From Chryseobacterium gleum (GTDB lineage Bacteria; Bacteroidota; Bacteroidia; Flavobacteriales_F; PHOS-HE28), in NCBI GenBank assembly GCA_945872795.1, contig CAMCAZ010000030.1, positions 1 to 43,657 of the forward strand: DNA of 43,657 nt, written 5' to 3'. Each line of letters begins with the position of its first letter. The stretch's first letter is position 1. The notes under the pieces were generated by a model. It did not search any database and was not told where the DNA came from. It was given only the letters and a program-made list of their open reading frames with translations. Both the position numbers and the translations under genes were made by a program. Of the stretch, positions 1 through 43,657 are shown in pieces.

Positions 1-210
1 CACTTCCAAAAGGCCGTTGAAGAGATCGACAAATCGATCGACCACCTGCAGAAGACCAAGGACGCTCTGTTGGGCACCGACCGCAACCTCCGGCTTGCGA
101 ACGACAAGGCCCAGGACGTGACGATCAAGAAGCTGACGCGCAAGAACCCGACGATGGCGGCCAAGTTCGCGGACCTGAAAAGGACCGAGAACGAAGGTGA
201 GGTGGGATAA
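1..210 (+). CDS. DUF2130-family protein, C-terminal end (5' truncated by window)
   Basis: The reading frame is open from the first base and ends at TAA 208-210, giving the last 69 residues of a longer protein. The visible part ([17 protein letters not shown], then [10 protein letters not shown], then [12 protein letters not shown]) looks like the C-terminal helical end of DUF2130 proteins: a dimer-forming coiled-coil stretch followed by a conserved KKLTRxNPTM block. The family is cytosolic and has no established biochemical role. The start and the rest of the protein lie outside the window. The next gene is in the same direction, but 87 nt of non-coding sequence separates them, so I do not infer an operon. 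Family assignment rests on motif recall only. Confidence 0.7.
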
Positions 211-297
211 CTTTTCCCGGGCTGTACACCCCTCCGATGGCTTGACAGGGTTAAGTTGTTACCTGCACCTTGCCAGAAAGTCCGTCAAGCCGCTCCC

Positions 298-558
298 ATG
301 ACCGATCCTGCACAGACCGAGTTCTTACTATATACCACTGCTGATGGGCAGGTGAACGTCTCTGTCCGGCTGCAGCAGCAGACAATTTGGCTTCCCCAGA
401 AGGATATCGCCACGCTGTTCGGCGTGGGCAAAGCCGCTATCAGCAAGCACCTGAGCAACATCTTCGAGAGCGGCGAGCTGGAGGAGGATGCAGTAGTTTC
501 CATTTTGGAAACTACTGCGGAGGACGGTAACAGCTACACGAGTAAAGTGCTGCGTTAG
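298..558 (+). pseudogene. RhuM-family protein, truncated N-terminal fragment
   Basis: Eighty-six residues from ATG 298 match the start of RhuM (virulence protein RhuM family) proteins: a short beta region (EFLLYTTADGQVNVSVRL), the motif TIWLPQKDIATLFGV, a helix-turn-helix-like AAISKHLSNIFESGEL, then TTAEDGNSYTSKV. Family members normally continue with a YNLDAIISVGYRV block and total about 300 residues or more. Here the frame stops at TAG 556-558, and none of the three forward frames downstream resumes that block. I therefore call a 3'-deleted remnant. An upstream in-frame ATG at 256 exists, but family similarity begins near 298. RhuM genes usually travel in genomic islands, which fits the neighbouring broken toxin gene. 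The remnant could still encode a small DNA-binding protein; I think that less likely. Confidence 0.7.
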
Positions 559-578
559 TCCCTTTGTATCTTCAATCC

Positions 579-911
579 ATGCCCAAGGCCAACCGACCCG
601 ACCGGCCACTGAAGGTGGTGAAGAGCACACCCAAAGTGAACAAGCACGTCAAGGTGTTCGACGCGACGAAGTTCTTCGGCACACTGCCCGACCTGAAGAC
701 CGAGGATCTTACTGCGATACGGCGCGAGATGTGGGGTGGAACGGACGAGGTGAACGAGCAGGCCTCCACCTACGAACGCACCACGCCACGAAAGCGGACG
801 AAGAGGGCCCCGAAACGTAAGGGCTACAATGCAAAGAAGTATACAGGCATGATCACCGGCATCGCTGATCGCATGGTTGAGTACTTGAAAACCGTTCGCG
901 ATGACCGCTGA
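579..911 (+). CDS. candidate antitoxin upstream of a PIN-domain toxin gene
   Basis: A 110-residue basic protein starting at ATG 579. An in-frame TTG at 564 is possible but overlaps a promoter-like CCTTTG. Its stop overlaps the PIN-domain toxin start by 11 nt (901-911), the usual tight arrangement of type II toxin-antitoxin pairs in which the antitoxin is first. A central stretch (HVKVFDATKFFGTLPDL, then IRREMW) resembles the short C-terminal toxin-binding segment of VapB/DUF2281-like antitoxins. The protein is longer than those (about 70-85 residues) and carries a Lys/Arg-rich region (TPRKRTKRAPKRKG) and a further helical tail. The antitoxin role is inferred mainly from position. I do not recognise the family, and the partner toxin appears inactivated. 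Confidence 0.5.
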   Translation: MPKANRPDRPLKVVKSTPKVNKHVKVFDATKFFGTLPDLKTEDLTAIRREMWGGTDEVNEQASTYERTTPRKRTKRAPKRKGYNAKKYTGMITGIADRMVEYLKTVRDDR

Positions 912-1275
912 GCGCGTGCTGGTGGATACCAACATACTGATCCACCATATCAGTGGGGACAAGCGCATAGAGAAGTTGCTCCAGGACCGGACCATCCACA
1001 TCTCTTTCATAACGGAAGTGGAGCTCCTGAGCTTTCCGGGCTACAGTGATGAAGAACGCGAGGCCATAAAGACCTGGTTGCGAGAGTTCATGATCAGCGG
1101 CGTATAAGAACAGATCAAGTCCATCGCGATCGATCTACGTGCCCGCTACCGCCTGAAACTGGCCGATGCTTTCGTGGCTGCCACGGCCGCTTACTGGAAC
1201 ATCCCACTGATCACCGAGGACAAACACTTCCGCAAGTTGAAGCAGGAGATCGCCTTGACCCTGGTTGAACGTTAG
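901..1275 (+). pseudogene. VapC-like PIN-domain ribonuclease toxin, interrupted by an in-frame TAA
   Basis: The frame from ATG 901 encodes a PIN domain: VLVDTNILI (Asp9), FITEVELLSF (Glu39/Glu41), then after a stop LKLADAFVAATAAYWNIPLITEDKHF (Asp89 and Asp107) to TAG 1273-1275. PIN toxins are Mg-dependent RNases with these acidic residues in the active site. A single TAA at 1105-1107 (codon 69) splits the gene, with no length change on either side, so a point change such as CAA or GAA to TAA explains it. The N-terminal piece alone (68 residues) lacks half the active site and is unlikely to be a nuclease. A sequencing error or readthrough cannot be excluded. The upstream candidate antitoxin overlaps its start. 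Confidence 0.8.
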
Positions 1276-1670
1276 GCGGCCAGCGCCATAATGGATGAGC
1301 ACTACTTTCCAGGCATACCAGAGTTATTCGAAGAATTCGAACAACTGCCCAGCACCAACGCATGGTGCAGGTGCTTGTGATGGGCAGTACACGCGATAGG
1401 TCCTTTGGTTCATCATGGCGTGACCCCCGATGCCAACGACCAGCGCACAAGATCGCTTCGTCTTGGGGCCTGCTTTCACGACATGCGTATGATGCCTTGG
1501 GTCGTGAAGTATTGCAGTCCCGCCTCGTTGAAGCCCGAACACCGCTGACCCTACCGACCGGCTGCATGTAGGTGATCGTCCTTCGTCAGGCAGGAGTTCC
1601 TTGAGCACAACGGCGCTTGGTGGTGCGTTGCAGAGTTGGCCTCCAACACGGCCCGCTACCTTCGCGACCC
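1276..1670. other. 395-nt stretch without a convincing gene
   Basis: Between the toxin remnant and the LOG gene I find no family-recognisable coding region. A 29-codon frame from ATG 1291 to TGA 1380 (MDEHYFPGIPELFEEFEQL...) has a plausible acidic composition but no supporting context. Other open frames here have no recognisable motif. The last 14 nt hold a promoter-like box for the LOG gene. Together with the two broken genes upstream, this reads as eroded accessory DNA. Confidence 0.5.
1657..1664 (+). promoter_or_regulatory. Bacteroidota-type -7 box upstream of LOG gene
   Basis: TACCTTCG matches TAnnTTTG with one change (T to C at the sixth position) and lies 6 nt before ATG 1671. A TTG at 1636-1638 sits 18 nt upstream, close to the spacing expected of the -33 element. 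If used, the transcript would be almost leaderless. Confidence 0.45.
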
Positions 1671-2429
1671 ATGACGCCACCTTCCAACAAACAGTACATC
1701 GACCTCAGCTTCCTTGAGGGTCCACGGTCCCGCTGGAAGGAGTTCCAGAGCGTGGTGAACATCTCCCGCGAGTTCATTTATGGCTTCCGCAAACTGCACT
1801 TCGTGGGGCCCTGCGTCACCTTCTTCGGTAGTGCGCGCTTTGCCGAGGACCATCCTTACTACAAAGCGGCGCAGGAATTGGCGGGGCGCGTTGGTCGAGT
1901 GGGTTTCACCATCATGACCGGTGGCGGACCCGGCATCATGGAGGCGGCCAATCGCGGAGCGCGCGAAGTGGGTGCCCGCAGTGTGGGATGCAACATCGCG
2001 CTGTCCATGGAGCAGTACACCAATCCCTACCTGGACGTGAGCCTCACCTTCGAACGGTTCTATGTCCGAAAGGTGCTGCTGCTGAAATACAGCGTGGCCT
2101 TTGTGGTGATGCCCGGCGGTGCCGGCACGGTGGACGAGCTCTTCGAGACAGTGACCCTGATCCAGACCGGCAAGGTGAAGAACTTCCCCATCCTGCTCTA
2201 TGGCAAGGATTACTGGGCGCCGATGCTGGCGCAGATCAATCGCATGATCACCGAAGGCACCATCGGCCAAAAGGAGCTCGAGTTCGTCTTCGTGGCCGAC
2301 AGCGTGGATGAGGCCACCTCACTGCTCCAAGACAGGCTGGTCGTGATGTGGCAGGAAGCCCGCAGTCGGAAGGACACCCCGAAGTGGCGGTTCCTGGAAG
2401 ACCATGTTAACGGTGGGTTAACAAAGTAG
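1671..2429 (+). CDS. LOG-family nucleotide hydrolase (TIGR00730-type Rossmann protein)
   Basis: A 252-residue cytosolic protein with the two hallmarks of the LOG ("Lonely Guy") family: GGGPGIMEAANRGA in the first half and PGGAGTVDE in the second. Characterised members cleave the N-glycosidic bond of nucleoside 5'-monophosphates (cytokinin riboside monophosphates in plants and actinobacteria, AMP or purine nucleotides in others). The physiological substrate in Bacteroidota is unsettled. ATG 1671 is chosen because the promoter-like box lies just before it and the family similarity (SFFGSAR-like CVTFFGSARF) follows after about 45 residues. An in-frame GTG-type start at 1617 would place the promoter inside the gene. 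It appears monocistronic. Its last codons contain two of the GTTAAC sites noted for the downstream receptor. Confidence 0.85.
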   Translation: MTPPSNKQYIDLSFLEGPRSRWKEFQSVVNISREFIYGFRKLHFVGPCVTFFGSARFAEDHPYYKAAQELAGRVGRVGFTIMTGGGPGIMEAANRGAREVGARSVGCNIALSMEQYTNPYLDVSLTFERFYVRKVLLLKYSVAFVVMPGGAGTVDELFETVTLIQTGKVKNFPILLYGKDYWAPMLAQINRMITEGTIGQKELEFVFVADSVDEATSLLQDRLVVMWQEARSRKDTPKWRFLEDHVNGGLTK

Positions 2430-2455
2430 GCCCCCAGCCTAACAGATCGTTAACG
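2406..2455 (+). promoter_or_regulatory. cluster of three GTTAAC palindromes, the last being CGTTAACG
   Basis: GTTAAC occurs at 2406-2411, 2417-2422 and 2449-2454 within 50 bp. The third is the centre of the 8-bp palindrome CGTTAACG (2448-2455), 74 nt before ATG 2530. The same 8-mer lies 82 nt before the downstream lipoprotein start (5475-5482). The first two copies are inside the last codons of the LOG gene. AT-centred palindromes should be infrequent in DNA this GC-rich. An operator role is inference. Confidence 0.35.
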
Positions 2456-2486
2456 CGGGGCCAAGGACCGGGTAACACCTGGGCTG

Positions 2487-2494
2487 GACCTTTG
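2487..2494 (+). promoter_or_regulatory. possible -7 box of the TonB-dependent receptor gene
   Basis: GACCTTTG matches TAnnTTTG at all positions but the first. It would start a transcript about 30 nt before ATG 2530, like several other genes in the window. This argues against the in-frame GTG at 2497, which would sit almost on the box. Confidence 0.35.
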
Positions 2495-2529
2495 CAGTGC
2501 GAAAGGCCATACAGGTCTTCGCATCTGCG

Positions 2530-5340
2530 ATGTACCGGATCATTACTGTATTCCTTGCACTCATCCTGGCCGGCGCACTGCTGGCCCAGAAGGGGACCAT
2601 CACGGGCACCATCACGGCCAATGAGGGTGGAAAAGTGCAGCCCATGCCCTTCGTGAACGTGGCCCTGAAGGGCACCAACACTGGGGGCACCACGGACCTC
2701 GATGGTAAGTTCAGCTTCCAGGCGGAACCCGGCGCGCATGTGCTGGTGGTGAGCTTCGTGGGGTATGAGCCCGTGGAACGGCCGCTGATGGTCTCGGCAG
2801 GAAGCTCCGTTACCGTCGATATCCTCATGGAGAGCGAAGGGATCGACATCAAGGAATTCGAGGTGGTCACCACCATGGACCGCGAGCGCGAATCGGCACA
2901 GCTCATGGAACGCAAACAGTCCGTTGCCCTCGTACAGAGCATCGGCGCACAGGAACTGAAGAAAAAGGGTGCCAGTGACGTCGCCGAGGGCCTCCAGAAG
3001 GTGGTCGGGCTCAGCACCGTCGGTGGCCGTTACCTGGTCGTACGTGGCTTGAGCGACCGGTACAATTCGGCCTACCTCAATGGCCTTCCCCTCCCCTCTC
3101 CCGACCCGGACATGAAGGTCCCACCCTTGGACATTCTTCCCACCGATGTGGTGGAGAGCATCTCCGTGACCAAGGCGTTCACGCCGGACCTGTACGGTGA
3201 TTTCTCCGGTGGTGCCGTGAACATCGCGACGAAACGGGCCACGGGCGAGAACATCCTGAAGGTGAGCCTCGGAGGGGGACTGAACACACGCAGCACCTTC
3301 CAGGAACAACGTTCCTATAACGGCGGTGGCAGCGATTTCTGGGGGCGTGATGATGGTACCCGGGCAGTCCCCCCCGGCGTGCTTTCGCAAGGCGTCGCGG
3401 TCGGTGGCGAGAGCCTCCCCTTCGCAGTGAACTTCAATCCCACCAGCAGCAAGGCTTTACCGGACCTCAATTTCGGGATCTTCGGCGGAACGAGCTTCAA
3501 ACTCTCCGAATCCATCAAGCTGAACGTCCTCGCCACGGCGAACTACCGCAACGAGAACAGGTACCGTGCCGGCAAGGTCCGCATCATCAATACGAACAAT
3601 ACGGCGCTCATCGACTACGACTCAGAGAGTTGGCTGTTCAACACGCAGTCCTCGGCACTCGCTTCCCTTTCCTTGGACCTGGGGCGTAACCACACGATCG
3701 GGTTCACCAGCCTCTACATGAACCTCTCGTCCGATGAGCACCGGATCACCTACGGCGATCACTTCGACTACAACGACAAGGTCTATGCCCGGCGCTACAC
3801 GTTCCGGCAGAACACCTTGATCACCAATCAGGTATCGGGTCGGCATGCCTTCGGCATCAAGGACCGACTGGTGGTGGATTGGAGCGGGTCCATGAGCACG
3901 GCGGATGCTGCGGAACCGGACCGCAGACAGCTGGTGTACCTCTACCAGCCTGGCGACAGCGAGAACGCTTACCGCTTCAATGCCATCGACCGCCTGGAGA
4001 ACCATCGCTGGTACAGCGACCTTCAGGAGGAAGAGACCGCCGCACGCGCTGGCCTGAGCTATCGCCTTGTGCAGCGCGAGACCGCGGACGGCATCAGCCC
4101 CGTGCTTGTGATGCGTACCGGCGCCCAACTGAAGCGCAAGGACCGCAACTTCGGCTATGACATCTTCGCTTACAGCCTGCAGACCGTCAACGCCAACAAT
4201 CCAGGCGGCGTTGCATTGAACTCCCCGGACGATTATCTGGACAATGAAGCTTACCAAGCCGATGAGTTCAACATCGCCAACCTGAGCGGACCCGAGGCAG
4301 ACCATACCATCCAGCAGGACATTACCGCCGGATACCTGGACGCTGAATATGATGTGGTCCCCTCCAAAGTGAAAGTCATGGGTGGTCTCCGCGTGGAACA
4401 AGGCGAACAGCAGATCCGCTACCGGAAGCAGAGCGATTCGTTCTACCAGGCACCACGCTTGGCCAGTATCTCTTCGGTGGACCTGCTTCCTTATGCGTCC
4501 TTGAAGGTGGACCTGACGACCAAGAACGTCCTGCGTGCCAGTGCGAGCAAGACGATCAGCCGTCCAGGGTTCCGCGAAATGGCCCCCTTCGAGTACACGG
4601 AGTTCTTCGCTGGCACCAAGAACGTGGGCAACCCCGATCTCCAGAACGGTGAGAACTACAATGCGGACCTTCGCTATGAGCGCTACCCCGCACCCGGTGA
4701 GCTGTTCGCCGTTGGTGTGTTCGGCAAACTGCTGGACAACACGATCGAGAAAGTGGCCATCGCGACCGCCAGCGGCCAACTGCAGTCCTTCCGGAATACG
4801 GGACGCGCTCAGGTAGCCGGCATCGAGGTGGAGGCCGTCAAGAACCTCGGAGCCCTCCTCGGCACCGATAGTGCCATCTGGAACTCGATCAGCTTCGGAA
4901 TGAACGCAGCCCTGCTCTATTCCGAATTGACCATCAACAAGGAACAGGGACCCACCACAGGGGCCGCAGTTGTCCTGACCAACGAGTCCCGGCCCATGCA
5001 GGGAGCATCACCCTACCTGCTCAACCTCGACCTGAGCTACGAGCGCACGTTCTCACCGGAGTTCAAGGGTACCGTCACCGTGGCTTACAACGTGTATGGA
5101 CCACGCGTCTTTGCTGCCGGTGCCAATGGCCTTGGAGACCAGTATGAATTACCTGTGAACACACTCAATCTCATCTTCCGTGGCGATATCGGCAAGCGTT
5201 GGCAGGCCAATCTGAACATCCGCAACATCCTGGATGCACGCTACCGCATCGAACAGGAGACCCCGAACGGCTCGTCCCTGATCAATGATTTCCGGGTGGG
5301 CATGAGCCTCGGCGCCGGTATCAGCTATCGCATCCTGTGA
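2530..5340 (+). CDS. TonB-dependent receptor with N-terminal carboxypeptidase-regulatory-like domain
   Basis: A 936-residue outer-membrane transporter energised by TonB/ExbB/ExbD. Order of parts: signal peptide (residues 1-19, ITVFLALILAGALLAQ), CarboxypepD_reg-like beta sandwich (about 20-105, PFVNVALKGTNTGGTTDLDGKF), plug domain (about 120-235, containing YLVVRGLSDRYNSAYLNGLP and GDFSGGAVNIATK), then a long 22-stranded barrel with DLTTKNVLRASASKTISRPGFRE and a C-terminal GISYRIL. ATG 2530 is preferred over GTG 2497 because the signal peptide begins there. The downstream lipoprotein gene is in the same direction, 224 nt away behind a hairpin. The pair recalls receptor plus surface lipoprotein couples such as SusCD, but the lipoprotein is not SusD-like. 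The substrate is unknown. Confidence 0.9.
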   Translation: MYRIITVFLALILAGALLAQKGTITGTITANEGGKVQPMPFVNVALKGTNTGGTTDLDGKFSFQAEPGAHVLVVSFVGYEPVERPLMVSAGSSVTVDILMESEGIDIKEFEVVTTMDRERESAQLMERKQSVALVQSIGAQELKKKGASDVAEGLQKVVGLSTVGGRYLVVRGLSDRYNSAYLNGLPLPSPDPDMKVPPLDILPTDVVESISVTKAFTPDLYGDFSGGAVNIATKRATGENILKVSLGGGLNTRSTFQEQRSYNGGGSDFWGRDDGTRAVPPGVLSQGVAVGGESLPFAVNFNPTSSKALPDLNFGIFGGTSFKLSESIKLNVLATANYRNENRYRAGKVRIINTNNTALIDYDSESWLFNTQSSALASLSLDLGRNHTIGFTSLYMNLSSDEHRITYGDHFDYNDKVYARRYTFRQNTLITNQVSGRHAFGIKDRLVVDWSGSMSTADAAEPDRRQLVYLYQPGDSENAYRFNAIDRLENHRWYSDLQEEETAARAGLSYRLVQRETADGISPVLVMRTGAQLKRKDRNFGYDIFAYSLQTVNANNPGGVALNSPDDYLDNEAYQADEFNIANLSGPEADHTIQQDITAGYLDAEYDVVPSKVKVMGGLRVEQGEQQIRYRKQSDSFYQAPRLASISSVDLLPYASLKVDLTTKNVLRASASKTISRPGFREMAPFEYTEFFAGTKNVGNPDLQNGENYNADLRYERYPAPGELFAVGVFGKLLDNTIEKVAIATASGQLQSFRNTGRAQVAGIEVEAVKNLGALLGTDSAIWNSISFGMNAALLYSELTINKEQGPTTGAAVVLTNESRPMQGASPYLLNLDLSYERTFSPEFKGTVTVAYNVYGPRVFAAGANGLGDQYELPVNTLNLIFRGDIGKRWQANLNIRNILDARYRIEQETPNGSSLINDFRVGMSLGAGISYRIL

Positions 5341-5385
5341 CCAGGGGTGGTGGCCAGCCCGCCGCTGCTATCCGCTGATCTCCGT

Positions 5386-5419
5386 GTACCGGTCGAAGGC
5401 TTCCGCCTTCGACCGGTAC
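5386..5419. terminator. perfect 15-bp inverted repeat between receptor and lipoprotein genes
   Basis: The left arm GTACCGGTCGAAGGC (5386-5400) and its exact reverse complement (5405-5419) flank a 4-nt TTCC loop, forming a very stable C(UUCC)G hairpin 45 nt after the receptor stop. There is no T-tract on either side. It could be a terminator or attenuator, or a 3'-end stabiliser that sets the ratio of receptor to lipoprotein mRNA. Confidence 0.6.
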
Positions 5420-5474
5420 TTGCTTGGGGATGCCAGCCTCCTTCCACGGAAGGATCTAACACAGGACCACCATT

Positions 5475-5482
5475 CGTTAACG
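5475..5482 (+). promoter_or_regulatory. CGTTAACG palindrome upstream of surface lipoprotein gene
   Basis: This is identical to the 8-mer at 2448-2455 upstream of the receptor gene, and at a similar distance from the start codon (82 nt here, 74 nt there). It is followed by an AT-rich stretch and TAAGGTTTG, which resembles a -7 box with one extra base. Shared control of the two genes is inferred. Confidence 0.35.
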
Positions 5483-5564
5483 TAAAAATAAGGTTTGGCA
5501 AATGCCATTTTAAGGTGGCGCCCGGAGCTTTGCTGCCACAGAAATAACGAACCCAGGATCGACC

Positions 5565-6893
5565 ATGCAACTGAACACCAAGACCCTGCCGAAGAGCCTG
5601 CTCTTTGCAGCACTGACCGCCGTGATCGCGGCCCCATTGACCTCCTGTAGCAAAAAAGAGGGATGCACCGATCCCACAGCGATCAACTTCGACGCTGATG
5701 CCGACAAGGACTGCTGCTGCGAATATGCCACCCCCGCCGCGGACCCCACGACGGTGATCAATGGTGTCACCTACTACATCCTGTCCGGCAACGTCAGCAG
5801 CAGTCGTACTCTGACGTCCGACCGTCCCTGGTTGATCTCCGGCGGTCTGTTCGTGACCAACGGAGCGACCCTTTCCATCCAGGAGGGAACCCGCATCTAC
5901 GCCGCTGACGACGCCACCACGCCGTTCCTGAGCATCCAGCGCGGCGCTCGCATCAATGCCGTGGGCACGGCCAGCGCACCCATCGTGTTCACCACCATCA
6001 AGACCATCACCGGCGGCGCCGATCGCGGGGCCTGGGGTGGTATCGTTATCAACGGCTACGCTCCCATCAACATCTGTGGCACGGCTGATTGTACCGCGGA
6101 AGGCGAAGGCGGTTCCGGCGTGTACGGCGGAACGGCCCCCAACGACAACAGTGGCACCATGAAGTTCGTACGGGTGGAATATGCAGGCAAGATCCTGGGC
6201 ACGGACAACGAACTGAACGGTTTCTCCTTCAACGGTGTCGGCGCTCAAACGGTGCTTGAACACCTTCAGTCCTACAAGGGCAGCGACGATGGCTTCGAGT
6301 TCTTCGGCGGTACCGTGAACCTGAAATGGGCGGTATCCTCAGGCAACAGCGACGACAGCTTCGACTGGACGCACGGATGGCGGGGGAAAGGCCAGTTCTG
6401 GGTGGTGCAGCAGGATGCCGTGACCGGTGACAACGGCATGGAGTGCGACAACTGGGAGACCAACTACACCGTCACTCCCTTCAGCGAGCCCATGATCAGC
6501 AACTTCACGCTGGTCGGTGCTGATGATGGATCCCCCAACCACGGCATGCGGCTGCGCAATGGAACCAAGGGCAAGCTCTGGAATGGTCTGGTCACCGGCT
6601 TCGCCCAGGGTGTGCGTGTAGGCAGCGAATGCGATGCCTATGTGGCCGACGGTTCGCTCTTCGTGAAGAACAGTGCGATCTATTCCAACGTCACCAACTT
6701 CAACAACGCCGGAACGATCGAGACCGACCCCACCAACAGCGTGGCAGGCCCTTCACTCTCCGGTTTCGTCGGAACTGAAGCGGTCGGAGCTGTCGACCCC
6801 TCGACCGTGGATGCCTGGTTCTCCAGCGTGTCCTACAAGGGTGCAGTGCCCGCTTCGGATGACTGGACCGCAGGGTGGACCTTGTCCCTTTGA
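5565..6893 (+). CDS. surface lipoprotein with beta-helix-like domain
   Basis: A 442-residue protein with a lipoprotein signal peptide (hydrophobic 12-25, lipobox LTSC, Cys28). The mature end begins SKKEGCTDPTAINFDADADKD, the Gly-Cys-Thr-Asp-Pro repeat motif common in Bacteroidota surface proteins and probably metal-binding. The rest matches a family often labelled "multidrug transporter" in databases, which is misleading. It has beta-helix-like turns (TLSIQEGTRIYA, GARINAVGTASAPIVFTT), then RGAWGGIVINGYAPIN, a YGG..PNDNSG block, GSDDGFEFFGGTVNLK and DDSFDWTHGWRGKGQF. It has no transmembrane helices apart from the signal peptide and cannot be a transporter itself. Adjacency to the TonB-dependent receptor suggests that it captures or presents a ligand. 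The ligand is unknown. Confidence 0.85.
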   Translation: MQLNTKTLPKSLLFAALTAVIAAPLTSCSKKEGCTDPTAINFDADADKDCCCEYATPAADPTTVINGVTYYILSGNVSSSRTLTSDRPWLISGGLFVTNGATLSIQEGTRIYAADDATTPFLSIQRGARINAVGTASAPIVFTTIKTITGGADRGAWGGIVINGYAPINICGTADCTAEGEGGSGVYGGTAPNDNSGTMKFVRVEYAGKILGTDNELNGFSFNGVGAQTVLEHLQSYKGSDDGFEFFGGTVNLKWAVSSGNSDDSFDWTHGWRGKGQFWVVQQDAVTGDNGMECDNWETNYTVTPFSEPMISNFTLVGADDGSPNHGMRLRNGTKGKLWNGLVTGFAQGVRVGSECDAYVADGSLFVKNSAIYSNVTNFNNAGTIETDPTNSVAGPSLSGFVGTEAVGAVDPSTVDAWFSSVSYKGAVPASDDWTAGWTLSL

Positions 6894-6938
6894 TCGATAA
6901 CTGAGTCCGGTACATCGCAACTGACCCGCTCGGTAAAG

Positions 6939-6966
6939 GAGAGGCCTCGCGCAAGCGGGGCCTCTC
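6939..6966. terminator. hairpin terminator between convergent genes
   Basis: The arms GAGAGGCCTCGC (6939-6950) and GCGGGGCCTCTC (6955-6966) pair with one wobble around a GCAA (GNRA) tetraloop. It lies between the plus-strand lipoprotein gene and the minus-strand membrane protein gene and can serve both. Neither side has a strong T-run. Confidence 0.65.
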
Positions 6967-6992
6967 TGCGTTCACCCCCCTGCCTGACGCGA

Positions 6993-7433
6993 TCAGCGGA
7001 CCAAGGCCAGCACTGCCGCATAGCGCAGGGCCTTGCCCAGGAACATGAACAGCGCGGTGGTGAGCAGATGCGTTCGGCCGAGACCCAGGGCGATGGCGAT
7101 GGGGTCACCGATGATCGGCAACCAGCAGAGCCAGGCCGCCCAGGCCCCATGGCGCTCCAGCCGCACGCGCCAGGCCTGTGCCTTCGCGAGATCGGTGCGC
7201 AACCATCGGGCGATACGGTCCGGATCACCCAGCCTGCCCAAGCCATAGGAACTCATACCCCCCAGCCAATTGCCCAGGCTGGCGACCACCCAAAGCTCCG
7301 GGGTGCCCCAAGGCCCCACGGTCATGGACAGAAGCACGAACTCCGAACTGAAGGGCAGGATCGTGGCGGCCAGAAAAGATGCCAGGAACAAGCCCAACAA
7401 CCCCATCTCCAGCCACCATTCCCCAAGTTCCAT
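6993..7433 (-). CDS. YqaA/DedA-type (VTT domain) inner-membrane protein
   Basis: A 146-residue integral membrane protein of the SNARE-associated/VTT superfamily. Helices are seen near residues 8-30 (LLGLFLASFLAATILPFSSEFVLL), 40-58 and 95-140. The signature LPIIGDPIAIALGLGRTH matches the YqaA branch (P-x-x-GDP). Related DedA proteins act in lipid flipping and membrane homeostasis, but YqaA itself has no firm assignment. I start at the ATG ending at 7433 because a TACCTTTG promoter box lies 28 nt upstream. A longer frame from 7481 would place the promoter inside the gene. It is transcribed divergently from the outer-membrane barrel gene. Confidence 0.85.
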   Translation of the reverse strand: MELGEWWLEMGLLGLFLASFLAATILPFSSEFVLLSMTVGPWGTPELWVVASLGNWLGGMSSYGLGRLGDPDRIARWLRTDLAKAQAWRVRLERHGAWAAWLCWLPIIGDPIAIALGLGRTHLLTTALFMFLGKALRYAAVLALVR

Positions 7434-7461
7434 AGCGATCAACGCCCCGTAGGACGTGCCC

Positions 7462-7469
7462 CAAAGGTA
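7462..7469 (-). promoter_or_regulatory. TACCTTTG -7 box for the YqaA-like gene
   Basis: On the minus strand TACCTTTG is an exact match to TAnnTTTG, 28 nt upstream of the chosen start. No clear TTG lies at the -33 distance. It decides the start codon of the YqaA-like gene. Confidence 0.55.
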
Positions 7470-7525
7470 CCCGCGCCGCATTCGGCATAGGTTTTGGTTT
7501 TAGTTTGCGTAGGAACTTTCTGACC

Positions 7526-8212
7526 ATGCGTGCCCTTCTGCTCCTCTCCACCCTGCTGCTCGGCCTGACCACCGTCGCCCAGCGGGAACCCCGGCAGCGC
7601 CGCACCGCTACAGTGGGTGGCGGTCTCGAGGTGGGCATTCCGCGCGGTGCCTTCAATGACAGCCTGGACAAGAACATCGTGGGCTTCAGCGCCAACTTCA
7701 CCATCCCCATGCGCCTCCTGCCCTTCGATCTGGGCTTTGATTATTCCTATGGCACACTGGCCAGCGAAAGCCAGGAGGTGGAGATCCAGGAGGAGGCGCT
7801 GACGGCCACCACCGGCGACCTGAGCATCCGCAGCACGGTGATGGGCTACCACGGGCTCCTGCGATTCAAACCCCTCAACGGGAAGGTGATGCCCTACATC
7901 GAGGGCATGGCCGGTGCACGACACTTCGCCACCAGAACGACCATCGAGGTGGAGGGCCTCGACGAGCCCCTCCGCGAGGAGCGCAACGAAACAGCGCTCT
8001 CCTGGAGCACTGGCTGGGCGGTGGGCCTGCAGATCGCACCGTCCCGGGCGTTCTACGTGGAAGGACGCGTGGAACGGCTCACCGGAAGCGAGGTGTCCTA
8101 CGTGGATCCACGTTCCCTGGCGATCACGGGCGACGGGACCATCTCCTACGACACGCGTAGCTCACGCACCCACGTACTGAACATCCACCTCGGCATCGGC
8201 CTCCGCTTCTAG
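7526..8212 (+). CDS. outer-membrane beta-barrel protein (OmpW/OmpA-barrel size)
   Basis: A 228-residue protein with a clean signal peptide (MRALLLLSTLLLGLTTVAQ), then alternating beta strands such as VGGGLEVGIPRG, VGFSANFTIPMRL, LPFDLGFDYSYGTLAS and VMPYIEGMAGARHF. The last strand ends LNIHLGIGLRF, with the terminal Phe expected of BAM substrates. Its size suits an 8- to 10-stranded barrel. ATG 7526 is chosen because the signal peptide starts there; an in-frame TTG at 7505 is possible. An imperfect -7 box (TTAGTTTG) lies upstream. No function can be read from the sequence. Confidence 0.8.
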   Translation: MRALLLLSTLLLGLTTVAQREPRQRRTATVGGGLEVGIPRGAFNDSLDKNIVGFSANFTIPMRLLPFDLGFDYSYGTLASESQEVEIQEEALTATTGDLSIRSTVMGYHGLLRFKPLNGKVMPYIEGMAGARHFATRTTIEVEGLDEPLREERNETALSWSTGWAVGLQIAPSRAFYVEGRVERLTGSEVSYVDPRSLAITGDGTISYDTRSSRTHVLNIHLGIGLRF

Positions 8213-8335
8213 AGCCGTTCGCCGGCCCGGCTGTTGGTAACCTTTGCGTAACACCTCAAGGCTTTCCGGGGCGACACGGTCCTTTTGGCTGTAAACTTGT
8301 GCCGTTATCCACGGCAACTTCGTACGCAGACCACA

Positions 8336-9865
8336 TTGGACGGGCAAAAACGTATCCAGAGCGCGCTCATATCCGTGTTCCACAAGGACGGGCTCGAACC
8401 CGTCGTCCGTGAACTCGACCGGCTGGGCGTCCACCTTTATTCCACCGGCGGCACGCAAACCTTCATCGAAGGCCTTGGGCTGGCCGTGACCCCCGTGGAG
8501 GACCTCACCTCCTACCCCAGCATCCTGGGAGGGCGTGTGAAAACACTGCATCCCAAGGTCTTTGGGGGCATCCTGGGCCGGCGTGACCTGGACAGTGATG
8601 TGGCCCAGTTGGAGGAATATGACATCCCCCCCATCGATCTGGTGATCGTGGACCTGTACCCTTTCGAGGCCACGGTGGCGGCTGGAGGAACGGAGGCAGA
8701 CGTGATCGAGAAGATCGACATCGGCGGCATCAGCCTGATCCGCGCAGCGGCCAAGAACCACGGCGACGTGGTGATCGTGCCCTCCATGGCCCACTACGCT
8801 GAACTGTTGCGTCTGTTGACGGAACAGGACGGAAACACCACCCTGGCCCAGCGCAAGGCCTTCGCCTCGGCCGCCTTTGCGGTCAGTTCCCATTACGATG
8901 GCGCCATCTACAACTGGTTCAGCCAAGGCAGCGGAGACCTGCGCCTGAGCGCCGGACCCACCCAGGTGCTGCGCTACGGCGAGAACCCCCACCAAAAAGG
9001 AGCCTTCCACGGCGACCTGAACGGCATGTTCGCCCAGCTCAACGGCAAGGAGCTGAGCTACAACAACCTCCTGGACCTGGATGCCGCCGTGGAATTGATC
9101 GACGACCTGGCCACCCTGCCGGGTGTACCGTTCGCGATCCTGAAGCACAACAACGCCTGTGGTGCTGCCGTGCGACCCACGGTGAAGGAAGCTTGGGAAG
9201 CCGCTTTGGCCGGCGATCCTGTGAGCGCCTTCGGAGGCGTACTGATCACCACGGCCCGCATCGACAAGGCCACAGCCGAAGCGATCGACCCCCTGTTCTT
9301 CGAGATCATCGCCGCGCCCGGCTACGATGCGGAAGCCTTGCAAGTGCTGATGAAGAAGAAGAACCGAATGATCCTGGAACGCAGGTCGGCCGCGCGCTCA
9401 CACATGAAGGTGCGCACTGCATTGAACGGCATCCTGACCGAGGAGACCGACCGGGTGGTGGCCAATTCCGGCACCATGCGCACGGCGACGACCAAGGCGC
9501 CGACCCCCGAAGCGGTGGCGGCCATGGTGTTCGCCACCATCCTGGTGAAACACACCAAGAGCAACGCCATCGTACTGGCCCGCAACAACCAGCTCCTCGC
9601 CAGCGGCACCGGCCAGACCAGCCGGGTGGACGCCTTGGAGCAGGCCATCGCCAAGGCCGGAAAGTTCAACTTCGACCTGAACGGGGCCGTGATGGCCAGT
9701 GACGCCTTCTTCCCATTCCCCGATTGCGTGGAGATCGCCCACAAGGCGGGGATCACCGCGGTGGTGCATCCGGGGGGCAGCATCCGTGACCAGGACAGCA
9801 TCGACTACTGCAACGCACACGGCATGGCCATGTGCATCACCGGCAACCGCCATTTTAAACACTGA
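8336..9865 (+). CDS. purH: bifunctional AICAR transformylase / IMP cyclohydrolase
   Basis: PurH catalyses the last two steps of de novo purine synthesis: formylation of AICAR by 10-formyl-THF, then ring closure to IMP. The N-terminal MGS-like cyclohydrolase domain has RIQSALISVFHKDGLEP, LYSTGGT and LGGRVKTLHPKVFGGIL. The C-terminal transformylase has RYGENPHQKGAF, LLDLDAAVELI and the catalytic ILKHNNACG, ending PGGSIRDQDSIDYCNAHGM. From TTG 8336 the protein is 509 residues, the usual length. The next start upstream (8285) adds 17 residues absent from relatives. No ATG lies in the right place, so a non-ATG start is needed. It lies 11 nt upstream of mreB, so it is probably co-transcribed with the rod-shape genes. 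Confidence 0.95.
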   Translation: MDGQKRIQSALISVFHKDGLEPVVRELDRLGVHLYSTGGTQTFIEGLGLAVTPVEDLTSYPSILGGRVKTLHPKVFGGILGRRDLDSDVAQLEEYDIPPIDLVIVDLYPFEATVAAGGTEADVIEKIDIGGISLIRAAAKNHGDVVIVPSMAHYAELLRLLTEQDGNTTLAQRKAFASAAFAVSSHYDGAIYNWFSQGSGDLRLSAGPTQVLRYGENPHQKGAFHGDLNGMFAQLNGKELSYNNLLDLDAAVELIDDLATLPGVPFAILKHNNACGAAVRPTVKEAWEAALAGDPVSAFGGVLITTARIDKATAEAIDPLFFEIIAAPGYDAEALQVLMKKKNRMILERRSAARSHMKVRTALNGILTEETDRVVANSGTMRTATTKAPTPEAVAAMVFATILVKHTKSNAIVLARNNQLLASGTGQTSRVDALEQAIAKAGKFNFDLNGAVMASDAFFPFPDCVEIAHKAGITAVVHPGGSIRDQDSIDYCNAHGMAMCITGNRHFKH

Positions 9866-9876
9866 TCGAACCGACC

Positions 9877-10902
9877 ATGAGCTGGTTCAACTTCTTCACC
9901 CAGGAGATCGCCATCGATCTCGGCACGGCGAACACGCTGATCATCCACAACGACAAGGTCGTGGTGGACGAACCGAGCATCGTCGCCATCGACCGCACCA
10001 CGGGCAAGGTCATCGCTGTGGGCCGACAGGCCCAGCAGATGCATGGCAAGACCCACGAGAACATCAAGACCATCCGGCCACTGCGCGACGGGGTGATCGC
10101 CGACTTCAAGGCCGCGGAGGACATGATCAAGGGCATGATCCGGATGATCAAGCCCGGCAGGCAGCTCTTCACCCCCAACCTGCGCATGGTGATCTGCATC
10201 CCCAGCGGGATCACCGAGGTCGAGAAACGCGCGGTGAAGGATAGCAGCGAACATGCGGGCGCCAAGGAGGTCTACCTGATCCATGAGCCCATGGCCGCTG
10301 CCATCGGGATCGGCATCGATGTGGAGGAGCCCATGGGCAACATGATCATCGACATCGGCGGGGGAACCAGCGAGATCGCGGTGATCGCACTGGGCGGTAT
10401 CGTGTGCGACAAGAACATCCGCGTGGCGGGTGACGAGTTCACCAACGATATCGAGGAGTACATGCGCCGCCAGCACAACATCCTGGTGGGTGAGCGTACA
10501 GCGGAGCAGATCAAGATCGAAGTGGGCGCGGCCATGACGGAGCTGGACAATCCTCCGCCCGACTATGCGGTGCGCGGACGTGACCTGATGACGGGCATCC
10601 CCAAGGAGATCACCGTAACCTACAGCGAGATCGCCCAGGCCTTGGACAAGAGCATCAGCAAGATCGAGGAGGCCATCCTCAGCGCCTTGGAGGCCACACC
10701 GCCCGAACTGAGCGCCGACATCTACAAGACGGGCATCTACCTGGCCGGTGGCGGGGCCTTGTTGCGTGGGTTGGACAAGCGCATCAGCATCAAGACCAAA
10801 CTGCCGGTGCACGTGAGCGAGGACCCGCTGCGCGCCGTGGCCCGCGGTACCGGTATCGCCCTGAAGAACATCGATCGTTTCCAGTTCTTGATGCGGGAGT
10901 AG
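9877..10902 (+). CDS. mreB: rod shape-determining actin homologue MreB
   Basis: A 341-residue, full-length MreB. It assembles ATP-dependent filaments under the inner membrane that guide the elongasome. The phosphate-1 loop IAIDLGTANTLI, MRMVICIPSGITEVEKRAV region, phosphate-2 IDIGGGTSEIAVI and adenosine motif YLAGGGALLRGLD are all present. The N-terminal MSWFNFF is hydrophobic and could act as a membrane anchor. It is the first shape gene after purH. The stop codon TAG 10900-10902 lies inside a perfect 28-bp palindrome, which may separate mreB expression from that of mreC onwards. Confidence 0.97.
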   Translation: MSWFNFFTQEIAIDLGTANTLIIHNDKVVVDEPSIVAIDRTTGKVIAVGRQAQQMHGKTHENIKTIRPLRDGVIADFKAAEDMIKGMIRMIKPGRQLFTPNLRMVICIPSGITEVEKRAVKDSSEHAGAKEVYLIHEPMAAAIGIGIDVEEPMGNMIIDIGGGTSEIAVIALGGIVCDKNIRVAGDEFTNDIEEYMRRQHNILVGERTAEQIKIEVGAAMTELDNPPPDYAVRGRDLMTGIPKEITVTYSEIAQALDKSISKIEEAILSALEATPPELSADIYKTGIYLAGGGALLRGLDKRISIKTKLPVHVSEDPLRAVARGTGIALKNIDRFQFLMRE

Positions 10903-10926
10903 GGGCGCATGATCATGCGCCCCTAC
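10899..10926. repeat. perfect 28-bp palindrome spanning the mreB stop codon
   Basis: The half-site GTAGGGGCGCATGA (10899-10912) is followed directly by its exact reverse complement (10913-10926). In RNA this gives a GC-rich hairpin closed by a small central loop, starting one base before the mreB TAG. No T-run follows. Likely roles are protection of the mreB 3' end, partial termination before mreC, or a protein-binding site in DNA. These are inference. Confidence 0.75.
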
Positions 10927-10959
10927 CCCGCATTGCCATACCGGTGATGCAACGGCCCA

Positions 10960-11790
10960 ATGCGCGACCTCTTCCGCTTCCTCTTCCGCATCCGGAACAC
11001 CCTGGTGTTCCTGCTCCTGCTCGCCTTCTCCCTCGTCCTGCTCGCCAACGGGAACGCCCATCACCGTTCCGCCGCCATCAGCTCAAGCAATGCCACCGTG
11101 GCCACCATCTACGGATGGCGGAAGGAGATCACCGACTACGCCAACCTCAAGGAGGTGAACCGCCGTTTGGCGGAGGAGAACGCGGACTGGCGCAACCGCC
11201 ACAGCAGCTCCTACGCCCCTGTCGAAGACCTTTTCGTGCGCATCAACGACACCATCCGTCGCCAGGAATACAGCGTGTTGACGGCCAAGGTGGTGAACAG
11301 CACCTGGCATAAGCAGAAGAATTTCCTCACGCTGAACAAGGGTGCCACGGCAGGCGTCCACGCGGACATGGGGGTGATCGGCAGCGCTGGCATCGTGGGC
11401 GTGGTGCGCGCCGTCAGCCCGCACTATGCGTCCGTGATCAGTGTCCTGAGCCCGGATATCAAGACCAGTGTTCAACTGCGGCGGACCGGCCATTTCGGCC
11501 TGCTCTTCTGGGATACAAATGACCCTCGCACGGCCTCGGTGATCGACATCGCCAAACATGCCCGGGTGCAGCTGGGAGATACGGTGGAGACGCGGGGTGG
11601 TGACCGCACCTTCCCCGCCGGCGTACCCGTGGGTATTGTGACCGAGGTGAACGCTCAGCCGGGCAGTAATTATCACGAGATCATCATCGAACTGGCGGAG
11701 GATATGACCCGCTCAGGATTCGTCTATGTGGTGAAGGACCTCCAACGGGCGGAGCGCGATTCGTTGGAAAAAGCCCATCAGCTCCCATGA
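10960..11790 (+). CDS. mreC: cell-shape protein MreC
   Basis: A 276-residue bitopic protein: short cytosolic tail (MRDLFRFLFRIRN), one transmembrane helix (about 14-29, TLVFLLLLAFSLVLLA), periplasmic coiled coil (about 55-75) and the two-barrel MreC domain (LTLNKGATAGVHADMGVIGSAGIVGVV, FPAGVPVGIVTEV). MreC scaffolds MreB, PBP2 and RodA in the elongasome and activates PBP2. The start is ATG 10960, 57 nt after mreB with the palindrome between. The final 4 nt (ATGA, 11787-11790) overlap the mreD start, implying coupled translation. Confidence 0.95.
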   Translation: MRDLFRFLFRIRNTLVFLLLLAFSLVLLANGNAHHRSAAISSSNATVATIYGWRKEITDYANLKEVNRRLAEENADWRNRHSSSYAPVEDLFVRINDTIRRQEYSVLTAKVVNSTWHKQKNFLTLNKGATAGVHADMGVIGSAGIVGVVRAVSPHYASVISVLSPDIKTSVQLRRTGHFGLLFWDTNDPRTASVIDIAKHARVQLGDTVETRGGDRTFPAGVPVGIVTEVNAQPGSNYHEIIIELAEDMTRSGFVYVVKDLQRAERDSLEKAHQLP

Positions 11791-12311
11791 TCACCACCAT
11801 CGGGGCCAACCTCCTGCGTTTCATGGTGCTGTTGCTCCTGCAGGTGCTGGTGCTGGACCATTTGGATGTGGCCAATGGCTACATGGTGCCCTACCTCTAC
11901 GTACTGTTCCTGCTGATGCTCCCGTTCGAGCTGCCGGAATGGATCACCCTGCCGATCGGCGCCTTCACCGGGCTGGTGCTGGACACCTTCAGCAGCACCC
12001 CTGGCATGCACATGAGCGCCTGTGTGGTGATGATGTTCGCCCGCATCCACCTGCTGCGCCTGCTGGCACCGCGGGAGGGCTATGAATACGGCATGCGTCC
12101 CACCATCCCCGGCATGGGGATCACCTGGTTCATCACCTATGCAGGCGTGCTCATCCTGGTGCATCACCTCTGGCTTTTCTTCGTGGAACTGTTCCGATTC
12201 GAGCGCTTCTTCGGCACCTTCTTCCGCGCCGTTCTCAGTGGGGCCTTCACCCTGGTGCTGGTCCTCCTGGCCCAGTTCCTCACCTCACGGCCCAGCCGCG
12301 ACCGGTCATGA
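11787..12311 (+). CDS. mreD: rod shape-determining membrane protein MreD
   Basis: A 174-residue, strongly hydrophobic protein with about five transmembrane helices (e.g. LLRFMVLLLLQVLVLDHL, YLYVLFLLMLPFELP, FITYAGVLILVHHLWLFF, SGAFTLVLVLLAQFL). MreD is an inner-membrane elongasome component. Sequence conservation is weak, so size, topology and position between mreC and the PBP2 gene carry the call. Both ends overlap neighbours by ATGA (11787-11790 and 12308-12311). Confidence 0.93.
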   Translation: MITTIGANLLRFMVLLLLQVLVLDHLDVANGYMVPYLYVLFLLMLPFELPEWITLPIGAFTGLVLDTFSSTPGMHMSACVVMMFARIHLLRLLAPREGYEYGMRPTIPGMGITWFITYAGVLILVHHLWLFFVELFRFERFFGTFFRAVLSGAFTLVLVLLAQFLTSRPSRDRS

Positions 12312-14158
12312 ACTTCGAGTCGCGGAAATACGTCCTGATCGCCGCGGTGATCTTCATCAGCAGCGTATTCATCCTGCGCCTGTTCTGGATCCAGGTGGTG
12401 GACCCCAAGTGGAAGGCCGAGGCCGCGAACATGGCCGAACGCAAGGTGACGGTCTACCCCTCCCGCGGCCTGATCTATGACCGACATGAACAGCTCCTGG
12501 TGGCCAACACCCCGGTCTATGACCTGATGATGGTGCCCAAGGAGGTGCTGGTCTTTGACACGGCCGCGTTCTCCGAGCTGATCGGTGTCTCCGTCCCCGA
12601 CCTTCGCGAGCGTATCCGCACGGCCACTTCCTATTCGCGCCACAAGCCCAGCGTGATCGAGAAGCAGATCCCGGCCGACCAGTTCGCGGGTATCAGTGTC
12701 CACCTGCACAAGTATCCCGGCTTCTACGGCCAAAGCCGGACCCTGCGCACCTATCCGCCGCATGCCGCAGCACACCTGCTGGGCTACCTCAGTGAGGTGA
12801 GCCCCGCCAGGGTGGAGAAGGACCCCTACTACCGGGCCGGTGACGTGGTCGGTGTGGGCGGTCTGGAGTCGTACTACGAGGAACAGCTGCGCGGGCGAAG
12901 GGGTGTGAGCTATGTGCTGGTGGACGTGCACAACAACGTGAAGGGTCCCTTCAAGGAGGGGATCTACGATACGCTCGCCGTGGAGGGCAAGGACCTGTTC
13001 ACCGGCATCGACCTGGACATGCAGCTGCTGGGCGAACGGCTGATGGTGAACAAGAAGGGCAGCATCGTGGCCCTGGACCCGAAGACCGGGGAGGTGCTCT
13101 GCCTGGTGAGCAGCCCTACCTACGACCCCGAACTGTTGGTGGGCCGTGTGCGCAACACGAACTACGGCGTGCTGCAGCGCGACCCCATCAAACCGCTCTT
13201 CGACCGGGCCTTGCAGGCGCAGTACCCCCCGGGCTCCATCTTCAAGATCGTGCAATCGCTGATCGCCCTGGAGACGGGCGTCATCCAGCAGAACACCGGG
13301 TTCCCCTGTGCCAAGAACCTGGTGGGCTGCCACAACCACCCCACCGCAACGGACATCGAGAAGGCCATCCAGTTCTCCTGCAACCCCTATTTCTACCAGG
13401 TGTTCAAACGCCTGGTGGAGCGCGATGCCGACCCGAACCGCTTCAAGGACGCAGCCCTGGGGCTTGCCGACTGGGAGGAACGCATGAAGCTCTTCGGCAT
13501 GGGCCAGCGGCCGGGCATCGACCTGCCCGCGGTGAAGGGGGGCAACCTGCCCGGTCCAGCCTACTACGACCGCAAATACGGCAAGGAACGCTGGGCGTTC
13601 AGCACCATCTATTCTGCAAGCATCGGCCAGGGCGAAGTGCTGGTGGCGCCCCTGCAGATGGCGAACCTTGCCGCGATCTTTGCCAACAAAGGCTGGTACT
13701 ACGACCCCCATGTGGTGCGGGCGGTGGGGCATCCGGACAGCCTGCAGACGCGCTACATGGAAAAGCACCAGACACAGATCGACACCCGTTGGTACGACCT
13801 GATCCAGGAGGGCATGCGGCGGGTGGTGCACGAACCGGGTGGGACCGCAAGACAGGCCCGCATACCGAACATCAACGTATGCGGCAAGACCGGGACCGCC
13901 GAGAACCCGCACGGACAGGACCATGCCGTGTTCATCGCCTTCGCCCCCATGGAGGACCCCAAGATCGCCATCGCGGTGTACGTGGAGAACTCCGGCTTCG
14001 GTGGAACCTGGGCCGCACCCATCGCCAGCCTGCTGATGGAACAGTACCTGACGGACACCATCACACGACCAGATGTGGTGGAACGCATGGTGAACGCCGA
14101 CCTCATCGAGGCGGAGAAGAGCTACGTGCGCAAACCCAAGAAACCACGTCGCCGATGA
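12308..14158 (+). CDS. mrdA: penicillin-binding protein 2 (elongasome transpeptidase)
   Basis: A 616-residue class B PBP that cross-links peptidoglycan during side-wall growth. It has one N-terminal transmembrane helix (about 10-26, AAVIFISSVFILRLFWI), a dimerisation/pedestal region with RGLIYDRHEQLLVANTPVYDL, and a transpeptidase domain. That domain has Ser310 in SIFK (nucleophile, Lys313), SCN at 357-359 and KTGT starting at Lys527. The PBP2 marker GVGGLESYYEEQLRG is present. At 616 residues it is within the normal range. It overlaps mreD and rodA by 4 nt each, so stoichiometry is probably set by coupled translation. The basic tail RKPKKPRRR is unusual for a periplasmic domain end. Confidence 0.96.
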   Translation: MNFESRKYVLIAAVIFISSVFILRLFWIQVVDPKWKAEAANMAERKVTVYPSRGLIYDRHEQLLVANTPVYDLMMVPKEVLVFDTAAFSELIGVSVPDLRERIRTATSYSRHKPSVIEKQIPADQFAGISVHLHKYPGFYGQSRTLRTYPPHAAAHLLGYLSEVSPARVEKDPYYRAGDVVGVGGLESYYEEQLRGRRGVSYVLVDVHNNVKGPFKEGIYDTLAVEGKDLFTGIDLDMQLLGERLMVNKKGSIVALDPKTGEVLCLVSSPTYDPELLVGRVRNTNYGVLQRDPIKPLFDRALQAQYPPGSIFKIVQSLIALETGVIQQNTGFPCAKNLVGCHNHPTATDIEKAIQFSCNPYFYQVFKRLVERDADPNRFKDAALGLADWEERMKLFGMGQRPGIDLPAVKGGNLPGPAYYDRKYGKERWAFSTIYSASIGQGEVLVAPLQMANLAAIFANKGWYYDPHVVRAVGHPDSLQTRYMEKHQTQIDTRWYDLIQEGMRRVVHEPGGTARQARIPNINVCGKTGTAENPHGQDHAVFIAFAPMEDPKIAIAVYVENSGFGGTWAAPIASLLMEQYLTDTITRPDVVERMVNADLIEAEKSYVRKPKKPRRR

Positions 14159-15477
14159 GCGCCCGGGAGAACGTGGCCGCCAACTTCGACCGGCCCATCC
14201 TGGTGCTGTATCTCCTGCTCATGTTCATGGGCTGGGCCAACATCTATTCGGCCGCCTACGACCCCACGCACCCCAGCATATTCGACCTCGAGAAGGAGTA
14301 CGGCAAACAGGCGGTTTGGATGGGGATCAGCTTCCTGCTGGGTGCCGGCATCCTGCTCATCAGGGGTGAGGTGTTCCGCGATGCCGCCAACGTGATCTAC
14401 GCCTTCGTTCTGCTGTTGTTGGTGGCGGTGCTGCTCTTCGGGAAGGAGGTGAACGGCGCCAAGGCCTGGTTCGCCATCGGCGGCTTCGGCATCCAACCTG
14501 CTGAGTTCGCCAAGTTCGCCACGGCCTTGGCGCTCTCCCGTTACCTCAGCGGGCTGAAAGCCTTGGTGGATGTCCGGTCCCGTGTCATCAGTGCCGTGAT
14601 CATCCTGTCGCCGGTGGCGCTCATCATGCTCCAGCCCGATACCGGCACGGCACTGGTCTCCGGTGCGTTCATCCTGGTGCTCTACCGCGAAGGGCTATCG
14701 GGCAACGTGCTGCTCTTGGCGATCCTGGCGGCGATCCTCTCCGTGCTGTCGCTCATCTTCAAGGAATCCACCTTCGACCTCCCGTTCACCGATCGGGTGA
14801 TCGGCGGCCAGTACTTCCTCATGATCGTGATCATCGTGGTGGCGCTGCTCGCCTGGCTCTTCGTGTACAACCTGGTGCTGAAGCGTCTGCGCAGGCGGTT
14901 CTACGGCTACATCATCATGGGTTCGCTGGCATCCGTGTTCTTCATCGGCAGCGTGGATTACGCCTTCGAGAAGGTACTGGCCAGCCACCAGCGCGACCGG
15001 ATCCTGGTGATGCTGGGACAGATGGAGGATCCCCAGGGCCTGGGCTACAACGTGAAACAAAGCCAGACCGCCATCGGAAGCGGTGGCTTCGCCGGCAAAG
15101 GATACCTGGAAGGCACGCTCACGAAATTCAAGTACGTGCCCATGCAGAGCACGGACTTCATCTTCTGCACCGTGGGAGAGGAATGGGGCTTTCTGGGGAC
15201 CACCTTCGTCGTGGTGACGCTCACGGTGCTCATCCTGCGCATCCTGCAGATCAGCGACCGGCAACGATCCAAATTCACGCGGATATACGCCTACTGCGTG
15301 GCCAGCATCTTCTTCCTGCACCTGATGATCAATGTGGGCATGACCATCGGCCTGGCACCGGTCATCGGCATCCCGCTGCCCTTCTTCAGCTATGGCGGCA
15401 GCAGCATGATGGGCTTCACCATCCTGCTGGGTATCCTGCTGAGACTGGATGCCGAGCGTTTGAGCCAGTTGCGGTAA
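14155..15477 (+). CDS. rodA: RodA peptidoglycan glycosyltransferase (SEDS family)
   Basis: A 440-residue polytopic SEDS protein that polymerises lipid II and pairs with PBP2. ATG 14155 overlaps the mrdA stop by 4 nt. The open frame extends further upstream, but only inside mrdA. About ten helices are visible, with hallmarks GAKAWFAIGGFGIQPAEFAKFATAL, LQPDTGTALV, QSQTAIGSGGFAGKG, STDFIFCTVGEEWGFLG and the C-terminal GIPLPFFSYGGSSMM. A long central stretch (about 185-290) has extra helices and a charged loop, as in Bacteroidota RodA. It is the last gene of the purH/mre run and is followed by a hairpin. Confidence 0.95.
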   Translation: MSARENVAANFDRPILVLYLLLMFMGWANIYSAAYDPTHPSIFDLEKEYGKQAVWMGISFLLGAGILLIRGEVFRDAANVIYAFVLLLLVAVLLFGKEVNGAKAWFAIGGFGIQPAEFAKFATALALSRYLSGLKALVDVRSRVISAVIILSPVALIMLQPDTGTALVSGAFILVLYREGLSGNVLLLAILAAILSVLSLIFKESTFDLPFTDRVIGGQYFLMIVIIVVALLAWLFVYNLVLKRLRRRFYGYIIMGSLASVFFIGSVDYAFEKVLASHQRDRILVMLGQMEDPQGLGYNVKQSQTAIGSGGFAGKGYLEGTLTKFKYVPMQSTDFIFCTVGEEWGFLGTTFVVVTLTVLILRILQISDRQRSKFTRIYAYCVASIFFLHLMINVGMTIGLAPVIGIPLPFFSYGGSSMMGFTILLGILLRLDAERLSQLR

Positions 15478-15648
15478 GGCAGGGTCCAGGTCCGAACATC
15501 CGATCGTTATGGCACGCGTAAAGCGGACCGCCCGACCTGTTCGACCCCGCTGGTTGCATTTGGTCCAGAGGACGACAGCGCCCCCTTGGGCCTATCACAT
15601 CACTGCATGGCCATGGTCCCGGATGACCCACACCAGGGCCCTGAACGA

Positions 15649-15677
15649 CGAACGCCGGCCCAATGGACCGGCGTTCG
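15649..15677. terminator. hairpin between convergent rodA and ppiD-like genes
   Basis: The arms CGAACGCCGG (15649-15658) and CCGGCGTTCG (15668-15677) pair perfectly around a 9-nt loop, 19 nt beyond the ppiD stop and 172 nt after rodA. It can end transcription from both directions. The remaining gap (15478-15648) shows no convincing gene. Confidence 0.65.
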
Positions 15678-15695
15678 GGTGGATGCAATGGTCGA

Positions 15696-17774
15696 TCAGT
15701 AGTAGAGGCTGCGATTGTCCTTCACGCCGACCGCTTCGCGCAGGGCGTTGAACACGCCGTTGTCGACACGTCCCTGCGTACGCTGCAGCAGGCTGGACTT
15801 CTCCGCACTCAGGTCGGTGGCCTCACCTGCCGGGGTCTTGTTCGTCATGCTCACCACGTACACGGCGTTCTCACCTTTCAGTGGAACGCTGGTCTGGCCG
15901 TTCTCCAGTGCGAAGAGACGACCCACCACTTCGAACTCGCTGTAGCCGCCGGGGATGCTGAAGCTGTTGTAGAGCATGTCCGTTGCGGACTGCACACTTC
16001 CGCCCAATTCCGTGGCCAATCCATTGAGGTCGGTCTTGCCCTGCATCTTGGCGATGTAGGCTTCGGCCTTCATGGCCTTGGCAGCTTCCTTGGTGAACAG
16101 CTCACGCACATCCTCCAACGCAGGCACACCCTCTTCGCGGATACCCGTCAACAAGGCCACCACGTAGTTGTCACCAGCCTCCAGCGGCTCGCTCACCTGG
16201 TCCAGTTCAGCGCGGTTCACCCAGCTGATGGTGCTGTTGGGTTCCTGCAGGCCACTGACGAAGCGCTGGTCAGGACGAAGCTCCTCAACCGCGGTCAGCT
16301 GAAGGCCGGCCTCTTCAGCAGCGGCCTTCATGGCCTCCTCGGTCTTGTTCCGGAGCGAGAAGTCGTTGGCCTTCTTGTACACCTCCTTGAAGGTGGCCGG
16401 CGATGGCTTCATGGCGCGCTGCAGGCTCACCACACGGCGCTCCTGACGGGTGCGCTGCCCCAGCACTTCCACGATATGGAAACCATAGCTCGTCTTGGCA
16501 ATGGTGATCGCACCCACCTTCTGATCGAAGCTGGCGGCGGTGAACTCGGGCACCATGCGCTGCTTGTCGAACCACTCATACACACCGCCGGTGCTCACGC
16601 TTCCCGGGTCGTTGCTGAACTTGGTCACCAGGTCCTCGAACTTGCTGCGGTCCTTCTTCACCACGGCCAGTAGGCTGTCCGCGAGCTGCTTCTGTACGTC
16701 CTCGCTCTTGCCTTCCTGGGTGCTGAGCAGGATGTGACGCACACGGGCCTCGGGCACATCGGCGAGCTCCTTCACCTTCACCAGCTTCCAGGTCTCCCCT
16801 TCCGAGAAGGGACCCACCACGTCGCCCACGGCTGCGTTCACGATCAGGGAATCGTTCAACTTGTCGGCCGTGCCCTCGGTGTAGGGGGCCTTGTTGTAGG
16901 TGCGGTCGTCACTGTTCGCGATCACGAAGAGGGAGTCGTTCGTGGTGCTCAACAGGTCCGCACGAAGGCTGTCCAGCTCGGACAGGGTCTGCTGACGATC
17001 TGCCTCACTGGCCTGAACGGGGAACAGCACGTACGAGAATTTGCGGGAAGGCTTCTGCTTGTACTTGAGCTCGCTCTTGTGCTCATCGTAGAACCGACGC
17101 AGGTCCTTGTCGCTCACCGCATACAGGCTGTCGGCCTCGGAATCATAGCGCTTGGCCACGAAGCTGAACGAGGCCTTGAGGTTCTTGCCCTCGTGATCAT
17201 CGCGCGCCTGGGCCGTGTTCACGAAGACGCTCTTTTTCACCAACGTGGTGTACTTCGCATACAAACGGTTCTCCGTGATCCGACGCTTTTGGATCTCGTG
17301 GTAGACCGGGGCGTTCAGCTGAACGTTGCTGAAGTACTGTTGCAGAGCCTCCTTGTTGGGCTGGCCGTCCGGGCCCTGGAAGTTGGGCTGGCTTCGCAAA
17401 TCCGGAAGGATGTTGTTCCCGAAACGGATATCGTCGTATTCCGCCTTTGTGAGTGCGAAGCCGGCATCCAGGACCTGGCCCAGCATCACCTTCTCCTTGA
17501 CCATCTCGTTCCAGACGCTATTGCGCACCTGCTCGGTCATCTGGGCGTTCACCTGTTGTCCGAAATCGTTTTGGTAGCTCTCGATCTCGTCGCTCACGCG
17601 CTTCTCGAAGTCCATCACGCCGATCTCCTCGCCGCCGACCTCGCCCAGCACCGCGTCCTGCCGACCGCTGCCACGACCGGAGAACAGGTCCGTAAGGATG
17701 AACGCCGCCATGGCGCCGCCAACGATCACCAGGAGCAGTCCGCTTCGCTCGCGGATCTTACCAATTACTGCCAT
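15696..17774 (-). CDS. ppiD: PpiD-like periplasmic peptidyl-prolyl isomerase / foldase
   Basis: A 692-residue protein anchored by one N-terminal helix (about 11-30, GLLLVIVGGAMAAFILTDLF). A SurA/PpiD-like N-terminal chaperone region follows (ARG-poor helices, GVMDFEKRVSDEIESYQ, RITENRLYAKYTTLVKKSVFV). A parvulin domain lies around 345-450 (EARVRHILLSTQEG, KFEDLVTKFSNDPGS, TGGVYEWFDKQRMVPEF, SYGFHIVEVLGQ), then a second SurA-like C-terminal region. PpiD sits at the SecYEG exit and assists folding of outer-membrane and periplasmic proteins. It has its own TATATTTG promoter box. Position after lptC and the CNNM gene groups it with envelope biogenesis. Confidence 0.9.
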   Translation of the reverse strand: MAVIGKIRERSGLLLVIVGGAMAAFILTDLFSGRGSGRQDAVLGEVGGEEIGVMDFEKRVSDEIESYQNDFGQQVNAQMTEQVRNSVWNEMVKEKVMLGQVLDAGFALTKAEYDDIRFGNNILPDLRSQPNFQGPDGQPNKEALQQYFSNVQLNAPVYHEIQKRRITENRLYAKYTTLVKKSVFVNTAQARDDHEGKNLKASFSFVAKRYDSEADSLYAVSDKDLRRFYDEHKSELKYKQKPSRKFSYVLFPVQASEADRQQTLSELDSLRADLLSTTNDSLFVIANSDDRTYNKAPYTEGTADKLNDSLIVNAAVGDVVGPFSEGETWKLVKVKELADVPEARVRHILLSTQEGKSEDVQKQLADSLLAVVKKDRSKFEDLVTKFSNDPGSVSTGGVYEWFDKQRMVPEFTAASFDQKVGAITIAKTSYGFHIVEVLGQRTRQERRVVSLQRAMKPSPATFKEVYKKANDFSLRNKTEEAMKAAAEEAGLQLTAVEELRPDQRFVSGLQEPNSTISWVNRAELDQVSEPLEAGDNYVVALLTGIREEGVPALEDVRELFTKEAAKAMKAEAYIAKMQGKTDLNGLATELGGSVQSATDMLYNSFSIPGGYSEFEVVGRLFALENGQTSVPLKGENAVYVVSMTNKTPAGEATDLSAEKSSLLQRTQGRVDNGVFNALREAVGVKDNRSLYY

Positions 17775-17796
17775 TTGCCTTGGGGGAATAGGGGTG

Positions 17797-17804
17797 CAAA
17801 TATA
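17797..17804 (-). promoter_or_regulatory. TATATTTG -7 box for ppiD-like gene
   Basis: An exact match to TAnnTTTG on the minus strand, 22 nt before the ATG at 17774. No TTG is found at the optimal -33 distance. Confidence 0.55.
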
Positions 17805-17843
17805 GGATCCGGCCCGGTACGCGGGGGATGGACCGCATCAAAC

Positions 17844-17876
17844 CCTGCAAACACTACGCTATCAGGGCCTTGCAGG
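17844..17876 (-). terminator. weak hairpin just after the CNNM/CBS gene
   Basis: CCTGCAA (17844-17850) and TTGCAGG (17870-17876) pair across a 19-nt loop, two bases beyond the stop of the minus-strand gene. With no T-run and a large loop it may be a partial terminator or chance. Confidence 0.3.
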
Positions 17877-17878
17877 CG

Positions 17879-19165
17879 TCATTCCGGGAGGAATCCGGAC
17901 TCCGGGTCCAGTACGTCGAGCCGCACTAGGTCAATGCGGCCATGCTCCACCTGGGCCACCGTGAAGCGGAAGGGACCCAGATCGATGACCTGGCCCTGGT
18001 CCGGCATTTCGCCCGTGCTGTGCATGATGTAACCGGCCAGGGTGTCGTACTCCTCGCTCTCGGGAATGGCCAGCAGGTGGGTCTCGCGGAGGTGTGGGAC
18101 CTCCACCCGCGCGCTGAACAGGAACTCGGTGGGTCCCAAGCGCTCCTGGACGTCCTCCGGGGTATCGTGCTCATCCTCGATGTCGCCCACGATGGTCTCC
18201 ACCACATCCTCCATGGTCACCATGCCCGCGGTGCCGCCGAACTCATCCACCACCACGGCCACATGGTTCCGCTGCTTGATGAACAGCTGGAGCACCTCAT
18301 CCGCAGGCATGGTGCCCGGTATGAAGTTCACGGGACGCATCACCGCCTTGATGCTCTTGGGGTGCCGGAACAGTTCGTATCCGTGCACGTACCCGATGAT
18401 GTTGTCGATGCTGTCCCTGTAGGTGAGCAGTTTGCTCATGCCGGTGCTGATGAACAGGGCGTGCAGTTCCTGTACACTGTCCTCCACATTGATCGCTTCG
18501 ATCTCCGCGCGTGGCACCATCAGCTCACGCACCTTGATATTGCTCAGCTCCAAGGTGTTCCGGAAGTACTCCACCTCCGCATCCATGTCCGTGCGCTTGT
18601 TGCCATCGGCGCTCACCTCCTTGAGGAACTCGTCCAGGTCGATGCGACCGAACACCAATTGGGCATTGGCGCTCTTCACACCGAACAGACGCAGGACCAA
18701 GGTGCTGATCCCGGTCATGAACATCATCGGGGCCCAGAGCACCACGTACAGCACCTGGAGCGGAATGGTGAAGTAACTGATCGCCCCGTTCGGATCCAAC
18801 CGGAACAGGGTCTTGGGAAGGAACTCGGCCAGGACCAGGATGACCAGGGTGCTCAGGAGCGTTTGCCCCACCAGCACGAAGCCTTCGCCCAGGCCGAAGG
18901 TGCGCAACCAGGGCTCCATGAGGCTGGCCATGGCGATGCCATAGAGCACCAAGGCGATGTTGTTGCCCACCAGCAAAGCTCCGATGACGCGTTCAGGACG
19001 CTTGAGCAGCGTGCTGAGGAGGCGCGCCCAGATGGCACCCCGCTTCCGTTCCAGTTCGATGTACAGCTTGTTGCTGCTCAGGAACGCGATCTCCAGGCCC
19101 GAGCACAATGCCGAGACCACGATGGAGACGACGATGATGATGAGATCGGACAGGCTGGGACCCAC
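17879..19165 (-). CDS. CNNM/CBS-domain (HlyC/CorC family) membrane protein
   Basis: A 428-residue protein in the DUF21-CBS-CorC_HlyC arrangement. The N-terminal CNNM transmembrane domain (about 1-165) carries SALCSGLEIAFLSSNKLYIE and LAEFLPKTLF. Two CBS domains lie at about 205-325, with VRELMVPRAEIEAI and VVVDEFGGTAGMVTMEDVVETIVGDIEDEHD. The C-terminal CorC_HlyC transporter-associated domain covers about 340-425. Characterised relatives (MpfA, CorC, CNNM) export Mg2+ or Na+; older "hemolysin" labels are not functional evidence. The start is a GTG at 19163-19165, with a TATCTTCG box 31 nt upstream. No other start precedes the conserved region. This position next to lptC recurs in Bacteroidota. 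Confidence 0.9.
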   Translation of the reverse strand: MGPSLSDLIIIVVSIVVSALCSGLEIAFLSSNKLYIELERKRGAIWARLLSTLLKRPERVIGALLVGNNIALVLYGIAMASLMEPWLRTFGLGEGFVLVGQTLLSTLVILVLAEFLPKTLFRLDPNGAISYFTIPLQVLYVVLWAPMMFMTGISTLVLRLFGVKSANAQLVFGRIDLDEFLKEVSADGNKRTDMDAEVEYFRNTLELSNIKVRELMVPRAEIEAINVEDSVQELHALFISTGMSKLLTYRDSIDNIIGYVHGYELFRHPKSIKAVMRPVNFIPGTMPADEVLQLFIKQRNHVAVVVDEFGGTAGMVTMEDVVETIVGDIEDEHDTPEDVQERLGPTEFLFSARVEVPHLRETHLLAIPESEEYDTLAGYIMHSTGEMPDQGQVIDLGPFRFTVAQVEHGRIDLVRLDVLDPESGFLPE

Positions 19166-19196
19166 AGTGTATGCAGGCGTGTTCGGCCAGCGAGGG

Positions 19197-19204
19197 CGAA
19201 GATA
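19197..19204 (-). promoter_or_regulatory. possible internal -7 box for the CNNM/CBS gene
   Basis: TATCTTCG on the minus strand differs from TAnnTTTG by one base. It sits in the 51-nt gap between the 69-aa gene and the CNNM/CBS gene, 31 nt before the GTG start. It would allow expression separate from the upstream lptC run. Confidence 0.4.
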
Positions 19205-19216
19205 ACCTGCTGCGGA

Positions 19217-19426
19217 TCAGGACGACCTCTTGGTGGCCTCCATGGCCTCCAGGCGTTTGCGGGTGAACTTCCGGAAGAAGAACATGGCCAGCGCCACCGC
19301 CGGGAACACCCACCACTGCAAGCCTGCCTGTACCCCGTCCTGCACGGTGACCCATGCCGCAGCGATGGCCGTACCGATGGCCACCGCCAGCCAGAAATGC
19401 TCCATGAAACGGGCCAGCTTGTTCAT
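19217..19426 (-). CDS. small two-helix membrane protein downstream of lptC
   Basis: A 69-residue protein with two transmembrane helices (about 8-28, EHFWLAVAIGTAIAAAWVTV, and 36-52, LQWWVFPAVALAMFFF) and a basic cytosolic tail (RKFTRKRLEAMEATKRSS). The start ATG overlaps the lptC stop by 4 nt (19423-19426), so translation is probably coupled and the gene is very likely real. I do not recognise a family. Possible roles are in the LPS export complex or as a partner of the CNNM protein, but nothing beyond position supports either. Confidence 0.75.
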   Translation of the reverse strand: MNKLARFMEHFWLAVAIGTAIAAAWVTVQDGVQAGLQWWVFPAVALAMFFFRKFTRKRLEAMEATKRSS

Positions 19427-19995
19427 TGCGCGGCCAAGGTATCATCCGAAGCGATACGGAGCGTTCCCGTGATCCGCCGCACGCTGTACTTGCTGAAATC
19501 CTCGGCGGCCACCAGGCCCTGCCCATGGATCACATCGCCACCGCGCTGGATGCGCACCGCCTTGTCGGTGAAGATCTTCGCACTGTCCTGGTACCAGATC
19601 ACCTCCTCGGTCTCCAAGCGCTCGCCCTTGGCGTTGATGAACACCACCTGCTCATAGGCCTCCATGCGCTTCTGCCCGGGCAGGATCACGCCCCGACGCG
19701 CGGTGAGGACGCTCCCCTCAGCCCCGGCACTGTCGAAGAACACCAGCTCCAGGCCTTCCGTGATCTCGGTCCGCTTGGGCTCCAACGCCCACTCAGCGAT
19801 CCGGCCTGCACGCAGCCGGTAACGGACGCGGCCCGAATCGGTATAGATGTATTCGGCCTCTTGCGTGAGGCGGTCGGGAGAATCCTGGACCATTTCGATG
19901 GCCGCCACATTGTCCAGATCGTTGCTGCACGAAACAAGCATTCCCGCCACCAGGGCGGGAATGCTCCATTGTTTGATCACTGACCGAAGGGCCAC
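19423..19995 (-). CDS. lptC: LPS export protein LptC-like, lipoprotein form
   Basis: A 190-residue protein with a lipoprotein signal (IPALVAGMLVSC, Cys23) in place of the transmembrane anchor of E. coli LptC. This is common in Bacteroidota. The mature part has the LptC/OstA jellyroll strand pattern: AEYIYTDSGRVRYRLRAGRI, GLELVFFDSAGAEGSVLTARRGVI, KRMEAYEQVVFINAKGERLETEEVIWYQDSAKIFTDKAVRI and DVIHGQGLVAAEDFSKY. LptC carries LPS from the LptBFG exporter to LptA. The 5-nt gap after the TPR gene and the 4-nt overlap with the next gene place it in the middle of one transcription unit. Confidence 0.88.
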   Translation of the reverse strand: MALRSVIKQWSIPALVAGMLVSCSNDLDNVAAIEMVQDSPDRLTQEAEYIYTDSGRVRYRLRAGRIAEWALEPKRTEITEGLELVFFDSAGAEGSVLTARRGVILPGQKRMEAYEQVVFINAKGERLETEEVIWYQDSAKIFTDKAVRIQRGGDVIHGQGLVAAEDFSKYSVRRITGTLRIASDDTLAAQ

Positions 19996-20000
19996 TGCTG

Positions 20001-21320
20001 CTATTTACGGGTGCGCACCGTGGTGGTCTCGCCCAAGCCACCGCAGGCCACGGTAACGGACTTGCCATCGGTGAGCTGGTAGAAGAACGCCTCCTGCTGC
20101 GTGGGGAAGCGTGCTGACATGGACCCCATCCGGTCGCCGGCCTTGTCGGCCACGCTGGGATCGAGGCTGCGAGCGCGCTGGTAGTAGTCGTAGGCCAGCC
20201 AGTATGCTCCCCATGAGTCCGGAGCTTCGCAGCTACCGCCCTGTGCGGCGATGGCATTCCCGATCAGGATGAGCGCTTCGCCGTTCTTGGTCTCCACCTG
20301 CAGCACCTGGTTGGCATAGCTGCGGGCCTGAGCATGGCTGCCGCTGGCGCTGGCCACCTGGCCGGCCTTCAGCAGGTACTTCACCTTGTCGCTGCAGCCA
20401 CTGCACAGGTCCACAGCCTCTTTCATGTTCTTCAGGGCACCCGACATGTCGTTCTGCTTTGCCTTGTAAAGACCCAGGCTGTAGGCGCTTTCACTCGTGG
20501 GGTTGGCCCGGTGAACATCCTCGGCGATGGTCAGGTATACCTTTTCGTCCGTGCAATCCTTGCCGTTGAGGACCTTCAACAGACGGTTCTTCATCTCCAT
20601 GTCGTCCGGCTTGGCCTGGATCATCTCCCCAGCGATGCGACCGATATCGGCGCAGTCCGCCACCTTGAAGAACAGGCTGTTGACCACATCACGGGCCTTG
20701 TTGAAGTACTCACGGCGCTCCTCCTTCAACCCTTCATCGGCGAGGTTGGCATCGATGTGCCCCATCACCATCACGTAGTCCTTCAGCATCTGGTCCTTCG
20801 TCGCCTCCCCTTTGCCGTACATGCAATTGAGCGCTTGGTAATACGCGCTCAACGTGCCGGCCTCGCTCTTGGCGCCGCCCAGTTCGATACTTTCCTTGAG
20901 GATGTCATGAGCCTGCTTGCAACGCTCGGGTGCATAGCTCAGCAGGTCAACGCCTTTGCGACCCAGGACGAAGGCCCGCTCGCCGAAGTGGGTGATGCGC
21001 AGGTCGTATACCATGGCCAGGGAATCCACCAATACGCCCTTTCGGGCAGGGTCCTTCTCCTCCTCGATGAAGGTCGTCAGGATCTTCACTCCGTTCTGGT
21101 ACACACCCTTGCTGGAGGTGGGGCACGTGTTCACCACTTCGCGCCAGGGGCCATAGGCATCCTTGATGCCGCCCTGTTTCATGAACTCCTGGTAGAGCGA
21201 CAGGTTCTGCACGCACCTCACGCTGTCCTCGGGGGTGTTACCGTATTTGCCTTGTGCCTGAGCACCGGTCGTGAGGGCGATGGCTGCCACCATCCCCGCT
21301 CCATGGAGGAAGTTCTTCAT
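20001..21320 (-). CDS. secreted TPR-repeat protein of the lptC cluster
   Basis: A 439-residue protein with a signal peptide (FLHGAGMVAAIALTTGAQAQ) and helical repeats of TPR type throughout the mature part (e.g. ESAYSLGLYKAKQNDMSGALKNMKEAVDLC, SHAQARSYANQVLQVETKNGEALILIGNAIAAQG, WLAYDYYQRARSLDPSVADKAGDRM). Numerous cysteines (CVQNL, CPTSS, CKQAH, CMYGK, CADIG, CTDEK, CSGCS, CEAPD) suggest disulfide bonds in the periplasm. ATG at 21318-21320 is chosen because it overlaps the stop of the preceding barrel gene as ATGA; the open frame starts earlier. It is probably a periplasmic or outer-membrane-associated scaffold. No function is established. Confidence 0.85.
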   Translation of the reverse strand: MKNFLHGAGMVAAIALTTGAQAQGKYGNTPEDSVRCVQNLSLYQEFMKQGGIKDAYGPWREVVNTCPTSSKGVYQNGVKILTTFIEEEKDPARKGVLVDSLAMVYDLRITHFGERAFVLGRKGVDLLSYAPERCKQAHDILKESIELGGAKSEAGTLSAYYQALNCMYGKGEATKDQMLKDYVMVMGHIDANLADEGLKEERREYFNKARDVVNSLFFKVADCADIGRIAGEMIQAKPDDMEMKNRLLKVLNGKDCTDEKVYLTIAEDVHRANPTSESAYSLGLYKAKQNDMSGALKNMKEAVDLCSGCSDKVKYLLKAGQVASASGSHAQARSYANQVLQVETKNGEALILIGNAIAAQGGSCEAPDSWGAYWLAYDYYQRARSLDPSVADKAGDRMGSMSARFPTQQEAFFYQLTDGKSVTVACGGLGETTTVRTRK

Positions 21321-22666
21321 TCGATCATTCGTTTCTTGAACCATTGTTCTCTGAGGTCGGGTGTGATGGAGATCCCGATGTACACGTCCGCAAATCGTTC
21401 CTTGATCAGACCGTCCGCCAAGGTTCCTCGCTCGCCCAGTTCAGCGCCGAAGGTGATCCTGCTTCGTGTGGAACTCCCCATCACGGGAATGGACATTCCA
21501 AAGGACATGCCGAACTCGGATAGCTGTGTCTCGTTGATCACCAGATAATCCTGCAAGTAGCGCAGCCCCATGCGGTAGATGGAACGTTCCCAGAAGGTGC
21601 CTCCCACATCGCCTGCAGGCCGATAACTGGCACCGAGGGAGGTGATGCCCTGCAACGCGAGCGTCCCCCGCTGCTGGATGCCATCCCCATCGCGGGTGAG
21701 CTGGGTCCAGTCACGCCGGCGATGCTCTATTGAGATGTTCCAATGGGTATTGAACACCCCGGCACCGATACCGATGCTTGCCGGAAGGCTGATGGACCCC
21801 TTCGCCCCTTCGATGGACCGGGTGGTATCGTAAGGGATCTCCACCCCGGTGGAACCATAGTAGAACGAACTGACCAGTTCGGTGCGTTTGGCGCCGAGTT
21901 CGGTCCCCAGCTCCGCGGAAATGCCCACCATGTAACGCAGACCACTGGACTCCAAGGAGGACCGCTTCACCAGGTCGCCTTGGAACTGCCCGCCCACGGT
22001 GAACATCACATCGCCCACATAGAGGGAGTTGTATGCCGTGGTGTTGTAGAAACCACCCGTTGGATAGATGGCCTTTCGGGTCTCATCCACCCGACCGAAC
22101 AGGTAGTTCAGGTTGGCGCCCAGGCTCAATCGGTTTCCATGGCCCAGCGAATCGCGCTTGCCTTCAATGGATTGTGCCAGACCGAAATAGGCCTTGTTCA
22201 GCCCGCCATCACCACTGTACTCGTAGCGAACATCCCCTTCTCCTGAACTGAGCGGCTCACTGTTCGAGATAAGGTATCCCACCTCGGTGACCGGGGCAAG
22301 GCCCAAGGCCAAGCCGGACCTGCCCCTGTTGAAAGGCACCCCCAGTGAGAAACCCAGGTAATCGGCCCGATTTCCGGTGCTGTTCACCTCTCCAGCACTG
22401 AACCGCATATTGCGGAGGGCCACACCGGTCTCGAACACCGGACGGTTCAGGCCTGCATAAGAAGCGGGGTTCGAGGCATCGACGCCATAGGGGTCGAAGG
22501 TCGCAATGCCCACGCCCCCCATGGTCGCACGCACCACCTGCGTACTACCCAGAAGCTCTCCAAAGCCGTACGCTGAATAGGGTGACCCGCTACCCTGCTG
22601 CCCTTGGGCCAGCACCGCCATGGGACAGGCGGCCGCCAAGCTCCAGATGATGGTCGAGTATCGCAT
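21317..22666 (-). CDS. FadL-like outer-membrane beta-barrel protein
   Basis: A 449-residue protein. The signal peptide is RYSTIIWSLAAACPMAVLAQ, followed by GSPYSAYGFGELLG. The pattern is that of FadL-type barrels (MGGVGIATFDPYGVDASNPASYAGL near the N-terminus, then many amphipathic strands such as LSLGANLNYLFGRVDETR and FADVYIGISITPD). ATG 22666 is preferred to an in-frame TTG at 22678. The first 77 nt overlap the 3' end of coaX in another frame, unusually long for this compact cluster. A one-mismatch -7 box (CATCTTTG, minus strand, 22697-22704) lies 30 nt upstream, inside coaX, and could give independent transcription. The substrate is unknown. Confidence 0.85.
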   Translation of the reverse strand: MRYSTIIWSLAAACPMAVLAQGQQGSGSPYSAYGFGELLGSTQVVRATMGGVGIATFDPYGVDASNPASYAGLNRPVFETGVALRNMRFSAGEVNSTGNRADYLGFSLGVPFNRGRSGLALGLAPVTEVGYLISNSEPLSSGEGDVRYEYSGDGGLNKAYFGLAQSIEGKRDSLGHGNRLSLGANLNYLFGRVDETRKAIYPTGGFYNTTAYNSLYVGDVMFTVGGQFQGDLVKRSSLESSGLRYMVGISAELGTELGAKRTELVSSFYYGSTGVEIPYDTTRSIEGAKGSISLPASIGIGAGVFNTHWNISIEHRRRDWTQLTRDGDGIQQRGTLALQGITSLGASYRPAGDVGGTFWERSIYRMGLRYLQDYLVINETQLSEFGMSFGMSIPVMGSSTRSRITFGAELGERGTLADGLIKERFADVYIGISITPDLREQWFKKRMIE

Positions 22667-23375
22667 GCAGGCCTTCAAGGGTCAGGAAAGGGACGGCAAA
22701 GATGCCATTTTTCAAGGCGCGGGCGGCCCGAAGCCCATCCCCGCCGGTGAGGATAACGACAAGCTGCGGGAATTGGTCTGCGTACTGGCGGATGAATCCG
22801 GACATCTCCGCCATGGCACCGTGGTGAACGCCCGCCTGCAGGGCCTCCTCCGTGGTACCGCCGAGCAAGGGGGGCGAGGCTGCCAGTTCCACCACGGGGA
22901 GCCGTGCGCTGTATTCGTTCATGGCCTTCACCCGCATCCGCAGGCCGGGGCTGATGGCCCCCCCGCGGAAGGTGCCCGAGGCATCGACCAGGTCATAGGT
23001 GATACAGGAGCCCGCATCGATCACCAGGACATTACGGCCGGGAAAGCGTCGCACAGCGGCCGCTGCGTTCGCGGATCGGTCCACGCCGAGCGTCAAGGGT
23101 GTACCGTAAGCGTTACGGATGGGCAGCGGCGTGGAACCGGCAACGACCAATACAGGCGCCAACTCGTTCAACTCATTCGCTAACTCGGTCACGTCCTGTG
23201 CCACCGATCCGATCACGACGGCCGTGGGACGGATGCCATCCAGGAGGTCCAACACGGCTGCCGCGCTGCGGTCGCGCAACACCGTGCTGCGGACCACTGT
23301 ACCACGGTCGAAGAGCACCGCTTTGGATCGCGTGTTCCCGATGTCGATGACCAAGTGTGGGTCGTGATATGGCAC
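22590..23375 (-). CDS. coaX: type III pantothenate kinase
   Basis: A 261-residue ASKHA-fold enzyme that phosphorylates pantothenate, the first step of CoA synthesis, and needs a monovalent cation. Motifs: LVIDIGNTRSKAVLF (phosphate 1), LTLGVDRSANAAAAV (pantothenate site, the G-x-D-R motif) and VIDAGSCITYDLVDASGTFRGGAISPGLRMR (phosphate 2/active site). The start codon is GTG at 23373-23375. Family similarity ends near LEGLHAILDHH. The last 20 or so residues (ELGGRLSHGGAGPRAAG) are an extension created where the gene runs into the next reading frame. It heads the minus-strand envelope cluster, divergent from the tRNA-Phe promoter. Confidence 0.93.
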   Translation of the reverse strand: MPYHDPHLVIDIGNTRSKAVLFDRGTVVRSTVLRDRSAAAVLDLLDGIRPTAVVIGSVAQDVTELANELNELAPVLVVAGSTPLPIRNAYGTPLTLGVDRSANAAAAVRRFPGRNVLVIDAGSCITYDLVDASGTFRGGAISPGLRMRVKAMNEYSARLPVVELAASPPLLGGTTEEALQAGVHHGAMAEMSGFIRQYADQFPQLVVILTGGDGLRAARALKNGIFAVPFLTLEGLHAILDHHLELGGRLSHGGAGPRAAG

Positions 23376-23391
23376 AGATCGAAGACTTATC

Positions 23392-23399
23392 TATATTTG
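23392..23399 (+). promoter_or_regulatory. TATATTTG -7 box of the tRNA-Phe gene
   Basis: An exact match to TAnnTTTG, 46 nt before the first base of the tRNA. It implies a short 5' leader removed by RNase P. It lies in the 70-nt gap that also contains the coaX upstream region. Confidence 0.6.
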
Positions 23400-23445
23400 C
23401 GGCCCTTGTCCGGTGAACGCCACCAGCACTGCCGGTCAAAGTAAT

Positions 23446-23518
23446 GGTGCCTTAGCTCAGCTGGTAGAGCAATGGATTGAAAATCCATGTGTCCCCAGTT
23501 CGATTCTGGGAGGCACCA
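23446..23518 (+). tRNA. tRNA-Phe (anticodon GAA)
   Basis: A complete 73-nt cloverleaf. The acceptor GGTGCCT/AGGCACC pairs over 7 bp with discriminator A23518. The D arm is in GCTCAGCTGGTAGAGC, the anticodon arm is ATGGA-TTGAAAA-TCCAT with anticodon GAA, and the T arm is CCCAG-TTCGATT-CTGGG. The 3' CCA is not encoded (ACG follows), so it must be added by the CCA enzyme. A strong promoter box precedes it and an intrinsic terminator follows, so it is a single-gene unit. Confidence 0.97.
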
Positions 23519-23527
23519 CGTGAACGA

Positions 23528-23554
23528 AAGCCTCCCTGAACGGGGGGCTTTTTT
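23528..23554 (+). terminator. intrinsic terminator of tRNA-Phe
   Basis: The arms AAGCCTCCC (23528-23536) and GGGGGGCTT (23542-23550) pair with one wobble, with a TGAAC loop and six Ts at 23549-23554. This is the clearest Rho-independent terminator in the window. The last base touches the stop codon of the convergent HD-domain gene. Confidence 0.9.
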
Positions 23555-24144
23555 CATTCCGGATGCGCGGCAAGCCATTCCTTGACCTTGCTCAAGTGCG
23601 CCTGCTTCACCGGCTCGCGCAGCTGCTTGTTGGTCACGGTGAAATACTGGTGGCGCTCCAGGAAGCGCACCTGCAGTTCATTCCACTCCCGCTCGGTCTT
23701 CAATACACCATAGACCTTCATCTCCTCAAAAAGCTGGCCGCCGATTGGAAAGAAGTCCCCGCGGCCCAGGTAATCGAGGTCCGCGTCGCAGAGGATACGC
23801 GCCAGCTTGTTCCGGGGGCTTTGGGGTATGCGCGTGGCCAGGACCATGTCACAGACCAGCTCCACCTGCCGCGGGGTGAAGCCGAATTGTGGGAGCTGTT
23901 CGCGGATGATCATACAGCCCGCGTCCTCATGTTCCTTGTCCTGGATCACGAAACCGGAATCGTGGTAAAGGGCAGCGATCTTCAGCAGGGTCAGGCCTTC
24001 GCCGGTCACGTCTTCCTTCTCGGCGATGTCGATGACACTGGCATACACATCCAACGTATGTTCAAGGCTGTGGTAGGTGCGCGTCAGCGGAAGCTCGTTC
24101 CTGAGCCGTTGCAGAATATACGTCCGTGCCGCTTCTACGTCCAT
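23554..24144 (-). CDS. HD-domain phosphohydrolase-like protein
   Basis: A 196-residue cytosolic protein with HD-superfamily metal-binding motifs: YHSLEHTLDVY (first His), ALYHDSGFV (His-Asp pair), KEHEDAG and LCDADLDYLGRGDFF (later Asp). Such domains hydrolyse nucleotides or phosphodiesters. Small relatives without partner domains have no assigned substrate. I start at the ATG ending at 24144 (MDVEAARTYILQRL), where helical sequence begins; the open frame extends to 24252, beyond the divergent kinase start. TATCTTGG (minus strand, 24159-24166) is a one-mismatch -7 box. It diverges from the sensor kinase, so the two could be co-regulated. Confidence 0.8.
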   Translation of the reverse strand: MDVEAARTYILQRLRNELPLTRTYHSLEHTLDVYASVIDIAEKEDVTGEGLTLLKIAALYHDSGFVIQDKEHEDAGCMIIREQLPQFGFTPRQVELVCDMVLATRIPQSPRNKLARILCDADLDYLGRGDFFPIGGQLFEEMKVYGVLKTEREWNELQVRFLERHQYFTVTNKQLREPVKQAHLSKVKEWLAAHPE

Positions 24145-24185
24145 GGTCCTCGGGCCAGCCAAGATAAGGCGCCTGACGCACCCGC

Positions 24186-24193
24186 TACCTTTG
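24186..24193 (+). promoter_or_regulatory. TACCTTTG -7 box of the sensor kinase gene
   Basis: An exact match to TAnnTTTG, only 6 nt before ATG 24200. The transcript would be nearly leaderless, so a Shine-Dalgarno site cannot be used. The box also rules out the longer open frame beginning at 24077. Confidence 0.6.
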
Positions 24194-24199
24194 TTCCCC

Positions 24200-25153
24200 A
24201 TGACGAACCGTTCGCACAAGCGCACCTTGCTGTTGTTCGGTGCGCTCAGCATCTACATCGTGCTCCAATTCACCTGGTGGGCGGTGCTGCTGCTCCGCAA
24301 GGACCGCGAAGCGTTGCAATTGGCCTTGGAGGTGCAGGCCTTGGGCGGCCCGATCGTGGACCAGCCCGACCCGGACCGTGGCCTGCGCATGGTCGTGGGT
24401 GAGGCCAGCGTGTTCTTTGCGTTCCTGCTGGGCATCCTGTTCCTCACTTTCCGGGCTGTCAAGCGTGACCTTGCATTGGTGCGCACGCAGCAGAACTTCC
24501 TGTTGGCCGTGACCCACGAACTGCGGACACCCATCGCTGCCATCAAGCTGCAACTGCAGACCCTGGCACGCACAGGCCTCACACAGGAACAACGCGATGA
24601 CCTCCGCCTGAAAGCCCTCACCGAATCGGACCGGCTGGCCCTGCTGGCGGACAAGGTCCTTCTGGCGACCAAGGCGGATGACGGGCTGCTCACCTTGGAG
24701 CTCGCCGACATGGATGTGGCGCGTGCGATGCAGGACGTGCTGGCCCGGGCGCGCGTGCATGTGGCCCGCAACCATCCCCTGAAGTACGAGGGCCCCGGAT
24801 CGCTGATGATCCGCAGTGATGAGCAGGTCCTGCGCAGCATCGCGGACAACCTGGTGGAGAATGCCGCCAAGTACTCCCCAGAAGGACACCCCATCACCCT
24901 GACCGTGGAAGGCGGCGTCAATGGTTGGCGATTACTGGTGAGCGACGAAGGCCCCGGTATCCCCGGGCATGAACAGCAGCGCATCTTCGAGAAGTTCTAC
25001 CGCAGCGGCAATGAGGAGACCCGAAGCGCGAAGGGCACGGGCCTGGGGCTCTACATCGTGCAGCGCCTGGTGCAGCGGCTGGGCGGCGTGATCCAGGTCA
25101 GGAACGCCGCGGAGCACGGGGCTATCTTCGTGGCCTCCTTTCCCAAACACTGA
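24200..25153 (+). CDS. membrane sensor histidine kinase without adjacent response regulator
   Basis: A 317-residue kinase. It has two transmembrane helices (about 9-32, LLLFGALSIYIVLQFTWWAVLLL, and 69-86, ASVFFAFLLGILFLTF) with a short extracytoplasmic loop of about 36 residues. The HisKA domain has His106 in AVTHELRTPIAAIKLQLQTL, then HATPase_c with N box NLVENAAKYSPEG, G1 DEGPGIPG, F box IFEKFY and G2 GTGLGLYIVQRL. The tiny sensor loop suggests sensing within the membrane or through a partner. No response regulator lies next to it. It is followed after 2 nt by gpmI and is probably co-transcribed, an odd pairing. The start is set by the promoter box. Confidence 0.93.
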   Translation: MTNRSHKRTLLLFGALSIYIVLQFTWWAVLLLRKDREALQLALEVQALGGPIVDQPDPDRGLRMVVGEASVFFAFLLGILFLTFRAVKRDLALVRTQQNFLLAVTHELRTPIAAIKLQLQTLARTGLTQEQRDDLRLKALTESDRLALLADKVLLATKADDGLLTLELADMDVARAMQDVLARARVHVARNHPLKYEGPGSLMIRSDEQVLRSIADNLVENAAKYSPEGHPITLTVEGGVNGWRLLVSDEGPGIPGHEQQRIFEKFYRSGNEETRSAKGTGLGLYIVQRLVQRLGGVIQVRNAAEHGAIFVASFPKH

Positions 25154-25155
25154 AC

Positions 25156-26682
25156 ATGGCAACGAACAAGGTGGTCCTTATCGTTCTGGACGGCTGGGGC
25201 ATTGGGGCCGGCGATGCCACGGATGCCATCGCCATGGCAAGCACCCCGTTCATGGATGAACTGGTGCGGACCGCACCGAACGCCACCCTGCTCACCGATG
25301 GGGAGCATGTGGGATTGCCAGAAGGCCAGATGGGCAACAGTGAGGTGGGGCACATGAACATCGGGGCCGGTCGCATCGTCTTTCAAGACCTTGTGCGCAT
25401 CGATCGCTCCATCCGGGAGGGACAACTGGAACACGACCCGGGGTTGCGGGAGGCTTTCGCCAAAGCGGGACGATCCGGCGCCCGCCTGCACCTGATGGGA
25501 CTGCTCTCCGATGGTGGCGTGCACGCCATGCGCACCCATGCGGAAGCACTGTGCCACATGGCCGAAAAAGCGGGTGTGCCGAACGTGTTCGTCCATGCCT
25601 TCACCGATGGTCGGGATGCCGATCCGCGAAGCGGCAAGGGTTACATGGAACGCTTTCTGGCGGCTACGGCAGGCACGGGCACCCGGGTCGCCAGCGTGGT
25701 GGGCCGATACTATGCCATGGACCGGGACAAGCGCTGGGAACGTGTGGCCAAGGCCTACGACCTGCTCGTCCATGGAAAGGGGAAAGCGATCCGCGATCCC
25801 CTGGAGGCCTTCGACGGGAGCTACGCCGCGGGCCTCACGGATGAATTCGTGGAACCCTTCATCGTCATGGACACGAACGGTGTTCCACTGGCCACCATCC
25901 AACCGGGAGACGTGGTGCTGTGCTTCAACTACCGCACGGATCGATGCCGCGAGATCACCGAAGCATTGACCCAGCGTGCGTTCCCCGAGTTCGGCATGGA
26001 GCCTCTGGACCTGCATTACGTGACGATGACGGAATATGACCCCACGTTCCGCAACGTGCAAGTACTCTTCCGGAAGGATGACCTGGCCATGACGCTCGGT
26101 GAGGTGGTGTCCCGGGCCGGGCTCCGACAGATCAGGATCGCGGAAACGGAGAAGTATCCGCACGTCTCCTTCTTCTTCAGTGGGGGGCGAGAGAAGCCCT
26201 TTGACGGGGAGTCCCGTCTGATGGTGCCATCACCCAAGGTGGCCACCTACGACCTGCAGCCCGAGATGAGCGCACAGGGGATCGTGGATGCCATCGTACC
26301 CGAGCTTCAACAGGGGAACCCGGACCTCGTGGTCCTGAACTTCGCGAACCCCGACATGGTCGGACATACCGGGGCGTTCGATGCCATTGTGAAGGCCGTG
26401 GAGACCGCGGATGACTGTGCCCGCCAAGTGGTGGAGGCCGGCTTAGCTTCCGGCTACTCGTTCGTGATCATTGCCGACCATGGGAATGCCGACAAGGCCC
26501 TGAACCCGGATGGTTCACCCAATACCGCCCACAGCATGAATCCGGTTCCCATCATTGTGCTGAACGGCTTTGTCAAAGGCCTTCGTTCCGGCATTCTGGC
26601 GGATGTGGCCCCCACCATCCTGGACCTGATGAACGTGGAAAAGCCCGCCGAAATGACGGGCTCTTCCCTGCTTATCCGATAG
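25156..26682 (+). CDS. gpmI: 2,3-bisphosphoglycerate-independent phosphoglycerate mutase
   Basis: A 508-residue glycolytic enzyme interconverting 3- and 2-phosphoglycerate through a phosphoserine, with two Mn2+ ions. Motifs: VVLIVLDGWGIG (metal Asp), QMGNSEVGHMNIGAGR with nucleophile Ser62, HAFTDGRDADPRSG, GRYYAMDRDKRWER, CFNYRTDRCREIT, EKYPHVSFFFSGG, NFANPDMVGHTGAFDA and IIADHGNADKA. It is full length for the family. The start is ATG 25156, 2 nt after the kinase stop. The last 15 codons contain a hairpin that acts as a terminator for the convergent minus-strand genes. Confidence 0.97.
   Translation: MATNKVVLIVLDGWGIGAGDATDAIAMASTPFMDELVRTAPNATLLTDGEHVGLPEGQMGNSEVGHMNIGAGRIVFQDLVRIDRSIREGQLEHDPGLREAFAKAGRSGARLHLMGLLSDGGVHAMRTHAEALCHMAEKAGVPNVFVHAFTDGRDADPRSGKGYMERFLAATAGTGTRVASVVGRYYAMDRDKRWERVAKAYDLLVHGKGKAIRDPLEAFDGSYAAGLTDEFVEPFIVMDTNGVPLATIQPGDVVLCFNYRTDRCREITEALTQRAFPEFGMEPLDLHYVTMTEYDPTFRNVQVLFRKDDLAMTLGEVVSRAGLRQIRIAETEKYPHVSFFFSGGREKPFDGESRLMVPSPKVATYDLQPEMSAQGIVDAIVPELQQGNPDLVVLNFANPDMVGHTGAFDAIVKAVETADDCARQVVEAGLASGYSFVIIADHGNADKALNPDGSPNTAHSMNPVPIIVLNGFVKGLRSGILADVAPTILDLMNVEKPAEMTGSSLLIR
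26637..26667 (-). terminator. terminator of the type IX cargo operon inside the 3' end of gpmI
   Basis: Read on the minus strand, GGAAGAGCCCG pairs with CGGGCTTTTCC over 11 bp (one G-U) around a 9-nt loop, with TTTT in the descending arm. It lies 24 nt beyond the stop of the 739-aa surface protein gene, but within the coding end of gpmI. The plus-strand version has an A-C mismatch and fewer Ts, so it should work best on the minus strand. Confidence 0.65.
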
Positions 26683-26690
26683 TCGTAGGC

Positions 26691-28910
26691 TTAACGAAGC
26701 ACCGTCAGGTGGCCCGTGTAGGGCTCATCACGCTGCTCCACCACCACTTCATAGAAGTACGTCCCATCAGGCACATCGCCCCCGTTCCAGGTGTTCCTGT
26801 AGTTCGTCGCTTCGTACACGATCTGTCCCCAGCGGTTGAAGATGCGCACCGAGTTGGACACGTATTGGATGCCTTCGATGAAGAACAGTTCATTGTTGGC
26901 GTCACCGTTCGGAGTGATCACGTTGGGGATGATCACATCGCAGATGAGGGCGACCTCAATGGTCTCTTCCACGGAACGCCCGCAGTCATCCGTGGCGGTG
27001 ACCGTGTAGGTTGCGCGCTCCGAGGCCGTCACCCAGGCTGTGTTCCCAATATCGCCCGTGGACCATTCGATCTGCAGGACACCGACACCGCCCGACGCAT
27101 CCACCGCCAGCAGCAGGGAGTCGTTGGAGCAGGGTACCAGCACATCCTCACCGCTCAACAGGATGGCCGGTGCATCCACTATGGTGAGCGTCACGGACGC
27201 CGTGGCCGTGCGGCCGCAGGCATCAGTGACCGTGGCGGTAATGATGGCCAGTTCACCATCGTCATCGATACCATCCTCCAACGGGGCGAAGGGCACCTGG
27301 ACGTTCAGCACACCATCCGGGATCACAGTGGTGCCCGGGAGCACGTAATCCTCGCCGAACACCGCATCACCGGAACCGGTAAGGGTCACCGTCAGATCAC
27401 CGGTGGTACCGATGGGACGGATGATGTTCAGCTGACTGCTTTCACACGCTTCGAGCAGGGTGTTCGAGCCGATGATCGTCATCTGAACAGGGTTCAGGGG
27501 AGTGAGCTCCACAAAGAACTGGGCAATGGCCGTGGACCCGCAATCATCGGTCACCGTGGCCGTATAGACGGTGTTATCCAGTGGGGCGACCTCAAGCGTG
27601 GGACCTGTTGAACCGTCGGACCATACTACAGAGTAGGGTGGAAAGCCACCCGCGATCACCGGTTCAAGGATGGTGGAACCCAGGCAGGGGATCTCCGCGA
27701 AGCCACCAGTAATGACCAAGGTGGGTCCGGATTCGATGAAGAAGATGAATTCGTTCACGATTTCGATGCCGGAGCAGACGGACTGGGAGGTCAGGGTCAG
27801 GATGATGGTCTCCTGACCATCCAGGTCGATCGGGCAGTTGAAGGTGAACGACTGCACGGTATCCCCCGGCAGGAAGATCAGCGAATCAGGGAACGGGGGT
27901 ACAAAATCGATGCCTGAAGTGGCGGTGCCGCCCACGGTGATGTACACCACACTAGTATCGTAGCCCGCTCCCTGCTGCAGGAAATCAAGCGTGACCGGGT
28001 AGCAGCTCTCGAGGATGGTGTTGGTGCCCACGATGCCCGGACCAGGGGTGAGGGTGGGGATGAACGGAGTGCTGAGGAAGCTGCCCGCCTCTAGGAACAC
28101 CGCCGAGTCGAACGCGGTATCCCCACCATCAGCGATGGCCATCTTGATGTGGTAGGTCTGGCCGCAGATCACCTCGGCCCGGGCCGTGAGCAGCACCGTC
28201 TGACCGTCGAACTGCACCTCCACGCTCACTCCATTGTCGATGTAGTAGATGTTGTTCGCCGTCCAGTTGGGGTCCAACGAGGAACAATTGATCAACTGGC
28301 CGTTGGTGCCCACCGTTCCGTTATTGACCGTATTGATGGACACCGGAACGCTGGTGCCAGGCACCAGCGCCAAGTTGATGGCATTGTCGGTGAACGTACC
28401 GGTGATACCGGGGCCGCTCAGGAAGAAACCGAACACGTCATTCACCGTTCCGCAGACATACTCATTATACTCCTCGGAAGCGAACACATACCGGAAAGTG
28501 ACCGAGTCACCGACCGGAACAAAATCGAACTCCAGAATGGAAGCATCGTTCGTGGCCACTCCGGCAAGGACCTGCAGGTCCGGGTCCCCGAAACCGAAAT
28601 TGCCTCCGCCCTCGGTGGCTGCTCCGTTATTGTTCGGGCCCAAGGCCACGTTCACGTTGCCGGTAGCCAGAATAACGCCGGCGTCCAGACCGATGCTACC
28701 GCTCGCACCGCTGAACGCGCCGGCCTGTTCGTTCAACACATCACCGGACGCTCCGTTATACGTCACGTTGGTGACCGTGACCCCTCCTCCCAAGAGGACA
28801 TCCGTAAGCAACTGGGCAGGTGTTTGGGTATTGGTCACCTGCAGTTGACCAAAGACGGGGACCGCCAACAGAGTGGAAGCCAGAAGTGCTGTGAGTGAGG
28901 CCTTGCGCAT
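26691..28910 (-). CDS. surface protein, choice-of-anchor-L plus type B (gliding-associated) sorting domain
   Basis: A 739-residue secreted protein. Parts: signal peptide (RKASLTALLASTLLAVPVFGQ); choice-of-anchor-L domain (about 22-290: EGGGNFGFGDPDLQVLAG, FRYVFASEEYNEYVCGTVNDVFGFFLSGPG, IADGGDTAFDSAVFLEAG); Calx-beta-like domains (GGTATSGIDFVPPFPDS...PIDLDGQETIILTL, and another further on); SprB-like repeats (GGFPPYSVVWSDGSTGPTLE, IEWSTGDIG); and the gliding-motility-associated C-terminal domain (about 656-739: NVITPNGDANNELFFIEGI, IFNRWGQIVYEA, PDGTYFYEVVV). That last domain directs export by the type IX secretion system. It starts 10 nt after the stop of its longer paralogue, so the two are one transcript. 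Role: probably surface adhesion or matrix; no ligand known. Confidence 0.88.
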   Translation of the reverse strand: MRKASLTALLASTLLAVPVFGQLQVTNTQTPAQLLTDVLLGGGVTVTNVTYNGASGDVLNEQAGAFSGASGSIGLDAGVILATGNVNVALGPNNNGAATEGGGNFGFGDPDLQVLAGVATNDASILEFDFVPVGDSVTFRYVFASEEYNEYVCGTVNDVFGFFLSGPGITGTFTDNAINLALVPGTSVPVSINTVNNGTVGTNGQLINCSSLDPNWTANNIYYIDNGVSVEVQFDGQTVLLTARAEVICGQTYHIKMAIADGGDTAFDSAVFLEAGSFLSTPFIPTLTPGPGIVGTNTILESCYPVTLDFLQQGAGYDTSVVYITVGGTATSGIDFVPPFPDSLIFLPGDTVQSFTFNCPIDLDGQETIILTLTSQSVCSGIEIVNEFIFFIESGPTLVITGGFAEIPCLGSTILEPVIAGGFPPYSVVWSDGSTGPTLEVAPLDNTVYTATVTDDCGSTAIAQFFVELTPLNPVQMTIIGSNTLLEACESSQLNIIRPIGTTGDLTVTLTGSGDAVFGEDYVLPGTTVIPDGVLNVQVPFAPLEDGIDDDGELAIITATVTDACGRTATASVTLTIVDAPAILLSGEDVLVPCSNDSLLLAVDASGGVGVLQIEWSTGDIGNTAWVTASERATYTVTATDDCGRSVEETIEVALICDVIIPNVITPNGDANNELFFIEGIQYVSNSVRIFNRWGQIVYEATNYRNTWNGGDVPDGTYFYEVVVEQRDEPYTGHLTVLR

Positions 28911-28920
28911 GTGCTGCTCG

Positions 28921-31596
28921 TTACTGTGCCGTTGTTGTTCCCCGAATGAGGGTGACATGACCATATCCTTCCAAGGGAGCGAAGTAATGACCTGCGACCC
29001 TGAATTTGTAAACATACACACCGGTCATGGCTGCATCGCTGCCGTTCACCGAACCATCCCAGGGGGTGTTCATGGACGTGGACGTGAATACCTGCTCTCC
29101 CCAACGGTCGAAGATGGACAGCTCATATTCCGTGATCTCGGCGCCCACCGGGGCGAACAGGTCATTGACACCATCCCCATCCGGCGTGAATGCATTCGGG
29201 AAATGGAACTGTGCGGGCGGTCTCAAGAGCACGGAGTCTTCGCCCAGGCAACCGTTCGGGGTGATGATCGAGAGGTTCACCCAGTGATCGTCCGTGTCGA
29301 AGTAACTGTGGTACACCTCGTCGTTCCTGAAGCGGTTGCCATCGCCCATGTCCCAGACCCAGGTCTGTGCATAGGGCAATGTGGCGGCCTGCAGGTACCA
29401 GTCATCCTGGCCCTTGTTGGTGACCACGATGCCCACCTCTACATGTTCCACCTGTAGGACAATGCTCTCCGTAAGCTCCTCCCCGCAGCGGTCCTGGACG
29501 GTCACCGTGTACTGGGTGTCCTCCATGGGAGCCACCCAGCGTGTGGGGTCGGTGTGCACGCTGTCCGACCAGGTGATGAAATAGTACCCGGAACCGCCGG
29601 CCACAGCAGCCCGGAGTTCCAAACTATCCCCGGCACAGACCCACTGGTCCAGGGGAAGGGTCAACTGGAAGGGAGCGTATTGGGGCAAGATCGTGCTGAC
29701 CATGGCAGTACCTGTGTTCCCGCACTGGTCGACCACTTCGATCGTGTAGGAGGCATCGGCAGGAACGGGAACCGTGATGGCTGCGCCAGTGCCCAGCACG
29801 GTTCCCGCCGCATCCGTCCAGGACCTGGTGTACACACCATTACCGCCCGTGATCGTGGCGATACCGACCACGGCCGTATCACCCGGGCAGATCACTGTGA
29901 CGTCCCCGGTCGTGGTGATCACGATGGGGTCCAATGGCACCGTGCTCACCAGCACGCTGTCCTGAACGGAAGTGCCGCAACCTTCGGTCACCGTGGCCAC
30001 ATACCAGGTGGGTGGACCGGAGGGCACCGAGATGGTGGCCGTGTTGCCCACCGTCACGCCGGCCAAGGTCCATTCGTAAATGAACACGTTGTTTCCACCC
30101 ACGGCACTGACCACCGAGATGTCCTCGGTACCCAGACAGTTCACGGCCACATCGGGTGACACTTCGATCGCCAGGGGCTCATACACGGGCAGGGTTACCG
30201 TGATGCTGTCCTCCACGGGAACCACGGCGCAGATGTCGCTGACCGTGAAGTAGTAGGTGGTGGTGACGCCGGGTGATACCGTGACAGAGGGCGTGGTCTC
30301 CCCGGTGCTCCAGAGGAAGGAGTACTGTTCCATGCCTCCGGTCACCGCGGGGCTCAGCGTATGCGTTTGCCCACAGACCCCGTTGATGTCGGTGGAGACC
30401 ACCTCCAAAGGTGGGGGGCTGTCGATGGTGAAGGTGAAGATCGTCTCCACCACGATGCCGGCGCAGGCGACCAACTGTTCCACGTTGATCACCAAGGTCT
30501 CCGGGCCATCCGCGTCAAAGGGGACATTCAGGGTGTATACCAAGGACTCCACACCAGGGTCGAAGATCATCTGGTTGGGCAGGGCGGGGAAGTAGTCCAC
30601 ACCGGCCGTCGAGGTACCTGCATAGAAATAGGTCACCGTGTCCGAGTTGTTCAGGTCACCCAGACGCGTGAACACCAGTTCATAGGGACCGCAACCCTCC
30701 AGTATCAAGTCGCCGTTCACCCCGAAGCCGTTGGTCAGCGTGGGCTGCACCTGGCCCGTGCTGGTGAAGCTTCCCGCTTCCAGGAACACGGCCGAGTCGA
30801 AGGCGGAGTCCCCTCCGTCCGCGATGGCCATCTTGATGTGGTATTGCTGGCCGCAGTCCACCAAGGCGAAGGCTGTGAGCACCACCGTCAGTCCATCATA
30901 CTGGATGGTGTTGCCCGTGGCGTTGGAGACGTAGAACACGTTGTTCGCCTCCCAGTTGGGGTCGAGATCGGAACAGTTGCTCTCCGTACCATTCGCCCCC
31001 ACCAGACCACTGTTCACCGTGTTGATGGACACCGGGATGGTGGTGCCGGGTATCAGGGCGATGTTGACCGCATTGTTGCTGAACGGGCCGTTGAACCCCG
31101 GTCCGCTGAGGAAGAAGCCGAACGCATCATTCACCGTACCGCATACATACTCATCGTATTCCTCCGAGGAGAAGACATAGCGGAACTTGAGCGAATCACC
31201 GGTCGGGACGAAATCGAACTCCAGCACGGCCACATCATTGGTGACCACCCCGCTGAGCAGTTCCAGGTCAGCGTCACCGGCGCCGAAGTTGCCACCACCT
31301 TCGGTCGCGCCACCGGCATCGTTGGGGCCAGGGGCCAGTTGGATATCACCGGTGGCCATGATCACCCCGCCACCAAGGCCTACAATGCTGGTGGTGCCGT
31401 CAAAGGAGCCCAGCTGCTCGCTCATGACGTTCCCCGGCCCACCATTGAAGGTGATGTTCGTGGCGGTGACCCCGCCCCCGAGTAGCACGTTCTGCACCAA
31501 CTGTGTGGGGAACAAGGTGTTGTTCACCGTCAATTGGGCCGTTGCACCGATGGTCAGCGCCAGGCTGGCAAGTGTCAGGGGAACACGCGATCTCAT
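28921..31596 (-). CDS. large surface protein, choice-of-anchor-L, SprB-like and PKD repeats, type B sorting domain
   Basis: A 891-residue type IX secretion cargo and first gene of a two-gene unit. Parts: signal peptide (RVPLTLASLALTIGATAQ); choice-of-anchor-L domain (about 21-285), closely matching the downstream paralogue (EGGGNFGAGDADLELLSG, FRYVFSSEEYDEYVCGTVNDAFG, ADGGDSAFDSAVFLEAGSF); Calx-beta-like segment (TAGVDYFPALPNQMIF...DADGPETLVINV); at least four SprB-like Ig repeats each with a WS/WT core (YSFLWSTGETTPS, IYEWTLAGVT, TRSWTDAAG, FITWSDSVH); PKD domain (about 745-790, WVWDMGDGNRFRNDEVYHSYF); and sorting domain (about 795-891, NAFTPDGDGVNDLFAPVG, IFDRWGEQVF). ATG 31596 gives the best signal peptide; the frame is open upstream. 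Confidence 0.88.
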   Translation of the reverse strand: MRSRVPLTLASLALTIGATAQLTVNNTLFPTQLVQNVLLGGGVTATNITFNGGPGNVMSEQLGSFDGTTSIVGLGGGVIMATGDIQLAPGPNDAGGATEGGGNFGAGDADLELLSGVVTNDVAVLEFDFVPTGDSLKFRYVFSSEEYDEYVCGTVNDAFGFFLSGPGFNGPFSNNAVNIALIPGTTIPVSINTVNSGLVGANGTESNCSDLDPNWEANNVFYVSNATGNTIQYDGLTVVLTAFALVDCGQQYHIKMAIADGGDSAFDSAVFLEAGSFTSTGQVQPTLTNGFGVNGDLILEGCGPYELVFTRLGDLNNSDTVTYFYAGTSTAGVDYFPALPNQMIFDPGVESLVYTLNVPFDADGPETLVINVEQLVACAGIVVETIFTFTIDSPPPLEVVSTDINGVCGQTHTLSPAVTGGMEQYSFLWSTGETTPSVTVSPGVTTTYYFTVSDICAVVPVEDSITVTLPVYEPLAIEVSPDVAVNCLGTEDISVVSAVGGNNVFIYEWTLAGVTVGNTATISVPSGPPTWYVATVTEGCGTSVQDSVLVSTVPLDPIVITTTGDVTVICPGDTAVVGIATITGGNGVYTRSWTDAAGTVLGTGAAITVPVPADASYTIEVVDQCGNTGTAMVSTILPQYAPFQLTLPLDQWVCAGDSLELRAAVAGGSGYYFITWSDSVHTDPTRWVAPMEDTQYTVTVQDRCGEELTESIVLQVEHVEVGIVVTNKGQDDWYLQAATLPYAQTWVWDMGDGNRFRNDEVYHSYFDTDDHWVNLSIITPNGCLGEDSVLLRPPAQFHFPNAFTPDGDGVNDLFAPVGAEITEYELSIFDRWGEQVFTSTSMNTPWDGSVNGSDAAMTGVYVYKFRVAGHYFAPLEGYGHVTLIRGTTTAQ

Positions 31597-31710
31597 GGTA
31601 CCTGAAAGCATTGAAGCGATGAAAATAGACGATCCGGCGTTAAGCAGGACCCATGGGCCTGCCAAAAAGTTGCCCCGGCGTGCCTTACTGCCCTCTCTCC
31701 CCCTCCCAAC

Positions 31711-31718
31711 TATCTTTG
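31711..31718 (+). promoter_or_regulatory. TATCTTTG -7 box of the dipeptidase gene
   Basis: An exact match to TAnnTTTG, 24 nt before the GTG at 31743. It sits in the divergent region shared with the minus-strand surface protein gene and excludes the longer upstream frame. Confidence 0.6.
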
Positions 31719-31742
31719 CCCACTTCTAAAAACCGCCCTGCC

Positions 31743-33119
31743 GTGCAAGCAACAGACCAGTACATCAAGTCCAACGAGGACCGCTTCCTGAACGAACTGC
31801 TGGACCTGCTGCGCGTGCCCAGCGTCAGCGCCGACCCCAAGTACAAGGCGGACGTGGCCCGCTGTGCCGAAATGGTCAGGGTGCGCATGCAGGAGGCCGG
31901 CCTGGACAAGGTGGAGGTCTGCCCTACCGCCGGCCATCCCATCGTGTACGGGGAGAAGATGATCGACCCAACACTGCCGACCGTATTGGTATACGGCCAC
32001 TATGACGTACAACCTCCTGACCCACTGGACCTTTGGCACAGCGGCCCCTTTGAGCCGGTGATCAAGGAGGGAATGATCTACGCCCGTGGCAGTGCCGACG
32101 ACAAGGGCCAGTTCTACATGCACGTGAAGGCCATCGAGGCCATGATGCAAAGCGGAGGACTGCCCTGCAATGTGAAGGTGATGATCGAGGGCGAGGAGGA
32201 AGTGGGCTCGGACAACCTCGGCCTCTTCGTGGCCAACAACAAGGAGCGCCTGAAGGCGGATGTGGTGCTGATCAGCGACACCTCCATGATCGCCAACGAC
32301 ACGCCGAGCATCAATACCGGCCTGCGCGGACTGAGCTACGTGGAAGTGGAAGTGACCGGCCCGAACCGGGACCTGCACAGCGGTGTGTACGGTGGAGCGG
32401 TGGCCAACCCGATCAACGCCCTGTGCGAGATGATCGCCAGCCTGCACGATGCCGACCGCCGCATCACCATCCCAGGGTTCTATGAGGCCGTGCAGGAGCT
32501 GAGCGCTGCCGAACGCGCCGCTTTGGCCGAGGCCCCTTTCGATGAGGAAGAGTACAAGAAGGACCTGAACATCAGTGCAGTACGTGGCGAGAAGGGCTAT
32601 TCCAGCGAGGAGCGCAGCAGCATCCGCCCGACGTTGGACGTGAACGGGATCTGGGGAGGCTATATCGGCGAGGGGGCCAAGACCGTGCTGCCATCCAAGG
32701 CCTACGCCAAGCTGAGCATGCGCCTGGTGCCGAACCAGAAGAGCGATGCCATCACCAAGCTGTTCAAAGACCATTTCGAGAAGATCGCTCCTCCCGGCAT
32801 CCGGGTGGTGGTGAAGCCCCATCACGGTGGTGAGGCTGCCGTGACGCCCATCGACAGCCCTGCGTACCTGGCCGCCAGCAAGGCCATGGAGGAGACCTTC
32901 GGCAAGAAGCCGATCCCCACCCGGGGCGGTGGAAGCATCCCCATCGTGGCCCTGTTCGAACAGGAGCTGGGACTGAAGACCGTGCTTTTCGGTTTCGGTC
33001 TGGATTCGGACAACATCCACAGCCCGAACGAGAAGTACGGGGTGTTCAACTACTTCATGGGCATCCGCACCATTCCGCGCTTCTTCCAGCACTTTGCCGC
33101 CTCCGGCTTCAAGGCGTGA
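31743..33119 (+). CDS. M20-family metallodipeptidase
   Basis: A 458-residue di-zinc peptidase of the carnosinase/Cys-Gly dipeptidase branch of M20. Zinc and catalytic motifs: VLVYGHYDVQPPDPLDLW (His ligand and catalytic Asp), YARGSADDKGQ (bridging Asp), IEGEEEVGSDNL (catalytic Glu pair), LISDTSM (Asp) and NIHSPNEKYG (His) near the C-terminus. The lid/dimerisation domain (about 200-370) has NRDLHSGVYGGAVANPINAL. Enzymes of this group split dipeptides in the cytosol; exact specificity cannot be read. The start is GTG 31743, because relatives begin a few residues before IKSNEDRFLNELLDLLRVPSVS and the -7 box lies just upstream. No signal peptide. It is a single gene or followed loosely by the lipoprotein gene. 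Confidence 0.93.
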   Translation: MQATDQYIKSNEDRFLNELLDLLRVPSVSADPKYKADVARCAEMVRVRMQEAGLDKVEVCPTAGHPIVYGEKMIDPTLPTVLVYGHYDVQPPDPLDLWHSGPFEPVIKEGMIYARGSADDKGQFYMHVKAIEAMMQSGGLPCNVKVMIEGEEEVGSDNLGLFVANNKERLKADVVLISDTSMIANDTPSINTGLRGLSYVEVEVTGPNRDLHSGVYGGAVANPINALCEMIASLHDADRRITIPGFYEAVQELSAAERAALAEAPFDEEEYKKDLNISAVRGEKGYSSEERSSIRPTLDVNGIWGGYIGEGAKTVLPSKAYAKLSMRLVPNQKSDAITKLFKDHFEKIAPPGIRVVVKPHHGGEAAVTPIDSPAYLAASKAMEETFGKKPIPTRGGGSIPIVALFEQELGLKTVLFGFGLDSDNIHSPNEKYGVFNYFMGIRTIPRFFQHFAASGFKA

Positions 33120-33207
33120 GCGGGCGCGGTACGGCGTTTGACAGGCCTTCGGCATGAACCACCTTCCAACGGTGCACCGCGTTAAGCGCATCGGAAATAC
33201 AGGACCG

Positions 33208-33672
33208 ATGAGAACGGCGGTGTTCTATGCGCCACTGTTCGTCATTCCACTGCTGGCCGCAAGCTGTTCGGCGTATGAAGAGGTCGAACTGAAGGACATC
33301 ACCCATGTGGAGGTGCTGCATATGGACGGCCGCACGATCGCCCTGCGGGTGGACGCCTTGGTGTCCAACCCCAACGGGTCCAAGATCCACGTGGAGGACC
33401 CGGACGTGGACCTGTACATGAACGACCAATACGTGGGCAAGGGTGCGCTGGACTCCGCGCTGGTCCTTGACAGGAACAGCACCAAGGTCTACCCCATCCA
33501 CCTGCATGCCGACCTGGCCGGCGGACCGCTCCTGATGATGCTGCTATCGGGCGCCCTCTCCGGAGAGATGAAGCTCGGGGTCAAAGGCACTGTGGTGGGT
33601 CGATCGGGCCTGTTGCGCAAACGCTTCCCCTTCGAGCTGGAGGAACGCATCGACCTGCGCTCAAGACCCTGA
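33208..33672 (+). CDS. LEA14-like lipoprotein
   Basis: A 154-residue protein with a lipoprotein signal (APLFVIPLLAASC, Cys18). The mature part has the LEA type 2/WHy-like beta sandwich pattern (ELKDITHVEVLHMDG, IALRVDALVSNPNGSKIHVEDPDVDLYMN, YPIHLHADLAGG, KLGVKGTVVGRSGLLRKRFPFELEERIDL). Such domains are found in stress-linked and membrane-associated proteins without enzymatic activity. ATG 33208 is selected over 33154 because the signal peptide starts there. Its 3' end overlaps the convergent membrane protein gene by 12 nt (33661-33672). Confidence 0.8.
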   Translation: MRTAVFYAPLFVIPLLAASCSAYEEVELKDITHVEVLHMDGRTIALRVDALVSNPNGSKIHVEDPDVDLYMNDQYVGKGALDSALVLDRNSTKVYPIHLHADLAGGPLLMMLLSGALSGEMKLGVKGTVVGRSGLLRKRFPFELEERIDLRSRP

Positions 33673-34239
33673 GACGAAGGGCTCCTTCCGCACCACCACC
33701 GGAATGCCGAAGAGCCCATCGGCCAGCGACACGTGGACCCGATCACCCACGATGGCATAGCTGTCGCGGTGCGATGCCCGGGCGAAGGGGTACGCTGCCA
33801 GGAAATCGTCGCGGAACTCGTAGAAGAGCACGCCGTTGACCTGCTCCACCTTCCGCACATCATGGTCCGTGACCTGCACCGGGCCATGGCCCAGGTAGTT
33901 GGTCCACAGCAGCAGGCTGGTGAAGATGGGGCCCACGGCCAGCAGGTTGAACAGGAACCATTCCAGTCGCTCCATCCCCAGTCGCAGCCCCGATCGCGCA
34001 TAACCGATGATGTTGCCCCCGAAGCAGAACCCCAGGAAGACACGGAACAGCACATCGGGGTCCATCAAGGTCCACGGCACCACGGTGAAGAGGGTGCCCA
34101 GGGCCACGAAGATCCCCAGGCCCATCAGGGTTCCCGGCCATTGCTGGTCGCGCACCCTCCCTTTCACCGCACGGTGTTGATGGGCAGGCCCGGCACCGCG
34201 TCCGGCGGACACCACGCCGCTGTTCCTTTGGGGTGACAT
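33661..34239 (-). CDS. three-helix membrane protein with C-terminal soluble domain, unknown function
   Basis: A 192-residue protein. It has a basic N-terminal tail (about 1-35, with [20 protein letters not shown]), three transmembrane helices (about 38-58 [20 protein letters not shown]; 63-81 [18 protein letters not shown]; 93-113 [22 protein letters not shown]), then about 80 soluble residues ([50 protein letters not shown]). No family recognised. The best start codon (CAT at 34237-34239) overlaps, in the opposite direction, the ATG of the DUF255 gene at 34238. A shorter start at Met39 (34125) would remove that overlap but lose the basic tail. Its end overlaps the LEA14-like gene by 12 nt. 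Confidence 0.7.
34223..34230 (+). promoter_or_regulatory. -7-like box of the DUF255 gene
   Basis: TTCCTTTG differs from TAnnTTTG by one base (T for A) and lies 7 nt before ATG 34238, the same near-leaderless layout as the sensor kinase. It falls inside the N-terminal codons of the divergent membrane protein if that gene starts at 34239. Confidence 0.4.
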
Positions 34240-36271
34240 GGCAGCGAAGGAAGAGAACAGGACGCGAACCGCCAACCGGCTCGCCCAGGAAAGCAGTCCC
34301 TACCTGCTGCAGCATGCCCACAATCCGGTGGACTGGCACCCCTGGGGCGATGAGGCCTTTGCCAAGGCCAGGGCGGAGAACAAGCTCGTATTGGTGAGCA
34401 TCGGCTACAGCAGCTGCCACTGGTGCCATGTGATGGAACGGGAGTGTTTCGAGAACGACGCCATCGCGGCCGTAATGAACGCCCATTACGTCTGCATCAA
34501 GGTGGACCGCGAGGAACGGCCGGATGTGGACCACGTGTACATGGCCGCCGTGCAGTTGCTCACCGGCCGTGGTGGCTGGCCCCTGAACTGTTTCACCCTC
34601 CCCGATGGCCGCCCCATGCATGGCGGAACGTACTTCCCGCCTGCCCAGTGGCAACAGGTGCTGGAAGGCCTGCACGCCACCTGGCAGCGCGAACCCGAGC
34701 GGGTGGTGCATCACGCCGAAAAACTACGCTTGGGGATCGTGGCCAGCGATGTGATCGAACCCGTGGAGAGCGATACTCCCTTCGATGTGCGGGTGCTCGA
34801 CCAGTTCGTCGCCGCCCTGAAACCCCGTTTCGACCGCCTGTATGGCGGCACGGACCGTGCGCCGAAATTCCCCCTGCCGAACGAGCTCCAGTTCCTGCTC
34901 CGACAGGGCCTGCTGGGCCGCGACGATGAACTGCTGGACCATGTGCGATTGACCTTGGAACGCATGGCCACCGGTGGGATCTTCGACCAGCTGGGGGGAG
35001 GCTTCGCCCGCTACAGCACCGATGTGCTCTGGAAGGTGCCGCATTTCGAGAAGATGCTGTACGACAATGCCCAGTTGGTAAGCCTGTACAGCGAAGCATA
35101 CCAGCACGAAGCGCGTCCGCTGTACCAGCGCACCGTACGCCGGACCCTGGACTTCATCGCCCGGGAGATGACCGCACCGGACGGGCTGTGGTACAGCGCG
35201 CTGGATGCCGATACCGAAGGCGTGGAGGGACGCTACTACATCTGGCAGCGGCAGGAACTGGAGGCCTTACTGGGCATGGAGTTCGACCTTGCCGCAGCCT
35301 ACTATTCCGTGAACGAACGCGGGCACTGGGAACACGGGGAGCACATCCTGCTGCGGCCGGCTGATGACGCGGTATTCGCTGCGGAGTTCGGCATCAGTGC
35401 CGAAGAGCTGGGCATGCGCATCGCCGCTATTGAGGGCATCCTGCTGAAGGCCCGTGACCAGCGCACCCGCCCAGGACTGGATGACAAGTGCCTGACAAGC
35501 TGGAACGCGCTGATGGTGAGGGCCCATTGCGATGCCTTTGCAGCCTTCCGGGAACAGCGCTGGCTGCAGGCTGCGGTGACCGGCATGGAGCGCGCACTGG
35601 CCTGCTGCAAACGACCCGATGGTGGGCTGTGGCACAGCGTGAAGGCCGGCAGGGCCACCATCAATGGCTACCTCGAGGACCACAGCTTCATGATCGAGGC
35701 GCTCCTGAGCCTGTACCAAGTGAGCTTCGACGAGCGCTGGCTCCAGGAGGCGCGCGCCCTGGCAGAGCACGTCATCCGGCACTACCACGACCCCGGCACC
35801 GGGCTGTTCCACTTCACCAGCGACCTGGACCCGCCACTGATCACCCGGCATCGGGAGGTCACAGATTCGGTGATCCCGTCATCCAATTCGAGCCTGGCCC
35901 GATCCTTCTTCGTGCTGGGCCTTCTATTCGATGACAAGCGCTACAGCGACCTGAGCGATCGCATGCTCACTGCCATGCTGGCGCGGATGCTGGAGCATCC
36001 CATGGGCCATGCCAACTGGGCCCAACTTTTGCAGTTCCACGCGTATCCATTCGCAGAGATCGCCATCACCGGACCGACCGCAGTGGAGCTTCGTGCACAG
36101 TTCGCCCCGCATTTCATCCCCAACAGCATCTTCCTCGGTAGCCGCACCACATCCGACCTGCCCCTGCTCGCCGGTAAACCAAGCGCCGATGGACAGATCT
36201 TTGTGTGCGTGGACCATGCCTGCAAGTTGCCCGTGTTGACCGTGGAAGAAGCCATCCGTTCGTTGCCATGA
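34238..36271 (+). CDS. DUF255 thioredoxin-like protein (YyaL/SPATA20 family)
   Basis: A 677-residue protein. The N-terminal thioredoxin-like domain (about 15-180) begins with the family signature [22 protein letters not shown] and has Cys60-His-Trp-Cys63 in [11 protein letters not shown], followed by [22 protein letters not shown] and GGWPLNCF. The rest is an (alpha/alpha)-barrel like N-acylglucosamine 2-epimerase/glycosidase folds ([77 protein letters not shown]). No signal peptide, so cytosolic. Human SPATA20 and B. subtilis YyaL belong here, and the function is unsettled. It is full length. The ATGA at its end starts the next gene. Confidence 0.92.
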
Positions 36272-37167
36272 AACGCATCCTCATCGTCCTTTCCCTGATC
36301 CTCCCGCTTGCCGCCGCCGCGCAGATGGTGGCCGTGCGTCCCGGCACCGACGACCCGGGAGAGCTGGTGTTCAACGAGACCTTCATCGCCCGGAACCGTG
36401 TGAAGGCCGTGGTGGGCCAGCGTCTTGTCAAGCGGGACAACCAGCCGATGTATCCCCAGAAGGAGAAGCACCTGTACCGCTTCGACACGCAGGGGCGCAC
36501 CACCTACGCCAACCACTCCTACGGACAACCGGGCAGTGGCCGGGACACCACCTCGATGATGGTGACCTACGACGAGAACGGCCTGGTGAAGCAGCGCATG
36601 CGGAACGACCTGTCGGGTCACTTCGCCCTGAACATTGAGCGGGATGCCGAGGGCCGTGCCGTGCGCCAGACCTACACGCGGATCGCCAATCTGGGCACCG
36701 ACCGCTACGCGCTGCAACCCGGCGAGGTCACCGCGATAAGCGACGAGCACTACCGCCATGAGGTGATCAACGACAGCTGCTGGCGCCAGGTGTTCCTGAA
36801 CGAACTGGGGCTGCCTTACCGTGAACAGGTGCACCGCAAGGACCGCCTGGGATATCTGCGGAGCATCGAGGACCGATACCTGATCAGCAACCGCACCTCA
36901 CGGATCACCTTCCGCTACGATGAACAGGGGCGGCTGGCCGAACGCACCGAGCAACCCGACCTGCAGCGGCCGAGGACCATGCGCCGCACCTGGACCTATG
37001 ACCAGGCGGGAAACGTGATCTCCGGAACCTTATGGCATGACGATGTGCAGATGGACCAGGATGAATACCTCTACGAGGAACATTCGATGCTGCTGAAGGC
37101 CCGCCTGACCCGGAACATCGCCAGTGGCATCATTCATGTGGTGCGGTATACTACCGAACACTACTGA
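36268..37167 (+). CDS. secreted protein with YD/RHS-like repeats
   Basis: A 299-residue protein with a signal peptide ([18 protein letters not shown]). The mature part contains repeated beta-hairpin motifs of the YD/RHS kind: [49 protein letters not shown] and [13 protein letters not shown]. The copies are separated by 20-80 residues, so this is not a full RHS shell. No toxin or anchor domain is visible and the C-terminus ([10 protein letters not shown]) lacks a sorting signal. The ATG overlaps the stop of the DUF255 gene by 4 nt and the stop overlaps the next ATG by 1 nt, so all three are probably translated together. Function unknown. Confidence 0.75.
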
Positions 37168-37667
37168 TGATCCGCGCGCTCATCGTCTTCCAACTGCTGC
37201 TGCCTGCGGTCCTGAGCGCGCAGCAAGGACTCATCCGTTGGGCCTACGGACCCTTCGGCCAGGTGGGCGATGCGGCATTCGTAGTGGAGCGCGACCGGAT
37301 CTATCAGGCGGTGGGTCCCTTCGGCCAGAAAGGCCCCTGCATATACGTGTTCAACGCCGGGGAGGTGTACCACAGCGCCGATGCCTTCGGCTCCAAGGGA
37401 CAGGGCGCGTTCCGCGCCGAGGGCGGCAATTTCTTTCGCTGCCAGGGCTCGTTCTGCTCCAAAGGCAGCTGTTCCCTGATCCTGGAAGGCGCCAAGGTGT
37501 TCCGCGGTGATGGCGCCTTCTGCACCAAGGCGGAAGGAGCCTTCCTCATCGAGGGCAACACGGTATTCCTGGCCGAAGGACCTTTCGCACGCAAGACCGA
37601 TGGCATCCTCCAGGTGGAAGGTGATGTGCCGATGATCGCGCTGCTGGCCGTCCTGTCCGGGTTGTGA
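37167..37667 (+). CDS. small secreted protein of six 22-residue tandem repeats
   Basis: A 166-residue protein with a signal peptide (IRALIVFQLLLPAVLSAQ). From about residue 28 it consists of six consecutive repeats of exactly 22 residues, starting GPFGQVG, GPFGQKG, DAFGSKG, GSFCSKG, GAFCTKA and GPFARKT. The consensus is GxFxxKGxxxFxxEGxxVFxxx. The regular Gly, Phe and Glu-Gly positions suggest stacked two-strand units (beta-solenoid or hairpin array) with a charged face. Cysteines in repeats 2-5 may form disulfides. Its ATG overlaps the previous stop by one base (TGATG). I recognise no named family. It is likely periplasmic or extracellular. Confidence 0.75.
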   Translation: MIRALIVFQLLLPAVLSAQQGLIRWAYGPFGQVGDAAFVVERDRIYQAVGPFGQKGPCIYVFNAGEVYHSADAFGSKGQGAFRAEGGNFFRCQGSFCSKGSCSLILEGAKVFRGDGAFCTKAEGAFLIEGNTVFLAEGPFARKTDGILQVEGDVPMIALLAVLSGL

Positions 37668-37711
37668 AGGCCCCTCCCGCTGCTTAACATTGCATGACCA
37701 ACATCACAGTC

Positions 37712-38149
37712 ATGCGCACGCAAGTCCTCCTCGCTTTGGCCCTGTCCGTTATGCTTGGTGCCTGCACCCGGGATGACGATACCGATGCCCGACCACCCTT
37801 CAGCGAACAGGAGCTCAGCGGTTATGAGTTCGGGTTCAAGGTGAAGGCCGAGGACTGGGAGACGCAGGGTACCCCGGGCGATGACACGCAGGGATATTCC
37901 GCCATCAGCGAGGTGTATCTACTCACGGAAGAGATCATCCAGAACGGTACCGTCCGCGTGTATGTGCAGCGTGGCATCAACAACTGGGCGGAACTGCCCA
38001 TGCAGGCCTCGCAGAACGCTCCTCACGGCGTCAACTGGCGCTTCACGTGCCGGGCCGGATCCGTGCAGGTGCTGATGGACCGCAACGGTGAGTCCTTCGA
38101 CCCGCCGGGTGAGCTGATGGTGTTCAAGGTGGTGGTCTTCCCGGGATAA
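37712..38149 (+). CDS. small lipoprotein, unknown function
   Basis: A 145-residue protein with a lipoprotein signal (RTQVLLALALSVMLGAC, Cys18). A Asp/Glu-rich linker (TRDDDTDARPP) follows and then a compact, mostly beta domain (YEFGFKVKAEDWETQG, YSAISEVYLLTEEIIQNGTVRVYVQRG, WRFTCRAGSVQVLMDR, GELMVFKVVVFPG). An in-frame ATG at 37694 adds MTNITV and cannot be excluded. The pattern resembles small Bacteroidota lipoproteins often left as hypothetical. It is 44 nt after the repeat protein gene, or 26 nt with the longer start, and may belong to the same transcript. It ends 6 nt from the convergent tsaB stop. Confidence 0.75.
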   Translation: MRTQVLLALALSVMLGACTRDDDTDARPPFSEQELSGYEFGFKVKAEDWETQGTPGDDTQGYSAISEVYLLTEEIIQNGTVRVYVQRGINNWAELPMQASQNAPHGVNWRFTCRAGSVQVLMDRNGESFDPPGELMVFKVVVFPG

Positions 38150-38155
38150 CACCGG

Positions 38156-38845
38156 TCACCGGCCGGGCACCTCCTTCGCCTTGCCCACGTTGGCGGCCTT
38201 GCCATAGGCCGGTACCAGGTAGGCGAGGTCATCGTGCTCGCCGGCTGAAAGTCGCTCTTCCGCGTCTTTCAGCATGGCGCCCGCCGAAGGCCGGATACCT
38301 CCCAAGTGAATGATCGTAGCGTGGGCGGACCAGAGATCGGCCACCTTGTCGGCCCCATCACCGAACACCGTTCGCGGACCGACCTCCATGGCCCAGGCCT
38401 CGTCCAGGATCAGGGGTGCGACATCCGACAAGGGCTTTCCTTCTGCAGCATGCGGCTGCGTGAACACCTCCATGCGGCGTGCATCGATCATGGGCCACAG
38501 GATGCCATGGAGCGTTCCGCAGTTGGCGCGTGCTGCCTGCACCAAGGTGCCCAGGGTGTTCAGCCCGATGATGGGCTTGTCCAGCGCATAGCACAGGCCC
38601 TTGGCGGCACTGAGGCCGATCCGCAGTCCGGTGTACGAGCCGGGCCCGATGCCCACGGCCACGGCATCGAGGTCCGTGAGCGACAGACCGCTCTCGGCCA
38701 TCACCTCGGCGATGAACAGGTTCACCTTCTCGGCGTGGATGTGCTGGTCACTCTCCAACTCACGCAGGGCCAGGATCTCTCCATCGCGCCCCAAGGCGAC
38801 GCTGCACAGTTTGGTGGCGGTCTCGATGGCGAGGATCAGTGGCAT
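38156..38845 (-). CDS. tsaB: tRNA threonylcarbamoyladenosine biosynthesis protein TsaB
   Basis: A 229-residue ASKHA-fold protein. With TsaD and TsaE, TsaB forms the complex that transfers threonylcarbamoyl to A37 of ANN-decoding tRNAs. Signature: LILAIETATKLCSVAL, HIHAEKVNLFIAEVM, then AVAVGIGPGSYTGLRIGLSAAKGLCYAL and GLNTLGTLVQAA, with a shorter second half than TsaD, as usual for TsaB. It lies 38 nt after the TolC-family gene in the same direction, so they may share a transcript. No function beyond the essential tRNA modification is implied. Confidence 0.94.
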   Translation of the reverse strand: MPLILAIETATKLCSVALGRDGEILALRELESDQHIHAEKVNLFIAEVMAESGLSLTDLDAVAVGIGPGSYTGLRIGLSAAKGLCYALDKPIIGLNTLGTLVQAARANCGTLHGILWPMIDARRMEVFTQPHAAEGKPLSDVAPLILDEAWAMEVGPRTVFGDGADKVADLWSAHATIIHLGGIRPSAGAMLKDAEERLSAGEHDDLAYLVPAYGKAANVGKAKEVPGR

Positions 38846-38883
38846 GCGCCGCGAAGGAACCGCACCCGATCGGGAACGACAAG

Positions 38884-40302
38884 TTAAAGTGTGAGCGGCA
38901 GGCCCTGCAGGATCTCCAGGGACTTGAGCGCCATCAGATAGCTGTAGCGCGCAGTGATCATGTCCGCGTTGGACCGGTTCAGGTTGGCCTTGGCGGTGCT
39001 CAGCTCCAAGGCGGTCACGGCGCCCTGTTCAAAGCGTTCATTGGCATAGCGCAGCGATTCACCGGAGGCCTCGAAGGCGTTCAGGGCTGCGCGGTACTGG
39101 CGGAAGGAGGCGCGCTGATCGGCGATGGCCTGCTGCACATTGAGCTGCAACTGCTGCTCCTGGTCGGTCTGTTGAAGCCGCGCCTGCTCATAGCGGATGC
39201 GGGCCTGCTGGGTGCCCGTCCGGGTGCGCAGGTTGTTGAAGATCGGGATGCTCAGCGTCCAGGCGGTCGAGTAGTTGACGTTGTCCTGCAACTGCTCCCC
39301 GAAGGACTTGGTGGCCGTGTTATAGGATACGTTCGGCGTGTACACCGCTTCACCGGAGGCCGTGGAACCTGCCAGGACCGGTGCACCGAAAATGGGTTCG
39401 CCCACCACGATCTTGTCCAGGCCCGAATAGCCCGAAGCCACGTTGGCGCTGAACTGGAGCGATGGGATGCCGCCCGCCCTGGCGATCTCCACGGAACGCT
39501 CCGCGCTCTCCACATTGAGCTTTGTTCGTTTGTAGGCGGGATGCGTCTCCAGGACACGCACCATGACCTGCTCCACACTGGCGGTGGGTTCCTGGGGCTC
39601 GAAGGACTGGAGCTCCGGTGCGGTGATGCTGAAGGCCTGCGACTCCTGCGGGGAAAGCTGCAGCAATTGGGCCATGCGCAGCCGTGCCTGCTGGTACTGG
39701 TTCTCGGCGGTGATGATGTCGTACTCCTCCCGGGCGAGCTGCGAGCGGATGTCCAGCAGTTCCACGCGGGCGGTGCGGCCCGCCTCCACAAGGGCTTCGG
39801 TGAGGGTGATCTGCTCCCGCGTGCGGTCCGCATTGATGGTCGCCGCCCGGATGCGCTCCTCGGCGCTCAGCATCTCCATGAAGCGGGCCACCACGGCCGA
39901 AAGCACATCGACACGGGCGGCCGCCAGGGCCTCCTCGGCCGAGAGCCGGTCGATCTCGGAGCGCTTGAACTGGTTCTGCTGGCTGAGGCCACCGAACAGC
40001 GTCCAGTTGCTGCCCAGGTAGAAGTTGTTGGTGCGAACACGGTCCGTGGCGAACTGGTTGGTGTATCGGTCAATGGTCTGACCCCAGTTGTAGCCGTGCG
40101 TGGCAGCGGCGTTCAGGTCGGGCAGGAAGCCCCATTTGGCACCGCGCTCCCCTTCCACCGCGAAGTCCCGGTCGTAGGCGGCCGCGCGGATGCTCAGGTT
40201 CTTGTCCTCGGCACGGGCCACACATTGCTCCAGGGTCCATGCGCCTTGGGCGTGGACATCGAACATGGACAGGATGAACAGGATGGGAAGGAAGGAGCGC
40301 AT
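38884..40302 (-). CDS. TolC-family outer-membrane efflux protein
   Basis: A 472-residue outer-membrane factor. The signal peptide is RSFLPILFILSMFDVHAQ. TolC repeats follow: WTLEQCVARAEDKNLSIRAA begins the first helical hairpin, with long coiled-coil helices (LDIRSQLAREEYDIITAENQYQQARLRMAQLLQL) and a matching second repeat (SIPIFNNLRTRTGTQQARIRYEQARLQQTDQEQQLQLNVQQAIAD). Such trimers form the outer duct of RND or ABC exporters, but no pump gene lies in the window. Start is ATG at 40300-40302; the longer frame upstream runs through the promoter box at 40341-40348. It lies between the OmpA-family gene and tsaB. Confidence 0.92.
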   Translation of the reverse strand: MRSFLPILFILSMFDVHAQGAWTLEQCVARAEDKNLSIRAAAYDRDFAVEGERGAKWGFLPDLNAAATHGYNWGQTIDRYTNQFATDRVRTNNFYLGSNWTLFGGLSQQNQFKRSEIDRLSAEEALAAARVDVLSAVVARFMEMLSAEERIRAATINADRTREQITLTEALVEAGRTARVELLDIRSQLAREEYDIITAENQYQQARLRMAQLLQLSPQESQAFSITAPELQSFEPQEPTASVEQVMVRVLETHPAYKRTKLNVESAERSVEIARAGGIPSLQFSANVASGYSGLDKIVVGEPIFGAPVLAGSTASGEAVYTPNVSYNTATKSFGEQLQDNVNYSTAWTLSIPIFNNLRTRTGTQQARIRYEQARLQQTDQEQQLQLNVQQAIADQRASFRQYRAALNAFEASGESLRYANERFEQGAVTALELSTAKANLNRSNADMITARYSYLMALKSLEILQGLPLTL

Positions 40303-40340
40303 GCCGATCGGTCCGGGCCTTGGGGGGCACTCGGAGCAAC

Positions 40341-40348
40341 CAAAATTA
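40341..40348 (-). promoter_or_regulatory. TAATTTTG -7 box of the TolC-family gene
   Basis: An exact match to TAnnTTTG on the minus strand, 38 nt before the ATG at 40302, within the 130-nt gap after the OmpA-family gene. It supports the shorter TolC start. Confidence 0.55.
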
Positions 40349-40432
40349 TCCGGTAGCGGTCGCAAGACCGGTGCCTTATGACGAACGGTGGAGTTCCGGG
40401 GCGAAAGGTGCCGTGCGGCCCGCCCGACCCGA

Positions 40433-41659
40433 TCACATGGCGATGACCTTGATCTCCACCCGACGATTGGCCTCGCTCTGCTCCTTGTTCTTGGGTTCGG
40501 GGAAGAGCATCTGGGAGTTGCCCAGGCCGAGGTAGGCGATCCGCTCCGGCTCGATGTCATTCACCAACAGAAAGTCATACACCGTCTTGGCGCGCGAGGT
40601 GCTCAGGTCAATGAACTCCTTCTTGTTCTTGAAGGTGGGGCCGTTCACATGCCCTTCGATCTCGATCTTCACCTTGGTGTTCTCCTCCATGAAGCGGAGC
40701 AGGGTCAACAGCGAGGCCTCGGATTGACGCATCACCTGGTACTCGTTCCCCACGAAGCGGATATCGTCCAACACCACGCGTTCGCCCGGCCCGATAGGCG
40801 TGAGCTTCAGGTCCACGGTCACCGTGGGCTCCGTGTTGCCCTTCACCCGCAGAGTCTGGAACATGTAGCCCTTGCGCACACAACTGATCTTCAGGTTTCG
40901 GTACATGTCCATCTCAAAGTTGTACTGGCTATTCCCCTTGGCCTCCACCACCTGATCGAAGAGCATGCCATCGATGGTGAGCGTCGCATCCAATGGGTTT
41001 CCGGTCTTGGCATCCAGTATGTTGACCACCAGTTGCTGCTGCTGCTTCTCGGAGCTCTCCTCTAGCTCCGGCGGAGGTGGCGGATCGTAGTGGAACCGGA
41101 TGGTATAGCCCGCCAGCGGTCGTTCCTGGTAATCGATCGCGAGGTAGAACAGGTCGCCCTTCCTCACCTCGATGGCCTGGCTGAAACTGCTGCCCACGCC
41201 GCTGCGCACGAAATTCTCCGGGGCGTCCTTGCGCAGTCCGCAGATGGACCGGTTGCTCTTGTCGTTCCGGGAGATATTGCTCCGGATGGGTAGCACCTGG
41301 CGCGTGGCGATCTTGTCGCAGATGCCCGGTATGGCCCCTTCAAAGACCAGGAAATCGATGTCGTCCTCGATGTTGTCGGGGATGATCTCGAAGGTGAGCT
41401 TCGTATCCCCCGGGCTACGGAACTTGTACCACGTGCTGTGATGCTCACGGTCGAACCATTGCAGGTCCTCCTTGGGGTTCTCCTTGATCTCCAGCTTGTT
41501 GCCGAATCCGCGCACGGCGGAGGGCTGGTGGTACACGGAATCGGAGATGACGATGGCGCCCTTACAGTCGCCATTGTCCTGCGTGAGGCCAGCAGGTGAT
41601 TGAGCCTGGAGCGGAACGCTCAGGACCACGACCATGCTCATGATGAAGCACATTCTCAT
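40433..41659 (-). CDS. OmpA-family protein with N-terminal PPC-like domain
   Basis: A 408-residue protein. The signal peptide is IMSMVVVLSVPLQAQ. A PPC-like beta sandwich follows (about 25-200: DCKGAIVISDS, HHSTWYKFRSPGDTKLTFEIIPDN, DDIDFLVFEG, GDLFYLAIDYQERP), then a Pro/Gln-rich linker (PPPPPELEESSEKQQQQ) and a carboxypeptidase-regulatory-like segment (VNILDAKTGNPLDATLTIDG). The C-terminal OmpA peptidoglycan-binding domain (about 300-408) has IEIEGHVNG, DLSTSRAKTVYDFLL and SEANRRVEIKVI. The GHTD position reads GHVN, a common variant. It probably anchors a surface-facing PPC domain to peptidoglycan. It lies 32 nt after metH in the same direction. Confidence 0.88.
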   Translation of the reverse strand: MRMCFIMSMVVVLSVPLQAQSPAGLTQDNGDCKGAIVISDSVYHQPSAVRGFGNKLEIKENPKEDLQWFDREHHSTWYKFRSPGDTKLTFEIIPDNIEDDIDFLVFEGAIPGICDKIATRQVLPIRSNISRNDKSNRSICGLRKDAPENFVRSGVGSSFSQAIEVRKGDLFYLAIDYQERPLAGYTIRFHYDPPPPPELEESSEKQQQQLVVNILDAKTGNPLDATLTIDGMLFDQVVEAKGNSQYNFEMDMYRNLKISCVRKGYMFQTLRVKGNTEPTVTVDLKLTPIGPGERVVLDDIRFVGNEYQVMRQSEASLLTLLRFMEENTKVKIEIEGHVNGPTFKNKKEFIDLSTSRAKTVYDFLLVNDIEPERIAYLGLGNSQMLFPEPKNKEQSEANRRVEIKVIAM

Positions 41660-41691
41660 CCGTCAGAGCCCTGTCTACGGAGATGGCCCGG

Positions 41692-43657
<1,966 letters not shown>

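Follow-up and report, generated by a model that had tools for sequence, protein, structure and literature searches.

A conserved TonB-dependent receptor and beta-helix lipoprotein pair as a candidate phosphorus uptake unit lacking SusD

Neighbouring genes in a 43,657-nucleotide stretch of Chryseobacterium gleum DNA (here called the window) encode a TonB-dependent receptor (TBDR) and a lipoprotein predicted to fold as a beta-helix. Because such genes lie side by side here and in distant bacteria, in phosphate-starvation settings, their products most likely capture and import a phosphorus nutrient jointly. We assign a probability of roughly 0.6 to the reading that they form a SusD-free, two-part outer-membrane uptake unit of the phosphate-starvation regulon, with the lipoprotein capturing a phosphorus ligand for the receptor. 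We infer that phosphorus is the most likely substrate class.

Receptor and lipoprotein genes

Both open reading frames lie where the first-pass annotation had placed them, the receptor first and the lipoprotein second on the forward strand (Table 1). The receptor could begin at GTG 2497 or ATG 2530, and the signal peptide is better from the ATG. Its N-terminal domain, earlier described as regulatory-like, is indeed present as a PF13715 fold; judged from its sequence this is an ordinary carboxypeptidase-D “regulatory-like” fold and not a signalling domain. TIGR01782 matches the receptor with an E value of 1.5e-56, yet under the model cut-off. The SusC/RagA model TIGR04056 reaches 57.8 bits against a cut-off of 368.25, and over the N-terminus only. 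The SusD family PF14322 was not found in this genome (among 14 control genomes it was found in one, a Bacteroides), in agreement with the earlier view of a couple without SusD. Membership in the SusCD class was rejected on these grounds together with the absence of a Pfam match for the lipoprotein.

Table 1. Features of the receptor and lipoprotein locus in window coordinates.
Feature	Position	Strand	Basis
Pho-box-like site 1, TBDR promoter: TTAACGGTGGGTTAAC at 2407-2422, two TTAAC half-sites, 11-bp period	2404..2426	+	
Pho-box-like site 2, TBDR promoter: CTAACAGATCGTTAAC, one mismatch	2439..2454	+	
Candidate -7 element GACCTTTG, TBDR promoter	2487..2494	+	Inferred from sequence, similar in three orthologues
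TBDR, ATG start	2530-5340	+	ORF, Pfam and NCBIfam matches
TBDR N-terminal carboxypeptidase-D-like domain (PF13715, CarbopepD_reg_2)	2599..2862	+	Pfam
TBDR plug domain (PF07715)	2920..3219	+	Pfam
Perfect 15-bp hairpin between the genes	5386..5419	+	
Pho-box-like site, lipoprotein promoter: TTAACGTAAAAATAAG, 8/10 half-site letters	5477..5492	+	
Candidate -7 element GAGCTTTG, lipoprotein gene	5525..5532	+	Inferred from sequence, similar in relatives
ElpS/FI-type beta-helix lipoprotein	5565..6893	+	ORF, homology, structure model
Lipobox LTSC, predicted lipidated Cys28	5637..5648	+	Sequence; C28 nearly invariant in alignment A2
Linker motif GCTDPTAINFDADADKD, residues 33-49	5661..5711	+	Sequence
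Right-handed parallel beta-helix body, residues 57-430	5733..6854	+	Structure model
Conserved acidic ladder D241 D242 E245 / D263 D264 D267 (22-residue register), with E293 and D295	6285..6449	+	

The lipobox cysteine and the motif following it are present as first described. As a family feature, however, the motif did not hold: GCTDP occurs in only 15 of 121 called family genes, and it was rejected as a family signature in favour of a clade-level linker. Searches with the lipoprotein returned no Pfam family at E 0.1 (including no hydrolase or lyase), no NCBIfam model over its cut-off and no PHROGs match; the PDB sequence search found no relative of the protein or its profile. With no such family match and a beta-helix model, a (multidrug) transporter was rejected, as the first-pass annotation had argued. 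Annotated records label relatives as hypothetical, MreB or Ig-like. The family is widespread: 248 of 256 Bacteroidia genomes contain a match with an E value of 1e-3 or lower, weak matches included.

Conservation of the pairing

A genome-neighbourhood survey, proposed beforehand as the check on co-occurrence of the two families, reveals that the couple is genuine. Among 80 named loci, identified by crude longest-ORF gene calls and by TBDR, lipoprotein and regulator profiles partly built from loci later counted with them, 71, spread over many phyla, carry the receptor and lipoprotein genes next to each other on the same strand and less than 1 kb apart; because the genomes are related, such counts of loci and genomes are not independent. 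The receptor lies upstream of the lipoprotein in 58 of these and downstream in 13, and the adjacent receptors belong to the same TBDR subfamily. The best lipoprotein and receptor matches lie within 1 kb of each other in 35 of 49 relatives (52 genomes had a lipoprotein match; G041, G048 and G056, with weak matches of E 1e-6 to 1e-7, were omitted) and 1.5-5 kb apart in six more. In the remaining eight the partners are on separate contigs, six of these with the lipoprotein at a contig end. With the window lipoprotein as query, phmmer searches of a small set identified homologues in Sphingomonas (E 1.3e-43) and Indioceanicola (E 4.6e-111), both carrying the same acidic residues.

The two families also diverge in step. 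Their distance matrices correlate at 0.83 over 62 pairs, against at most 0.11 for shuffles (duplicate loci L121, L154 and L175 dropped), and across 17 loci the lipoprotein-receptor correlation (0.94) exceeds those of the lipoprotein (0.72) and the receptor (0.79) with the response regulator. This tight co-variation, and pairing in many phyla and in both gene orders, argue against a scheme in which both proteins belong to the Pho response and act apart, the lipoprotein as a released scavenger or surface protein and the receptor as importer of something else. We consider this scheme improbable, although 12 of 16 lipoprotein copies in four genomes of one genus are orphans with no such receptor nearby, the two genes probably have separate promoters with a hairpin between them, and release of the lipoprotein ElpS and separate regulation of cc0171 have been reported (PMC2996285).

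Promoters and phosphate-related neighbours

Upstream of the receptor gene, direct repeats of TTAAC with an 11-bp period form a putative PhoB/PhoP-type box. Of the 74 TBDR promoters from Bacteroidota (duplicate loci L121, L154 and L175 left out), 48 contain TTAAC-N6-TTAAC with nine or ten of its ten letters matched, whereas 13 other spacings give 1-16 sites and four permuted half-sites 2-5 sites in the same promoters. Within the genus, a repeat score of 8 or more was reached by 15 of 15 promoters versus 23 of 231 other genes, the latter unmatched for intergenic position. The single DUF47 gene in the genus set scores 6/10, probably owing to a misplaced start.

The signal is faint at the scale of the whole genome, where seven strand matches to the perfect repeat stand barely above three for the reversed control, and four of six perfect-repeat sites have no evident Pho link. 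A matrix derived from PiT promoters scores the window site at 17.9 bits, and at least one of 20 shuffled windows scores higher (19.5). This matrix drew on 15 of 25 loci, with the window's own genome (L054) deliberately excluded and L060 (truncated), L062, L068 and L072 (no visible site) and L073-L077 (no recognised start) omitted; since loci were dropped for lacking a site or start, it is selected for the motif. Gammaproteobacterial relatives show a modest period-11 peak for E. coli-type TGTCA repeats (mean 8.33 versus 7.3-7.9; 12 loci). Bacteroidota promoters have a -7 consensus of TAnnTTTG, and a candidate element of this kind precedes each gene. The DAP-seq consensus of Riemerella PhoP is TTTAACA (PMC9603813).

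The hairpin separating the genes is a probable terminator or attenuator. It occurs once in the genome, which rules out a dispersed repeat. Different strong hairpins occupy the same position in five of six relatives, the sixth (L006) having only a weak one.

Part of the relatives' neighbourhoods is of Pho type. PhoB- and PhoR-like genes lie within 4 kb of the pair at 13 of 80 loci, or at 19 of 80 when the regulator alone is counted; a PiT phosphate transporter is encoded within 10 kb at five of 80 loci, and also in G008, G005 and G039. In all four genomes of one genus a divergent kinase-regulator pair adjoins the couple, in the layout of Fjoh_0543-0546. The neighbouring PhoB of Rheinheimera exceeds the cut-off of the NCBIfam model TIGR02154, and nine of ten regulators scanned beside the pair, from Bacteroidota and others, fall below the PhoB equivalog cut-off or are unlisted. 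No phoBR adjoins the window pair; the best match to a PhoB-like regulator in its genome lies on another contig and is 71% identical to one near a same-genus pair. PstS (PF12849) was not found in this genome.

These promoter repeats and PhoBR and PiT neighbours speak against the alternative that the couple imports a nutrient other than phosphorus, such as an iron chelate. In favour of that alternative, the modelled receptor is similar to receptors for siderophores and haem, PhuR and FecA among them, and XusAB is an iron couple. Generic TBDR resemblance is a poor guide to substrate, however, and induction by phosphate limitation only has been reported for Flavobacterium johnsoniae loci FI and FII (PMC8115612). 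Uptake of a non-phosphorus nutrient appears very improbable.

Fold and conserved residues of the lipoprotein

As anticipated by the first-pass annotation, the lipoprotein is modelled as a right-handed beta-helix (pLDDT 88.1, pTM 0.85). Foldseek gave nothing below 1e-3, so the basis for the fold class is the strands of the model itself together with VIA-align, which matches the model to alginate epimerases with a Z of about 23. Most of the model's fold neighbours are polysaccharide lyases, epimerases, hydrolases and tailspikes. GH28 and pectate lyase membership was rejected because no curated family model matched, the fold class alone being in common. The acidic ladder (residue counts exclude L121, L154 and L175) is accompanied by conserved N/R residues and, judged by its conservation, is the best candidate for a ligand or metal site.

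These neighbours and residues would also suit a surface enzyme, a phosphodiesterase or a lyase of phosphorylated polymers built on a beta-helix scaffold, whose product the receptor imports with no stable complex. In keeping with such activity, ElpS overproduction increased secreted alkaline phosphatase activity (PMC2996285), and binding or hydrolysis of plant-wall material was suggested for the F. johnsoniae proteins (PMC8115612). Nevertheless, the lipoprotein matches none of the hydrolase or lyase families in Pfam, histidine is absent from the invariant and nearly invariant columns of A2, and the fold by itself shows no function; we regard an enzyme as unlikely.

A model for phosphorus capture and its implications

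If the couple captures and imports a phosphorus nutrient, low phosphate would cause a PhoB-type response regulator to bind the tandem TTAAC repeats before both genes, which would be switched on separately. The intervening hairpin would allow the lipoprotein to be made in excess. Anchored at the cell surface, the lipoprotein would capture a ligand that contains phosphorus, the acidic ladder being the probable site and possibly loaded with calcium or another metal. It would then pass the ligand on to the receptor for TonB-driven import, in the way that BtuG serves BtuB and XusB serves XusA. More tentatively, the lipoprotein may represent a further fold class of cap for TBDRs, in which a lid built as a beta-helix catches phosphate esters or phosphorylated polymers on an acidic ladder loaded with metal; this kind of cap would be shared by Bacteroidota, Proteobacteria, Acidobacteriota, Myxococcota and others.

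Growth in many waters and soils is phosphorus-limited, and the route by which phosphorus compounds that are large or anionic pass the outer membrane is poorly known. A capture-and-import couple would give a role to a very common, functionally unlabelled lipoprotein family, join separate observations in Caulobacter and Flavobacterium, and allow the phosphorus ligand to be tested directly in lipoprotein deletion mutants that are already published. A beta-helix cap would extend lipoprotein-capped uptake beyond Bacteroidota and beyond propeller and SusD folds, with phosphorus as a dedicated substrate class.

Comparison with known systems

The window pair belongs to an already known, little-studied kind, and we found no literature test of complex or ligand for it. 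The claim that its substrate class is undescribed does not stand, as the ElpS and FI/FII lipoproteins look like the same kind and point to phosphorus. In Caulobacter crescentus the reported order is elpS-cc0171-gsp, in which the gene of the phosphate-starvation surface lipoprotein ElpS (Cc0170) adjoins that of the TBDR Cc0171 (PMC2996285). Expression of cc0171 was constitutive there, its deletion left ElpS production unchanged, and ElpS release is a T2SS-dependent step. The alphaproteobacterial (Sphingomonas and Indioceanicola) homologues of the window pair keep this lipoprotein-TBDR-T2SS order, whereas the window has the receptor first and no adjoining T2SS; ElpS is likened here by description and locus order.

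In F. johnsoniae, the FI and FII lipoproteins adjoin low-phosphate receptors, and FI is an abundant exoprotein (PMC8115612). The low-phosphate receptors of that system, which comprises PUSIII and PUSIV, combine a plug with PF13715 as the window receptor does, and the FI, FII and FIII lipoproteins share the pectin-lyase-like fold class, a likeness drawn from description. The FII pair has PhoBR adjacent, as do some relatives here but not the window pair. Loss of Fjoh_3856 or Fjoh_0546 in F. johnsoniae, where Fjoh_3857 and Fjoh_0545 are TBDTs, was reported to leave colony spreading unaffected (PMC7807042). T2SS-dependent ElpS release and the exoprotein nature of FI would be as compatible with a free protein as with a lid.

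Like SusCD, the window pair combines an outer-membrane receptor with a lipoprotein. XusAB (9GBC) and BtuBG of Bacteroides are SusD-free receptors capped by a surface lipoprotein (PMC13142918 and PMC10404256). In the PDB, XusA is the one sequence relative found for the window receptor, and its structure was solved together with its lipoprotein XusB, in line with the proposed couple. Their lipoproteins are beta-propellers, unlike the beta-helix modelled here; their ligands are siderophores and vitamin B12, and the complex is proven for those systems only. Because these are solved SusD-free receptor-lipoprotein couples, albeit with another lipoprotein fold, a lid or capture role for the window lipoprotein is plausible.

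A conserved receptor–lipoprotein couple

When 58 genomes were searched with both window proteins, the lipoprotein was matched in 52 and strongly in 49, and these 49 were used to count pairings. The best receptor match lies less than 1 kb from the lipoprotein on the same strand in 35 of the 49 (32 upstream, 3 downstream), 1.5-5 kb away in six, and on a different contig in eight, where the lipoprotein is at a contig end in six cases. GTDB genomes were also scanned with a profile of the lipoprotein family. Among the best 80 of 493 relatives, which span Bacteroidota, Gammaproteobacteria, Acidobacteria, Myxococcota, Planctomycetota, Poribacteria and others, a receptor adjoins the lipoprotein in 71 (58 upstream, 13 downstream), is 2-4 kb off in three and was not found in six. 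Distances among the lipoproteins and among the receptors are correlated (r 0.83, 62 pairs). The two families do co-occur, and the couple proposed in the first-pass annotation is real.

Orphan lipoproteins also exist: in four genomes of one genus, 12 of 16 family genes have no adjacent receptor of this type. At one Bacteroides fragilis locus (L107) two family lipoproteins come in tandem after a receptor, with a 919-residue kinase-like gene alongside. A second copy in one genome (L035; G000:C11:1-16000, 263-12193, minus strand) has an OMP_b-brl_3 receptor and a family lipoprotein accompanied by two T9SS-sorted proteins and another T9SS protein, a gene content resembling the PUSIII cluster of Flavobacterium johnsoniae.

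Features of the receptor–lipoprotein locus in the window
Feature	Position	Strand	Basis	Remark
Pho-box-like site 1, receptor promoter	2407-2422		sequence	TTAACGGTGGGTTAAC
Pho-box-like site 2, receptor promoter	2439-2454		sequence	CTAACAGATCGTTAAC
TonB-dependent receptor	2530-5340	+	ORF	936 residues
Lipoprotein	5565-6893	+	ORF	442 residues; starts 224 bases after receptor gene
VTT/DedA-type gene	6993-7481	-		directly after lipoprotein

Pfam finds a carboxypeptidase-D-like domain and a plug in the window receptor, which also has a signal peptide; its barrel is visible only in the predicted model (mean pLDDT 84.4). The closest curated subfamily is TIGR01782, with a score below the cut-off, and the sole PDB sequence relative is XusA. 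By curated family models the receptor is not SusC.

Probable phosphate control

The Pho-box-like sites are direct repeats of TTAAC with an 11-bp period, the geometry of PhoB/PhoP sites. At least eight of ten half-site letters at this period occur in 15 of 15 promoters from the genus, versus 23 of 231 other genes. Nine or ten letters are present in 48 of 74 Bacteroidota receptor promoters, whereas thirteen other spacings give 1-16 and four permuted half-sites 2-5; the best site is on the coding strand in 62 of the 74, at a median of 95 bases upstream of the start. Lipoprotein promoters show a weaker peak at the same spacing (29/95 versus 3-12). A terminator-like hairpin lies between the two genes, which, judging from sequence, probably have separate promoters.

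A DAP-seq study of Riemerella PhoP gives the consensus TTTAACA (PMC9603813). A second perfect TTAAC site in the window's own genome precedes a DUF47-PiT phosphate transporter operon (L048), whose relatives in the genus bear GTTAAG repeats; the four remaining perfect sites have no evident phosphate link. Profile searches of this genome found neither PstS (PF12849) nor SusD (PF14322), and its phosphate uptake may rest on DUF47-PiT.

Of the same best 80 of 493 relatives, 19 have an OmpR/PhoB-type regulator no more than 4 kb from the pair, 13 have both such a regulator and a PhoR-like kinase nearby, and five have PiT genes within 10 kb. PhoB models were the top match for nine of ten neighbouring regulators scanned, one exceeding the TIGR02154 cut-off; the tenth had no match at the strict limit applied. 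Kinase and regulator are divergent to receptor and lipoprotein in all four genomes of one genus (G094, G118, G176, G209), a layout also present in Chryseobacterium loci. The setting of the pair is most likely phosphate starvation.

The VTT/DedA-type gene after the lipoprotein is found there in relatives as well, and in Riemerella the dedA promoter is described as an EMSA target of PhoP (PMC9603813).

A predicted beta-helix lipoprotein

The window lipoprotein had no match in Pfam, PHROG or PDB sequence searches and none over cut-off in NCBIfam. AlphaFold2, given a 36-sequence alignment, predicts a right-handed beta-helix (mean pLDDT 88.1). The predicted fold class is clear, but it tells no function because the model resembles alginate epimerases, NosD, PL6 and PL9 enzymes and phage tailspikes equally (Z ~20 to 23). 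The best candidate for a ligand site is an acidic ladder, in which D241, D242 and E245 recur at a 22-residue step as D263, D264 and D267, accompanied by E293 and D295. Each of these residues is conserved in 104-117 of 121 family genes, and four plasmid-borne relatives from three classes have identical ones. DDxxD ladders of this sort bind calcium in pectate lyase Pel9A.

Several variants were observed in the family. One relative (L022, G055:C27) has an EGF-like Cys-rich stretch in place of the GCTDP linker, as if the stalk joining lipid anchor to beta-helix were exchangeable. Proteobacterial members are often two to three times as long as the window protein (L112, L114, L117, L126, L127, L131, L133-L135, L227, L228), reaching 956 residues in L227 (7477-10347) and 1362 in L228 (5184-9272), and probably hold more than one beta-helix unit. 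A family lipoprotein on a Hymenobacter plasmid (L229, 6860-8293) is labeled cell shape-determining protein MreB, evidently a misnomer.

Proposed mechanism and relation to known systems

Solved SusD-free couples, XusAB and BtuBG, are described in PMC13142918 and PMC10404256 as having a propeller lipoprotein that caps the receptor, whereas the window lipoprotein is modeled as a beta-helix. By analogy with these couples, the beta-helix lipoprotein may serve as a receptor cap that would bind a ligand, probably a phosphorus compound, and hand it down to the receptor. Separate promoters and the intervening hairpin could let the lipoprotein be made in excess, a notion with which the reported excess of XusB (PMC13142918) and abundance of FI in the exoproteome (PMC8115612) are consistent.

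In F. johnsoniae, the lipoprotein FII (Fjoh_0546) and the receptor Fjoh_0545 are reported to rise on phosphate depletion (PMC8115612), and the reported layout of Fjoh_0543-0546 matches the divergent kinase-regulator and receptor-lipoprotein arrangement in relatives of the window pair. The same study reports that FI, FII and FIII resemble ElpS. Sphingomonas parapaucimobilis and Indioceanicola profundi each have the lipoprotein gene, then the receptor gene, then genes for type II secretion, the same order as elpS (cc0170)-cc0171-gsp in Caulobacter (PMC2996285). The window pair is tied to the F. johnsoniae and Caulobacter pairs by locus layout and family rather than by direct alignment. The first-pass annotation held that the substrate class was undescribed, a claim that is not supported: the pair is no separate new kind but a new member of the already known ElpS/FI-type phosphate-starvation pairs.
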